Origin: Thelonectria olida
Taxonomy: Eukaryota > Ascomycota > Sordariomycetes > Hypocreales > Nectriaceae
Direction: 5' to 3'
Length of the DNA stretch: 64,000 bases
Assembly (NCBI GenBank): GCA_020736575.1
Contig: JAGPYM010000016.1
Span: 682,001-746,000 of the forward strand
The translations under genes and the position numbers were made by a program. Below are positions 1 through 64,000 of this stretch, piece after piece. Every line of letters begins with the position of its first letter. Position 1 is the first letter of the stretch. The notes under the pieces were generated by a model, which worked only from the letters and a program-made list of their open reading frames with translations, did no database searches and was not told where the DNA came from.

Positions 1-1884
1 GTTCCGCCTGCGAGAACTACCGCTCTTGCGCTTGACGCGATGGAAGAGAAGGCATGAGTTGGTGACAACAGCAGATATGAGAGCTTAAGGTCGGGCCTGG
101 GATCCTTAATCTTTTCGTAAAATATCCTTCCCTCGGTGCTAAGATTGGTGAGTGCAATGAGGAAAGCCACCAGTGAATGAAGAACTGGAGTGCTTGACCG
201 GGGTGACGCCTTGCCAGTGGCGTCCTCGCTTTCGACATGGGCGACGTAGCTCTCAATCTTGTAGGCCAGTTTTGATTCCTGGATATACTGTATTAGCTCA
301 AACATGTTGATCTGGTCGATGCCCTTCGGCCTTGTCAGGTCGTTCGCATCCACGATGCCGTGCTCTTGCTGCTGGATTGTTAGTCTACACTCAAGAGGTC
401 AACACGACAACTCACCTTTAAGCTGACAGCTCCCTCCATCCATTGAGTCAGACCTTCGATGACTCGCCCAACTCTTCCGACGTTGGCACGATTGATGCCT
501 TTGAGCTTTTTCCCAAACCTCTTGACGTAGATACTTAGCATCCCTCGTCCTCTTTTTAGTTCGCTCAATCGTAGTTCTGCCGCGTGTACATTGGCCACTG
601 CATCCATGATATTATGTGCTTCGTCGATAACGACAATGTTTCCCTCCAACTTAATGCCAAGTGCCTCCCTTGCGCTACTTTGCAAAAGGAGAGGGTATGG
701 CAAGGTGACAATCTCGGCGCCTGGCAGAGCACTTCGGGAGGCGTAATATGGACAGACGGCGAGGGATTTTCCAAGCTGATACAGATCCTCAATATCAGGA
801 AGTGTGGCGAGTGCAGAATCGCGGAACTCGTGGGTTTGGGACAGCAACTCCTCTGTCGGGATGTAGGAGCACTTTTTGCCAGACTTTGCTTGCTGAAGCT
901 CAGCGCAACGGTCGTTGATGGCTTGAACGGACCCAAGGCGTGAAACGGATGGATTGATGCAGAGCCGTTGACGGGATGACAATGGTAGTAGCTTCACAGC
1001 CTCAGTTTTGGGTTGCTCGTCCTTGGCGAGAGATGGAGGCAATGATGGAGGAAAGGCGGGGCGGCGAAGTTCGGTAATGAATTGGGATAACTGGGAATGT
1101 GTTCTTGAAGTGTAATAAATCTATCGATGTTACTATTCTGGCCTTTGGAACGGGACGCCACAGAAACTGCACCTTGATTTCTTCCTCAAGGAGGTCTTGG
1201 TCTTCATCCTGACCCTGGGCTCTCGGGCCACCAAGACCGATGCTTGCTAGAACTTCTCGTGACTCTTTACTCAAACCAGAGAGGGCATCTTGCGGATCGG
1301 ATCCACGGTCATCAACCTCATCAAGGAGCCACTCGGCATCTTCATCAGTCACACGAGATGCAGCCATTCCTGGTTCATCAATGCGCCGACGCTTACGGCC
1401 TCGTTCCTCAAGGGCTTTCTCTTTACGCCTGAGGGTTTCGAGTCGCTTTTCTCGATCTTCCCAGCGGCTGACGAGCTCTTCTCGCTTGCGGCGGAGGAGC
1501 TGCTCGACAATCCATGACGGCTCGTCCTTGTAAGCCTCAGCCGAAGCTTGAAGTGCTGATTCAAATTTGCTGGATTTGTGATGCCGAAGCCATGTTAGAG
1601 TGGCACATATGAGCGATAGAGATTTGCCCTGACGCTTGAGTTAGCATATCTACGATTAAAGCGTAGGATAGAAGAGCAACCGTGAGCCAACACTTCAGAG
1701 GTAATGGGCAAGAACTTACAGTGCCTGTTGGACTCTCCAAGATCCCCACTTGGCCATCTCCAGTCTCAAGCACGTCAAAGACGGTCTTCATGAACTGTTC
1801 CTGCACATCGTAAGGAGTGAAAGGGTGGTGGAAATCCAGCTTCTCCAGGCGACCAGTCACTTCATCCACACTATTTGTCGTCAT
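1..1884 (-). CDS. CHL1: ATP-dependent DNA helicase CHL1 (DDX11/ChlR1 family), 3' part beyond window
   Basis: This is the amino-terminal part of an XPD-like Fe-S superfamily 2 helicase. In this family CHL1 acts in sister-chromatid cohesion during replication. Exons read 1884-1720, 1628-1173, 1120-416 and 371 to the edge, and the phases join cleanly. The Walker A box SPTGTGKS is split by the first intron. Motif Ia-like SRTHSQL follows the second intron, and the DEAH box (VIDEAHN) lies in exon 3 near position 625. The sequence leaves the window just after AVVLAGGT, so helicase motifs V-VI are missing here. The start MTTNS at 1884 matches a usual short leader. An in-frame upstream ATG at 1917 would add 11 residues. 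The Fe-S cysteines lie in exon 3. The second intron has the unusual donor GTGCAG, and the third has a CAG-CAG double acceptor. The family call is firm. Small changes at intron edges are possible. Confidence 0.93.
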
Positions 1885-2118
1885 ATTTTCCACATTCGAA
1901 ATTATGGAATTTAGCAATTGGGTGTATCACGTCGCAACACCTTTCTTCTCGAATCGTGTCGCGTTAGAGCAATCACCCTTCACATCATTGGTGGAGCCTC
2001 ACCGAGCTTCACCGCGCCCAAACCGCGTAGTCACCTGACATGTCACGCCGACCATGCACCTTGCTTCTTGACCCACTTACCTACGAACCCACGCCCACCA
2101 AACTGCCAATTGCCAGTT

Positions 2119-2126
2119 TTAGGGTT
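2119..2126 (+). promoter_or_regulatory. TTAGGGTT (telo-box / Tbf1-type) motif upstream of uL15
   Basis: The octamer TTAGGGTT (AACCCTAA on the other strand) lies 124-131 bp before the uL15 start, in the 365-bp divergent region shared with CHL1. Motifs of this type are bound by Tbf1-like factors and mark ribosomal protein promoters in several fungi. Its role here is inferred from position and sequence only. Confidence 0.45.
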
Positions 2127-2249
2127 GCCCTGCCCTCTCGTCTAACAATTTTCCGGTCCGAACATTGGAAGTGTATCGAGAAAACATCACCACCCACTCC
2201 AAGTCTTCGTCCTGTACACCGGAAAAGCGACAACCACACAGCCGTCGCC

Positions 2250-2934
2250 ATGCCTACCCGAACTTCGAAGACCCGCAAGCAGTACGTTGCTCTTCCTCAT
2301 CGCTCGACGTGAATGAGAACGGGCGCCGTTACTGCCATTGAGCGCGTGAGCGCTCGAGTAGAATTGGCTTCGACGCCCGCGATCTCCCACATCGACGAGT
2401 TGCGAATCAGGAAAATCATCATGGACTGACATTTTTCGCTTCACAGCCGCGGTCACGTTTCCGCCGGTAAGGGACGTGTCGGCAAGCACCGCAAGCATCC
2501 CGGTGGTCGTGGTCTTGCCGGTGGTCAGCACCACCACCGTACCAACATGGACAAGGTTCGACGACCCCTCGAGATGCGAAGAATCGACTGCGACGAAATG
2601 GAAATGACTGACTCTTTTGGAACAGTACCATCCCGGTTACTTCGGTAAGGTTGGTATGCGATACTTCCACAAGCAACAAAGCAACTTCTGGAAGCCCGTC
2701 ATCAACCTCGACAAGCTGTGGTCTCTCGTCCCCGCCGAGACCCGTGACGCCTACGTCGCTGGCGAGAAGAAGGATACCGTCCCCGTCCTCGACCTCCTCC
2801 CCCTCGGCTACTCCAAGGTCCTCGGAAAGGGCCGTCTCCCCGAAATCCCCCTGGTTGTCCGCGCGCGCTGGGTGAGCCGCCTGGCTGAGGAGAAGATCAC
2901 CAAGGCCGGTGGTGTTGTTGAGCTTGTGGCATAA
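2250..2934 (+). CDS. 60S ribosomal protein uL15 (yeast L28 / L27a, CYH2 homologue)
   Basis: This is a cytoplasmic large-subunit ribosomal protein of 149 residues, the usual length. Exons are 2250-2281, 2447-2555 and 2626-2934. The first intron follows only 32 coding bases, a common layout in fungal ribosomal protein genes. The protein starts [14 protein letters not shown] and keeps the family blocks [13 protein letters not shown] and [11 protein letters not shown]. Glutamine is present at residue 38, the position whose replacement gives cycloheximide resistance in yeast CYH2, so the sensitive form is encoded. The second intron begins GTTCGA, a weak donor, but the spliced protein is correct across it. 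The gene is divergent from CHL1 and has a TTAGGGTT element about 125 bp upstream. Confidence 0.97.
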
Positions 2935-3425
2935 ATGGGAATTAAATAAAACAACCAACCCTGTTTGTTAGTGCTGGCTTGGGAGTCGGGCTTGTGGATT
3001 GGGAAACGGGAATTTTCATGGAGAAAATGGTCCCTGGGTCCCTGGGGACCGGGGTTGGTCGGCTTCGAGCATTGCATCAGGGACTCTCGAAACGGAGTTT
3101 TAACGAAATAAAATCATTTTCATCCATGACCTACTATGCCCTATCATGTATGCTATGGGAACTCAGTTGACCGGCGGGGTCAGTATCGATGTCTCGGAGT
3201 AGGTTAAGGGACTGGTGCAATGATTGATGATGAGTATTACATTCATCTATGGTCTGTTTGTTTGCTTGGATATCTGGATTCTGGCCAACCCTCCAATGTT
3301 CTCCCGTCCCGAATGCCCCTAAACGCCTCTTAAAATGATGCGATGGTTTATAAATATAAAGACTCCCCCATGTTTATGACAATTGCGTCTCGAGGTCAAC
3401 GAGGTTGTAGACTTGTATCGCTTGT
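2935..3425. other. Convergent 3' region between uL15 and CDC7
   Basis: These 491 bp hold only the 3' flanks of two converging genes. There is AT-rich sequence with possible polyadenylation signals and no supportable gene or RNA. Confidence 0.6.
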
Positions 3426-4988
3426 TTAATAAACAACGAAATCATCCTCGTATGTCGGCTCTTGACTGGTGGGTTTCTCGACTTTGAGAAATTCGTGCTC
3501 CAATGCTTGCTCTGCCGTGATTCTCCTTGTCGGGTCCAATTCCATGCAACGCTCAAGGAACCTGACAGCCAGCTTCTCATCAGGAGCCAAGGGCTTGTCG
3601 TCGGTCCGACACGTGCTCCAGAGAATAATCTTCTCCATGCTGAAACCCTGCTGGCCTACCGTGGGAATGCTGGTGTCAAAGACACAGCCGTGGAGGAGTC
3701 CAGCGGCCTTCATCCGCTTGGTTCCAAAGATTGTGGCAATTTCAATCATAGCCTCAACGTCGTCAGCCGAGTTAAAGAATGGAAATCGCTTCGACATTAT
3801 GGTAAGGAGGATAACACCCGCAGACCAGATGTCAATGGATGTCGTCTGCTCTGTGCACTTGAAGAGAACTTCAGGGGCGCGGAAGCCTCTCGTACCAGCA
3901 CGGTTGGCACGTCGAGAGGAACGAGTGTCGGATTTCGGATATCCTGGCTGTGGATTCGCCGAGTTCTGCGCCCACGAGGAGTTGGCTTGTCGGTGTTTGC
4001 GAGTTTCCCGCGCCTCGTGGCAGAGACAAGGCTTAGTATCTGAGCCCTCCCGCTCGGCCAAACCAAAGTCAACAAGAACACCGCGCTGGGAAGAAGGGTC
4101 GTAGAGAAAGTTGGTAGGTTTGATGTCTCGATGGAGGATCTTGTGCTCGTGAACGCTCTTCAGGGCTGTGAAGAGCGACCGCAAGTAAATGGCAATATCT
4201 TGTATTGTCATATCCCGGAAGTAGGCACGAAAGTCTCCATGACGGAAATATGGAAGGATGGCAACAACTTGGTCGGTATTACGGAAGGCCGTGATCAGTG
4301 GACAGACAGAGGGACATTGGCGCAAGTCGTGGAGCAATTCGAGCTCGTTGAGGATGCGGGAGGGACTGGAGGTGACGTAGATCTTTTTGATGGCGACATA
4401 TCGAGCCTTGCGGCGAGGAGGAGACTGGTGAGACACATTGCTCCCTTTTCGCTTGAGTGGCGGCGGAGACCACTTGGAAGTGTCGTCTTCTAAGTCCCAG
4501 CTGTTGTCGTAGTGGTCATACATGATGTCCATGGCTTTGTAGACGGTCGAAAAAGTGCCTGGATTGTGTTTAGTTAGTATGCGTTGAGTAGTTCCAAGAA
4601 GACGGTTTGAAGAGTGGTGTTTACCTTCGCCGATACGTTTGATCAGCCGGTATCTATTGCGGAAGCCGGGGAAATCACTGGTCAGCTTGTCCATATCCGC
4701 TTGGACTCCGCTGTCAACTGCCTCGTCCTCGGAGGTTTCCTCAGCCAAGTCTTCCTGCTCTTCATCCTCCTCTTCCGGGGTTTGTTGTTGTTGATGTTGG
4801 CGTTGTGGGTCCTGGTGGTGATGGTGGTGGTACTGTTGCTGTTCGGCTTCTTCTGGCGGCACGACCTCTTCGGTGCGCTCCTCCTCAGCCATCATCTCCG
4901 TGTCCTCGGTGCGCGCATCCTCGTGTATATCGAAGTGCTCTTTCTCGTCATGGTGGTGGTGTTGGTGTTGGTGGAGGACGGTAGCCAT
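3426..4988 (-). CDS. CDC7: Cell division control protein 7 kinase (CDC7/Hsk1, DDK catalytic subunit)
   Basis: This is a serine/threonine kinase which, with Dbf4, phosphorylates MCM proteins to fire replication origins. Two exons (4988-4625 and 4558-3426) give 498 residues. The 66-bp intron splits the glycine loop (GEG/TFSTVY). It is a multiple of three and has no in-frame stop, so naive translation adds 22 false residues to the ATP site. Visible kinase elements are AIKK, HRDIKPTN near residue 260, DFGLAE near 284 and GTRGFRAPEV. Between DFG and APEV lies a Lys/Arg/Ser-rich insert of about 50 residues, as expected for CDC7. The first 110 residues are low-complexity, with His-rich, Gln-rich and acidic tracts. 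It is transcribed divergently from the condensin gene CND1. Confidence 0.93.
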   Translation of the reverse strand: MATVLHQHQHHHHDEKEHFDIHEDARTEDTEMMAEEERTEEVVPPEEAEQQQYHHHHHQDPQRQHQQQQTPEEEDEEQEDLAEETSEDEAVDSGVQADMDKLTSDFPGFRNRYRLIKRIGEGKHHSSNRLLGTTQRILTKHNPGTFSTVYKAMDIMYDHYDNSWDLEDDTSKWSPPPLKRKGSNVSHQSPPRRKARYVAIKKIYVTSSPSRILNELELLHDLRQCPSVCPLITAFRNTDQVVAILPYFRHGDFRAYFRDMTIQDIAIYLRSLFTALKSVHEHKILHRDIKPTNFLYDPSSQRGVLVDFGLAEREGSDTKPCLCHEARETRKHRQANSSWAQNSANPQPGYPKSDTRSSRRANRAGTRGFRAPEVLFKCTEQTTSIDIWSAGVILLTIMSKRFPFFNSADDVEAMIEIATIFGTKRMKAAGLLHGCVFDTSIPTVGQQGFSMEKIILWSTCRTDDKPLAPDEKLAVRFLERCMELDPTRRITAEQALEHEFLKVEKPTSQEPTYEDDFVVY

Positions 4989-5661
4989 TGCGACAACCGA
5001 ATTCAGTTCGATTGTTTCGTTTTGCCCACAAAAAAGAACCGGCTTTTAGGGAGTGAGGAATTCGCAATGCGTAGGGAGATACCCGATTGAGGTTGGAAAC
5101 GCGCAGGCTCGAGGATTAATCAGACAAACAAGATGAAGGCTTTGGTCTGATAGCCAAGTCGAAGAAGAGAAGTCGGGTGCAAGCAACTGCTTCGGTGGAG
5201 GGGTTCGAGGTGTAGTTTCTTTCCATGCCCGTAAGCCGCTGCAGGGGTTTCGCAGGGCATAACACGCGCTGCGTTTTAGTGGTGGCGACCTGACTCGATG
5301 GCGGGGAAATTGGATGAAAACGTCCCAAGGCGGGGGATCGCGTCAAAGAAAACAAAAACAATTCGTTGCTGAGAAACCCATCTAAGGATCCCCGCTACTA
5401 TCCATCACCATCACCGCCCACACACCAAATAATATCAGCGCCTCTTTAAGCATCGACAAACACGCGACGGCCAACGCGTTTGACGCTCAGACGAAGCAGG
5501 AGCGCTGTGCGCTGCGGTACGATTAATCCAACAGCGGCTTTCCACTCGGGCTTGGTAACCTTGTTGCATCCCATCCTCTCTACTGAGAGAACCCCTCATT
5601 ATTGTCATCTCTCTTCCATCGCCTCCGCGCGCCAGCTGCGGCGCAACCCCAAGTGCCCATC
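4989..5661. promoter_or_regulatory. Bidirectional CDC7-CND1 promoter with MCB-like ACGCGT
   Basis: This 673-bp region separates two divergent cell-cycle genes. It holds a perfect MluI-cell-cycle-box core ACGCGT at 5474-5479, an ACGCGA variant at 5462-5467, and further ACGCGC cores near 5098 and 5261. Cores of this kind bind MBF-type factors that drive G1/S transcription in yeasts. Control by MBF here is inferred. Confidence 0.45.
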
Positions 5662-8600
5662 ATGGACACAATCAACTTCGATATCAACGATGCGCTCAAG
5701 CATTACATGTCAGATCCGTCCAGTATCCCTACGCCCGAGGCTGATGGCGCACTCTTCGACTGCGAAAATGACCCCGAGGGACTGACACCCCCCGTCATCA
5801 ACTCCGTGTTGAACCCCATTGTCGATGCCTTGGCCGACAACCAGGATGCCATCATGCGCGCCTCCAACATGGACTCGCTCCAGTTCCTCCTCAAGTTAGC
5901 ACCCACTTCCCTTGACCCCTCCTCTCCTGATCCTCCTACGACTGCTTCGTTGGGACGCGATTCTGAGCTACTTGAACACGACAGATACACGGCCTACCTC
6001 CCGACCCACGCCCTCAGCAAGATCTTCGATCTCGTCATGAGTGGCATGAGCGCCGAGGCGGACGCCGTCCACAACGACATCGACTCCCCAGACGAGCAGG
6101 ACTCAGTGCCTCACCACAAGAAACTCCTCGAGATCTACGGCTTCCTGCTACAGTGGACCATCGCCGCCGTTGAAACCAAAGCTGCCGAGAAGTCTACAAC
6201 AGCGCCCGCCGCACGTGGGCGTGGCAAGCCCAAGAAGGGTGCTGCCAAGGACAAGGAAGCCGCTTGGGACTCTGCCAACCAGCTTCAGGCTGCCCTCGAC
6301 ATTATGTGCAAGGTCTTGAAATTGAAGCTCTCCAAGATCTTCCTCACCACGAGCGAACGCGACACATTCATCGGCTTACTTACCCGACCAGTCTACATGA
6401 TTCTTGAGAGCGAGCAGCGGGCCAAGGCCACAGCCATCCGCATGCACTGCTTCAAGGTCTTGTGCATTGCTGTCAAGCACCACGGGCATGGATATGGTAC
6501 GCTGAATTAGTGCAATCCGTGCTCTTCACAACACGTCTAACCCGTCATAGCCGCACAAATCAACATCATCCAGAACCTCACCTATTTTGAGCATCTTTCA
6601 GAGCCCATGGCCGAGTTCCTACATATCCTAGCAGAGACATACGACTATCCACAACTTGCCGACGAAGTGTTGAGAGAAATTAGTAATAAGGAGTTCAACT
6701 CCAACGATACCCGAGGACCTAAGTCTGTCTCTGCCTTTATTGCCAAATTGTCGGAATTGGCCCCCCGTCTGGTCATCAAGCAGATGACTATGCTCGCCAA
6801 ACAACTAGACAGCGAGGTAAGCATGAAGGCGACGGAGTCAGATGGACAATCGGCTAATGATCCCAGTCTTATACCCTCCGTTGCGCTTTGATTGAAGTCT
6901 GCGGCAACATGGTTGCCCATCTTAGCAAACAGGATGAGCGCAGTGAAAACCACAAGTCCCAGCTCAATGCTTTCTTCGACGTACTTGAAGAGCGTTTCCT
7001 CGATATCAACCCATATTGTCGATGCAGAACTTTCCAGGTCTACATGAGGCTGTGTGAACTCGACCAGAAATTCCCCAAGAGACGTCAAAAAGCCGCCGAG
7101 CTTGCTTGCCGGAGCCTCGAAGACAAGAGCAGCAACGTAAGGCGAAATGCCATCAAGCTACTTGGAACACTTATCAAGACGCATCCATTCACTGTCATGC
7201 ATGGCGCACAGCTATCAAGGAAAGAATGGCAAGCTCGTCTTGACAAGGTCGAAGAGGAGCTTAATGCTCTAAAGCCACCCCCTGGCATGCCAGGATTTGG
7301 GGGTGAGAATGCTAACACCACGGTCGACAACACGCTTCTCGACGAGGCCACTCAAATTGGTTCACCCGAAAAGCCCAAGCCAATGACGGACGAACAGAAA
7401 CTGGAGGCCATCAAGAAGGCCCAAGAGCAAGCTGCTACCAGCGAGGCTATTGAAAAGTTGACCCTTACAAGGAGATACTACAATGAGGCTCTCAAGTTCA
7501 TCGACGTCCTCCACGACGCCACTGGCACCATTTGCCAGCTTCTGGGATCGAAGAACAAGAGCGAAGTGATTGAGGCTATCGACTATTTCGAGATTGGCGA
7601 TGCATACAACATTGAACAAAACAAACTTGGTATCCGGCGCATGCTGCGTCTGATTTGGACCAAGGGCAACAGTGATGAGGGCAAAGGAGTGCAATCCCAC
7701 CTCATCGACTGTTACCGACGTCTTTTCTTTGAAGCGCCCGACTCCTTCAGCCCTAACGATGCCGCAAACTACATTGCTCGCAACATGATCAGTTTGACCT
7801 TTGGTGCGACGCCCGCAGAACTGACGTCCCTTGAGCAGCTGCTTGCGACCATGATGAAGGGTGGTATGATTCCCGAGGTTGTCATCACCAAGTTGTGGCA
7901 GGTATATGGTGTCCAGAAGCGAGAGATCTCGCGAACCCAACGACGAGGTGCCATCATTGTCTTGGGTATGTTGGCAACAGCAAATCCAGAGATTGTGGTT
8001 GGCGAGATGGAGACTATGCTCCGTACTGGTCTCGGAGCTCACGGGCGAAATGACCTTCAACTAGCCAAGTTTACCTGCATCGCGCTCAGGAGGATCAACC
8101 CAAGTGGACGACAAGCCAAGGAGTCAACGGTCAAGTTTTCTCGCCTGCCAAACGACCATGCAGTGTCGGTGAGACTGGCAGCCATCACCGAAGTCCAATC
8201 TGACAGCAAGGAATGGTACGGGGTGGCGGAACAGGCCATCAATGCCATTTATGCCATCTCCAAGCACCCAGATACGCTCTGCTCCGAAATCATTCGTCAT
8301 AAGACGCGCCAAGTCTTCAGCCAGCCTAGATCTCGCCCTGGTTCCCGGCCAGTTTCTTGGGACGACACTAAGACTATCCCAGATGCGGACCAGACTGTGA
8401 ACCAGGCTGAGAAGCCCAAGAAGAGAGACAACGCCATTGCCCTCTCTCAGCTCCTGTTCATTGTTGGTCACGTAGCCATCAAGCAGATTGTTCATCTCGA
8501 ACTCTGTGAGCTCGACTTCAAGCGCAGAAAGCAGGAGAAGGAGAAGTTGGCAACCAACAAGTCAGACAAGGACAAGGAGGACGCTGACGAGTTGGATCTG

Positions 8601-9473
8601 ATCGGTGGAACAACCGAGGATGACTTCACAGAGGCTATGGCTCACATCCGAGAACGAGAGCTTCTGTACGGCCCCAACTCGCTGCTGGCCATGTTTGGCC
8701 CTCTGGTGTCGGAAATCTGCGCCAATAACACGACATATGCAGACAAGGGTCTCCAGGCTGCTGCAACGTTGTGCCTGGCAAAGCTCATGTGCGTGTCAGC
8801 CGAGTACTGCGAAGTCAACCTACCCCTTCTCATCACCATTATGGAGCGCTCGCCCGACGCCACGGTGCGCTCCAACGCTGTCATTGCTCTCGGCGACATG
8901 GCAGTCTGTTTCAACCATCTAATTGATGAGAACACGGACTTCTTGTACCGTCGTCTGGCTGATGACGACGCGTCGGTTAAACGAACATGTTTGATGACGC
9001 TGACGTTCTTGATTCTGGCCGGTCAAGTCAAGGTCAAGGGACAACTAGGCGAGATGGCCAAATGCTTGGAGGATGAAGACCGCCGGATTGCGGATCAGGC
9101 GAGAATGTTCTTCACTGAGCTCAGCACCAAGGACAATGCCGTGTATAACCACTTTGTGGACATGTTCAGTCTGCTCAGTGCCGGAGGTAAGATGGAGGAG
9201 GAGAGCTTCCGCAGGATTGTGCGATTCCTCTTGGGCTTCGTTGAAAAGGTTAGTTTCCCTTTGCTTGTTTCGCGCATGGACAATTGCTAACAAACATAAC
9301 AGGACAAACACGCCAAGCAGCTGGCTGAGAAGCTGGCGGCCCGTCTTAGCCGTTGTGAAACCGAGCGGCAATGGAACGATGTTGCGTTTGCTCTCGGCCT
9401 GTTGCAGCACAAGAACGAAGAGATTACAAAGCTGGTGGCTGAAGGGTTCAAGATGATTCAAGTGCCAGCTTGA
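5662..9473 (+). CDS. CND1: Condensin complex subunit 1 (CND1/Ycs4, CAP-D2)
   Basis: This is a HEAT-repeat non-SMC subunit of condensin, needed for mitotic chromosome compaction. Five exons (5662-5894, 5985-6496, 6551-6816, 6867-9248, 9303-9473) encode 1187 residues, a normal length. The amino-terminal Cnd1_N region begins MDTINFDIND. Alpha-helical repeats follow, and the conserved carboxy-terminal block includes SPDATVRSNAVIALGDMAV and LADDDASVKRTCLMTLTFL. A Lys/Ala-rich linker (RGRGKPKKGAAKDK) lies near residue 170. The first intron (90 bp) is in frame without a stop and would read as a Pro/Ser-rich insert. It is called an intron because it has GTTAGC..ACAG ends and FLLK joins smoothly to YTAYLPTHALSKIF. 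Retention in some transcripts cannot be excluded. Its start is divergent from CDC7. Confidence 0.93.
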
Positions 9474-9811
9474 GATGGCAGAAACGGTACATTCTTGCAC
9501 AAAAGACGGGATTCGGATTGTGTATTAGTTATTTCGGTCATCGATGAAGGGGCGGAGTTTGGATCGGCTTTGGGCATGACGGCATGAATGTGATATGAGA
9601 TATAGACGGGTTGGTGAATTGCTTTTCACGTTGATACCAGTTGTTTGTGCGACTATTGATTCCATATGATCCACTTTCTTTCTTGTATCGGGTATTGATG
9701 TGGAGTTTGCTTTGATTTGCTGTTGAGGAAGTTTTCAAGCACTGCCTAGGCACGATCTAGGCTTTCGTCAAGTTCAACAAAAAACGGCAAGAGAGTCAAA
9801 AAGAAAACAAG

Positions 9812-9930
9812 ACATACAACACTCGGCATTCGCTGGTCGTCACCGACCCAACTACTACTCGAGCGCTCCTCAGTTTGACGCTCGGAGAGCAGACGGGATC
9901 CAGTATTTTCTAAGGGCTGTGGTCGTATGT
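9812..9930 (-). rRNA. 5S ribosomal RNA gene, complete (119 nt)
   Basis: Read on the minus strand, the segment starts ACATACGACC and ends GTTGTATGT, whose ends pair as the nine-base helix I. Helix II is formed by GCCCTTAG and CTGAGGAGC with the canonical bulged A. Helix IV is formed by GGTCG and CGACC around a GTGA loop. The loop C region GGATCCCGTCTGCTC matches fungal 5S RNA. A TATAAT box lies at -29 (9954-9959), the position used by Neurospora 5S genes. T-rich termination sequence (TTTTCTTTTT) follows the 3' end. It is a single dispersed gene between CND1 and FCP1, as is usual in Pezizomycotina. It looks functional. Confidence 0.9.
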
Positions 9931-12166
9931 ATTGGAGCGAGGTGATGTGGAGGATTATACCAACGTGATGAGCAGGACTCTACCCATGTTCAGCCTGCGA
10001 ATGACTCCAACCGAGATGTCGATGTCAATTACACAGCCAGGGATTGGAAAAGGGACCTGGGGGTTGCCACTACACATGGATTTGCAAGTCAGAGCTGCCC
10101 TCGGACGACGTCTATCTCTATTTGGGAAAATAACAAGCATAAACAAGACTGCAAGGATAGCCGCACCGCAGCCAGAAGTCCCGTCAATCCTGCTTACCTA
10201 TACAACGTAATGAAGTCGACACCACAAACACTAAAAGTTCTTTCTGCCTACACGTCCCATGACTAGGTACCTGAATGATAGACGGTCCCGATCGTGAGCT
10301 GCATGTCGGATGTTGGGCAAATGTCTAGGGTAAGTCGGATGGCGTGTTTTACGCCACAACTCCACCACTCTCACTCCGCTGACATGGTACCGTGATTGCC
10401 CCGCACTGAGAGCTTCGGGCCCTGTTACCTGCGTCTCCCCGTTGATTACTCCATACCAACTGGCGAGATCATGTCACCAGACTGGGGGAGCGGCCTCGGT
10501 TGCGGCGGGGGAGGCGAAGAGGAATAATTAGGCGTAAGAAACGGTAAGATAGCAACAATCCTCCCGTAGATTCCATTTCTCGGATGCTTGGGTACCTAAG
10601 GGCGGAGTGGATGAGACGGGATGCATGACGACAGGAGCACAAGCAGACGGAGCGCCTGCTGCTTCTTCAGTTGCTGCCACAGGCGACAAGCGGGCAGCTA
10701 CATCATTATCGGCTGGGGGCTCCAAGGAGAAGACAGGGACTGCACTGTTAAAGCCCAAAAAGTACAAAAAGGGCGGGTCCTCCGCTCCCATCCTCCTAAG
10801 TTAGAGGCTCGCCCACGCTATGTATTTCTGCGGCAGTTCAGCAGATCATAACTACTACTCCCTGCCTATTCGTGCACCCTATTCTGTGACCTGATCTTGT
10901 TGTCACCAGATCCCTTGCATCTTCTTTGCCTTATTCCCAGGACCTTGTCCTAGCAGGTATGCATTCCCGCTGAAACTGCCCGAGGGTTCCTCTTTTTGCC
11001 CTGTTGACAACGACTCACATATATTTCCTAGACATATCACGCAACGCAACCGTTGTTACCGTCGCCATCCACAGCGTTAGCAGTGCGACTATTTGAAACT
11101 ACCGGTTTTCTGTTCGTCATCTCATTGGCGGCTTCGTCAACCTTGATTCACAGCTTGTTGTTCCTATTTATTCCCCGATCTCACTCCCAACCCTGCCTAC
11201 CCCCACCTCATCGCATTCCTCCGAGTTGGGCAATCCTTTGCTACTTTTGCTTTGATTCTGTTTTTGGCCTGTCTTCTTCCACCTGCAGACCTCAAACAAA
11301 GAACCAACAAAGGAAGTCTTTCACGCAACACGCCAATTCACCCCGTGTGAGTGGGCCGCCTGCCGCGCCACAGCGGCCACACGCACCGTTCCGGACTAAC
11401 CTTGTAGCGAGCGCCCGAATTTCCGGAGCGAGAAAGTCTCCACGTGACCGGTTTGACGCAGCGCGTGGGTCCGTTTCCGGCGCCAGAGAAAGCACAGACA
11501 ACAGCAGGAGCCACTTAAAGCTTGAGCTCGCGCTGAGCTCTTGTCTCTTGTGTCTGTGTGCCAACTGCGTCACTCCAACCCGCGCCTTTGTCCGAGCGAC
11601 AGCCTTGAACGTTGAGCTTTCACCCAACAACATCAATCCTACCAAGACATCGCCAGCCACCGACGGCGCAGCTGACTCTTCAGCTGATTCGCCCCCTCAC
11701 TTTTTCCTGCGAGACTTTGATCGCGCTTTGGCGCTCTCGATCGAGCTCATCAACCGCATCCTTCACGATTTATCCTCGGTTTCCTGTCGCGGCACAATCC
11801 ATCCCTCCAGCCCGTAGGCCTTTGTCCTCACCTTCTGCCTTCGGCCCTGCAGGCGCACCTTTGTCCACGGTGAGGCCATGATCTTGGCTGGAGTGCCTGT
11901 GCCGACGCGGATAAAACAGAGGGCACCTCTCTAGGTACGTCGCATCAACGACTCCTTGCCCAGCGACTTGTCGTATCAAACATCACCAACGCTCTCTTCA
12001 TTGCTTCGCTTGGGTCAATTGCCATTCGAATTGAAAGAGGAAACACACGGACACGCGCTGACTTACCTCGTTGCGTTTTGCAGACATACACCTCCCGAAC
12101 CTACTCTTACCTATATCATCGTCATCGTCTTAAGAAAGACGGGGGCGCTGACGTACCATCTTCAAG
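9931..12166. other. Long intergenic/leader region upstream of FCP1
   Basis: About 2.2 kb contain no recognisable gene. From about 11,050 the plus strand is very CT-rich and carries one frame open for 254 codons to 11,817. It lacks an ATG start and any family signature, and its composition (Ser/Pro/Arg, low complexity) looks like a transcribed leader or promoter. The simplest reading is FCP1 promoter plus a long 5' leader. Confidence 0.5.
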
Positions 12167-14479
12167 ATGTACGACAAGGCTGTGCCGCTAGGCTCACGGC
12201 TGCATTACCCTATCACTATCACGAAACTCCTAAAAAAGCCGGGCGACTCCCTAAAAAAACAAGAAATCATATTCGAATACAAGTTCACATGGCGGCGCAA
12301 GATCAACGAGGATACCTGGGATGATGAGACTACCTACACCGAATTCAATAGTCCTGCCGATGGTATTCTGAAAGAATGGCGTATCCAAGAAGGGATGGAA
12401 GTTGGACGCGACGCGCCTTGCATGCTTGTCGAGGAGTCTTGCGGTCATGAAGTCCAGATCCAAGGCCTCTGCACCCTCTGCGGCGCGGATCTGACCGAGA
12501 TCAACTGGGCTACCGAGGAGCGCGAGACCGATCGTGCCATGATCAACATGACTCACGACCAGACCGCGCTGATGGTCAGCGAGAGCGTCGCCGCCAAGGC
12601 CGAGCACGATACCCAGAAGCGACTCCTTCGCCAACGCAAGCTGAGCCTTGTTGTCGATTTGGACCAGACCATTATCCACGCGTGTATCGAGCCTACCATT
12701 GGCGAGTGGCAGAGCGACCCCACGAATCCGAACCACGAGGCCGTCAAGGACGTCAAGAGCTTTCAGCTCAACGACGACGGTCCTCGGGGACTGGCTAGTG
12801 GCTGTACCTACTACATCAAGCTCCGACCTGGGTTGTACGATTTCTTAGAGGAGGTCTCCAACATGTACGAGTTGCACGTCTACACCATGGGAACGCGTGC
12901 ATACGCCCTAAACATTGCTCGCATTGTGGACCCCGACAAGAAGTTATTCGGCAACCGAGTCATCAGCCGTGACGAGAACGGAAGTATCACCTCCAAGAGT
13001 CTCCAGCGTCTATTCCCGGTCAGCACTGACATGGTGGTCATCATTGATGATCGCGCTGATGTATGGCCCATGAACCGACCCAACCTGATCAAGGTGGTAC
13101 CGTACGACTTCTTCAAGGGCATTGGCGACATCAACTCGAGCTTTCTTCCCAAACGTACCGACATTCTACCCGACATTCCAAAGCCTGCGGGCCCTGTCGC
13201 GCCCAAGACGACGAAGACGTCACCTCTCGACGAATTGGCCAGGATGAGCGGTGGAGATGATGCGGCTAGCTTGAAGACTCAAGCCGAGGAGCAAGAGAAG
13301 ACGTTGGAAAAACAGCTCGTGGATCGACCCCTACTACACATGCAGGAGGAACTGGATAAGGAAGACGAAGATTCCAAAAGCCCCCAAAACGGCGATTCTG
13401 CGCCTGTCCATCACCGGCATCTCTTGGTTGACGACGACGAGGAGCTCATCGCTCTTCAAGACCACCTTACAGACCTTCACACTGCCTTCTACGAGACATA
13501 CGATAAGAGACGATCAGAGCGAAGACAGTCAGAGCCGACACACCCTCCTGGTCACAGCAGAAATTCTCGGCGTAGACTGTCGGTGGATGACGGTGTTGAT
13601 CTGTCAATGGTTCCTGACGTTGGCGATATACTCGACGAGATCAAGTCTAATGTCCTATCCGGCGCAGTTATTGTTCTGTCAGGTCTCGTGCCTCTTGGTG
13701 TCAAGGTCTCAGAGTCTGATATTGGCATGCAAGCACAGAGCTTTGGTGCCCAGGTGTTAGACAACGTCTCCAAGCGGGTAACGCACCTCGTTGTTGCATC
13801 ATCACGGCCCAGAACGAAGAAGGTCCAACAGGCGGCAAAGATTTCAAGCATCAGGATTGTCAACCAAAACTGGCTTACGGATTGTCTGAGTCAGTGGCGA
13901 CGACTAGATGAACGGCCCTATTACCTCGAAATCCTCGACGCAGACCGGGAGAGAACCGACGACACGACAGACGTTGTTTCTGAAGACGACGAAGAGGAAC
14001 AAAGCGAGGCACAAGACCTCAAGGACTTTGACTGGGCTACAGCCGACAAAGAACTGGAGGAACTGTTGGGCCTCGATGACGATGACTCCTCGGAGAGCGG
14101 ATCTGACAGCGCCAACAGCTCGGACTCGGAGAGCGACACAGATGCCCCGAAGCAGGGCATCAAGCGAAAATCCCGGGCTGATGCTGAGGAGTCGGATGAT
14201 GACGGCTCTAGCGTTGCTGGTGAGAGCGCGTTAGCAAAGAAACAGCGATTAGCAAGGAGTCGAGGAGCGTCGGCGCTGCGGTCGGTGCGGACGCCCAACG
14301 GCAACAGCGCTGGCGATAGTCTTCCCACGCCTGGAGAAAATGGAGAGATGGAGGGCGTGCAATCGGATCGAGTTGGGGAATGGCAGAAGACGGTGGATCC
14401 ATTACCCCCAAGTGATGAGGATGACGATGACGATTTGGAGCGCGAGCTACTTGCCGAGCTGGAGGCTGCGGGTGATTGA
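12167..14479 (+). CDS. FCP1: RNA polymerase II CTD phosphatase FCP1
   Basis: This phosphatase removes phosphate from the carboxy-terminal domain of RNA polymerase II, mainly Ser2, so that the enzyme can be recycled. The gene has no introns and encodes 770 residues. A lipoyl-like amino-terminal domain comes first (about 1-90). The FCPH/HAD catalytic domain carries the DXDXT signature DLDQT at residues 164-168, and the second acidic motif is VIIDDRADVW. A BRCT domain lies at about 498-588 (from GAVIVLSGLVPLGV to the WLTDC region). The carboxy end is acidic and ends in DDDDDLERELLAELEAAGD, typical of FCP1 tails that contact TFIIF. The ATG at 12167 gives the family-typical short amino end. Confidence 0.95.
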   Translation: MYDKAVPLGSRLHYPITITKLLKKPGDSLKKQEIIFEYKFTWRRKINEDTWDDETTYTEFNSPADGILKEWRIQEGMEVGRDAPCMLVEESCGHEVQIQGLCTLCGADLTEINWATEERETDRAMINMTHDQTALMVSESVAAKAEHDTQKRLLRQRKLSLVVDLDQTIIHACIEPTIGEWQSDPTNPNHEAVKDVKSFQLNDDGPRGLASGCTYYIKLRPGLYDFLEEVSNMYELHVYTMGTRAYALNIARIVDPDKKLFGNRVISRDENGSITSKSLQRLFPVSTDMVVIIDDRADVWPMNRPNLIKVVPYDFFKGIGDINSSFLPKRTDILPDIPKPAGPVAPKTTKTSPLDELARMSGGDDAASLKTQAEEQEKTLEKQLVDRPLLHMQEELDKEDEDSKSPQNGDSAPVHHRHLLVDDDEELIALQDHLTDLHTAFYETYDKRRSERRQSEPTHPPGHSRNSRRRLSVDDGVDLSMVPDVGDILDEIKSNVLSGAVIVLSGLVPLGVKVSESDIGMQAQSFGAQVLDNVSKRVTHLVVASSRPRTKKVQQAAKISSIRIVNQNWLTDCLSQWRRLDERPYYLEILDADRERTDDTTDVVSEDDEEEQSEAQDLKDFDWATADKELEELLGLDDDDSSESGSDSANSSDSESDTDAPKQGIKRKSRADAEESDDDGSSVAGESALAKKQRLARSRGASALRSVRTPNGNSAGDSLPTPGENGEMEGVQSDRVGEWQKTVDPLPPSDEDDDDDLERELLAELEAAGD

Positions 14480-15219
14480 GATCTTGTAAGAGGGGTAACA
14501 TTTGAATTGTAGGAGTGATGGTGTTTAGACACGAAATGGACATGTGGGATGGCCAGGGAGTTTTGTGTAGGTCAATAGTGTATACCCCGTTTTCGGAACA
14601 ATGGGAATGAAGTGAACTGCATTTTGTCTTGGTGATGGTTGTGTGTTGTGAAGGCAGACGACGATTGCTGTCTACAAAGCACAGTGGCATTTCTTGTCTA
14701 AACTCCCTTATAGCCGGATTCACGAATCGAGGTCGGTTCAATGAAGTCAATACTTGATAATCATAGTCTCCTTTGGCGCTGCTCTCGAGGGCGAATTCGG
14801 TGAAGTGACGACGAGAAATGTCGCGATGGAGTCCGCCGGGCGAATCTGGCCGTCTGAAAGCGGGGCCCAGTCGGGATTTAGGACTAACCCGCGCTATCAT
14901 TTGTAGGTGAGTCTTACGCATAGTCGCGATAGTATGGATTAAACCTGTATCCCGCCCTCCGCCGGCTGGATATCCTTCCGCACCTGTCTCACCTCGACCC
15001 AAGCGACGGAGCCAGGCGTGCCTTGTGGCTTTTGCAATGACCGGGACATGATGGGGGAAATATTGCACCGGGTGGTTTGTAATGGAGAGAGAATGGATTG
15101 ATATAAAGAGCTGAGTTCGCTCCGGTTGGGAAGTTGATTTGAGCAGTTTCGACAACACCTCCTATTCGGACATTCTTGACATCGTTGAACAAACCGATAT
15201 ATCAAAGACACACGCCATC
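14480..15219. other. Intergenic region FCP1 to dehydrogenase
   Basis: These 740 bp hold the FCP1 3' flank and the promoter of the downstream dehydrogenase. No gene, RNA or repeat is supported. Confidence 0.5.
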
Positions 15220-16239
15220 ATGACGTCGTACTGTGGTTTTAATCCCGAGAAAGACTTGCCTGACCTCTCGGGCAAAGTCATTCTCATCACTGGTGGTACG
15301 TCTCGCTCTTCAGCTTCCTCTCTCTCCTCTCCTCTCCCCCAACCCAACTTACAGCTCATGCATCCATACAACTGACAACGCCATTCAACAGGAACCCGCG
15401 GCGTAGGCAAAACAGCCCTCCTGCACCTCGCCGCCAAATCCCCCGCCCACGTCTACTTCACCGGCCGCTCCCAAGCCGCCGCCGACTCCGTCCTCGCCGC
15501 TCTCCCCGCCAACGTGCCAGCTACCTTTCTCAGCTGCGACCTCACCTCCCTCGAGAGCATCCGTCTCGCCGCGGAGCACTTCTCCCACGACCGGCTGGAC
15601 ATCTTCATCGCCAACGCGGGCGTCATGGCCGTCGACGCATCCCTCACAAAGGACGGCTTCGAGATGCAGTTCGGCGTGAACCACATCGGCAACGCGGCCC
15701 TGCTGCTGCGCCTGCTACCCGTCATGCGTCGCACGGCAGCTCAACAGGGATCCGACGTGCGGTACGTCGCGCTCACGTCGAGGGGGTACCGCGGGCATCC
15801 GCGCGAGGGCGTGCGCTTCGCCTCGCTGCGGACGACACAAGAAGATATGCCGATGGGCACGTGGGGCCGGTACGGACAGAGCAAGCTGGCCAACATTGTG
15901 TTCGCGCACGAGGTGGCGCGGCGGTACCCGGAGATGGCGGCGCTGGCGGTGCACCCGGGGGTCGTGGAGACGGAGCTGGTGACGGGACTGACGTTCTGGA
16001 AGAAGATGCTTGTGCGGGTGACGAACCCGATGGGGTTGATGACGCCGGAGCAGGGCGGGATGAACACGGCGTGGGCGGCGGCCGGGGGGGATGTCAGGGG
16101 GAAGATTGCGGAGGGGGAGAAGGTTGCGTTCTTTGAGCCGGTGGGGAGGGGGAATGGCGGGGATGCCATATGCTTGGATGAGAAGCTTGGGAGGGAGTTG
16201 TGGGAGTGGACTGAGGGGGTCGTTGGAGTGAAGGCCTGA
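15220..16239 (+). CDS. Short-chain dehydrogenase/reductase (retinol-dehydrogenase-like)
   Basis: This is a classical NAD(P)-dependent oxidoreductase of 307 residues in two exons (15220-15295, 15392-16239). The intron falls inside the cofactor motif, which reads TGGTRGVGK after splicing. Further family signatures are the structural NAG (IANAGVM), a serine in ALTSRGYR, and the catalytic YGQSK with tyrosine and lysine correctly spaced. After the active site, HPGVVETELV is typical of the PG motif. The second exon is strongly GC-rich at third positions, unlike the AT-richer flanks. The ATG at 15220 is preferred because the cofactor fold begins 18 residues later. The substrate cannot be told from sequence. 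Retinol-dehydrogenase-like or WWOX-like names would be transfers by similarity only. Confidence 0.88.
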
Positions 16240-16637
16240 GTGTTTTATATGTGTGGCTTGTTGTATCTGTGTTAGAGTGATCGTAAGTAATAATCTTCAA
16301 TATCAATGTATCCTGCTTGTTAGTACTTCACATCTGTCATTCAATTGGACATGCGAATACTTGGTGCTGCAAAAGGAGAGATACTCGACTTCTTTGCAGA
16401 TCGCGCTTGCCGTGTCCCAATGATGGAATCACGTCTTAAGAAAAGTTGTAGTGTTGTAATGCCTTCTCTTCTACCCTTTCTTTGGTCTCTGGAGTCTCGT
16501 TGCGACTACCAGTCAAAATACATATATACACAACACACACAGACACCAAGGAGATGATTCTGGTTTCTCACATCGACCCCCTTGTCCTCACGTCCCCTTT
16601 CGCTCATACCCTTGCTTCCCACATGTTTGTCTTTCGT
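16240..16637. other. Convergent 3' region dehydrogenase/NDUFA13
   Basis: These 398 bp hold the 3' flanks of two converging genes. Nothing else is visible. Confidence 0.5.
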
Positions 16638-17448
16638 TTAGTTCGTAGGGGGAGGAGTGACGGCAAAGGTGGGCCTCACGAAGCTGCGTACAGTCAGCAC
16701 AAGGTCATCAAAGTACTGGAGAAGAAAGGTCTTACCGGTCCGTGTGGTAGACCTTGGTGTTCTCGCCGAGCAGCTCCTTCTCGCGCGCCTGGTCGGCCCA
16801 GTATCGTCGGACCTGGTCGCGGTCTTCCTCGGCCTGGAGGAGAGGAATCAGATGGATGCGGGCCCACATCTTCTCACGGGCAAGCTCGCTGCAGGACTGT
16901 GGTTAGCAATTGGTTCTTGGAAAGGGCGTGTTGGCCATGTGATGTGTAGGTGAGGCTGAGGGTGGAAGCTGAGGTCCGCCTAGCAGCCTCATCCGCTGCT
17001 GGAAGATTCAGGGAGGGGTAATGGATCGTGCATAAGGCCGGGAATCGAGCTGTTCGGTGGACTGGAAGACGTACTTGGCCTCTCGCATGCCACCGATGAG
17101 CTTGTACCAACCGAAGCCCATGACGGCGCCCATGCCGAGCAACATCACTCCAGGACGGAAACCCTTGGCGGGGAGGTTGCGCTGAAATATCCATTAGCGA
17201 CATGTTCGCTTCCAGTGTTCACACCCAATTGTCCCGTATTCTTGCTGAAGCCATGATTCCTTCTCATTCCGGCCCATTTGTCCATTCTCCTCCCTATCCT
17301 TCTTCTCGGTGATTGAAGATATAATCCCCCACGCCAATCATTGAGCTTCCTCCTCTAGCTGAATAGCATAGGGGTTTCCTGTATCTCCTAAACGCACCTT
17401 GTACTGGACGGGCTCGTACCCGCCCCGAGGGGGCATATCCTGAGGCAT
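16638..17448 (-). CDS. NADH:ubiquinone oxidoreductase subunit NDUFA13 (GRIM-19/B16.6 homologue)
   Basis: This is an accessory subunit of mitochondrial complex I in the inner membrane. Four exons (17448-17398, 17181-17075, 16888-16736, 16683-16638) encode 118 residues. All codons disrupted by introns rejoin to conserved residues. The protein begins MPQDMPPRGGYEPVQYKRNL, carries one transmembrane helix (GVMLLGMGAVMGFGWYKLIG), then ELAREKMWARIHLIPLLQAE, and ends FAVTPPPTN. The first intron is 216 bp, long for this window. Because the exons are short, the gene is easily missed by open-frame methods. It is convergent with the dehydrogenase and lies downstream of ATG26 on the same strand. Confidence 0.93.
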
Positions 17449-18187
17449 GGCGGGCAATTGGGCGTGGGGTCGTCAATCAATTGGAGTCGCGGTCGCACGG
17501 AATCGACTGGTGCTTCTTCGTGTGGCTACCCTGACGGCGAGGGAGGCTGTCGGTATCGTTGTCGTCGTCGGTTCGTGAGGTGATTGTTTTCCCGATGCCC
17601 GGGATTGGATCAATTCGCAGAACGGGGCGTTGCCGGATTACATAAGGCAAAATAATTATGGGGCCTGGAGGGCGTCACCACAAAAGTGACTTACCCTGGA
17701 GCAGAAGTGGGGCTTTTGCCCAGTAGGATTTCATGAATTATTAAGGAGACAGATGAAGCTATTCCCAGATGTTAATCTCGACCAAGGAAGTGGTCGCAAT
17801 GTATTGTTCAGAGAGAAAAAGTGCATGTATCATATCCAGAGCTCCCCACGAGATCTAATCACCAATAAATACAACATGCCTGCCGACTCTGACAAGAAAT
17901 GAGTTTCCTATCTACAGCCCTCATCCTTTTCCTAACCTGACTCCTCATGTCAGACTCAACCTCACAGAAAAGATCATCAACCAAAGCTCAGCCAAGGCCT
18001 TGGATGAGTAAATTCTCTACCTGACTCTAACCCACCGACGTCTATTTGCCCAACGTTTGTCGTTTCATCGGAAACAAAATAAGAAAAGAATTTGTCTCAA
18101 GTCGTGGGTAAACCATCCAACTCAACATTACCACATCCAACCATCTCGCCCTTGTCATTGCATGAACACATTAAATCACCTAAATCC
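17449..18187. other. Intergenic region NDUFA13-ATG26
   Basis: These 739 bp hold the NDUFA13 promoter and the ATG26 3' flank. AT-rich stretches are present. No gene or RNA is supported. Confidence 0.5.
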
Positions 18188-21100
18188 TTACTCCTCTACC
18201 ACTTCCGCCCTTAAATGAACACGCACTTGCTCTGTCTTGAGCACTTCGCTGTTCACCGAGTTGTTTCCGGGTGTGCCTGGGCCGGTTAACCCTTCGCTCA
18301 ATTTCTTGGTGACATGGTCCGGATCCGGCTCGTCGTTTCCGACAAAGGTCCAGCTCTCTTCGGTATCGTCATCCTCGGCTGCATCTTCTTGTTCGTTCTT
18401 GCCGGCCTTGCGCTTGATGAGATTCTTTGCATATTCCAGGTCCCGATAGATACTCCTGATTGCCGTCTCAACACCGGTTTCCTACATTCATTGTTAGCAA
18501 GAGCGTCACTCCAAACAGAGGAGACCAAAGACTCACGCTTCGAATCTGCTCGCCAAGGGTTCGAGCCTTGACAATCATTCGCTCATTTCGGGTCGCCTCC
18601 CAAAGGGCTCTTCCGAAACTATTAGTTCCCCATTTCTTGACCCAGACGCCGACACCCATATCTTCGACTCTGCTAGCGAAGAAGAACTGATCTCCAAAGA
18701 ATGGCCTAATGATTGTGGGAATTCCCGCTCGCAAGCTAGCACCAGTGGTGCCGGAACCACCATGATGCGCTGCCGCATCAATCTGGCTGAACAGCCAATC
18801 GTGCGGTGCCGACTTGATGACGTGAATATTGTCTGGAATCGTAGGCTCTTGGGGTCGTGGCTTCGAGGGGTCGTCCTTGGCAGAGACTCGGTCAGACCAA
18901 CCCTTGGATAGAATGCATCGAACGTCGGCCTTCTCAACCGCATCAATGACCTCTTGCGTCATCTTGGCGGTGTCATTAACAATGATGGACCCAAACCCGA
19001 CATAGACAATCTTCTTGCCATCCGCTCGTGCCTTATCGATGAAGTCCTGCAGCTCCTTGGGTGGCTCCCATATACCACCTTCGTCAAGGAACCAGTAGCC
19101 TGTGACCCTGATCCAGTCGGAAAAGTCCAAAGGCGGCGCCACCACACTGGGGCTAAAATTGTACAAGAACGGGACTTTGTTCGGCTGCATTTTCTCTAGA
19201 TTCGTGTTAGGGAGGCCGAGAGTCTTGTTTCTCCACCGGTTGACTTGAAAGGCGGTGGCCTTCCAGAAGATATTGTCGAACATGACGTAAGTCATGTAGT
19301 TGTAGGCACCTCCCATCTTGCGCTCTGGCATTATAAAAGCGTGAGGATAGGCCCGGGTCCTGGTCCACGGCATCGTGAATGCCCTGAAGTAGGGAATGCC
19401 GAGCTTCTCCGCAATGTGAATTCCCGCCATTGCTGAAGGGGACTCAATGAGCATCTCTGATCCTTCACAGGCCTTGTAGGCAGAGTCAAGCAGATCGTCG
19501 AGCCACCCTCGGAATGTCGAGTTGGCCTCTCGTAGGAAAGCCCAGGTGAAAGTTCCGTTCTCAATGCACAGACGCATTAGTTCGGCAGGATCACCTTCGA
19601 CCTTGGCGAACTCAATACCGTGAGACTCGATCCAGCCTTGAAACTCGCCATGTGTAGCAATACGAGGCTTGTGGCCTTCGGCGAGAAGGCCTTTGCAGAG
19701 CGCAATGTATGGTTGAACATCGCCCCTGGAACCGATTGTGAGACATGTAATCTTCATCGAAGACTGTGGCTTGTAAGCTAGATAAGATGCTTTCGGGTCA
19801 TCGAACAAAATTGTCGGGGCATTAGAGACCCCTGAAGTCTGCTTAGGAAGCTGAATCTCGTGGTCGGCGAATTCGTCCTGGCGCGCCGAGTTCAATGCAT
19901 CACGCTCTGCAATGGCATCCTCCTCTTCTTCCCGATCCATTTGATCTAGCAAACCAGACTTCTCGAGGAACCTGGCCCTGTCTAGCGTCTGCAGCAACGT
20001 GATGGCACAGTCGTCTCGAGGCTCTGGGTAACGGAATTCGAAGAACAGCTCCTCGTGACCGCGGATCACAACGACGAGGCCAGAGTAACCAAAGCGGAAA
20101 CCCTTCTCCTTATGAACGGTCTCAATGTCCTTGAGAGGGAGAATCAGCTTGGTCCTTGTCCCAGGAAGTAGGCTTCGGAAGCAGAAGGAATGATTGCTGA
20201 TGTAGATCTTTCCATACAGGGGCAACACCCGGACAATGAAACCAAAGTATGTAGCTTGTAGTTTCTCCGTACTTGGCAGAGCAAAGTGAGCACGGAATCG
20301 CTCCTGGACTTGCTCGTCGTCTTCGTCGCCGGGATCGCCATCGTCAGTTCGCAGACCTGCGGGCTCGTCGTAGTGCCTATGTCCACCCTTCCACATGCCT
20401 GAGACCTTTTCCACATATCCCATCGACTCTGTTGTCAAGAGGGAGCCCATTCGCTGGCCCGTTTTGCTGAGATATTCGGCGAATGCATTGGCTCGCTGCA
20501 ATGGGTACGCGCCCATCTTGGCAATACTTTGCAATGTCGGAGTTGAGGGTCGCTGATCAGTACTATCACGCTGTGTGCTTTGCAAGGATCCAGTGGTTGC
20601 GGCGTGCGGGATGGGCTGAGGTGTGAAGGCAGTGCTTGAGCTTCGAGGCGTCCGCCTCTTCCCGGCTGCTTCTGTCGTCCTTGTTCCTGACGCTGATCTT
20701 TGCAATGTTGGACTGTGGAATACCTCGCTCCCCCTCAAGATCTGGCTCGCCGAAGGGTCCTCACCGGAGGAAGTGAGGTTGGAAATGCTTGGGTCATCGA
20801 TGGATGACTGGACAAACGAATCTGTGGAATCCTGCTCTTGTCGAGGGGTTCGATTGCCATCTCGATGGCGGCGTGTGCCACTAAAGCTCCTTCGTGGCCT
20901 GTCTTCAAGGACCCCCGAAATGTCAAGGCTCCTACGCCCAAGACTTCTGAAAGCATCAAGGCTGGATCGAGGTGGCAGTTCGGAACTGGCTCGGGGGCTC
21001 ATTGTACCTGGTGAGTGAGGAGACAAGGGAGATAACGTCGCCTTGACCTGGTCTGGGAGCTTTCCAGTGCGAATCTTATCCACATGGATGCTGTGCCTGG

Positions 21101-22704
21101 TCGAAGACGGTGGTGTGTTCCTGGACGGCAGCTGCAACGACGTCTTCTGTTCCTGAAGCATGGGTACTGTGCCTTTGGGAGGGCTTTCGGTTTCATCTTC
21201 GATGAGGATCTTGAGGACGTTGATAGCTTCTTTCCCGAAACTGAAGAAAGAGAAGAAATACTGCGAACATTAGATCTGACAACGACTGGGGGCTTGTAGC
21301 AGACATACCTCGTCGATAGCGTAAGTCTCGTCGTTATCGATTACACGAATCTTGCAAGTATCCGCAAACTGGATCATCTGGGTGTCTTCAATGTCGATAA
21401 CATTCGCAATCGGAAGGGAAATTTTGACACTGTCTCCATCGTTGTGGCTTCGGAAAATGACTCTTTGCAGGCTCTTTACCCACTCCTTGGCGCTGGGGGC
21501 GCTGTCGGCCCTGAAGTTGTAGGTTCGGTGATGGGTTACGATTTCGAAGTGCACGCCTTCCTTGTCCTTGTCGGTTATGCTAGCTGAGATACCATACCGA
21601 AGATCGATCTGGCCGTGCGGGAAGTAGACGTTCGTTGAATCTCGATAGTAGGCAAGGACGTCGCCTTTTAGTCGAAACCAGTACCGGTTGTATGTGGGAT
21701 TTCGCTTGCCGCTCTTGCTGAAGTATCCCGACTTGGAGACTTCGTGCTGTAATCTGGGATGAGTATTGTTCTAGTGGCGAGAGGAGGAGACATACGGATT
21801 TCTTGGGGAGGTATGCGTAGAAACAAATGTGCTTTGCAGTGATGTACATGTATCCCTGGAGGAGGACACTCTGTAGCAACCAGCACGGGTATTCTGCAAG
21901 AGGTCAGTCCGGCCCAGATCGCATTATGAGCGAAACAATGATGGGACACTACGAACCCTCGATGACTTGTTCGGGCTCATCAAACTCGAAGATCTCCATC
22001 AACTTCTTCGCCAACGGCGGGAGGTCGGGGCTTTCGCTACTTCCGCTCGCGTCGGAGGACATCCTGTCGACGTCGAAGCTGGGACGATTTGACATCTCGG
22101 CCTTTGCCTCTAACATTCGCCCCATTACTGGGGCCTGGCGACTATCATGGCGGGTAAGTGTGAAGGTGGGAGGTGTTGATGTGCCACTGGCGCTGTGTTC
22201 GCTCATTTCTTCAGAGTCCTCCTCTTTCGGAGCAGAAAGACGGCTGGAGTGTCTTTTTGACTTTGACAGAAGCCTAGGTAAGGTTGGTAGCGACCGCAGT
22301 AGCTTGTGCTGCGATAACCTTTTGCGAGTACCTTTGCCCTTGGGAGCTACCTTGAGGACCGACGTCTGCGCGAGGTCATCTGGCCAGGTCTCCCGCTGAT
22401 TGGTCTCGTGGCCCTCCTCTTCATCACTACTCATGCCATCAAACCGATCGTTGAAGTCTACACGCGACCCGGCAGCAGCGATAAGGCCAAATATGCTCTG
22501 GTTCATATTCATAAACATCGGGGGCCCTTGAGTCGGAGTCTCTTGTTCGTCGGCCGAGTCATCGCTATCTCGAAGTCGCTCGGGGAACATGCTTGAAAAA
22601 CGCTCTTCGCGCCGCTTCTTGTGAAGCCTCCTCCCTACGCGTTTTTTGATATCTTCGTCGCCAACACTGGCCCGCACAGGGCCGGCGTCTGACTGAGGTG
22701 CCAT
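18188..22704 (-). CDS. ATG26: Sterol 3-beta-glucosyltransferase ATG26 (UGT51)
   Basis: This enzyme transfers glucose from UDP-glucose to ergosterol. In some fungi it is needed for pexophagy. Five exons (22704-21957, 21893-21796, 21746-21309, 21260-18537, 18481-18188) encode 1433 residues. The order is a low-complexity amino end, a first GRAM segment running into a PH domain (about 230-430), [17 protein letters not shown], a disordered Ser/Arg-rich linker, a second GRAM domain (about 750-815), then the glycosyltransferase from about residue 929 ([15 protein letters not shown]). The nucleotide-binding signature [15 protein letters not shown] is at about 1261. The last exon adds an acidic tail with ESWTFVGND. 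This full GRAM-PH-GRAM-GT order separates ATG26 from shorter sterol glucosyltransferases. Confidence 0.95.
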
Positions 22705-24423
22705 GACGGCTACCTTGCGGAGGATCGAACGGGGCGGGGTGACGGCGATGACGAAACGAGGTAGGTTACTGCGACGGCACAGGCAGAGCTGAACCTTGGC
22801 AGAGTATGAGTCGGATTATCGGGAATTCGCTGTGATCGCGCAAGGCAGAAGTGTGGAACTTTGAGAAAGGCGTAGACAAAGATACTGATTAGTGTTTGGT
22901 GATGCGATATAGGCGCAGCAAAAGGCCGGCAAGTTGCAACGAAGCCAAAACAAGCGAAGCAAAGGTATGGTCAAGGAATGGCGGGATCCAGCATGGATGG
23001 CGCCCAACAGCGTGGAACCCTGATGGACGATAACGCTCCCGAGGGAGAGATGGCACAGGCAAAGGAGCGAGGCCGACGATGCCGTGGATCGGGGACGAGT
23101 TGGGAAGATTGAGGAGAACCTGAGTTGTCAGAGCGAGAGCGAGAGCGAGGCCTCAAAGTCGCATCCGATTCAGCTGTTCGGATAAGATCCCAGAGCATTG
23201 CCTGATTCGGCGATCCATCCTGGAAGTGGATGGCACTCACTGTCAGCGTTGCACGCATCCGTTCAGTGGACTCTAGGCAGCCCAGGCGCCTGCGGTCCAG
23301 TAAATTGTGCCCATCGGACGCCTACGGCTCAGCGTCAAGGGCGGGGTGGTACAGCGGGGTCCTAGCGGGTCCAAATTAGCACGGCCTCGGCGGCTTCATG
23401 TGCCACTAAGACCTTTGGGCTGTGGATCTTGGAAGGTCTCTGATTGGCTGTAATCTTATCGATAATGCGATGACGCCAGCGGGACCGTTCTTTTTGGCTG
23501 CTGGGCATGTCACTTTTCACTGACAGAGGATCACATGCAACGCTTCTTGCTGGGTCAGAGGACTGAGTGATAAGAGCGTGCAGGTGGCAGGGTCATTTGG
23601 AGGCTTTGGCTCCTGGGATAAAATTGCGAGTGTCTTGAGAGCCTGAGAGATGTGATTGACAATTTGTCCCGCTGCTTCCGAAGTGCCCTTTCTCAAATTG
23701 CACATTTCTAGCTTTCTTGAGCCTGGTTGAGCAGGGGAGGCTATCGCCGAGTTAATAAACCATGCGATCCAAAGCAGATTCGAAACAAATAACCACTTGG
23801 AGGGGTGGTTAATGCCAGGGGTGACTTAGTGTCAATGTTTACTGAGAGGAACCGGGAGGATTTTATAATTGAGAACCGGTTAATCTGAGACCCCCAAGTA
23901 CCCAAATAAGTATTCGTACTTGGTGAACAAGATTGGCTTTAGGTTTTGCTATAGTCTTCAAGGTCCCTCTACTGCCGAACTTCTGCTGCCTGAATCCGCA
24001 TTTGAGACGAAGTTTAAAGTGTTGTTAACAACGCTTGGAAGACATGGATAAAGCCGAGGACCTAGCAACAAGGAGACAACACCAACAACGAGGTCGAATT
24101 CGACGTTGTAGGCTGAATCTAGCCACTTTATGCCAAAGAAGGCATATCTTATTGTACAAGATCTATGTAGATCATCTATGCTTCCTGTGTTCTAACATCA
24201 AGTTGTCCCCCTCTGTCGCGGTCCGCTCAGAAATCGAACCTCGCGTTGCTCGCTTCTCCTTGTCCATTGTATCAAACAGGCCAAACGACGAATATCCACA
24301 AACAATCCTCCAACCGATAATTACTCCATACTCCCCAACGAAGTAGAAGGGATAGCACAGCCAACCAAAGGCTCCATGCATACCAATACATCATACACTC
24401 TTGACCAACATCGTTGCACGAAA
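22705..24423. other. Intergenic region upstream of ATG26
   Basis: These 1.7 kb lie between the ATG26 start and the 3' end of the WD40 gene. A short GAGAGC-type microsatellite (about 23,135-23,155) is present. No open frame has ATG, length and composition that would support a gene. Confidence 0.5.
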
Positions 24424-26023
24424 TCATTGCCAAAGGCATAGTTTCCCACTGGCTGTCGCACCTGCGACCCAATCTAATGTTGGGTGGAAATGACAAACGG
24501 CAGGAACTGCAGATATCCCGTCGCCTCCTAGCTGGGCCAGTTGGCTCCCATCTTGGGCAAACACGTCCACGAATCGATTCATGTTGCCAATGACGAATTT
24601 TTGGATTCCATCGTGCGGCCGCTTCTGCCATTGCGGCTTGAGGATCGTCACCCATCGTCCGGTCTGGTTGTTGTGCGAGACTCTGTGCTTGGGTTCCATC
24701 TTTTTCGCGTTCAAATCTTGACCCGTTTTCCAAGAGCTCGCATCCGAGAAGTCATAGATTTTAATAGTGTCGTCGTAGGAAGAGGTTGCGATGTACCCCC
24801 CGGGACCCCATGATGCATGTGATACCGACAGACGAGACTCATGCTCGCCAAGGAGTGCCGGATGCCTCAGATCCCCTTTGCCAGTTATCTTTCGGGCATC
24901 CCAGATCTTTAGGGTTCGATCCAGTGAGGCTGTCGCGATCAAATGTGGTTGAAGTGGGTGAAGGCTGAAACCTCCAATCTTCTGTTCAGCCAAGGTCCAG
25001 ATCTCGGCATCATCTGGTGTTCTGAGGTCGTATCGACCTACGCCACCATCAAGTGTTGAGAAATATATTAGGTTTGGCTCGGAGTCGGCCATGTCCAGGG
25101 CCGAGATAGGGAGTTCCTCGTCAGCGTCCTTTGGCGCGTATATCTGCACGGAGGTCTCTTTTGCAAGATCGATCCTTCGAATTGAGGAATCGTATGATGA
25201 CGAGTACACATAGTTGGCGTCGCTGGGAGGAAATATGAAGGATGATATCGTACGTGAGTGGGCCTTGAAAGCAGAGATCTGCGGATCTGGGATATCCGCA
25301 TCCTCGTCCTCGTCGTCAACTTCAGGTACCGTCTGCGAGGCGTCAAATACACCCATGGCGCCCTCCTTGTCCCCAGCAAAGATGATCGGCTTCGATTCTA
25401 TCGGGTGCAGACCAAGAGCATAGACGCGCTGTGGGGTAATTTTGATTTCTGGAGATATGAGTTAGTGACATTGGTGAATGAAGAAACAAAATGGCAACTG
25501 TACCGTTAGGTGCCCATTGCTCGTATAGCTTGAGACTACCCATTCGCAACCTCAAGTCTTTGAGGCTCTTGTTTGTCGTCTCCTTGATATCTTCTTCTGT
25601 AAAAGTTCGCACACCAGGTTGTGCGCCGCGGACGAGACCTTGAAGACCTGCCACGCCTGCTTGCCATTTCTTTCCTTCCACTGAAATGTCTCCAAGGCTC
25701 AGATCACTTGTGACCCTCATCTTCTTGGCCTTTGCCTGATTAGCCGCGGCTTCTATCTCAACCTCCATTTTACGCTTGAGCGTATCATTGCTGGCATCTA
25801 GGCCAGCTAGGCGCGAGCTTTGGCGAGTTGGCCTTGTCGGCTCTCGCTTCACGGATGCGCCCCTCGTTTTCGGCTTTGATGCCGGCTTTGATGTGGGCGT
25901 CTTGGGTGGTGCAATGTTTTTAGCGATCGCAGCTGCATTATTAAGGAGCTTTTGATTGGCCTCAAGGTTTTCGCGCCGCCTCTGCTCGAAGGCGCTCATC
26001 TTCTCTTCTTTCGGAGGAGACAT
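24424..26023 (-). CDS. CMR1: WD40 DNA-damage-binding protein CMR1 (WDR76 family)
   Basis: Homologues bind damaged DNA and gather in the intranuclear quality-control compartment. Two exons (26023-25504, 25448-24424) encode 514 residues. A helical, Lys/Ala-rich amino part (FEQRRRENLEANQKLL) is followed by a basic linker with SSRLAGLD, then a seven-blade WD40 region that includes IATASLDRTLKIWD, IATSSYDDTIKIYD and a closing WVAGATASGKLCLW. An acidic stretch (DDEDEDADIPD) is set in an early blade. The intron (25449-25503) restores EIKITPQRVYALGLHP. An alternative start eight codons downstream (MSAFEQRR) is possible. The gene is divergent from the MTF2-like gene across a short promoter. Confidence 0.9.
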
Positions 26024-26403
26024 CTTGGATCGATGTTCGTACCGTGGGCAATAATGAAATTGAGGGCCTAACGGGAGTAGACAAGGAAAGGACTGAGATT
26101 GCCACGAAGTAGGGCTTGTGCTTTAAAGACAATAAAAGGTAGGCAAGGATTCGCAGGCAACAAGGTCAAAGTGGGATGCGTTGCGCGCTGTGCGAGTCGG
26201 AAACGCGACTGGAGAAATTGCTTTGGCGCGAAGTCACGCGGCGCATTCATGACGCGCTTTCTCAATTCCGAGGTTTAGCCGCCCTCGAGAGCCTTTGCCG
26301 CTTTGGTGCAATTTTCATGTGAAGAATGAGTTTGAAGTTCTCAAGTCATTTACACGAAGCAGGATATCTCAGTTTGATTTCACTACACCATTATTTTTTA
26401 ATC
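26024..26403. promoter_or_regulatory. Bidirectional promoter CMR1 / MTF2-like
   Basis: These 380 bp separate two divergent genes and must hold both promoters. No clear known element was recognised. Confidence 0.5.
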
Positions 26404-27837
26404 ATGCGTCCTCATCTAGTTTCGTTTCCTCATCTGACCCGGACTCTGCAACGGGCTTGCGGACGGCCCCCGCCCTTTGTCACCGTTCACCAAGCAGCTT
26501 TCGCCTCTGGCAGAGGCCGACCAACCAGGACGCCATCCGCAGGCAAGGGTGATGGCTCGATTCCTTTTGAATGGGACAATGAGAACGATGCAAGAGACCA
26601 TGAATCCGCCGAAGGGGAGAAGGAGGTGTCTACAATCACGCCAAGTGAGGAGTCTGTTTTCCAGCGCATCTTCAAAGAGATTACTCAGGGCCAAATGCCC
26701 ACGCCAAAGAGACCATCTGGGTCAAATGAAGGAGCCCGTTCGAGAGGACCATCAATGCCAGCAATGGGCGGATTCGGTGCTGAGCCTGGGCGCTTTCTTG
26801 ACAATGAGAGATATCCGCCATCTCTTAAGCCTGCCGCTATGATGGCTCTTAACAAATTTAAGCTGGCTCCCGATCGTCCCCGTCTCAGCGGCATGCCCGG
26901 GTTGGCAGAAGCAGAGGCTAGGCAAATGGCTGAGTGGCAAAAGAACCACGAGATTCAAACCAAGGAGAAGGAGAGAGTCGTGGCGTTGATGAACCAGTGT
27001 CGGTCAGATCTTGACCTCTGGCAGGTCATGGAAAAAGAGGTTTTCTCCCTTCCCGAGAAACTTGGAATCGTCGAGAGGACCCCGGAGACACCTGCAAAAA
27101 GAAAGCGGAAGAACAAGAAGCAACCCACCAAGGCCAAAGAGATCCCAAACGACACCGTGTTGAATGAAATCCCGCTCGCAGGCGGAGAACGTTCGATGGA
27201 TATTCATGGACCTCTTTACCCCCACTACCTCGCCATCGGTATCGAGCTCTTTGACACGGCCTTTTCCAAGTCATCCCCCTTGGCTTTCAACATCATCCCC
27301 CGGATGAAGATGATCGGTCTTCCTTCCTATGTGCTCGGCGTTTCGACGAGTCTGTTCAACAAACTCGCTCAGATCCACTGGAACCAATTCGGTGATCTCG
27401 TGTCCACCCTCAACACTCTGGAAGAGATGAGGGAAGTAGTTTGGGCAGACTACGATACCGAGGACCTCCTGAAACGACTCCGCAACGAACTACATGGTTG
27501 TACGTGGGGTGCCCAGGGCCCCTTCGTGATGGCCATGACCCAATTACCTCCTTATAACGGCAATCAAGCCGGAAGAATCGAAGCCCTAGAAAACTACACC
27601 GCTCAGTCAATCAGGGAGCAACGCCTCAGCAAGACGCCGGGTGAGGTTGTTGAGGTTATTGAGGACGAAGATGACGAAGATGACGAGATTCTCAACCCTC
27701 GTGGCATCCGTGGTAACAACAATAGTCACGGCAGTCGTGATAGGGGGGACAGCCATGACAGCCATGACGCCCCTGATGATTACGACTACAATCGCGGTAC
27801 TCGTAATAAGTTCCAGTACGAGCATCGAGGGCTGTGA
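26404..27837 (+). CDS. Mitochondrial MTF2/NAM1-like RNA-processing protein
   Basis: This is probably a mitochondrial matrix protein that helps mitochondrial mRNA processing or translation, as yeast Mtf2/Nam1 does. The frame is open from 26326, but the ATG at 26404 gives a good targeting sequence (MRPHLVSFPHLTRTLQRACGR, rich in Arg and lacking acids). It encodes 477 residues without introns. The carboxy-terminal MTF2-like domain is visible as PLYPHYLAIGIELFDTAF, FNIIPRMKMIGLPSYVLGVS and LLKRLRNELHG. A basic linker (KRKRKNKKQPTKAK) precedes it. The carboxy tail is an acidic run (EDEDDEDDE) followed by an Asp/Ser/His-rich segment. Family assignment is from recall of the domain pattern, so moderate. 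Confidence 0.72.
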   Translation: MRPHLVSFPHLTRTLQRACGRPPPFVTVHQAAFASGRGRPTRTPSAGKGDGSIPFEWDNENDARDHESAEGEKEVSTITPSEESVFQRIFKEITQGQMPTPKRPSGSNEGARSRGPSMPAMGGFGAEPGRFLDNERYPPSLKPAAMMALNKFKLAPDRPRLSGMPGLAEAEARQMAEWQKNHEIQTKEKERVVALMNQCRSDLDLWQVMEKEVFSLPEKLGIVERTPETPAKRKRKNKKQPTKAKEIPNDTVLNEIPLAGGERSMDIHGPLYPHYLAIGIELFDTAFSKSSPLAFNIIPRMKMIGLPSYVLGVSTSLFNKLAQIHWNQFGDLVSTLNTLEEMREVVWADYDTEDLLKRLRNELHGCTWGAQGPFVMAMTQLPPYNGNQAGRIEALENYTAQSIREQRLSKTPGEVVEVIEDEDDEDDEILNPRGIRGNNNSHGSRDRGDSHDSHDAPDDYDYNRGTRNKFQYEHRGL

Positions 27838-28189
27838 GCTCAACTGTACGATTAAATGAAGAACCCTGTAACACTCATGTAACAATATTAAAAAGGCATC
27901 TGGGATGGAGTTTGAGAGAGATCATAGCGTACGTATGCAGGTTTACTACCGGCTATATTGAACCCATACAATATGAAGGAGACAGGTACAGATAGAGCCT
28001 CATGGAATTTGGATGATTCACCACATTGATTAGACTACCTACTCAACCCTTCATGCTCGAATGCAGTCATCCTCCGCCAGGCAGACGATCATGGCTGGTA
28101 ACGCCACATGTAACCACACATGATGCCGTCCTTCGCTACCTCCAGTACACAACACAGAGAAGCGAAATTGGCCAAAAAGACAAAAAGAA

Positions 28190-28243
28190 ACATACAACAG
28201 CGAGGATTCTAGTTCGCCGCTTCTCAGCTTAACGTGCGGGGAG
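28190..28243 (-). pseudogene. 5S rRNA gene relic, 3' half
   Basis: Read on the minus strand, this segment begins near 5S nucleotide 43 (CTCCCC), carries the helix II 3' strand CTGAGAAGC and ends GTTGTATGT with T-rich termination sequence after it. About 24 nt corresponding to helix IV are missing. The 5' half is absent here. A matching 5' half lies at 33586-33634 on the same strand. Confidence 0.8.
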
Positions 28244-28514
28244 CTGGCGGGGTTTCTTTCCTGCTGATTCCCAGCCTGAGGTTCAACCAGTTATCGCTCC
28301 ATTAATGGTACCGGCGGTCCTTCCACTGGGCCAGCCCGCCCGGCGAGACATTTCACATCCCTCCTCTTCTTCTTGATGGCTTATTATAGCTATGCTTATT
28401 TTCATCCTTCCAGGAGCAGTCTGCCCCTATATATATGCCTTCCTCCCTCTAATTGCATTATTGCCAGGGTCCCCCTCTGTCGCCCACTACAGCGGCGTCC
28501 GTCCGCCGTCATCC

Positions 28515-31500
28515 TTAGGTAGCGTCTGGGTGTGCGTTACCCGTATCAAGCAGCAGCTTGACGACAGCCTTATGGCCCCCCTCTGCCGCCAACTGCAGCG
28601 GCGTCCGTCCGTTGAAGTCCTTAGCGCCCGGGTCGGCCTTGCCTGTATCGAGCAGCAGCTTGACGGTAGCCTCATGGCCCCCCTCTGCCGCCAACTGCAG
28701 CGGCGTCTGTTTGTAATTGTCCTTAGCGCCCGGGTCGGCCTTGCCTGTATCGAGCAGCAGCTTGACGACAGCCTCGTGTCCCTCCTTTGCCGCCCACTGC
28801 AGCGGCGTCCGTCCGATATTGTCTTTGGCGTCCGGGTCGGCCTTACCCATGTCGAGCAGCAGCTTGACGACAGCCTCGTGGCCTCTCTCTGCCGCCCACC
28901 GCAGCGCCGTCCGCCCGTAGTCTCCTGTAGTGCCCGGGTTGGCCTTACCTGTATCGAGTAGCAGCTTAACGACGGCCTCATGGCCCCCCTTTGCCGCCCA
29001 CTGCAGAGATGTTTGTTTGGAATGGTCCATACCGTCTGGGTGTACCTTGCCCGTATCAAGCAGCAGCTTAACGACAGCCTCGTGGCCCCCCTCTGCCGCA
29101 CGCAGCAGCGGCGTCCGTCCGTCCCTGTCAATGGCGCCCGGCTCGACACGTAGATCTCTTAGTAATATCTCGACTGTAGAGCTGCATCCGATTTCTGATG
29201 CATGTGACAGAGGTGTCCGGTCTCTCCTGTCTGTAGTGTTCGGGGATGCCCCCCTATCCATTAATTCCTTCACGGCGTCGATGCTCCCACTTTGCGCGGC
29301 ATAAGATAGCGCTGTTCTGTGATCTTGGTCTTTAAAGTCCGGTTCTGTGCCTAATTCAAGCAACGCAAGCACCACCTCAGCCCAGCCGTGCTTCGCCGCC
29401 AAACAGAGGGCCTTTCCTTTTTCTTCATTTGTCATTGAGGTTGATAGAGTGAGGTAAAGTAAGGTTGAAGTTAAGCCGGCTCCAATCGCCGAGGGAAGTC
29501 CACCGCCACCGACGTCATGTCCCTGGTGGTCAACCCTTTCTGCAATGCGATTATAACGATCTATAATCTCGACAACAGCTTTGGGGAGTGACTGACTGCG
29601 GCCGGATTTCTGGTCTGAGAGCCATTTAATACCACAAGAGCCGAACTGTTTCGTATCATTGCCTCGCATTGCCCACCGGTATAACTCGCCTAGTGCGCTT
29701 GCTGCTCGTTTGGCAAGTTCACCCGAGTTGGTCAGTTGGTCATTCTGGCATTCATCCACTCTCGCATGAGGCTGAGGCTCGGTGCAAATTCTCCATGCCC
29801 ATCGGAGCATTGTCTCTGCCTGCACCCACTCATCACGCCTTCGATGCTGATTCGCGCTTTTCCTAGCTGCTTCTAAGGCACTCCCTGCGGAGGACAACGT
29901 CAGTCGAGATAGAATCGGAGGCAAGACACACAACAAGGCATCCTCTCTCGGGCCAAATTGGCTTTCGGTAAATAGTTTCACCAGCTCGGACACTAAGCCA
30001 TTTTCCAGACGAAAGTGTTGCGTTTCTTCTTGAATATCCATGCTGCCAAAGTCGTCCACAACGTCAAGAATGCTCTTGATAAACGACCCAAAAACCTCCT
30101 GGGTGCATAGGGATAGAAGAGAGCTGTTTGTAGGAGCTGACCAGACTCTAAATCGGACAGCACCTTGGCCCTGTGGCAGCTCCATGGCATGCCAACCAAA
30201 GAACCGGGCTATTTGCTGGTCTGGATTTCCAGGCAGGTCACTTGATCGAGGTTTATGCCAGGTGTGCTTTTCCTCGCCTTGTTTCCATATGGTACTTGGA
30301 TCGCCGCGTTGGATGGAGGTAAGATGAAGCGTGTCTTCCATAAAACGGGGGATCATGCTGCCGAGCCATATCTTTAGGTCAGTTTCTGCGATATTTCGGT
30401 TGGTTGAAACGATGCGCCGCGCCGGGATTTCAGTAGCTCGAGATTCTGTGAGCTGACTCCGTGAGTCTGATACCTCAACCGCAGGATCAGACTTTAGTGA
30501 CCAAACCCACAACCCCAGAAGCCCTTCCAGATCTAGTTTGTTTTGGAGTCTCCAAGGGTTTTCTGGGCTCTCACGCCTTAGGTGTAAGTACAGGATGTGT
30601 TGGTTTCGTGACTCCGTAGAAGCTTTGCCTGGTTCAGAATTTGTTGGCAGGTCCTTGGAAGCGACGTCACAGGCAATCCCCCAGGACATGGATTCAGCAT
30701 TCTTCCACTCTTTCCGGATCTTAGGGCTCTTTGAGAATACTGTGCTGGCTGCAGACTCGATGGCCAGAGCAAGTCGCTGAGCGTTCTCCCGGACTTCAAC
30801 CATTCCGACATCAAACTCCTCTGCAGAAGTTGTAGACTTTGTTTGGGTGTTTGGCGCCTGGGTGAGCTGCGCGAGGCGAGTCCGGTAGGCCAATAGTTTG
30901 CCAGCGACATTTGGCTTATCAGGAGTGGGTGGAGACCCCGGCCTGACTCTATCTGCGTTGCCACAGAATCTCCAAAGGTGACGTGGAGGATCTGGAGGAC
31001 TAAATGACGCACCAGGTGATGGAGCCGGTGATGAAAGATTCAAGTCGCGCTGAATATCTTCTCCACCAATACGTAAAGCAAGCCAGTCAAGTTCGTGCCC
31101 AACAACCTCGTCCGGACACTGAGCAAGAAAGTTGTCGTCCGGTTTTAGGCGCTGCATGCGGAGCGCGGCTCGCGCCGCACTCATCGCCATGATGGCTCCA
31201 AGCTGGGCCACAGAGACCGCAGAATGGATACCACGTAGCCCGACAAACTGCATCACAAAGCCGGCGACGGTGGTACCAACAGCTGCCCAAACGACAGGTT
31301 CCGAAGCTTTTGACCGGTTCTTCCATGAGGTGATGTACTGCTGTAGAGGCTCGTCGTGATCGCTGCAACAGAAGGGGTCAAAGATTTGATCCCCAAGGAC
31401 TTGTCCTCCAGGCTGTACCCAGTATATAGACGAATACGTCGGTCTGTTTGCTGCTGCTGCTGGCTGTTCACCAATGCCGTTCCGTTTCCTGTAAAATATG

Positions 31501-32282
31501 CGCTCGTTTGTGCTCTGGCCCACAAGAAATGCGCAAAGAAAGATGCCACCGCACATAAGAAGAGTTCCAGCGATGGTCAGCGGGCAGGCGTACGATTCTG
31601 GACGACTGCCACCCTTCTCCCACTTCAGGTAGTATGTCACAACGCCCGCAAAGACCAAAACGCCGACCTGCAAAACCATGCCAACTATGGCGACTGCCCA
31701 GAAAACAGCTGGGGGTTTTCTTTTGATTCCGACGTTGAGAGAGAGATTTGGAGCAAACGCGTCAGTGACAGACTCGGCGTCACCCAAGGGCGGTCCGTTC
31801 CACTCGTCTTGATCTTTTCTGTTGACGAATTCTCGAAATGTGTATATCCCTGCTGTACCATCGGCGGAATCTTGCTTGGCCGGATCATAAACAACCTCGA
31901 GAATCTTTGGACGTCCAAAAACTCGTGCAATGCCGCCGTTATTGTAGAGCTCACACACATCTCGGCTCGTAGAGGAGCACAGCTCGGCCTCAGCGTTCCC
32001 TCCTCCCTCTTGCGCTCTGCCGATGAAGGCACGCAGCGACGGGCTCCCGCACACGCGAATCGCAGAGACGACCGCGGTCAGGATGCCCATCGGTGCCATT
32101 GCGAATATGAAATAATCAAGCAGAGTAATGCTTTCGCTGAGGTACTGCTTCGTGATCTGCTCACCGAAGAGGGATAAAAACGGTGCCAGATCGGTTGCGA
32201 GATTATTCGAGAAGTCATCCCAGCCGTCCGCGCGGACAGGTGGGAGGCCGAGAAGGATGCAGAAGCAAGCAGTAAAGAACAT
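28515..32282 (-). CDS. Large membrane-associated ankyrin repeat protein (fungal family, function unknown)
   Basis: A single exon encodes 1255 residues. The amino end has a signal-peptide-like segment (MFFTACFCILLGLPPVRA), then a block starting DGWDDFSNNLATDLAPFL that I recognise as a conserved fungal family of unknown function. About four hydrophobic segments follow in the first 400 residues (including MAPMGILTAVVSAIRV, VAIVGMVLQVGVLVFAGVV and GTLLMCGGIFLCAFLVG). A long soluble middle region without a recognised domain leads into about nine ankyrin repeats. The last six are 34 residues each and nearly identical. No NACHT or NB-ARC motif was found. The reading frame ends directly after a complete repeat, and a decayed further repeat follows the stop. 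It is isolated in gene-poor DNA between two 5S rRNA halves. A role in recognition or non-self response is only a guess from the repeat pattern. Confidence 0.85.
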   Translation of the reverse strand: MFFTACFCILLGLPPVRADGWDDFSNNLATDLAPFLSLFGEQITKQYLSESITLLDYFIFAMAPMGILTAVVSAIRVCGSPSLRAFIGRAQEGGGNAEAELCSSTSRDVCELYNNGGIARVFGRPKILEVVYDPAKQDSADGTAGIYTFREFVNRKDQDEWNGPPLGDAESVTDAFAPNLSLNVGIKRKPPAVFWAVAIVGMVLQVGVLVFAGVVTYYLKWEKGGSRPESYACPLTIAGTLLMCGGIFLCAFLVGQSTNERIFYRKRNGIGEQPAAAANRPTYSSIYWVQPGGQVLGDQIFDPFCCSDHDEPLQQYITSWKNRSKASEPVVWAAVGTTVAGFVMQFVGLRGIHSAVSVAQLGAIMAMSAARAALRMQRLKPDDNFLAQCPDEVVGHELDWLALRIGGEDIQRDLNLSSPAPSPGASFSPPDPPRHLWRFCGNADRVRPGSPPTPDKPNVAGKLLAYRTRLAQLTQAPNTQTKSTTSAEEFDVGMVEVRENAQRLALAIESAASTVFSKSPKIRKEWKNAESMSWGIACDVASKDLPTNSEPGKASTESRNQHILYLHLRRESPENPWRLQNKLDLEGLLGLWVWSLKSDPAVEVSDSRSQLTESRATEIPARRIVSTNRNIAETDLKIWLGSMIPRFMEDTLHLTSIQRGDPSTIWKQGEEKHTWHKPRSSDLPGNPDQQIARFFGWHAMELPQGQGAVRFRVWSAPTNSSLLSLCTQEVFGSFIKSILDVVDDFGSMDIQEETQHFRLENGLVSELVKLFTESQFGPREDALLCVLPPILSRLTLSSAGSALEAARKSANQHRRRDEWVQAETMLRWAWRICTEPQPHARVDECQNDQLTNSGELAKRAASALGELYRWAMRGNDTKQFGSCGIKWLSDQKSGRSQSLPKAVVEIIDRYNRIAERVDHQGHDVGGGGLPSAIGAGLTSTLLYLTLSTSMTNEEKGKALCLAAKHGWAEVVLALLELGTEPDFKDQDHRTALSYAAQSGSIDAVKELMDRGASPNTTDRRDRTPLSHASEIGCSSTVEILLRDLRVEPGAIDRDGRTPLLRAAEGGHEAVVKLLLDTGKVHPDGMDHSKQTSLQWAAKGGHEAVVKLLLDTGKANPGTTGDYGRTALRWAAERGHEAVVKLLLDMGKADPDAKDNIGRTPLQWAAKEGHEAVVKLLLDTGKADPGAKDNYKQTPLQLAAEGGHEATVKLLLDTGKADPGAKDFNGRTPLQLAAEGGHKAVVKLLLDTGNAHPDAT
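28518..29129 (-). repeat. Six tandem 102-bp ankyrin-coding repeats
   Basis: Six head-to-tail units of 102 bp code for 34 residues each. Most of each unit (such as GHEAVVKLLLDTGKADPGAK) is nearly invariant. Differences concentrate in the first six to ten codons, giving starts such as DFNGRTP, DNYKQTP, DNIGRTP, GDYGRTA and DHSKQTS. A decayed seventh unit lies at 28468-28514. Confidence 0.92.
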
Positions 32283-33585
32283 GTTTGAGGCTGCACGTTA
32301 GAAGCTTAGGCTGTTACTGTGCAGGTTCCGAACGTGTGGACTTAAGACTGACACAGGACAGGACTTTTGCGACTCCAAGCTTGGCCGAGAGATAGAGCTC
32401 TATATGAGCTTCGTGCCCAACGACGGATGCATCGACACGTCAGACGAGGCTTCTGCAAGCCACCCGGTCCATCTTAAGAAGGCGTCGCCAATCAGCGGCA
32501 CCTAACGCTAGCCGTTAATGCAGCGACAGTGTGCTACCAACTAAAGAAAATAGACATGTAATTGTAAGGCACTTCTTACATTAGTGAGTGACGCGATGCT
32601 CAGTTTTTGCGTGAGAAACAGGGGAAAAGCCAATAAGGCCTTCAAAGACAGGCGCTTAAGGAAGGGGGAGAAAGAATGAAGGGTGTATTGGCGACCGAGC
32701 GCAAGCTACGGCTTACCTGAGTGCGGTTGTGGGCTCTGTGGGGTTGACGTGCAACATGCTGGCGAGGCTCGGCGGCTATCACGTTAAGGCTGCATCCTAT
32801 TTGCTGTGCGGAGTTACACGAACGCGCGCCTTCTTCCTTAGAAGAGAGCGAACCAAGAGACATATCGATATTCCGCAGACTGGAGTGGGAAATGATAATG
32901 TGTTGAGTACTGTATCATTTGGAGCAAACTGAGACCAGCATAGTTAACGGGAATGGCGATTCAAATTCTGTAAACGCTCCTCAGCCTAATCGCGAGGAGG
33001 CACCGAGCCCCTCGTGGGTTCAGTCACAATCTGGAACAGATGGGCGATTTGACAGGTCTGCTAGCCGCTATGACATCTCAAACCGTTGAAGGTCTATGCA
33101 ATTAAACGTACAAGAGAAAACATGACTCATTTGCAGCCAGGTACGGATACTCCATACAGATTACATAAGTAGCTTTAATTAACCCAGTCCATTCAAGCAA
33201 CGCACACGCCTCTGCAAACGTTACAGCTGGGTATCCAATGGGTTATTACGGTTGGCCAACCGTTTTAGACGGTAGTTCGGACTTCAAACGGTATTGCATA
33301 ATTGTGAACAGATGGTGAGGTTTAATAAGCAGTTTGAGAATCCAAAATCATAATAAAATAGAATAAAAAAATAATAGCATGAAACTAGAAAGAAGAAGAC
33401 GGCAAAATTGAGAAATAGAATATAAAGAAACGAACATTATAATACAAAGATCAATATTATGCACTCCCGGTGATCTTCTATAGTCACTAGTTCGTGGGGC
33501 TGGATGAAGGGCCTCTAGAATTGAATGTCTGGGGCCCCATTTTCGGAGGCACAAGACTCTAGAAATGGATGCACATATTCCACAG

Positions 33586-33634
33586 GAGAGAACTTAACGG
33601 GACCCAGTGCTTTCTAAGAGCTATAGTCGTATGT
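33586..33634 (-). pseudogene. 5S rRNA gene relic, 5' half
   Basis: On the minus strand it reads ACATACGACTATAGCTCTTA and continues to a CTCTCC match near 5S nucleotide 47, with about four extra bases just before it. A TATA-like ATAA lies at about -27, as for the complete 5S genes in this window, so this was a real gene start rather than a retrocopy. The 3' half is missing here and matches the relic at 28190-28243. Confidence 0.78.
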
Positions 33635-35965
33635 GCTTAGAGATGCCGACGATGGAGTTATGAGGACTGGACCTTTCCATTGCGCACACTTCAAACCATG
33701 AACAGGTGGGCATACAGCAAGATGGAAGAAAAGGGCCACACTACTAGTAGGTAGCTATTCAAACTCAAAATACATGTTTCGACATGTTTAACTCGCTTAC
33801 TTGAGTCCTTGAAGGCGGAAGTAAAGAAGAAGAGCTTCACCAGCCTGCATATTGGTTAAGATTAGAAAAGAGACTCAGCAACCATAACAGGGCATGAAGG
33901 GAGAGATATGCTTCGGCCACGAGCACATTAGGCGCTGATGTCTAGTCAATTCTACATTGAAAAGCTCTGGCCTTTGTAGAATTGAAGAAGTGATGCTTAT
34001 CTGAGTTGGGACCGGAACCTACGCAGGTATAAACTTGCCTCAACTCAACTAACCACTCTAAACATCCGAGTTTCTCATTCGAGAAAGATCTGTATTGTCG
34101 TATATTAAAAAGATTGAAAACGGGAGTTTCAATAGAAAGAGGGAAAGGAATCTTGAATTTTTATAATAGAATGGGTTGGGATGGAGGTCATGGTTGAGCA
34201 ATAACACCCCATCCAGGCCTCAGTCTTGGCTCAGCCCAGGAGGAGGACGATACCACATTACTCCAACATGGATCAAGACTTGCGGAAAATTCTCATTTTG
34301 GTTTGTCACGGAATATGAAGACTCGTAGGCCTCCAGATAGCATATTTCCCTCATTGCGAACTTCAAAGTGCAAATGTGTAGGCTTCGGTCTGCAAGAATG
34401 CTGACAAGACAAAAGACCCCCCAAAATAGCATCGGAATCTTCACATAAATCTGCTTAGTGAGGGCTGATTGACGTGTATAGACGGAGGTTCTAGGACTTT
34501 TAGCAATTGGCCAACGGGAGACTTCTGCTCAATGCATAGCTCTCAGCTCTTGATGATTCCCACGAATCCAAGCACCGTCATGATATCACCCTTGACATGG
34601 CCCCCAAGCGAGAGATAAAAAGTTCCCGCTTACCCAAAGCTAGGGTAGGACAGATTCGTCACCGCATTTAGATGTATGAATAGAACAGGGAAGGCTCAAG
34701 CGATAGCAGCATGCTTCCAAGACAAACTCTGGAGAGGACATGGGAGGCAGCAATACCACCCATCTTGGTCAGCAGGTTGAAAATATGCCCAGAATACTAT
34801 ATGTACCGGTCGGGTCGACGGCAACACTTCTAAGGATTATTCTCGGCAATGCATATGCATCCGTTGCTACGCTTCGGAGGCACGGCATGTCGACGTCAGG
34901 TTGCATCAAGTAGACGTAGACTCGTTGGGGGCGGATTCTCCAAGTCAAAGGAATGGCGGAGGGCAAAATGAGATTCAATGGTATGTAATCGTAAAATATC
35001 TCCATCAAATGGCCTCGGAGATAGTGCAGCGATGTTGGTTCGTGGGTGGCGCTGAGTAAGACGTCAGAACACTTATTTGTCACTCCACAGAGAACAGCAA
35101 TTTTGCCCGCTCAATTAGCCTAACGGCTTCCGTGAAAACTTGGGAATTGTACTTTGAAAATTCTGATGTCTAACCCGATTCCGAAATAGCAGCGGCGCCT
35201 TTGCGGCAGAGGCTGCGGAACATCGCATGGCGTCGCACTTGTGGATGATGGAGGACTGCGACGACACCACCAAAGAACTTTGGTGCATCCCGTTGGATCA
35301 TGACTGGGACGCCACAAATACTGATAACATCAAGAAACAATACACAAGATCAGAAACAAAATTCCACATGGGACATGACACTTGTCACCCAGCCTGCCGG
35401 GTGTGTATGCGGCAGCACGTGGTTGGACAAAGCTGCCGGGAGTTGCAATGCACAATCCAAAAATAAGCATCTCTATGACCTCGACAAGACGGATGGTCGG
35501 CCGCTCGGTAGCAAAAGGCTCAAAGTTCCCCAGGTTTAGAGAGATCGCATCCTTGCCGTAGCCAAAGTTTTGGGGGGCGCAGCACAAGTTGGGGTTTAGC
35601 CTTACTGACCCAGCCACGCTTACACAAACACAATAATTTTCTTCAACACGTTTCTATTCCAGTCAGCATCCAAAGTGGGCTAATTTGTTACTCGACAGGC
35701 CAATCAAGGAGCTCCCAGGGCGATGGAGGCGGTGGTGCTGACTTACAGGCATTGGGCCGGGAGGAGGCGCTCCCGACACCATCTTCGTCGGTTGAGGCGG
35801 GTCAGTAGCTGCAACGCTCGATTAGATGAGCACAGCACAGCAGGGCTGGAGCTCAGAGCGAAGGATGCGGATGAGTGACACTCCGAAGGCGGGGGCAAGA
35901 TTATTGTGTGATGAGCTTGGAATAGAGCCTCACATGAGAATGGCAAGACGATGGAGGAAATTGTG

Positions 35966-35973
35966 TATATAAG
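35966..35973 (+). promoter_or_regulatory. TATA box of the cupredoxin gene
   Basis: TATATAAG lies 179 bp before the cupredoxin ATG and is followed by a CA/CT-rich leader typical of highly expressed fungal genes. The implied leader is about 150 nt. Confidence 0.6.
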
Positions 35974-36144
35974 GGGATGGAAGCTCTGCTCAAAGGTACA
36001 TTCTCATCATCACAACTCACAACAACTACTCCAACACTCACAACAAACACACTCTTCACATCTTCACATCTTCTTACTTCAGCTCTACAGCTTCTTTCTC
36101 TACAACACAACAAGATTCTCACAATCACAAAACCACCATTCAAG

Positions 36145-36705
36145 ATGTTCTCCTTCAAGACTCTCTCCGCTGCTCTCCTCCTCGCTGCCAGCGTCTCCGC
36201 TGCGCCCACCAAGACCACCCGCGACTATGCCGACCAAACTGTTGAGCTCACCGGAGTCACTCACTCCGTTGTTGCTGGCCTCGGCGGTCTCCGCTTCGAC
36301 CCCGACAACGTCGTTGCTGAGGTTGGCGATGTCATGGAGTGGCACTTCCTTCCCGCCAACCACTCTGTGGCCCAGGCCGACTTCAACAGCCCCTGCTCTC
36401 CTTCTTCCGACGGCCTTGGCTTCTTCGCCGGCTTCAACTTTGTGACTGCCGAGGGCCAGGCCGACAACGTCTTCCAGGCCGTTATCCTCGACGACAGCAA
36501 GCCCATCTGGTACTACTGCCCTCAGACCAAGGGCAACCACTGCCAGAGCGGCATGGTCGGTGTCATCAACCAGAACTTCAACGACCAGACTCACAGCCTA
36601 GCCAAGTTCCGCGAGCTTGCTGCCACCACTGGTACTTCGGTCGTTCCTCCTGTTGTCCAGGGCGGCTCTGTCATTCTCAACCCCAACCCCAACGGCGGCT
36701 TCTAA
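36145..36705 (+). CDS. Secreted cupredoxin-domain protein
   Basis: This is a small extracellular or cell-surface blue-copper-fold protein of 186 residues without introns. A clear signal peptide (FKTLSAALLLAASVSAA) is followed by TVELTGVTHSVVAG and a cupredoxin fold. Probable type-1 copper ligands are His73 (NHSV), Cys125 (YYCPQ), His132 (GNHC) and Met137 (SGMV). Two more cysteines (84 and 133) could form a disulphide. No GPI signal or Ser-rich stalk is visible, unlike the longer serine-rich relatives. Strong codon bias (C-ending codons) and a good TATA box suggest high expression. A 36-codon upstream extension of the frame exists but would bury the signal peptide, so the ATG at 36145 was chosen. 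Confidence 0.88.
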   Translation: MFSFKTLSAALLLAASVSAAPTKTTRDYADQTVELTGVTHSVVAGLGGLRFDPDNVVAEVGDVMEWHFLPANHSVAQADFNSPCSPSSDGLGFFAGFNFVTAEGQADNVFQAVILDDSKPIWYYCPQTKGNHCQSGMVGVINQNFNDQTHSLAKFRELAATTGTSVVPPVVQGGSVILNPNPNGGF

Positions 36706-37325
36706 GCAGTCACTTGTCGACCGGCTCTTTAGTCTTTACTAGATGGTCTCGGGGTGAATAGACATGGATACTTTCCTTTATCATGGGCATAGCGGTCAGC
36801 ATGGATGCATGGATGGGTTGCATATTGGAGCATTTTGACTCGGATTACTTTTCTCTATACATTCCTTTTACAATTCTTAGTACATAGTACTATTACTTAG
36901 TTGCTGTTTCAAAACATTACAATAGATTGGCTATTTTAAATTTTTCCCTTTTGCTTTGGTGGCATTGAAGACGTGATTGCACAATTGTTGACGGATAATG
37001 AGCACTTAGTTATAAAAATCTCTCCTTCAAATAAGCTCCCACAATTATGATAAATTATCTGAATAAACTCCGAATATTTAAGGATAATTATAGGTAACAT
37101 GAAAGATTGCGCACCACGGTGGGGGTCGCCCTGCTCTCTGCATTGTGAGTGGAGCATGTGACATCTACGGCGTAGTTATGGATCGATCTTGATACAACTT
37201 CATCTCTTCCACCCTGCAACACCAGACCCAAGTTCATCTGATCGAATTGCGTCACCGTCCTCCTGGGGTAGCTCGGCCGTGTTTGATCAAATATCTTCCG
37301 TTTAACTTAATATTCATCTCCCGCA
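36706..37325. other. Intergenic region cupredoxin to transcription factor
   Basis: These 620 bp are AT-rich 3' flank of the cupredoxin followed by the regulator's promoter. No gene is supported. Confidence 0.5.
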
Positions 37326-39336
37326 ATGGCTGAGGCATCATCGAGTGCTTCTGCCGATGGTGGCTTATTAATGCCATTTTCCTGCTTCGAGTGTCGAAAC
37401 CGGAAGTTGAAGTGCGACCGCCTCAAGGAACAATGTACGCGATGCGCCCAATGCGGATCGAAATGCCAGTATCCTACTTCGCGGAAGAAGCAGGTAATCA
37501 CCGTAACGCGACCCAAGGTCAAGGAGTTGGAGGCTCGACTCAGTATGTGCATTATGCGGCGTGGTTCATTAAGCTAGCGATAGGACGGTGAAAACTGACA
37601 AGTGTCTAAGAGGATTTAGAATACCGGTTGAAATCAAACCAGGAAAACCCACCTGCTTCTTCAAACCCCTCTCCGTCGTCGTTTCAAGATGAGTTGGTTG
37701 AGACGGGGCGGTTCGAGCAGCTCCCTCCCCAAAACGTCATTGAAGAGCTGTAAGTATCAATCTTTCTCAGATTCCCATCGACTTCGTGACTAAGGTGGTC
37801 TAGAACAAACTTTTACTTTTCGAATCTTTACTCGGATTGGCCAATTATTCACCCGTCACGTTATATCGCCTCCCTGTATCTTCCTCCACACATGCAGCCA
37901 CCAATGTGCCTTCAATACGCCATCATGGCTCTAGCTGCAACACACTCGTCGTCTCACAGCCAGATGGCGCAGGCTTTTTATCGAAGAGCCCGCTACTACT
38001 TTGAAGCAGATGAGTTGAAGGTTGGTGAAGTCTTACATTGACGAATGCTCCGAATGCTCTAACCAAGTTTCACAGGGTGCGGGTGAGCACTTCGTCACGC
38101 TTGCGCACGTCCAATGCTGTGTCCTGCTTGGACAATTTGAAGTCAAGAATATGTGGTTCTCGCGTGCGGCAATAAATACTTCAAAGGCAGTCCGCTTAGC
38201 TCAAATCCTAGGGCTGGACCACCTCGATGGAAACTCAGGGTTGGGGCCAACATTGCCGCCTCCCAAAGACTGGTGCGAGCAAGAAGAGCGAAGAAGAACC
38301 ATGTGGGGGGTATTCAACTGTGATAAACACACCAGCAGTACCACAGGATGGCCCAGTTTGATAGATGCAAAGAGGGTAAGAGACTAAGCAACGCTGATCT
38401 CGCGATTGCTCACTAAACCCTCGCAGATCAAAACACTACTGCCGGCCTCTGAGGAAGCCTATCAAGTCAGCATCGAAGAACCATCACTCAGCTTCAACGA
38501 GGCACTTGTTCGGGACGACAAAGGGCAATGTTCTGTCTTCGCTTGCAAGGTTCTTGTCTGTTACCTCTTCCACGAGTGTCTCGACCACACCTATCAAGAC
38601 TACCCTGATCCTAATCCCGAGAGCGCACAAGGTAGTGCATTCTGGAAACGCCACCAAGATCTCAACAACGAGCTAGCAACAACATTTGTGACCTTGCCAG
38701 AAATTCTTCGGAACCCCGAGTCAAACACCAGAAAAGAAGCCGTGTCCATCAACCTCCAACTGCACGTAGCGACAATCTGTCTCCACCGCATTGGAGTAGC
38801 TCGGGCAAAGAAGTACGCAATATCACCTGAAATTCTGTCAGGCACGCAATTGCGTCTTCTTCCCGCCGCCGAGGAGATCTTTCGCATCGTAGCGTCAGTC
38901 GCAGATGTGAGCGGAATGTTCCGAAACCCGCTCGTCGCGTTTGCAGCCTACATGGCTGGGTTCGTGTTTATGGAGGACTTTCTCGATGCTAGAAGCAGTC
39001 AAAGCGAGGCTAAGATGGGCGCGTTGATGGATTTGATGGTGGCGATCGGACATCAAAATATGATGACGGCGTCGCTGGCGATTCAGATGGCGCATGCTTT
39101 GAGGAGGACTGGGGTAGACCCCAGAGCTGTTGAGAAGGTGAAATTATTTTTAGACTTGTTCAGTGGAAATATGCTAATCAATTCAATTGCAGGTCACCGA
39201 TCTCATGGTCAAGACAGAGATGAAAGGTCCGCTCATGGGGAAGCCAAACCAGGAGGCTGGAAGTGTCGTATTTTGTCCATTTGAGGCCCCAGCGGGACCA
39301 GAAGGTCTCCCATCATCATATCCGACGGGTGTGTGA
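37326..39336 (+). CDS. Zn2Cys6 fungal-type transcription factor
   Basis: Six exons (37326-37542, 37611-37749, 37804-38020, 38076-38375, 38427-39137, 39193-39336) encode 575 residues. The binuclear zinc cluster occupies residues 20-47 with spacing C-x2-C-x6-C-x6-C-x2-C-x6-C (CFECRNRKLKC at its start) and one extra cysteine. A short coiled-coil linker (KELEARLKDLEYRL) follows. The middle homology region begins NFYFSNLYSDWPIIHP and continues with AVRLAQILGLD and EERRRTMWGVF. The family binds CGG-type half sites as dimers. Target genes are unknown. Intron 1 ends in TAAG, an unusual acceptor context, but it is the only one that restores the heptad linker. No cluster partner is obvious beside it. 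Confidence 0.88.
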
Positions 39337-40530
39337 TGATGAATGAGAAAAAAAACTTGTAGATACGTTAATGTGAAGGGTTATGATTTGATTTGGAAAC
39401 CGGCTTTGAAGAGTGAAAATGGGTTGGTTAGTTAACCAGGCCTTCTACCCCAAAACTTAGTAGGAAGTGACATGACCAAACTTCAACATCTGATCAGAAG
39501 ACTATAATTTCAGCCTAGCGATTTCATAATGAGTACAATGTCTCTACCCCTTTATTGGCCTTCTTTATGAAAAGGCTTTTCCCGTAAGTTCTACCGTCGC
39601 CAACTCAGTCACATACCCTGGATGATGCCTGGAGCCACAGGCAGCGGATCGCCTTACGTAAGCACATCAGAGTCATCCACCTAAAAAATTTCCGCCGCAG
39701 CAGAAACTCTTTCCTCTTCTCCTCAAGCCATCGCCCTTTTCAACGCTGCGTTTCCATGCTACAAACAGAGAGACCTGCCCAGTCTCTTAAAAGAACGATA
39801 TTACCCTGCTTCGGTGGGGTTTATCGCTTCTTGAACTCGCATGTGGGAAATTCGGAGTATGCTTCACCCATCACCTCCCTCCTCACCCCGCGTGGGTTTG
39901 GAACGGACGGTCTGCCAGCGATGGCCCTGCGTCACTCGACGTTTGCAAACGGCATCAGAAATCTCGGAGCCTGGGCGTCCTCGCGTATACCCGAAAGGGG
40001 AAGACGGGCGATTGACCTAGGTTTCCATGGGAAGTCTTTGCGAAGCTTGTTGGGAATACAACTGAAGTGCGATACGCGGCGTCTTTACCTTCTCGGGGTT
40101 CGCTCCGGGAGGCAGGATAACTCAATTCCGATCATTCTGAAAAGGGCGATGGCTTCACCTCTTTTCTCTCAGGTCAGTATTTGCGCCATGTCAACTCAAG
40201 GATAAGGATACTACTAACGGATTGGTGGGCACGTTTGCCTGCTCGGGTGACGTTGTTTGAGTGGAGTCTCAAGGTGCTTTTATTATTATCATTCAGTCAT
40301 TAGAGAAATACATATGTCGCTTTCAGAAGCCAAGCCACGAGCCCTTTGCGTTTCGCAACCATTCCAACTGTCCTGTTGAGCCACGCGAGAGTTGAGAGCC
40401 TCAACCACAAAAGGAAAACCGTCCTGATATCAAACCGTCAACGCCGATCGTTAGCCTTGCCCATTGTCTCCCCCGTCTTGCAACCCGTCCGACCTGTTTT
40501 CATTTTGTTGATGTTTTGCTTTTGTCCACT
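39337..40530. other. Intergenic region, no supported gene
   Basis: These 1.2 kb lie between two 3' ends. A frame at 39756-40205 (149 codons, ATG) has no family signature and a composition rich in Arg/Ser/Leu. It is not supported as a gene. Confidence 0.5.
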
Positions 40531-41331
40531 TTACACGTCTGTCCTGTCCAAGCCTCTGACAATGGCATAGCTCGTTCCCGCAGCCAGCATACCAATGACC
40601 AAGGTCTGGAAGGCTCCCCAGAGGCCGGCACGGTGGTTGCGGATGGCAACGTAGTTCTTGACATAGCCAAAGACGAGTAGCACAGCAACGGTGATGCCGA
40701 TGGATACGAATAGCGCCTCGCGAACACGATCCATGACGAAGTAGGGAATCATGGGGATCAGACCGCCGATGAAGTAGCTCAGGCCCATGGTGACGGCCGA
40801 GATCCACGCCGCGTGGATGTTGGGCTGCTCAAGCTTGAGATCAAAGTCCATCATGAAGCGCACAAACTGCTCCGGGTTCTTGCACAGCTCGTCGACCAAG
40901 GGTGTCGCGGCGGACCGCGAGATATGGTACTTTTCCAGGATTCCGTATACGCCGTCCCGCTCGGCCTCAGGCATGTTGCGCACGTCGTAGGCCTCCTTCT
41001 CGGCCTGCGAGTGGTAGCGGTCGCGCTCGGTCACGGCAGCGAGGTAGGCGCCGAGGCCCATGCTGATCATGCCGGAGAACAGCTCGGCCAGGCCGGCGAT
41101 GATGACGACCTTTGCGCTACCCAGCGACGACAGGCCGGCGGTCAGGGCGAAGGGGACCGTCAGGCCGTCGGAGAAGCCAATGATGATGTCGCGCAGGATA
41201 TCGCTGTAGTCGATGTGGCACTCTTCATGTTGAGACTTGCGAGGGTATAGTGAGATTTGCTGGTGATGGGTGTGCTCGATGGGAGGTTCGGCCGGGAGGA
41301 GAGGAGAGGATTCGGTGGGAAGATGGGTCAT
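40531..41331 (-). CDS. VIT/CCC1-type vacuolar iron (manganese) transporter
   Basis: This protein moves Fe2+ or Mn2+ into the vacuole in exchange for protons and so protects against excess metal. A single exon encodes 266 residues from the ATG at 41331 (MTHLPTESSPLL). An upstream in-frame extension looks like leader. The acidic, His-containing cytosolic start is followed by DIIIGFSDGLTVPFALTAG, the strongest family motif in the first helix. AELFSGMISMGLGAYLA comes next, then the cytosolic metal-binding domain rich in Glu (SQAEKEAYDV, MPEAERDGVYGILEKY). Three more helices end the protein (including MGLSYFIGGLIPMIPYFV). The fold and length match CCC1. The preferred metal cannot be decided from sequence. 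Confidence 0.92.
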   Translation of the reverse strand: MTHLPTESSPLLPAEPPIEHTHHQQISLYPRKSQHEECHIDYSDILRDIIIGFSDGLTVPFALTAGLSSLGSAKVVIIAGLAELFSGMISMGLGAYLAAVTERDRYHSQAEKEAYDVRNMPEAERDGVYGILEKYHISRSAATPLVDELCKNPEQFVRFMMDFDLKLEQPNIHAAWISAVTMGLSYFIGGLIPMIPYFVMDRVREALFVSIGITVAVLLVFGYVKNYVAIRNHRAGLWGAFQTLVIGMLAAGTSYAIVRGLDRTDV

Positions 41332-42227
41332 TTTGGTTGGCTTGTTGGGTGATTGAGTGTTGCAATTGCCGGTGTTTCGATTGAAAGAGGGGGAGGATGC
41401 GTGTGTATATGTATGCAAGGCAAGGTGGTGTGCTTATGATAATGCAATGGGATGATGAGCGGCGTGTAAGTCAAGATGGTGTAAGTGAGGCAACGGATGC
41501 AGGTATGAAGTATTTGTGTAACAAAAGGCAGTGGTATGGTACAATTGATATTCCATCTAGTAAACATACAAGAAAAAAGGTTATGCTGTCATCTTTATAA
41601 GATTTCCATGAGCTCGCCGGTGTCTAATCAATACGCCGTCCCCGCCAAATTCAAATTCCCGAAAGGCGACCGATTGCGTGCCTTTGCCGTCCATCCATCT
41701 CGATGCCTAGAGCGATTGGACGGGCCTGTTCCTCGCACTGACCTCTTTCGGTGAAGGGCGCTGGTCCCAGTCAACGGGCCAATCAGAGAGCTCGGTTTAG
41801 TCATCGGGTGGTCAACAGGTTCATGGCGGAACGGGTTCCCACTGTAAAGGTGTCTCGGGGCAGCCAAAACACCAAGACGACGGCCGATTGCCTAATCTCA
41901 AAAAGTCTCTGCTGCATGGACGTGCTAAGCGGCTTAGTAGGCGTTGAATTGGCGAATAGGACGGCGCGTATTTCCAGGGAGGGAAGGGGAAGGGTTGAAG
42001 TTTGTGTGCCAAGCGGACGGCGTGAGCCGCAAATGCCGGTTGACAAATGTGAAGGAAGTTGATCAATTCTCCAATTGATGATGAATCCACAGCGAGGAGA
42101 GTTTTTCAGTTGTCCGACTCACGGAAACGACGTCTCGTATCACCGAGACGGAGAATTGTGGTGTTTTTGTCGGATTTGTCATACGGTCTTCTCTTTTCTC
42201 TCCTCCGGTTTCCTGTTTTTTTCCCCT
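41332..42227. other. Intergenic region VIT to acyl-CoA ligase
   Basis: These 896 bp hold the transporter's promoter and the 3' flank of the ligase gene. No gene or RNA is supported. Confidence 0.5.
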
Positions 42228-44241
42228 TCAGAGCTTGGACTTGGTCTCGTGTCGCTTCTTGCGCTGGTATAGCGCCACCTCGACACCGCCCTCGACTCCT
42301 CCCTCGCGCATCACCCGCCGCAGGATCTTGCCACTGGGCGACTTGGGAATCTGCTTGACGAAGACGATGCCGCCCACGAGCCACTTGTACCGCGCCGTGT
42401 GGCACTCGATGTGCGTCTTCAGCTGCTGCGCCAGTGCGTGAAGGTCTGCCTCTGAGGCTTCGGGGTCGCGCGCAACGACAAAGGCTCGCGGCCACTCGGT
42501 CGCTTCGTTCTTGTCGTGCACACCCACCACGCCCGCGTCCGCCACGGCGTCGACGCTGCACAGAAGGGCTTCCAGCTCGGCGGGTGCGACTTGGTATGCG
42601 CGCACTTTGATGAGCTCCTTGATCCGGTCCGTGATGCACAGTGTGCCGTCCGGATCGAGCGTTCCGACGTCGCCGGTGCGGAGCCAGCCGTCGTGCGTGA
42701 GGGCTTCGCGGGTGACGCTCATGTCGGGGTCGGATGAAGCGGCATGCTGCAGGCCCTGGGCGGGAATGTAGGCGCTCAGCAGAGCAGCGGATCGGAGGAG
42801 GATTTCGCCGGGCGTGCCAAACGGCGCAGCCTTGGTCACGTCCTGGTTGTCTCCTGCTGCGACCATCAGCTCGACACCCCAGTGTGGCCGGCCCGTATCG
42901 TTCTTGTACGACAGCATGGCCTGCTCGGTCGTACCGCTCTGGACGGTGACGCTGCAGGCTTCGGACATGCCATAGCCCATGCGCACGAGGAATCCGAGGC
43001 GCTTGAAGACCTGGACGACAACCTCGTGGCCGAGCGGCGCGCCGCCCGTCACGCCCGCGACGACGCTGCTGAAGGCGTTGCGGCCGTGGGCGTCACGGCG
43101 GAGGAAAGGTTCGACGACGGCCGACTTGGCGAGCATGACGGCCACGGGAGGGGCCATGTGCAGGTAGGTGATCTGGCGCCGGGGAATGGCGCCGAGGAGG
43201 GCGTCGAGCTTGAAGGTCGGCATAGTGTAAGTCGTAGATCCGATGCAGACACCGATGAGGAACTGGTTGCTCAGGCCGAAGACGTGGTAGAAGGGCACGT
43301 AGCCGAGCCAGCGCTGGTGTCGGCCCCCGTAGAAGTCGGCATCGTGCCACAGCGACGCGGTTGAGAAGTTGAGTGCGTTGTGGGAGAGCAGCACGCCCTT
43401 GGAGCGTCCCGAGGTGCCGGACGACCAGAGAATGACGGCCGTCCGGGTTGCGGCGGACTCGGGCGGGAAAGAGTACCCTGACTGCAGGGCGAGGTCCGGG
43501 GAGACGAGGTTTCGCCAGTCGCCGTCGGTGTTTGTGGCCTGGCCCAGAGGGTAAGGATCCTGGGCGACGTCGACGGCGTAGACGTGGGTTTGGTTGGCGT
43601 AGGCGGGATCGTCCTGGGAGTCGAGGGCCTGCTTCATGGTCTCGAGGTTTGATCTGGTGGTGATGAGGACGCGCGGACGCGAGTTCTTGATGACCCAGGC
43701 GAGTTCGGTGGCCGTGAGGCTGGGGGACGCGAGGGTGACGGTCAGGCCGGCGGCGAGGGTGCCCAGGAAGGCGGTTGCAAAGGGGAGGCAGTTGGGGAGC
43801 TGCATGAGGACGACGGGAGCGACCTCTGGCCGTGGACACGACGGCGTGGGTGGCAGGGTGATGAGGTTTTCAGGGTCCAGGCCGAGGGCGCGTAGGCCGC
43901 CGGCGAAGGCGAGGGCGTCATTTCTCAGACGGGAGTAAGTAAGGGCAATGTCTATGGCGATAAATTAGCATTGTGTTCTTGCGGAGTGAGGAGTCATGAC
44001 GGGTATTTTAGATGCTGTGTCATGTCATGACATGTTGGCGTCACACCAAAGGACAAAAACACTCACCCGTGGCATGATCGACAAAGATGGGCCTCTTCTC
44101 ATCGACGGGCGGCACGCATTGCCTGAGCGGCGTGTACTCGCTCTCGGTGGAAAAGGGGTTGCTGAAGAGCCAATCGAACGTGTTTGCGCCTGGGATGTTG
44201 GCTGAGAAGCCGACGCGGGACGGTTCTGGCGAGGCTGACAT
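42228..44241 (-). CDS. Peroxisomal AMP-dependent acyl-CoA synthetase / 4-coumarate-CoA-ligase-like
   Basis: This adenylate-forming enzyme activates a carboxylic acid to its CoA thioester. Two exons (44241-44067, 43951-42228) encode 632 residues. Visible core motifs are the AMP-binding loop SSGTSGRSKGV, the YGMSE motif, GWLRTGDVGTLDPDG, and near the end KSPSGKILRR with the catalytic lysine. The protein ends in SKL, the canonical type 1 peroxisomal signal, so import into peroxisomes is likely. A 4-coumarate-CoA-ligase-like name fits the overall order, but fungal members act on fatty, aryl or secondary-metabolite acids and the substrate is open. It is strongly GC-rich in third positions. The spliced junction reads HATD-IALTYSRLR. 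Confidence 0.9.
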
Positions 44242-45533
44242 TGTGTTGTTATGAGGATCTGGAGCCTCGAAACTCAATCGATGTTGGATTGGGGGGACCC
44301 CTGGACGAAAAAAGTTGAGATGAAGGAGATGTGAGGTGGACAATAAAAGAGGAGCAGGCGGTCTGAGGTGCGGAATGAAGGTAGAGAGGGTGTTCAGATG
44401 AAGGCTTTTGAGATGTTCGAAAAACAAACAAACAAAAGACAAAATGTCGTCAATCTCTTGTAGTATTATCGCATCTCGATTTTATTTGGAATCGAATCTT
44501 GGCCAATATTTAACGTGTCGCTTGCATCTAACAAAAGAAGCCGCGGGATTGTGGATCGCCGGACCTTGGAATTGGCGGAGACCCCGCGTTGGTCGAGTCT
44601 CCGTGGAGAAGTCGTGGCGGCAGTTGAGTCGGGTTGGAGAGAAGCTGTCGCCACAGAGGTTGTCCAGCCTTGATTGACTTATAGTTTCTAGATGGTATTT
44701 GGAATTGAATAGGAGCAATGAATTGGCTTTGCACCATTGGTTTATTAATACTGAGGGATTTGAATAGGCATGTCTCCTCCGTCTTGCTCCCTGTTGATGT
44801 GATGTGCATGCGACCAAACTGAATGGCTTCAATGCTGCACACCAACTTGCAGAACGGATAAACTAGTTGAAATCTGAGCCAAAATCCCGTCGTCAATGCC
44901 GCCCTGCAATTCGGTGTGGAGATTTCGTGGGTATCTATCTGCCTTGGTATCTTGAAGGCGCGGAAATGAAGCCGGCTTCCGTCGTCCATTTTGCTCGCCT
45001 CGGCATATTCAGCGTTTTGCGGGGAAGTTTCGGTGTCGTCTTGGCCGAGGCGAGGGATCCTTATCTGATCGGCTGACTATCTAGGAGGAGTTGGGAGAGG
45101 CTACCTTGGGAAAATACCGTAGTCTACACCTAAATCTCGGTTCTTTATGTTATTTTATTCCACCTTGAAGATGATTTGTTGTTTTATTTATGGTTCTTGT
45201 TGTATCTGCAGGTGCTTACCTAACAATGAAGGTTTCGGGCAGAGAAATATGCCACGGAGTCTCCGTGTCCAGATATGACACCGTGTTCTGGCTATAGCAA
45301 CAATGTAGTTGACTGGCAAACCGTTTCATTTGAGGCGTGGCGAAAACGAAATTCAATCTTTGTTTGGCGACAAAACGAACGGTCTTAGAAGCCTTCGAAA
45401 CGGTGCAAACAAGGTGCTAGATACTTGTACCCCGCGGAACCAGCCAACTTATGTGAACGACTTCACGATGAGCAAGGAGAAGAGGGGATAGGTGCAAGGC
45501 TGGAATGCTAGACAAAAAAGACGTTGGCAAAAA
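44242..45533. other. Intergenic region upstream of the ligase
   Basis: These 1.3 kb hold the ligase promoter and unassigned sequence up to the 5S gene. No gene is supported. Confidence 0.5.
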
Positions 45534-45652
45534 ACATACAACAGCGAGGATTCCCCAATCGTCACCGACTTGAGTACTAATTCACCGCTTCTTGGCTTGA
45601 CGTTCGGAGAGCAGACTGGATCCAGTATTTTCCAAGAGCTGTGGTCGTATGT
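45534..45652 (-). rRNA. 5S ribosomal RNA gene, complete variant (119 nt)
   Basis: It has the same length and ends as the 5S gene at 9812-9930 (ACATACGACC to GTTGTATGT on the minus strand) but differs at many internal sites. Differences in helix II are compensated (GCTCTTGG with CCAAGAAGC, bulged A kept), and helix IV is largely kept (AGTCG with CGATT, including a G-U pair). A TATA-like TTATTTT lies at -28, and a run of five T directly follows the 3' end. It therefore looks like a functional 5S isotype rather than a relic, comparable to the several 5S types known in Neurospora. Confidence 0.85.
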
Positions 45653-46127
45653 GGCAATAGTGGCAGCAAGAGGAAAATAAGAGGGCCTGCGCAATGCTAC
45701 GTCTTGGAAATGGTGGAAGAAAACAAAACTACAACGGCAAGGATAGAGGAGGACTTGCGTGTTGCGAGTCTTGTGCCTGTGTGTCATGATACCTGTTTCT
45801 CGGGCTCAGATTCCGTCGAGTCTGGCAGATTCGGGAGGCAAAGTCTCTCGAGTTCTTAGGCCATCGATATCAGCGTTTTATTCGCAACGCCCTTCAATGC
45901 AATCCTGACTCTCTTGAGTGTTAGGTCATCTTTATTGACCTCTTGTTCATAACACCCTCCAACGCAATCCTAAGTCCCTCTTTGGAGGCGAGGCTTCTCA
46001 ATCGACCCTAAGACTATTACCCGTTCGTGTGTCGTTTGGGACTGTCTCGCTCTTATGCAAACTCTTATTCACCTCGCCCTTATTCCTCTTCCTCTGCTTC
46101 ACCTTTACCCTCCAGTGTGCATGCATC
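45653..46127. other. Intergenic region 5S to orphan gene
   Basis: These 475 bp hold the 5S upstream region and the promoter of the next gene. An out-of-frame ATG lies seven bases before the chosen start at 46128. No further gene is supported. Confidence 0.5.
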
Positions 46128-47035
46128 ATGGCCTCACTGATGCTCCCGGCCACGATCTCTCCCACAATGCCCCTCTCAAGCTCTCTCGCATCTACCAGGT
46201 CTCGCCGCTTCAAAAGAGAACGGTCTAACGAGCCCATTCTCATCAGCAGCCGAAGCCCCTCGCCTCCGCCTCGCTCGAGCAAACGCTCTCGCGACCGCGT
46301 CTTTGCCGCCTTGGAACACGGCAACCCGTTCTTGAAAGGCCCGCGCTCCATCCAGAGCGCCGACGACTTGGACGAGATTGAGCTGAAGCGGTGCTTTGAG
46401 ATTCTGCATGCCTGCGCCATCTCGACGGATCCCGCGGCGACGCTGAGTTCGACGAGAGAGACGATGGAGGGCTTCTTGGACGCTGTTTTTAAAGAGTGGA
46501 CAGGCGATGCCGCCGAGGACCCTGTGAAGCCCAGCATGGACTTTGTGCTTCGCGAATACATTGCCGTCGGCAATATCTGCAGTATGTCTCTGTTAAAAGA
46601 GGAATTAGAAGTTGCTGAATATCCCTAGAACACCCAGGAAGCCACATTGGCACAAAGTCCTGCGCCGAAACGCCCGCCTGCCGAGTCACCGTCTTCGTCA
46701 TCGCCACATACCGCAGCAAGCCCGCACAGCTCGAAATCGGCTTCTGCCTCAACGAGCCGTCGACTGACGAGTGCGAGTTCTTCTGCCCTATGGAGCGCGG
46801 CGACGTGCGCTGGGACGGCGTCGACTGGCTGGGCTTGCTCAAGACCGAGATCAAGCGGGCGTGCATCGCAAAGATTCACAAGTACAACAAGCACGTGGCC
46901 GTGTGGCAGGCGAGGAAGCTGGCGCAGGGCTGGGCCCGGGGCAGCATCGAGTTGGGCGAGGACAGTGTTGTGCTGGCGTTTGTGAAGAGGGAGGCTGTTG
47001 ATGCGGCGTTTGTTGCGCTGGGTGATGGAGCGTGA
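46128..47035 (+). CDS. Conserved-looking fungal protein of unknown function
   Basis: Two exons (46128-46581, 46629-47035) encode 286 residues. The 47-bp intron has GTATGT..CTAG ends and phase 1, and the spliced codon is AAA. The first 60 residues are Ser/Arg/Pro-rich (SRRFKRERSN, SSRSPSPPPRSSKRSRD) and look disordered and possibly nuclear. A compact part follows with ELKRCFEILHACAIS and MEGFLDAVFKEW. After the intron come CRVTVFVIATYRSKPAQL, a Cys-containing acidic patch (STDECEFFCPMERGD) and an amphipathic helical region (LLKTEIKRACIAKIHKYN). I do not recognise the family. Correct splicing and ordinary codon use make it a credible gene. It converges on the COG0523 gene with a 173-bp gap. Confidence 0.75.
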
Positions 47036-47208
47036 ATGGGGATGGGGGGCGTATAAGTGAAGCATTTGGGACTTGGGATTGGAACTTGGGAGTTGAGGGC
47101 AAATTCCAGGGAAACACGGCGTATGACGAGGAAAAGGCCTCGGGCGGGTTTCTATTTGCTTTTCTATCTTCTTACTTTTCATGTCTTTCGTCAAATCATC
47201 CAGAGCGT

Positions 47209-49439
47209 TTACGACACCTCCTCAAATGTCATGTGCTGCTTGATCGATCTCAGATTCTTGTGATGGGAATGATCGTGACCATGGCCTTTCTGTTCCTCCT
47301 CATCCTCTTCATCATCGCCATCATGATCATGATCATGATCATCAACCTCCCAGTCAGGGAATCCATCATCAAACATATCCTCCAAAGCCTCGTGCTTCTC
47401 AGCGTCACTCAGCCTCTCGTTGCGCATCGTCTCCTCCCAGTTCTTGTACTCAGAGTCCGTCAGCAGACACTCGTCGAGCATGGCCTCCAAGGCCGTGTGG
47501 TTCAGCCGCTCGCCAATAAAGACAATCTCCTGGCGACGATCTCCCCATTCGCCGCCAAGACTGATGTCGTGTTTGACTAGCTTGGCGGCCTGCTCATCGT
47601 CGGGGAGGTACTCCTCCTCGGGCAGGGTGCAGTACCAGGGCCGGCTGCCAGTCATTTCTAGCATGGCGCCGGCTTGGGACCAGTTGCCAGCCATCGTTGT
47701 TCGCGTGGCGAGGAAGAACTCGCCCTTGGACCGGAACAGACGGCCGAGGATGGGGTGTGTGCGCTTGTTCGCGAGGATGATCTCGTTTGAAGGCGGCGTG
47801 AGGTCGTCCTGTTGTTCGTCGTCGTCGTCCTTCTCCGTCTTTGCCCTCTTGGTGGGAGAGCCGCTGGGCGATGGGACGGTAAGCACGGTTGAATGTGCAC
47901 TCTGGGGAGAAGCTGGCGCAGAACGCTTTCCTCTGCCAGACCAAGCATCTGGTGTGCCTTTTCCGCTTCTGGCAGCATCGGACTCCTCTTCATCGTCTTC
48001 ATCGTCTTGCTCCTCATCGTCTGTCTCATCCTCGTCTTCCTCGTCATAGTCTCCCTGGTCCGGGGACTCTAGTTGCAAAATGAACTTGTTGTACACGAGA
48101 GACCAGAGACGACGGGGATGGAAGGGTCGGAAACGGCGGTAGATGAAGTTGCGGACGTTGTACTCCTCAGTCTCTGGCTTTGGAGTCACTACGTTCTTGC
48201 CGTTGACCTGTGAGAAGATTCGTCAGTAACCTGCTGAAGTTGACGAGCTGTGTTCAAGGAACAGAGAAAAGAAGATATGCGTACCTCACGAACAGTCATC
48301 TCATGGAGATCTTGCAGCCAGCCAGAGCCAAGCTTCGCGATCCCCATGTTGAACATGCCAGTGTTGACAATCTGCTTGACGTCGATCTTGCCATAGCTGG
48401 ACTCGATAATCTTGGCTCGGTGGTTGAGCTGCTTAATCAAGGTGACCAGACTACGTTTTTGCTCTTCCCCAACCTAGGAATGATATTAGCATGGCTTATG
48501 TGCGTATGGGTAGATGAACATACCATATCGGTCTTGTTGAGAATGATGACATCGGCAAACTCGATCTGGTCCACCATGAGGTCCGACACGGTGCGATCAT
48601 CCTCGGGGACAGTGTCGTCGCGGCGATTCGAGAGGAGGTCATCGGTGTCAAAGTCGTGCATCATGGTAAAGGCATCGATGACCGTGACTGTCGTGTCGAG
48701 CTTGGCAAACTTTTCCACACCGCCAGCCTGGTTGCTAGAGAACAGTCAGCACAATGTAGTGTAAGTAGGATGGGTCGTGGCGCGTACACTTCCTTAAGTA
48801 CGCGAAGAGATTCATCATCCAAGCCAGGAGCGCCCTCAATAGAGCCCATGTCCATCATCTGTTGAGCAAAACGGTCGTCAAATGTCTCCGAGACCTGCTC
48901 AGGCTCGCTGATGCCGCTGCTCTCGATGATCATGTAGTCAAACTTTTGCAGCTTGGAGATGCGCACGAGCTCCTGAAGCAAGTCTCCTCGAAGCGTGCAG
49001 CAGATGCATCCATTTTGCAGGGCGATGATCTTCTCTTTCGTTTGGTTAATTGTATGAGTTTTCTTAATTAACGAGGCATCGACGTTGATGCTGGACGAGA
49101 GAGTATTAGCAACGAAAGAAGAAGACTGGCAATAGACGATGATGGACTTACGCGCCAATGTCATTCACGACTACCGCAATGCGTAACCCATGTTCGGTTT
49201 TGAGGATGTGTTGGAGAAGAGTGGTCTTGCCCGACCCCTGAATAGAGAAGGTACTGTGAGTATTCAGACGCCGACGGAAAGCAGCCACGAGGAGATCTTA
49301 CCAGAAAGCCAGATAACAGAGTGATGGGCAACACCTTGGGAGGAGTGAAAGGCTTCTTCTGGACCTTCTTCTTATGCAGGCCTTTCTTCTTGAGTATGGC
49401 CCTCTTTCTAGAGTTGCCCTTGTCTCGAAAGTTGCCCAT
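47209..49439 (-). CDS. COG0523 (CobW/ZNG1-like) GTPase metallochaperone
   Basis: This is a G3E-family GTPase thought to deliver metal, often zinc, to client proteins. Six exons (49439-49302, 49237-49152, 49090-48788, 48734-48524, 48473-48285, 48207-47209) encode 641 residues. The P-loop SGFLGSGKT is rebuilt across intron 1. The metal-binding CxCC (GCICC) is at residues 103-106, followed by ESSGISEPEQV and the guanine-specificity motif NKTD. The CobW C-terminal domain begins NFIYRRFRPFHPRRLW and is interrupted by an acidic Ser/Asp-rich insert of about 100 residues. The tail holds a His/Asp-rich tract (HDHDHDGDD, GHGHDHSHH), a probable metal-loading site. The amino end is basic and lacks the CPELVP-like motif of human ZNG1, so the client may differ. 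Confidence 0.92.
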
Positions 49440-51009
49440 TTTGAATGTGGAGGACTGGTAAGAGGAAAGCAGGCAAAGGAGAGCTGGGAGGAAGATGGGA
49501 TTGCAAGAAGTCCTTTTTTTTCCCCATTCGACTCCCTCATATACCTGTCTCTGGTGACTTACTTGACTTACACGGGTTCACAAGATATGTCTATCAAGGT
49601 TGGCTGGGCATGCGACGCAGGCCATCAAGGTTCAACCCCAGCTTTTCTTAGCAATGATGACCTTCTCAGCGCGACGATTGGCCAAGCACGATGAAGCCAC
49701 TGTCAAGGAGGGATAGTCCCTGAACTAAATTGGGAACAAGCTTCGGGATGATGAGAGCCGCATGGAGCTTAGGACTACATGGGTCTGGAGCGGCCATCTT
49801 GCGGAGGGGATGAGGATGAGATGGGCCGAGTTTGGGACGTGAGGGAGCGTGGACGGTTGCTTCCGGACACAGAAGGTCTTCCATGTTTTTCTAGTTGAGG
49901 GGGAAGGTCAATGTTGATGATAATAAGGCGCACAATAATTGGTTAGGTATACAAAACCCAAGCGGACGTTGGGGTCAACCAACCACCCGCGTCTACTACA
50001 CCATTACCCCTGACGCAGCCTTTATCTTGCTTACCTATCTGTGCGGCCTCTTTGCATTGGAGTCCTCTCACATTGATTACCTGCGAATATGAAAAGTACC
50101 GAGTGGAAGCTGTATCAAAGGGTTACATAAATGACAAGTGATGGACGTGTGGCTCTGTTGCTGGACAAGTTTCCCCATCGCGAACGTGATTAGGGCAAGT
50201 CTGCGGCCGCTTTACTTGCCCCTATTCCTCGTTCCCTCTTCGTCATTCTTTCCGACGGGCACCTTGATGAACATGTCCTGATCAAGGAAGTCAAGAACCC
50301 CCACGCTGAGGTAGCAACCCCGCCGGCATCCACGTCCCTCGAGTATTTCCCTACATTGGTTCTGCCGCCCGGCGCTGATGCGAATTAGTCCAGCACTAAT
50401 CTCGAATGAGGCGCCGTTCCCTAGTATGGACGAGAGTAAGATCGACTTCCACGATTACTTTGACACGATGAGCGATGGTGATGCAAAGCTGCGGCGTAAT
50501 CATGACTCTGTCTCCTTTTGGTGTGTTGTGGATGAGAGTGGTGGTTCGTAAATGGGATACTTACCTTTACTTAAATGAGTTGTTGGATACCATCGTCGCC
50601 TTGCCTTGATCGCTCTAAGATCTGGCTGCAGTTCAGTTGAAAGGAACAGTTGAGATTTAGGCAGGGGATGACTGGACAGACGAGCCACGAATCCAGTCGA
50701 GTGACAATTACCAGGATGGGAAATGGACTTGACTTTATGTCTAGGGAAGGAAGCAGATGAAAATGAAAGAGTCTGGTTGAACAGGCAGCTATGAGTGGCA
50801 ATGCATGAGTCCAGTCGTGTCCTGTCTTCGTCTATCAGCACTCTTTGCATGTGGTTTTGATCGGATAGACATTGAAAGTGGCTGCGGCGCGCGACACTAG
50901 GATTCATTTAGTTTTCTTTTCTGGCTTCTCTATGTATATCTAGTCTGACGAGGTAACGAGCCTTGTTACTCTCATGACAGTTGGTACAAGGGGCAGATGA
51001 GTTGCAATC
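49440..51009. other. Intergenic region, no supported gene
   Basis: About 1.6 kb between the COG0523 start and the 3' end of the nitrilase gene. Several short frames are open, but none has both an ATG and a family or splice pattern worth calling. Confidence 0.5.
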
Positions 51010-51993
51010 CTACCTCCTCAGAGTGTGGCCGTAGTGCCAGAGCTCACCCTGCAAATCCATCCTGATCTTGTAGTTTTCCTCGGCCATTCTCAACACGTCC
51101 AAATCCACCGGCACAATTTCCAACTTCTCCTCTCCAACGTCTATCTTTCCGAGCGCTCCCTGGATCGGCATTGCCACACAGCTCATGCCACCCGCGTTGC
51201 AAAACGCGATGGCCGCCGTGTTCTCAAACGCACGGGAAATGGTAGTGCTCTCGAGGAAAATCTTCTCGGCGTCGGGGTTGAGCGCCGCGCCCTCCTCGCC
51301 GGCGTCCGTCAGGTACCAAAATGAGGGAATCAAGATGAGCTCGGCGCCGTCGGCGATCAGCGCCCGGAAGGCCTCGGGGAAGGCTAGGTCCCAGCAGATG
51401 AGCATGCCGGCGCGCACCGGACGGCCGTCGGCGTGCTTGAGCGGCGTGTCGAAGGCGACGTGGGGCGAGTGGCCGGAAGACGTCAGATGCGGCCGCTCCG
51501 GATGCCAGAGGTTCTTCTTCTGATACGAGTTGAGGATTTCGCCAGTGCCGGCGGCGAGGAAATGGGCCATGTTGCGGAGCTCCTCCTGCACATCGCTGCC
51601 GTCTTTTGGGGTCACTGGGTGAGGCTCGCAGATTGTGCCTGGGACGATGTTGATGTTGAGCTCACGGGCGAGTTGCTGGTACTTGGCGAGGTAGGATGCA
51701 GACTCGCGGGTGGCGGGGAGGAAGTCGGCATGATCGGGATCCCAGGCCGTGAGGTGGAATTCGGGCAAGATGGCGATGTCGGAGCCTTTGGTTGCAGCCT
51801 CGCGGAGGTATTTCTCAGCGGTGCCGAAGTTTTCTGCGACGGCAAAGGGCTGGGTGATGTCTTAGCAAAGGGTTGTCATGATATCATGATGAGGGGAGAG
51901 AATGAGACATATCCGCGGATGAAGTAGATGGGATGGGCTGAGGCCTACCTTGGGATCGAACTGAATCAAAGCAATATTATAGACAGGCGCCAT
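51010..51993 (-). CDS. Nitrilase-superfamily carbon-nitrogen hydrolase
   Basis: The enzyme hydrolyses a nitrile, amide or carbamoyl group using a Glu-Lys-Cys triad. Two exons (51993-51949, 51849-51010) encode 294 residues. The first exon gives MAPVYNIALIQFDPK. The triad is seen as Glu45 (ILPEF), Lys in SYQKKNLWHPE and Cys in LICWDLAFPE. The motif order and length fit the amidase/carbamoylase branches better than true nitrilases, but the substrate is unknown. The intron is 99 bp with GTAGGC..CCCAG ends. Its neighbour is a broken AtuA-like gene on the other strand. Confidence 0.9.
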
Positions 51994-52844
51994 GGTGGAA
52001 GAGAGTCAAGAAAGTACGAGTTGATATATAGACGTGCAAGTTGAAGATGATGAGGCTTGGCAAACCTCTCACTCTCACTCTCCCTCAGCTTGCATAGTGC
52101 CACCCACCAAGACGGCGATCAAGTGGGGAGGCATTTAGAAACAAGCAGAAATTGGTGTGGGCTTCTTACTTAAGTGCATAACATGATACGAGCGCTAGGC
52201 TTCAATACAATATTTTATATGCCTTTTAATGACTAACATGTCTTGTCAAGAAAAGGGCGTGATAAATGCCGTGCGATCCGTTGCTCGTGCTCACTGCCGG
52301 GCTTTACCTACAGGTAGTATCATATAAACAGCTGGTAGTTTTATGTTTTACAAGTTACATGATGCGAACTAAATTCTCGTCTCTTTCACCGGGTCCCATC
52401 GTACTATAATCTAAGGCCCAAATACCTAGCTACGCGCTGATTCCTTTGGGCTTAGAGTAACATCGCGCTGTCAACCAGTGTGACGGCCAATTAAGTAGAC
52501 CCAACCTAGGTATCTACAACACAGCAAATAGGTCTAGATAGGCATACGAAGCAAAGCCGGTCATTACCGGGTATCATTCTATATGCATCAGTTAATATCT
52601 GCAATCAGCTTCTATCGAGGCAAACGGATGACACGAGTCAATCAGCGAGTGTCAACTGGGCAATCTTGACTCGGGTGCGGGGAACGACATCCTTTGAATC
52701 CGCGCGGACGAGGTTTTCCGAGTTCTTAACAACTCGTTTCCTTAAGGTGTGAGAAGAACGATTGAAAACATAGATTATCTATATAGAAATTGACACGAAT
52801 TCAACCAAGTCCTATTCTCTTTGACATATCACAAACACCTCAAA
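51994..52844. other. Divergent region nitrilase / AtuA relic
   Basis: These 851 bp are AT-rich and would hold both promoters. No gene, RNA or repeat is supported. Confidence 0.5.
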
Positions 52845-54806
52845 ATGTCACCTTCCACAACAAAAAAGCGGCCAGTCCGTATCGTAGGCTGCTCTGGAGG
52901 ATTCACCGATAGGTCTCGAGTAATTGCATCTTTGGATGGCGATCCAGACGTTGAAGCAGTCATTGGCGACTGGATGGCTGAAATGGTTCGTTATCTGGGA
53001 ATGCCAATTTTGGCCACAAGACATACAGAACTAACAATGAGTAGACCATGACCATGCATGGCAGCGGCAAGATCAAGAACCAACAAAAGCTATCAGAGGA
53101 CGCCAAAGTTGAATTAAGCCTAGAGGACCGCATGAAGACAGCCATGTATGCAGAGACATTTCTGCAGTGCTTTGAACCTGCAATCGACAACCTCGCAAAG
53201 AACAAGTGCAAGCTTGCCGTCAACGCAGGCGCTTCTGACACTGTACTTTTGGCCCAAGTGTGTCAGAAGATGGTGCGAGAGGCCGGCTATGATCTCAAGA
53301 TTGCGTGGGCTGAGGGCGACGATGTGACAAGCCAGGTGAATGCACTCATCAAACAGGGAGAGCAGTTTGAGAGTCTTATGCATGACAAGACGTTAGAGGA
53401 GTGAGGGATGGAGGAGCCCATTTGTGCTCAGGCATATCTCGGCCGGTTGGGCATCGCCGAAGCGTTTAGGCAAGGTGCTGATATCGTCATCTGCGGGAGA
53501 GTAGCTGATGCTGCTCCGGTTATTGGTCTCGCTGCGTAAGTCTGCCGCACTAAAGAGAACCATTGAGGCATGAAGAGAAGCTGACGAGAACAGATGGTGG
53601 CATGAATGGACACCTGACATGCTGGATGAACTCGCTGGAGCACTTATTGCTGGCCATTCGATCGAGTGCTCCGCATACGTGACGGGCGGCTATTACAGCG
53701 GCTTTAAGGACTTTATCCAGACGAGAGGGCATCTCAACATGGGCTTCCCCATCGCAGAGGTCGATTACAAGGGCGAGTGCATAATCGTCAAAGAAAAGAA
53801 CACTGGCGGCGCCGTCAATGTTGGCACCGTCGCCTCGCAGCTTCTCTATCAGATCCAGGGCCGGTGAGTATCGCCACAGATTACTTCTGGGGAAACTGAT
53901 CTAACTAGAGCAGCTGGCATTACAACTGCGACGTCGTAGCAGACATCACCGCGGTCAAGATGACACATGTCGGCCAAGACGCGGTCCACGTTTCCGGCAT
54001 CAAGGGCCTCCCTCCTCCGCCCACGAGAAAAGTCGGCATCACGGCGCCGGCGGGGTTCCAGGCCGAATAGCATATTTACTATTGCGGCCTCGACAATGAG
54101 TAACAGTGTCGCGCGACGGAGGGACATATTCGCTACGCCATCGGGGACAACATTGACAAGTTCACGACGCTCAAGTTCCACCAGAACGGCTCGTCGCTTT
54201 CGATGCGCGGAACCAGGACGTTGCGACTGTTGATTTCAGAGTCTTCGCGCAGAGCAAGGATCCCGAAGTCATGAGAGCCGATGTACCCAACGGGTTCAAC
54301 GGATGGTCCTGGAGGTCTTTCTGCTGTGCGCCCCGGGAGCGTCCTTGAGCAACGATATCCGACAAGTTGTCCCGAAGCCCTATTACGAGTATTGGGTGTC
54401 CCTCCTCCCGCAGTCTGAGTTCAAGCACCGAGTGCACTGTCTCTTCGCCGATACCAAGGTCGTTGACATGCCAGCTCCGAGAAATACGAGAGTGTATCCA
54501 AAGCAGCAACCGAGCTACGAGACGGAAGCACCAGTGGCACTGTCGACTTGGGGTGAGACAGCCCGCGTACCGCTTGGATATGTCGTGCTGGGGCGGTCGG
54601 GAGATAAGGCGAGCGACTGCAACGTCGGTTTCTTTGTGCGGAACGACGACGAGTGGGAATGGCTTCGAAGCTTTCTCACCGTGGACAAGATCAAGGAACT
54701 GCTGGGGCTGGAGGAGTACAAGGGCAAGCTGATTGACCGCTTTGAGATTCCGGGCATCAAGGCGGTGCATTTCCTGCTGCATGACCATTTGGACCGGGGC
54801 AAGTAA
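52845..54806 (+). pseudogene. Broken AtuA/DUF1446-family gene (acyclic terpene utilisation-like)
   Basis: The translation follows the AtuA/DUF1446 family closely: VRIVGCSGGFTDRS near the start, MTMHGSGKIKNQ after intron 1, KLAVNAGASDT, GADIVICGRVADAAPVIG, then PLGYVVLGRSGDKASDCNVG near the end. Family introns are still readable at 52986-53044, 53536-53593 and 53864-53913. The frame is broken by TGA at 53402-53404 (a conserved Trp is expected), TAG at 54068-54070 and TAA at 54101-54103. Frameshifts occur near 54190 and 54300. The last 168 codons are again intact to a proper TAA. The clean homology around every lesion points to recent decay. Sequencing error is unlikely for five separate lesions but cannot be excluded. 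Relatives occur in bacterial terpene catabolism, and the fungal role is unclear. Confidence 0.85.
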
Positions 54807-55122
54807 TGAGATACATCAACAGATGGACACAATGGCTAACAATGCTTACTTAGGATATAACGGGTGCTCGACGTACGATACCCTAGGGAAGAACGCTTGC
54901 GAGTACATTCGCGCGAAAACAGTAGACATTCCCACGAAATTCTTGGACAGGGGGCGGATCTAGACTCTTCTTGTTTTGTTCTCTATAGATCTATCATATG
55001 CAATACGCTTAGAAGGGATATATGGTGCCTATGCAACGCTATGTACTTGAAACGAAAAATATATATACATGAGAAGTGTTACAGTATGCTTTTCTTTTTA
55101 CACGCAAACCCTGTTTCTTTGT
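54807..55122. other. Convergent region AtuA relic / berberine-bridge gene
   Basis: These 316 bp hold AT-rich 3' flanks. No gene is supported. Confidence 0.5.
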
Positions 55123-57016
55123 TTAAGTGCGGCACATGCGACCATCGTTGGCAACGCTCCAGGCATCGCTGCCAACGCCCTTGAGGTTGTAGAACAGCGA
55201 GTTGGGATCCCACTTGTTCTTGATGGACAGCAGCTTGTCCCAGTTGGAGCCGTAGAAGGTCTTCTGCCAGTTGAGCTGGTTGAAGTCGGCCTCGTTCATG
55301 TAGGCGCCGCTGCCGGGCGTCACGGCCTCGAGCTGAGGAACGTACTCGTTGGTGATCTGCTTCTGCTTGACCAGCATGGCATCCCACTTGGTGGGATCCC
55401 ACGCGGTGGCGAGCTGCATGGACATGATGGCGGTGCGCCACGCGGGGTGCACGGCGTTGCTGACGCCGGCGTACTTCTTGAAGGTGCCGCTGCTGCCGAC
55501 GGCGATGACGCCGTTGGCCGTCAGGTTGCGGATGACCTTTTGGAACGAGTCGTTGTCATTCTCGATGACGGAGCGAGGGATCAGACGGCCGCCGTACTGG
55601 TACTCGGAGGCGCCAATGTGGCCGTAGGGGAGAGGGCCCATGTAGGTGTCGTAGTGGTCGCGGTAGCTGAGCGTAGTGTAGGAAGGAGAAACGGTGATGC
55701 CGAGGTCGGCGGCGGCGCTGATGAAGGGAGCGAGGACCGTGTCGCGGATGTAGTCGCCGGTCGAGTTGACGAGGGTGATGGGCTTGCAGACGAGAGCAGA
55801 GGCGGTCACGTAGTAGACGACGGTCGGGCCGTTGTCGATCATGGCGGGGAGGAGCTCGTGGAACTTGGAGACGGCCTTGTCGAACTGCGTCTTGTTGGTC
55901 GAGGCAGACGTCATGACAAAGGTCGCGCCGCCGATGGTGCCCGTGTAGTGGGCGCGGATGGTCATGGAGGTGACGACGGCAAAGTTGCCCGCGGCGCCGC
56001 CGGCCAGGGCCCAGTAGAGGTCGCTGTTCTTGGTGGACGAGGCGGTGACGATCTTGCCGGCGGCGGTGACGACTTCGAGCTCGAGCAGCTGGTCGGCGCC
56101 GAGGCCGAAGCTGGTGCTGAGGGCCGAGTGGCCGCCGCCGAGGGAGAAGCCAGCGAGGCCGACGGTAGGGCACTCGCCAGAGACGACGGTCAGGCCCAGG
56201 GCGTTGGCGGCCTCGACGGCGTCGGCGCCCTGGATGCCGGCTCCGACCTTGAGGGCGGGACCAGAGTAGACAGAGGAGGACCAGGCGACCTGCTTGGTGT
56301 CCTTGAGGTGGTGAGTCCAGATGGCGAGGGCACCGGCACCGGTAGAGCGGCCAAGGTAACTGTAGAGAATTGTTAGGACCGCTATAAAACAACTTGTATG
56401 TCAGGAATTGGGGGTGACGAACTCATGGCCAGTGTTGCGGATGACGAGGCGGATGTTGTAAGTGTTCACAAAGTTGACGGCAGCAACAACGTGGGCAGTG
56501 GTGGAAACGTTGACGGCGTAGGACACGTAGTTTCCGACAACGCAGGGGCGCGACTGGGCCAGGAAGGGATCGCAGCTCTGGTTGGCAAAGTAGGCCTGCA
56601 TAATGGACGAGGACGAGTTGAAGCTATTCGCGGACGCCAAGTTAGCATTTGTTCTTAGTGCAAGCCACCAACACGGCGCCACCAGATCTCTCCACGAGAT
56701 CTCCATGAGAGATCCATCTATACAGAGAAGGGCCTGTGGGCGGAAAGAGAAGGGAAACTCACTGAAGCTGGGGCAGACTCCAATCATCCTGCAGCTCCTC
56801 GCACAGGTCGGCATCATAGGTAGGATCGTGGCAGGGCGTGCCGATGGGGACCGTCTTGATCAGGCGTCCGCCGACGGTCTGGTTGAGCTTGTTCCACACG
56901 GCCGTGGAGGGCCAGTTGGTGTCGCCGGGGAGGTATCGGCACTTGGAGGCGCTGCAGCGGCCGGCGGTGGCGACGAGGGGCAGAAGCACCCAGGTGAGGG
57001 ACTCGGAGAACTTCAT
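55123..57016 (-). CDS. Secreted FAD-linked oxidoreductase, berberine-bridge-enzyme-like
   Basis: This is a flavin oxidase of the PCMH/BBE family, probably exported. Three exons (57016-56763, 56623-56423, 56359-55123) encode 563 residues. A signal peptide (MKFSESLTWVLLPLVATAGR) comes first. The FAD-binding PCMH domain includes NQSCDPF and RNTGHDYLGRSTG, whose His is the usual covalent FAD site. GECPTVGLAGFSLGGGHS holds the Cys for the second covalent bond. The BBE domain at the end contains DPNSLFYNLKGVGSDAW. Several N-x-S/T sites suggest glycosylation. Substrates range from sugars to alkaloid-like metabolites in this family and cannot be assigned. Third-position GC is very high, so the opposite strand is open for 435 codons, which is not a gene. 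Confidence 0.92.
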
Positions 57017-60000
57017 GGCTGCGTCTGGTCTGTCTGTGAGGGGCCGAGGGAGTGTGAGGAGACAAGATGAAGAGGGCGACGAAGATCACTTGTGGAGGGG
57101 CAATTGTTTCTTATTTATTCCCATGAGGGCGATCCTAGGCTCCTCTCTATCTGTCTGTGCATGGAGCGTCCTCCTCTGCCTCCATGATGGATGGTCCCGT
57201 CGATTCCGTTCAGTGACCGAACGGCTGCAACGTCGGCTCGAATCATAACGGGGAACTGACATGGACAAGGACGCAAGTTGCCCGCGCTAACCTGAGTCGC
57301 TTGGAGGCGTCGTTCAAAAGAGGCACCAGGAGAGCGGTTGCTTTAGCCGTCTTGGGACTCATGAGCGAGGCGCCCTGAGTCTTGAGATGCAGGCAATGGG
57401 CCCCCGTCTTTGCCCATCTTCTTTGAGAGGTTTTGCTTAGTTAACTTAGCAGTGGGGGCGCGGATCGCCAAAAAGGGACCTTAATGGCGGCTATGATGCT
57501 CGGAGATGAGGCATGTGCCTGGTAAGGCCTGCCGGTGGCGGTTGGGGTCTTTGTTCGGGTTCCCCTGCTTACGGCGTCGTGCTACCTACGTAGAGGCCTG
57601 TCTTGTTGGTTATGCCCTTCGGATCCGATATCGAAGTCGGGAGTCGTGCCCCGGGGAGGATAATGCCCGACCCCGGTCCCTTGGGCTTCCCGGGGGGCTC
57701 TGGATGATTGATGTTGCACTGCTAACTGGGGACAACCACGTGTATGTGTGCGTTAGCCAGGCACGAGACAAGTCACAAGGGATTGCAGTCATGCAGATGC
57801 TTGTCAGGAGAGGAGGGGACATGCATGTCAAAAGGGGAGCTGTCGATTTGCAGAAGAGGAAGACGTGAGGGGAGACCGCAGGGGGGCCAGAGGCATCAAG
57901 ATGGATCGCAATATCAGGTGAAGGATTTTGGTCTCTTACAAGGTAAAACAGCCACCTCCGCTTAGCTCCACTGTTGATGAGATCGCGAGGTGAGGCGAGG
58001 GTGCGGGATCTAGATAGCGGTGCTTGGTATCGTACGAAGGCGTGACGGGTTGAGGACTCTTCGCTCTCTCTTCTCTCACTCTTGGCAAAAGGGTTCTTCA
58101 ATTGACTCGGTCTATCCGAGCCTCGGCTTCCAAAAGTGAGAGAGATCAACATGGCTTCTCTCGGTGGCGTTCTGGAACATGCAGTAGCCCATCGACTTGT
58201 TCAATCGGGGATTTCCAGAATCCCAGCTCATCCTCGGTGCAAAGGTGGAACAGCGTTGCATCCCCAAATCCCCTGGATCTCTAGTGAGTCTCCGCTCCCA
58301 AAACCACATGGACGATGCGTTCTCAACCGCTGATCCCTTCCACATACCGTCAAGTGAGCCTCCCCCCGTTGATTCAATAGCTTTGAGAGTCTGCGAGCCG
58401 TTCCCGCCTGATCCGTACAATGGGCCGACTCTATCAAGGGCATTCGCCAGAGAATTGGCCATCAATCCACTCAATGGTTGGATGAGTCTTGCATTTCATC
58501 GTTGGGCCAAGGTAATGCAGTCCTCCTGCAGCGTGTTGGTAGCAGGTCAGTGGATATTCACAGCACAGGGATCAAGCCTCATCCCCTCGCTTCAGCCCTT
58601 CATCAGTGCGCAATTCTTCTGTGCTTTTTTTCTCCCTCCACTGTTCACTCGAGATCGACACTCATTAATCATGCCACATCGACGTCCTCTCTGGGGGATC
58701 ATCGCTTGTGCCCCAGGACATTGATCTGCCCAGCCCCAATGCACATCTCCTCGGTAAACCCTCATCCGATGCCACGCTGCCAGGTGGACTGATGATGTTC
58801 ATCCCAGGCCCGGACGAAATATTGAAGGCTGCTCACTGTCCATGTTGCATTCGGGCGTGTTTCCCTTGTTTAGCGCTGCCGTCAATGGGAAGACGAGCTT
58901 CCGGGGACAAGAATAGTTCACCTATCGACAACGGCTTTCTAATTAATAATGTGCCCCAAGGTGCTGTGTAAGCACGTAGACGATAGTGCCTCCACTCGAC
59001 TGGGTTGCAGGGTCTGCAATGGAGGGGAACATACAGTTGAGGCCTCAAAGCCCAGCCAGGGAACTGGGCCTATTCCACGTGCTAGCCCTCCATGCGGAAG
59101 CTTACACGGCTTTCTTATCATCAATGGCTCTGTTAACGAGATGACGCCTGCGTAACGTCCCCAACGTAACCCATGCTTAGTTTGCCCGCAGGCTGAGGAC
59201 GACAAGCGCGTCCCGCGCGGCTTCGGCCGAGTTTGTTTATTGGCATGAACCCGAGGAAACGGAAGGGATTCGTGTGTAAGCCAAGGATTTGGCGTGAGAA
59301 ACTAGAGTCCATTGTCAATCTATTTTCCACGTAGCTGTTGACTTCGCTTTGTGCTGGCGAGCTCGATTAGGAAGAGAGGCGAAAGACGAGGGAAGTATCG
59401 AGACCCAAAACGGCATTCTACCATGTAGCACCTTTCCATTTAGGGAGATTCGAAAATCAGAAAGCCTAGCATTCCTCAAATCCTTGGCCACTATGTAGTA
59501 ATTGGCAAACATGGGCTCTGAAAGTGCCACCGAAGGAAATGCCAGAGCTCCAGGGTAGGAGCACCGCGGAAAGACCAGCATCTGGATCGCTCAATTGATC
59601 AGCGGATGATGTCTTGGATGCGGCGAACCAGACCCCTGGAATTGATGGGTCGGACCTTGGGGCCACAGGAACAGGTCTAGAAGTGGTTGGAGGCTTCTGT
59701 CGTGCATTAGCGAACTCCTGTAAGGGCCAGGAACATGCCAGGCCAGGCACTGCCCTGGGTTCCCGACCATTGAAGCCCGCTGGTTCATGGATAGGTGCAG
59801 CGCAGCGGGTGTAGGTTTCATAGTTGACTCTTCCACCGCCAAAGATGGTGATGAGCTCTAAAACTGCTCATCATCGGTCCAGGCCATCGCTACCCTTCAG
59901 CGTCCGGCAGCAACTCCGGCTCCTCCGGCTAATCGGGACGTGATTTGCATATGTCCCTTGGGCGAGTCTGCGGAATAAGGTTGAGTTGAACAAAAGAGTC

Positions 60001-60298
60001 AACTGCATTTGCTCCTGTTCTCGGCCTCGTGGGCAGACGCCACATTCCTGTCTAAGTGCTGGCGTCGACCGCAGCCACGAAGGCCAGAGTCGGATGTCAA
60101 GGTAATGGCCACGCGAGAGGGCAAGCCGGTGTAGAGCTGGGGGGCCTTGTGGAAGTAATAATGGAGGCCATTCCCGAGATTCCCTCACTGATGAATAAAA
60201 ACTGCGATTCAATACAAGTGAATGTTCTTCAACGCTTGACGCACTGGGCATCGACGCTCTACACCATCGTTTAGATCCTTCGCCGACCATCCGTCACA
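57017..60298. other. Long gene-free region
   Basis: About 3.3 kb between the 5' ends of the oxidase and the CFEM receptor. Both strands have several open frames of 60-180 codons, but none has a recognised motif, plausible splicing or a good start context. No tRNA, 5S or obvious transposon end was recognised. It may be a large divergent promoter or decayed DNA. Confidence 0.5.
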
Positions 60299-61770
60299 AT
60301 GAGGACAATCAACTGGGTATTCCTTATGCCATTGTTCTTTCTGGCCAGATATGGAGCAGCTGAGCCTTCAGAAGACCTGTCGCAGATGCCGGCTTGCGCG
60401 GTGAGTCCACCTCTTGACCATCATCATCTTCAAGCCTTGCCCTGACGACGCTGACTTATTGCTTCTCCAGACGGATTGTTTTCACGTAGCGGTTTCCATG
60501 TCATCATGTTTTGTTTCCGACCTGGAGTGCCTGTGCTCCGACAGCGACCTACAGCAAATGCTGGACTCGTGCGTGGCAATAACGTGTACCGTTGAAGAGT
60601 CTCTTGGTATGTCCTATCACGGTGTTGATCACGTTCGTGTTAATAACATCCACGTCTTAGTCGCCAAAAACATATCCATGACTGCCTGCGAAATCCCTCC
60701 TCGAGACGTGACGGGCGGGTACATTGCGCTCTCAAACGTCCTTTTTGCCATCGCTGGCGCCCTCGTCATCCAACGATTCGCCGCCCGATTGTATCTGAAG
60801 GCCGGACTTGGCCTGGATGACTTCTTTATCCTGCTCGCGCTGTTCAGCTGGATCCCGATCATGGCCATGAACAACACCCGCGTCTCTGAGAACGGGCTGG
60901 GTCGTGACATCTGGACGTTGACTCCAGGGCAGATTTCGCAGGTGCTCAGGGACTTCTTCTTCTCTGCCGTGTGCTACTTCGTGGCCACTCCTTTCCTCAA
61001 GCTATCTATATTGCTCTTTTATCGGCGCGTCTTTCCTGCTCCGGGAATGAGGAAGATCATCTGGAGCACTGTCATCTTTGTCGCCGTGGTTGGAGTCGCC
61101 TTCCTCTTCGCCATCGTCTTCCAGTGCTATCCCACCAGCTATTTCTGGACTCGATGGGCCGGAGAGCATAAGGGACAGTGCTCTAACGTGGATGTGATCG
61201 GTGTCGCAAATGCAGTGATCAATGTTGTCACCAGCGTCTGGATGCTGGCTATCCCATCTTTACAGCTTCATCGCCTTGATCTCGATTTGTGGCGAAAGCT
61301 TGAGGTCGGAGCCATGTTCCTTGTTGGTATATTGTAAGTGTTATATTCTCTTGAAGTGGACCAACATCTCGTAATAACGCTTTGCCCTACCTAGCTCAAC
61401 CGTTTTTAGCATCCTTCGACTCACTTCCATAATCAAAGTCGAACATTCTACGAATCCTTCCTGGGACTATGTCCAGCTTCAAGAAAATTCAGTCATAGAG
61501 GTCGCAACGGGCATTATATGCGCCTGTTTGCCTTCCACCCGACTGCTTCTGGCCCGATTCTTCCCCAAGATATTCCCACCCTGGGAGGAGAACAGTGTCT
61601 CAGAAGCAGAAGAAATGGAGAAGTTTACGCATAGAATGTCGCCCAGATCTAGGAAGCAGTTCGACAACGTATTCACTGAGATCAGCTTGGATGGGGAAGA
61701 TGATCAGGCGCGATTAGTCTGGATAGATTCTGAGACGAGGGACGCCCTTGCTCGTCTTTCAAAGTTGTAG
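60299..61770 (+). CDS. CFEM-domain seven-helix receptor (PTH11/rhodopsin-like family)
   Basis: Four exons (60299-60400, 60471-60607, 60662-61333, 61395-61770) encode 428 residues. A signal peptide (WVFLMPLFFLARYGAA) leads to an extracellular CFEM domain with eight cysteines at 33, 37, 47, 54, 56, 68, 73 and 89 (pattern CATDC..C..CLC..C..C..C). A fungal rhodopsin-like membrane region follows with about seven helices, including YIALSNVLFAIAGALVI, LDDFFILLALFSWIPI and FLKLSILLFYRRVFP. The cytosolic tail is charged. The second intron (54 bp) is in frame and stop-free, and removing it puts the eighth cysteine at a normal distance. PTH11 in the rice blast fungus senses surfaces. A similar sensing role here is inferred. 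Confidence 0.9.
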
Positions 61771-61917
61771 AAGAGTAGTTACTTTGCGTTCTGACTATTT
61801 GCTAGCGATTTCAATAAGAGAGAATGGACTGGCTACCAATGCAACTTGTTCGTCGTACTCATGCTTACCCCTCAAAGTTCTATCATCTACCTAGAATTAT
61901 ACACTCCTTGATCGGTC

Positions 61918-64000
61918 TTATATCTTTGATGGCCGGCTATCACAACAACTCTCCGAGCCAACCTGATGAAGCGTAGACTTGTTCAAACTTTGCGAGGATC
62001 GAGGCACATCGTTGGACGGATTGAGCTCGAAAAAGTTGGTCGGCTTCAGAGACACCGTCATCTTCTCGATGGGCATGACCGGGAAGTCTGGACGACTGAT
62101 TAGCATTCATTCAAGTCCCCATCACCCATTGGACAAACAAAACTTACCCTCAGGTCTCGTGACATGCGTGATGCCAAACGTGTGCCAAAGAACAACATCT
62201 TCGTTCTTGACCGGCTCGTCTCGGAACGCCCACTCGGCTATGCCCGTGTCCTCGCGGCTCTGGTTGGTAAACTCGCCAGATACCCACAGCTCGTCGTCGC
62301 GGTACTTGGTCACCCAGATGGGCTTGGCGCTGAAGATGCCGCGGCGGTAGTTGAAGGTGCGCGGGCTCATCATCAGCATCTGGCTGGGCACCGCGTGCAG
62401 CTTGTACCCGTGCGGCTTTCCCGAGACCTTGTTGATGCGCGACTCGTTGATGATCTTGAAAACGCGGCTCTTGGTGAGGTCGAGGTCGTAGCCGCCGGGT
62501 CGTTCGATGGGTGTTGTGTGGACTCTGAAGGCGCAGCCGAAGGGGTCGAGATCGGGCTCGTTGGTGACGGGGATGCAGTCGTCGTAGATGATGGTGTTGT
62601 TCTTGTCGCCGTCCAGACACGGGTCAACGCGAAGACAGAATAAATGCTGATGGTTCACGGCCAGAACGCCAGGGGCCACCACCGTTCCCCAGGGCACCTG
62701 GAGCCCCTTCCGAATAGGCATGGTAGAGACGATGCCAGTCGCTTTGACATCGACGTGGAGGTTAGCAGCCTGGTCCAGAACGAAGGCCAAGATGTACTCG
62801 TAGTTGGCGACCGTGGCGGTGCACTGCACCACGAGTTGACGGTCTCTGATGACGGAGGACTTGCTGTTGCGGAAGTTGGTGTGCTTCCAGCCGATGCCCT
62901 CGTCGACCTCGTGCATGCAGATGACGTTGGGCATGACGACTGGCTTGCCGTCGCCAGTAACGCGAACGCCGCTGAAGTAGGCAATGTGCCCGAGACAGTC
63001 GCACCCCAGGGAGAGGCTGTTGGACGTCAAACCAAAGCCAGAGTCGCCTAGGTCAAAGGCTTGCTTGCGATGATAGGGCGAACGGGGATCGCCGTATGGG
63101 ACCGTCATCTCGCTCATAGACACACGGTAGAACAAAGGTCGATCATCGTACGTGACATCGTGCAGGACGGGGCCTTCTCGAAGAGTCCATCCCAGCTGGA
63201 AGGACCACTTCTGCCACTCAACCCGACGTCCGACTATCTTGAACGAGGGTCCCTCCGGCTGGATGACTTGCAGGGGCTTCAGATCCTTGCGGAACGCATC
63301 CTCTCCCATGATATTGGCGCTGTACTCGACGGGCTCGACTGGATCCCATGGCTGGGTCTCGGCGTCAAGAATATCGTTGGTTCCCATGGGCAGCCTTTGA
63401 AGTTCGACTAATTCGAGGGTATGGGCGTCGAAAACGGGTGCGAGAGGTAGTGGGATCGAGTAGTGGTTTGCTTCGCCATCTTCGGACATGGCAGCGTACA
63501 TGTAGCATTGGAACAGACGCCGTTTCTCCTTTGCGTCGTCGGTGCCATAGGCCCAAGGGTCTGCTTCAACGCGAGCTCTGGATATGTTATTTAGCACTCA
63601 TGAAAAAAGCTACAAGTTGAAGATGCCAACCTACTTGGGGGGAAGCTTCAATTTAGCTACCTCGGCCTTGACAGCCGGGTTGGAGAGACAGGTTCGATGA
63701 ATCAACTCATACTCGACCCAGTCAACGGGTCCTTGAGAGTCTGGAGCGTCATACGTCCTCTCAACCTTGGGATGCGTGAGGTTGACGGTTGCGATGAGAA
63801 GCGTCTGGCTGGTTTTAACGTGGTAGTAGACCCTCGCCTTTCGGTCGGGAGCCGGCCCATCGTGATGAAGGTGGTGAAGGGTGGGATTCTTGGGAGGCTC
63901 GGCGAGGTCCACGACCTTGAAGCGGACCTTGGTGCGTTCGAGTTGAAGATGATTCAGAAGAGTTTGTGAGGCTGCGCGCACTTCTTCGACTGTTAATGGG
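61918..64000 (-). CDS. Copper amine oxidase (TPQ-dependent), 5' end beyond window
   Basis: The enzyme oxidises primary amines to aldehydes with release of ammonia and hydrogen peroxide. Exons visible are from the right edge to 63635, then 63577-62148 and 62087-61918. The cofactor motif TVANYEYI contains the Tyr that becomes topaquinone. NHQHLF supplies two copper-ligand histidines, and a third probably lies in LWHTFGITH. FDLGDSGFG holds the likely catalytic Asp. The frame continues upstream beyond the window (PLTVEEVRAAS at the edge), so only a few tens of residues should be missing. The acceptor of the last intron was chosen at CCAG, giving RPE-DFPVMP as in the family. The protein ends PSKI, a weak PTS1-like tail. 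It is convergent with the CFEM receptor (147-bp gap). Confidence 0.93.

Follow-up and report, generated by a model that had tools for sequence, protein, structure and literature searches.

We analysed a 64,000-nucleotide stretch of a contig of the fungus Thelonectria olida (the window). It contains two pieces of a 5S rRNA gene, both on the minus strand and in the order of a single interrupted gene, with an ORF for a protein with ankyrin repeats between them, as the earlier note had described (Table 1). The two genes on either side of this arrangement have homologues with consecutive locus tags in Neonectria punicea, on contigs of equal length (synteny judged from the tags). Elsewhere, in several species, the homologues of these two genes lie on contigs that differ in length.

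Table 1. Positions of the 5S pieces, the insert and the neighbouring genes in the window.
Feature	Position	Strand	Remarks
Host gene, Mtf2-like, PF19189	26326..27837	+	N. punicea homologue QQX98_008729
3' piece of broken 5S gene	28189..28251	-	nt 34-76 and 101-120, then a T-rich stretch
Direct repeat, right copy	28247..28251	-	CCCGC (T38 changed to C)
Right end of element	28252..28514	-	similar over its last 40 nt to the end of the C2 element on the captain side
Inserted element	28252..33597	-	5346 bp, or 5345 with T38 counted as target
Cargo ORF	28515..32282	-	uninterrupted, 1255 aa, C-terminal ankyrin repeats
Left end of element	33230..33597	-	GC 0.38
5' piece of broken 5S rRNA gene	33597..33634	-	nt 1-38; agrees with the majority 5S gene at 36 of 38 positions
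Direct repeat, left copy	33597..33601	-	CCCG(T), 4-5 bp, 5S nt 34-38
Host gene, plastocyanin-like / extracellular serine-rich protein	35977..36705	+	N. punicea homologue QQX98_008730

The interrupted 5S gene and its insert

The Rfam 5S family identified only intact genes in the window, at 9.8 and 45.5 kb, and the two pieces were absent from the Rfam matches on 26-36 kb, even at E<=5. We therefore aligned them to the majority 5S gene of the genome, nt 1-119 of which were identical in 18 members of a first set of 30 5S loci. The 3' piece agreed with this gene at 41 of 43 positions over nt 34-76 and at 20 of 20 over nt 101-120, and the 24 nt in between (nt 77-100) were deleted. Broken in two, and with these 24 nt missing from its 3' part, this 5S gene is dead.

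Both breakpoints lie elsewhere than had been thought. The 5' piece had been described as ending at nt 42-47 in CTCTCC, and the 3' piece as beginning at CTCCCC; the true end of the former is nt 37/38 (33598/33597), and the latter begins at nt 34 (28251), further upstream than the breakpoint claimed for it. CTCTCC is not 5S sequence but belongs to the element, inside the insert, since the left end of a second element, on the contig C2, reads GTAAGCTCTCC at the equivalent place. The stretch that is duplicated is CCCG(T), of 4-5 bp, and not the six bases CTCYCC suggested as a target duplication. Pairing between the helix II strands of the two pieces, pointed out in the earlier note, provides no specific evidence, because both arms simply carry the majority 5S sequence of the genome.

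The insert contains a single long ORF that has a Pfam match. A repeat search of the insert showed nothing beyond the 102 bp ankyrin unit and a single pair of 20 nt, with no LTR-like direct repeats, and no inverted repeats of >=20 nt were found in it. None of the 35 matches in the genome to DUF3435, which marks the captain of Starship elements, lay on the window contig (C68). A paralogue of the ankyrin ORF (82%) is present at C83:262320, and the segment of the window that is duplicated there, 32721-28650, begins 876 bp inward of the left edge of the insert. We considered this paralogue as a second copy of the element, but there was no 5S piece in the 9 kb examined, and it is therefore, so far as seen, a duplicate at the level of the gene. 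At C81, a captain fragment is found 0.26 kb from an ankyrin fragment; this was the only one among the paralogue places found that adjoins a DUF3435 match, and the idea that the ankyrin family is a usual Starship cargo was not retained.

Breakpoints and element ends shared with other loci

The breakpoints seen in the window exceed chance, and identical ones are present at other loci. All ten distinct truncated 5S pieces that were listed either end at nt 37-39 (five places) or start at nt 34 (five places); the list comprised 13 rows, and a 5S match was present in 92 of the 94 loci compared. A search of the genome with the whole 5S gene resulted in at least 50 matches (40 of 62 candidates were scored), 47 of them of at least 115 nt and three partial, and all three partial matches start at nt 34. 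Half-gene 5S pseudogenes are present in A. nidulans, and a family of this type was suspected here from the tail that is shared past the break. It was dropped, since the recurrent starts of the 3' pieces at nt 34 indicate insertion and not a half-gene pseudogene family. The left-junction pattern, with up to two mismatches allowed, occurred at 23 places, as against 14 for the reversed pattern. The match was exact at three of these (C2, C165 and the window contig), had one mismatch at C137 and two at the remaining 19, among them C83:222607, C1:1182232 and C80:242266.

The contig C2 has a 5' piece covering nt 1-37 (100%). Separated from it by 120,323 bp, and on the same strand, is a 3' piece with nt 34-119 (100%), and we infer that the two bound one element. 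A single DUF3435 match at C2 was above the cut-off (26.2 bits). Near the right edge there are three minus-strand frames that match DUF3435 and point inward, the outermost ~1.1 kb inside; when taken singly, these frames were below the Pfam cut-off (best 24.8 vs 25.8 bits). A captain near one edge, and both edges with a direct repeat at one target, are among the features by which a Starship is recognised. They are present at C2, and this element is probably a giant Starship-type transposon of about 120 kb.

We compared the ends of these elements with those of the insert. In a genome search, the left end of the window insert matched that of C2 (76% over 104 bp, E 1e-11), with C165 and C83 unmatched, while a search with the C83 left end matched C165 and left the window and C2 unmatched. 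In a pairwise test of the first 110 nt beyond 5S nt 38, the left ends of the window, C2, C165, C83 and C80 were alike in 10 of 10 pairs, and for each pair none of 2000 shuffles reached the score. The left edge at C1:1182207 stood apart from these five (106-1148 of 2000 shuffles), and two right edges, those at C91 and C1:3060981, also appear different. At the right end, ...AGAAAC precedes CCCG in the window and ...GAGAAAC is found at C2. The score of the two right ends over 40 nt was reached by 0 of 2000 shuffles, and at 3 of 127,922 window positions, its own position included; at 20 nt and at 100 nt the likeness was marginal (0.02 each). The right end at C98 is that of C2 (93%) and lies in a different 5S variant, which again starts at nt 34. 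Terminal inverted repeats were non-significant for the window copy (0.06 and 0.12); those of C2 were weak, with 0.005 over 20 nt and 0.04 over 30 nt.

The recurrent breakpoints, the shared element ends and the locus tags of N. punicea thus support the core of what the earlier note had proposed, namely one 5S gene split by an insertion of mobile origin that carries the ankyrin gene. Because other mobile elements have cut other 5S genes exactly at this point, a site-specific mobile element probably placed the insert.

Origin of the insert

From the sequence comparisons, the insert is best interpreted as a captain-less relic of 5.3 kb, or a non-autonomous derivative, of a Starship-type element that targets 5S genes, the ankyrin gene being its only recognised cargo (probability about 0.8). 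A mobile element of the type that builds Starships would insert into the 5S rRNA gene at nt 34-38 and duplicate CCCG(T), a reaction that the captain presumably catalyses. Related elements use nt 34-38 in other 5S genes, the clearest being the ~120 kb C2 element with its DUF3435 tyrosine recombinase (captain). The window copy has both ends of this element type and one recognised cargo gene, without a captain. It may be what a deletion left of a larger element, whose captain would have been lost, or it may be a non-autonomous element that never had a captain and was moved in trans by one of the C2 type. Two features of Starships are seen in the insert, the short flanking direct repeats, CCCG(T) and CCCG(C), and ends in common with a captain-bearing element. 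Starships have a captain at the 5' end and many cargo genes, and are about 20-700 kb in size (PMC12153272); the insert departs from this, with its 5346 bp and with no DUF3435 match on its contig.

In a rival reading, the ankyrin gene is an ordinary resident that lies by chance between two 5S pseudogene fragments of unrelated origin. Both window pieces are decayed, and 5S pseudogenes are described as frequent in filamentous fungi, at 18-83% (Rooney and Ward 2005, in PMC5555474). However, the two pieces are complementary with an overlap of 4-5 bp, on one strand and in the correct order, the truncated pieces listed from other loci break at the identical point, the bases adjoining the breaks are shared element ends, and N. 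punicea has adjacent tags for the genes on either side, all of which makes such a coincidence highly improbable. It is also very unlikely that the 5S gene was cut by a 5S-targeted retrotransposon, either non-LTR or LTR, rather than by a tyrosine-recombinase element, and that the ankyrin gene was caught later. Repeats of 5 bp are compatible with LTR elements as well, and at C98 a frame that looks like reverse transcriptase by eye is present at a distance of ~170 bp from the right end. The likeness between C2 and C98, however, extends only ~170 bp inward of the edge, up to the start of the C98 frame, and at C2 it is DUF3435-matching frames that follow inward of the same right end; LTR-like direct repeats were, moreover, absent from the insert.

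The reading of the insert as a captain-less relic or derivative takes two forms. To one of them we give a little better than an even chance: a large Starship inserted, and then either one internal deletion took the captain and nearly all the cargo, or a later event put the ankyrin gene between the ends. The 24 nt deletion and the point changes in the 3' 5S piece, which suggest that the window copy is old, are consistent with this form, as are the duplication of the ankyrin segment at C83, with its start 876 bp inside the left edge, and the proximity of captain and ankyrin fragments at C81. Both termini, however, are still at the 5S breakpoints, and any deletion must therefore have been strictly internal; in addition, no leftover captain piece was found, none of the DUF3435 matches being on the window contig. 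More tentatively, the insert could be a non-autonomous mini-Starship of 5.3 kb that has both of the ends recognised by the recombinase, carries one ankyrin gene and was brought into the 5S gene in trans by a C2-type captain. In its wider version, this doubtful proposal would make the truncated 5S pseudogenes of filamentous fungi largely the traces that insertions of this type left at one fixed position, or a few, in the 5S gene.

Relation to known Starships and 5S pseudogenes

Targeting of 5S genes by Starships has already been published (PMC12153272, PMC10128009), and what varies here from these published elements is the register of insertion, nt 34-38, and the small form without a captain. 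The Osiris Starships of Aspergillus fumigatus, which belong to the Enterprise captain family, are described as breaking 5S coding sequence with short direct repeats, like the elements of this genome, and have a captain at one end, as at C2 (PMC12153272). They differ from the window insert in size, the haplotypes averaging 38-138 kb as against 5.3 kb, and in their repeats, since direct repeats of >6 bp are said to accompany 5S targeting (PMC12153272) and those of the window are 4-5 bp. Insertion within 5S coding sequence, of the kind seen for Osiris and Voyager, is also found here, where the break lies at nt 34-39 in each of the ten listed pieces. The host of Voyager is Macrophomina phaseolina. 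Voyager is likewise a Starship with DUF3435, in an account that has Starships inserting into 5S rDNA (PMC10128009). The target given for it there, AGAATACAGGGC, aligns by eye to 5S nt 20-31, whereas the target here, CCCG(T), is at nt 34-38, in another register.

Ankyrin repeats are named among the content of Starships (PMC11857905, PMC9594970); in those accounts they are found among the other genes of large elements, whereas here the ankyrin gene is the sole recognised cargo of a 5.3 kb insert. The truncated 5S pseudogenes of filamentous fungi similarly lack part of the gene (Rooney and Ward 2005, in PMC5555474). They are credited there to birth-and-death evolution, whereas the pieces described here share one break site beside element ends.

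In one Starship study with a floor of 15 kb, smaller indels are stated never to have been transposed full-length Starships (PMC12153272), and an insert of the present kind would be missed by a captain-based survey that drops elements under 15 kb, as that study does. The 5S breakpoint would provide a simple finder that is independent of the captain, namely a list of 5S pieces with an end near nt 38 or a start at nt 34. Insertion at this point might also explain, in a way that can be tested, some of the numerous truncated 5S pseudogenes that have been reported in filamentous fungi.

The split 5S rRNA gene and its breakpoints

The genome assembly comprises 165 contigs (52.5 Mb), with the window on contig C68, and its 5S genes are dispersed through the genome. 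The majority 5S sequence was identical over nt 1-119 in 18 of the 30 loci first fetched. In alignments with this majority gene, the 5' piece in the window stops at nt 38 and the 3' piece begins at nt 34, with nt 77-100 lost between nt 76 and nt 101. The insert measures 5346 bp, and the pieces overlap by CCCG, or by CCCGT/CCCGC if nt 38 is included. An earlier note had proposed that one 5S gene was split by an insertion, and there is a high probability that this insertion is real. However, the breakpoints it placed at CTCTCC and CTCCCC, and its six-base overlap, were in error, because the pieces had been compared with a divergent 5S gene at 45.5 kb. At the left junction, a related insert on contig C2 reads CCCG followed by GTAAGCTCTCC, the window at the same place reads CCCG followed by TTAAGTTCTCTCC, and the aligned left end of the C2 insert puts CTCTCC (33.59 kb) within the insert.

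Features of the window and of related loci (5S numbering follows the majority gene)
Feature	Position	5S nt	Detail
5' piece of window 5S gene	window 33634-33597	1-38	36/38 identical to majority gene
3' piece, first part	window 28251-28209	34-76	41/43 vs majority gene
3' piece, second part	window 28208-28189	101-120	20/20 vs majority gene
5S pieces, 94-locus survey	C68 window, C2:959406, C165:6420, C1:1182207, C83:222632	end at 37-39	
5S pieces, 94-locus survey	C68 window, C2:1079766, C91:101902, C1:3060981, C98:40542	start at 34	
Sixth left piece	C80:~242272-242309 (-)	ends at 38	continues TAAGTTCTTA
Partial captain relatives	C2:1066159-1075933		further inward from the captain
Captain-region array	C2:1066159-1077896		inside right edge; series made up of one captain exon plus three partial relatives
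Reverse transcriptase-like frame (judged by eye)	C98:40350-40950		joined to last ~170 bp of right end
DUF3435 fragment	C81:600986-603327		followed within 0.26 kb by broken ankyrin copy
Direct copies (n = 6)	window 28420-29229		spacing 102 bp, a 34-codon ankyrin unit
Nuclear RNase P RNA candidate	window 39810-40141 (+)		32.8 bits, above Rfam gathering score

A common breakpoint and shared ends

Three 5S sequences were compared with 94 loci, of which 92 matched at E 1e-4. Matches shorter than 115 nt were taken as pieces (13 rows, 10 distinct places), and all 10 places ended at nt 37-39 or started at nt 34. The window pieces had been among the queries for this set and could bias it, and a second search was therefore performed with the whole 5S gene. 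With 40 of 62 candidates scored, and a list lacking 5' pieces and C98, it gave 50 matches: 47 spanned 115 nt or more, and the other three were partial and all started at nt 34. The piece on C98 belongs to the 45.5 kb variant (98.9% over 87 nt) and not to the majority type; two different 5S genes were therefore hit at the same base. The C80 piece, which lies 81 bp past a full-length 5S gene, had been put beyond the survey cut-off by decay. C>T or G>A changes make up 36 of its 43 alignment differences from the C165 copy, a pattern that looks like repeat-induced point mutation.

Left ends were compared pairwise using only the 110 nt past nt 38, with 2000 shuffles per pair. Those of the window, C2, C165, C83 and C80 were alike in all 10 pairs (0/2000 shuffles each), with 82/109 aligned bases for window and C2 and 70/108 for window and C165, while the left end at C1:1182207 was unlike each of the other five (106 to 1148 of 2000 shuffles). 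In genome searches, the only match of the window left end without its 5S part was C2 (76% over 104 bp, E 1e-11), and the C83 left end with its 5S part found C165 (88% over 128 bp) and missed both the window and C2, so that these sequences probably represent two subtypes of one left end. The right ends of the window and C2, aligned over the 40 nt immediately preceding nt 34, gave a score reached by 0/2000 shuffles; lengths of 30 and 60 nt also gave 0, but 20 nt and 100 nt each gave 0.02. Of 127,922 window positions, 3 reached the 40-nt score, the true place among them. The C2 right end recurs at C98 (93%), in a copy whose structure suggests rearrangement or truncation. At C1:1182207, C91:101902 and C1:3060981 the same 5S site is broken, and the adjacent sequence is unlike the window/C2 type (one left edge has CAAGTT and one right edge AACTTG); these are perhaps a second element family with the same target.

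Contents and flanks of the inserts

The window insert carries as its cargo an ORF of 1255 aa that is uninterrupted and has ankyrin repeats in its C-terminal part; their 102 bp unit runs on, by eye, beyond the stop in another frame. Among 7990 candidates scored, residues 1-927 had 584 homologues, the best of them from Fusarium lateritium (73%), and the named ones among the 120 listed were mostly from Trichoderma, Penicillium and Fusarium; the gene family is thus an ordinary one. Paralogues in the genome include one on C83 (82%) and a broken copy on C81. A repeat search of the insert revealed neither long terminal repeats nor any inverted repeat of at least 20 nt.

The best named protein matches of the Mtf2-like and plastocyanin-like genes flanking the insert place the genome near Nectriaceae such as Mariannaea sp. 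PMI_226 (60% and 78%). Their homologues carry consecutive tags in Neonectria punicea (QQX98_008729 and QQX98_008730, contigs both 96,662 bases), and also occupy equally long contigs in Fusarium zealandicum (FZEAL_2324/2320), Stylonectria norvegica (g825/g822), F. lateritium (ACHAPU_001008/000999), Cosmosporella, Mariannaea, Dactylonectria macrodidyma and F. nematophilum (tags 42 apart). Linkage is not general, because contigs were unequal in length in other listed species, for example Fusarium sp. NRRL 66182 (F66182_2787 and _7965), F. beomiforme, Tolypocladium paradoxum, Drechmeria coniospora and Cladobotryum mycophilum. This comparison covers best matches among the 120 listed per gene, and locus tags count annotated genes only. 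The ankyrin homologue of one F. lateritium strain (ACHAPT_005514) was on a contig whose length differed from that of the contig with its Mtf2-like gene (ACHAPT_007409).

On C2, 120,323 bp separate the 5' and 3' 5S pieces, which share a strand and bound an interval known from its edges. Minus-strand frames matching DUF3435, the tyrosine recombinase domain of Starship captains, lie just within the right edge and are directed inward. The outermost of them begins ~1.1 kb inside the edge. Another frame, beginning at ~670 bp, lacks a DUF3435 match and is perhaps a first exon. One segment exceeded the Pfam cut-off for DUF3435 in the genome search (26.2 bits); all single ORFs fell below it (best 24.8 bits), and the longest also had weak zinc-finger matches below cut-off. 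The array of captain relatives could possibly reflect nested insertions.

Relationship to Starships

PMC12153272 describes Starships as having short direct repeats and, at the 5' end, a captain, and the C2 element fits this anatomy. The same paper reports that Osiris Starships insert into 5S rDNA, fragmenting it, and PMC12134995 gives 5S rDNA as preferred by some captain families. The target that PMC10128009 quotes for Voyager matches 5S nt 20-31 when aligned by eye, so the register at nt 34-38 in this genome is a different one. Ankyrin repeats are named among Starship contents in PMC11857905 and PMC9594970.

None of the 35 DUF3435 matches of the genome lies on contig C68, and because it lacks a captain match and is too small, the window insert does not qualify as a Starship by the defining features tested. 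It works like a 5S-targeting Starship and has ends in common with one, and a Starship-type recombinase that targets 5S genes is the best explanation for the insertion machinery. The insert may have been mobilised in a small captain-less form, or may be the leftover of a larger element.
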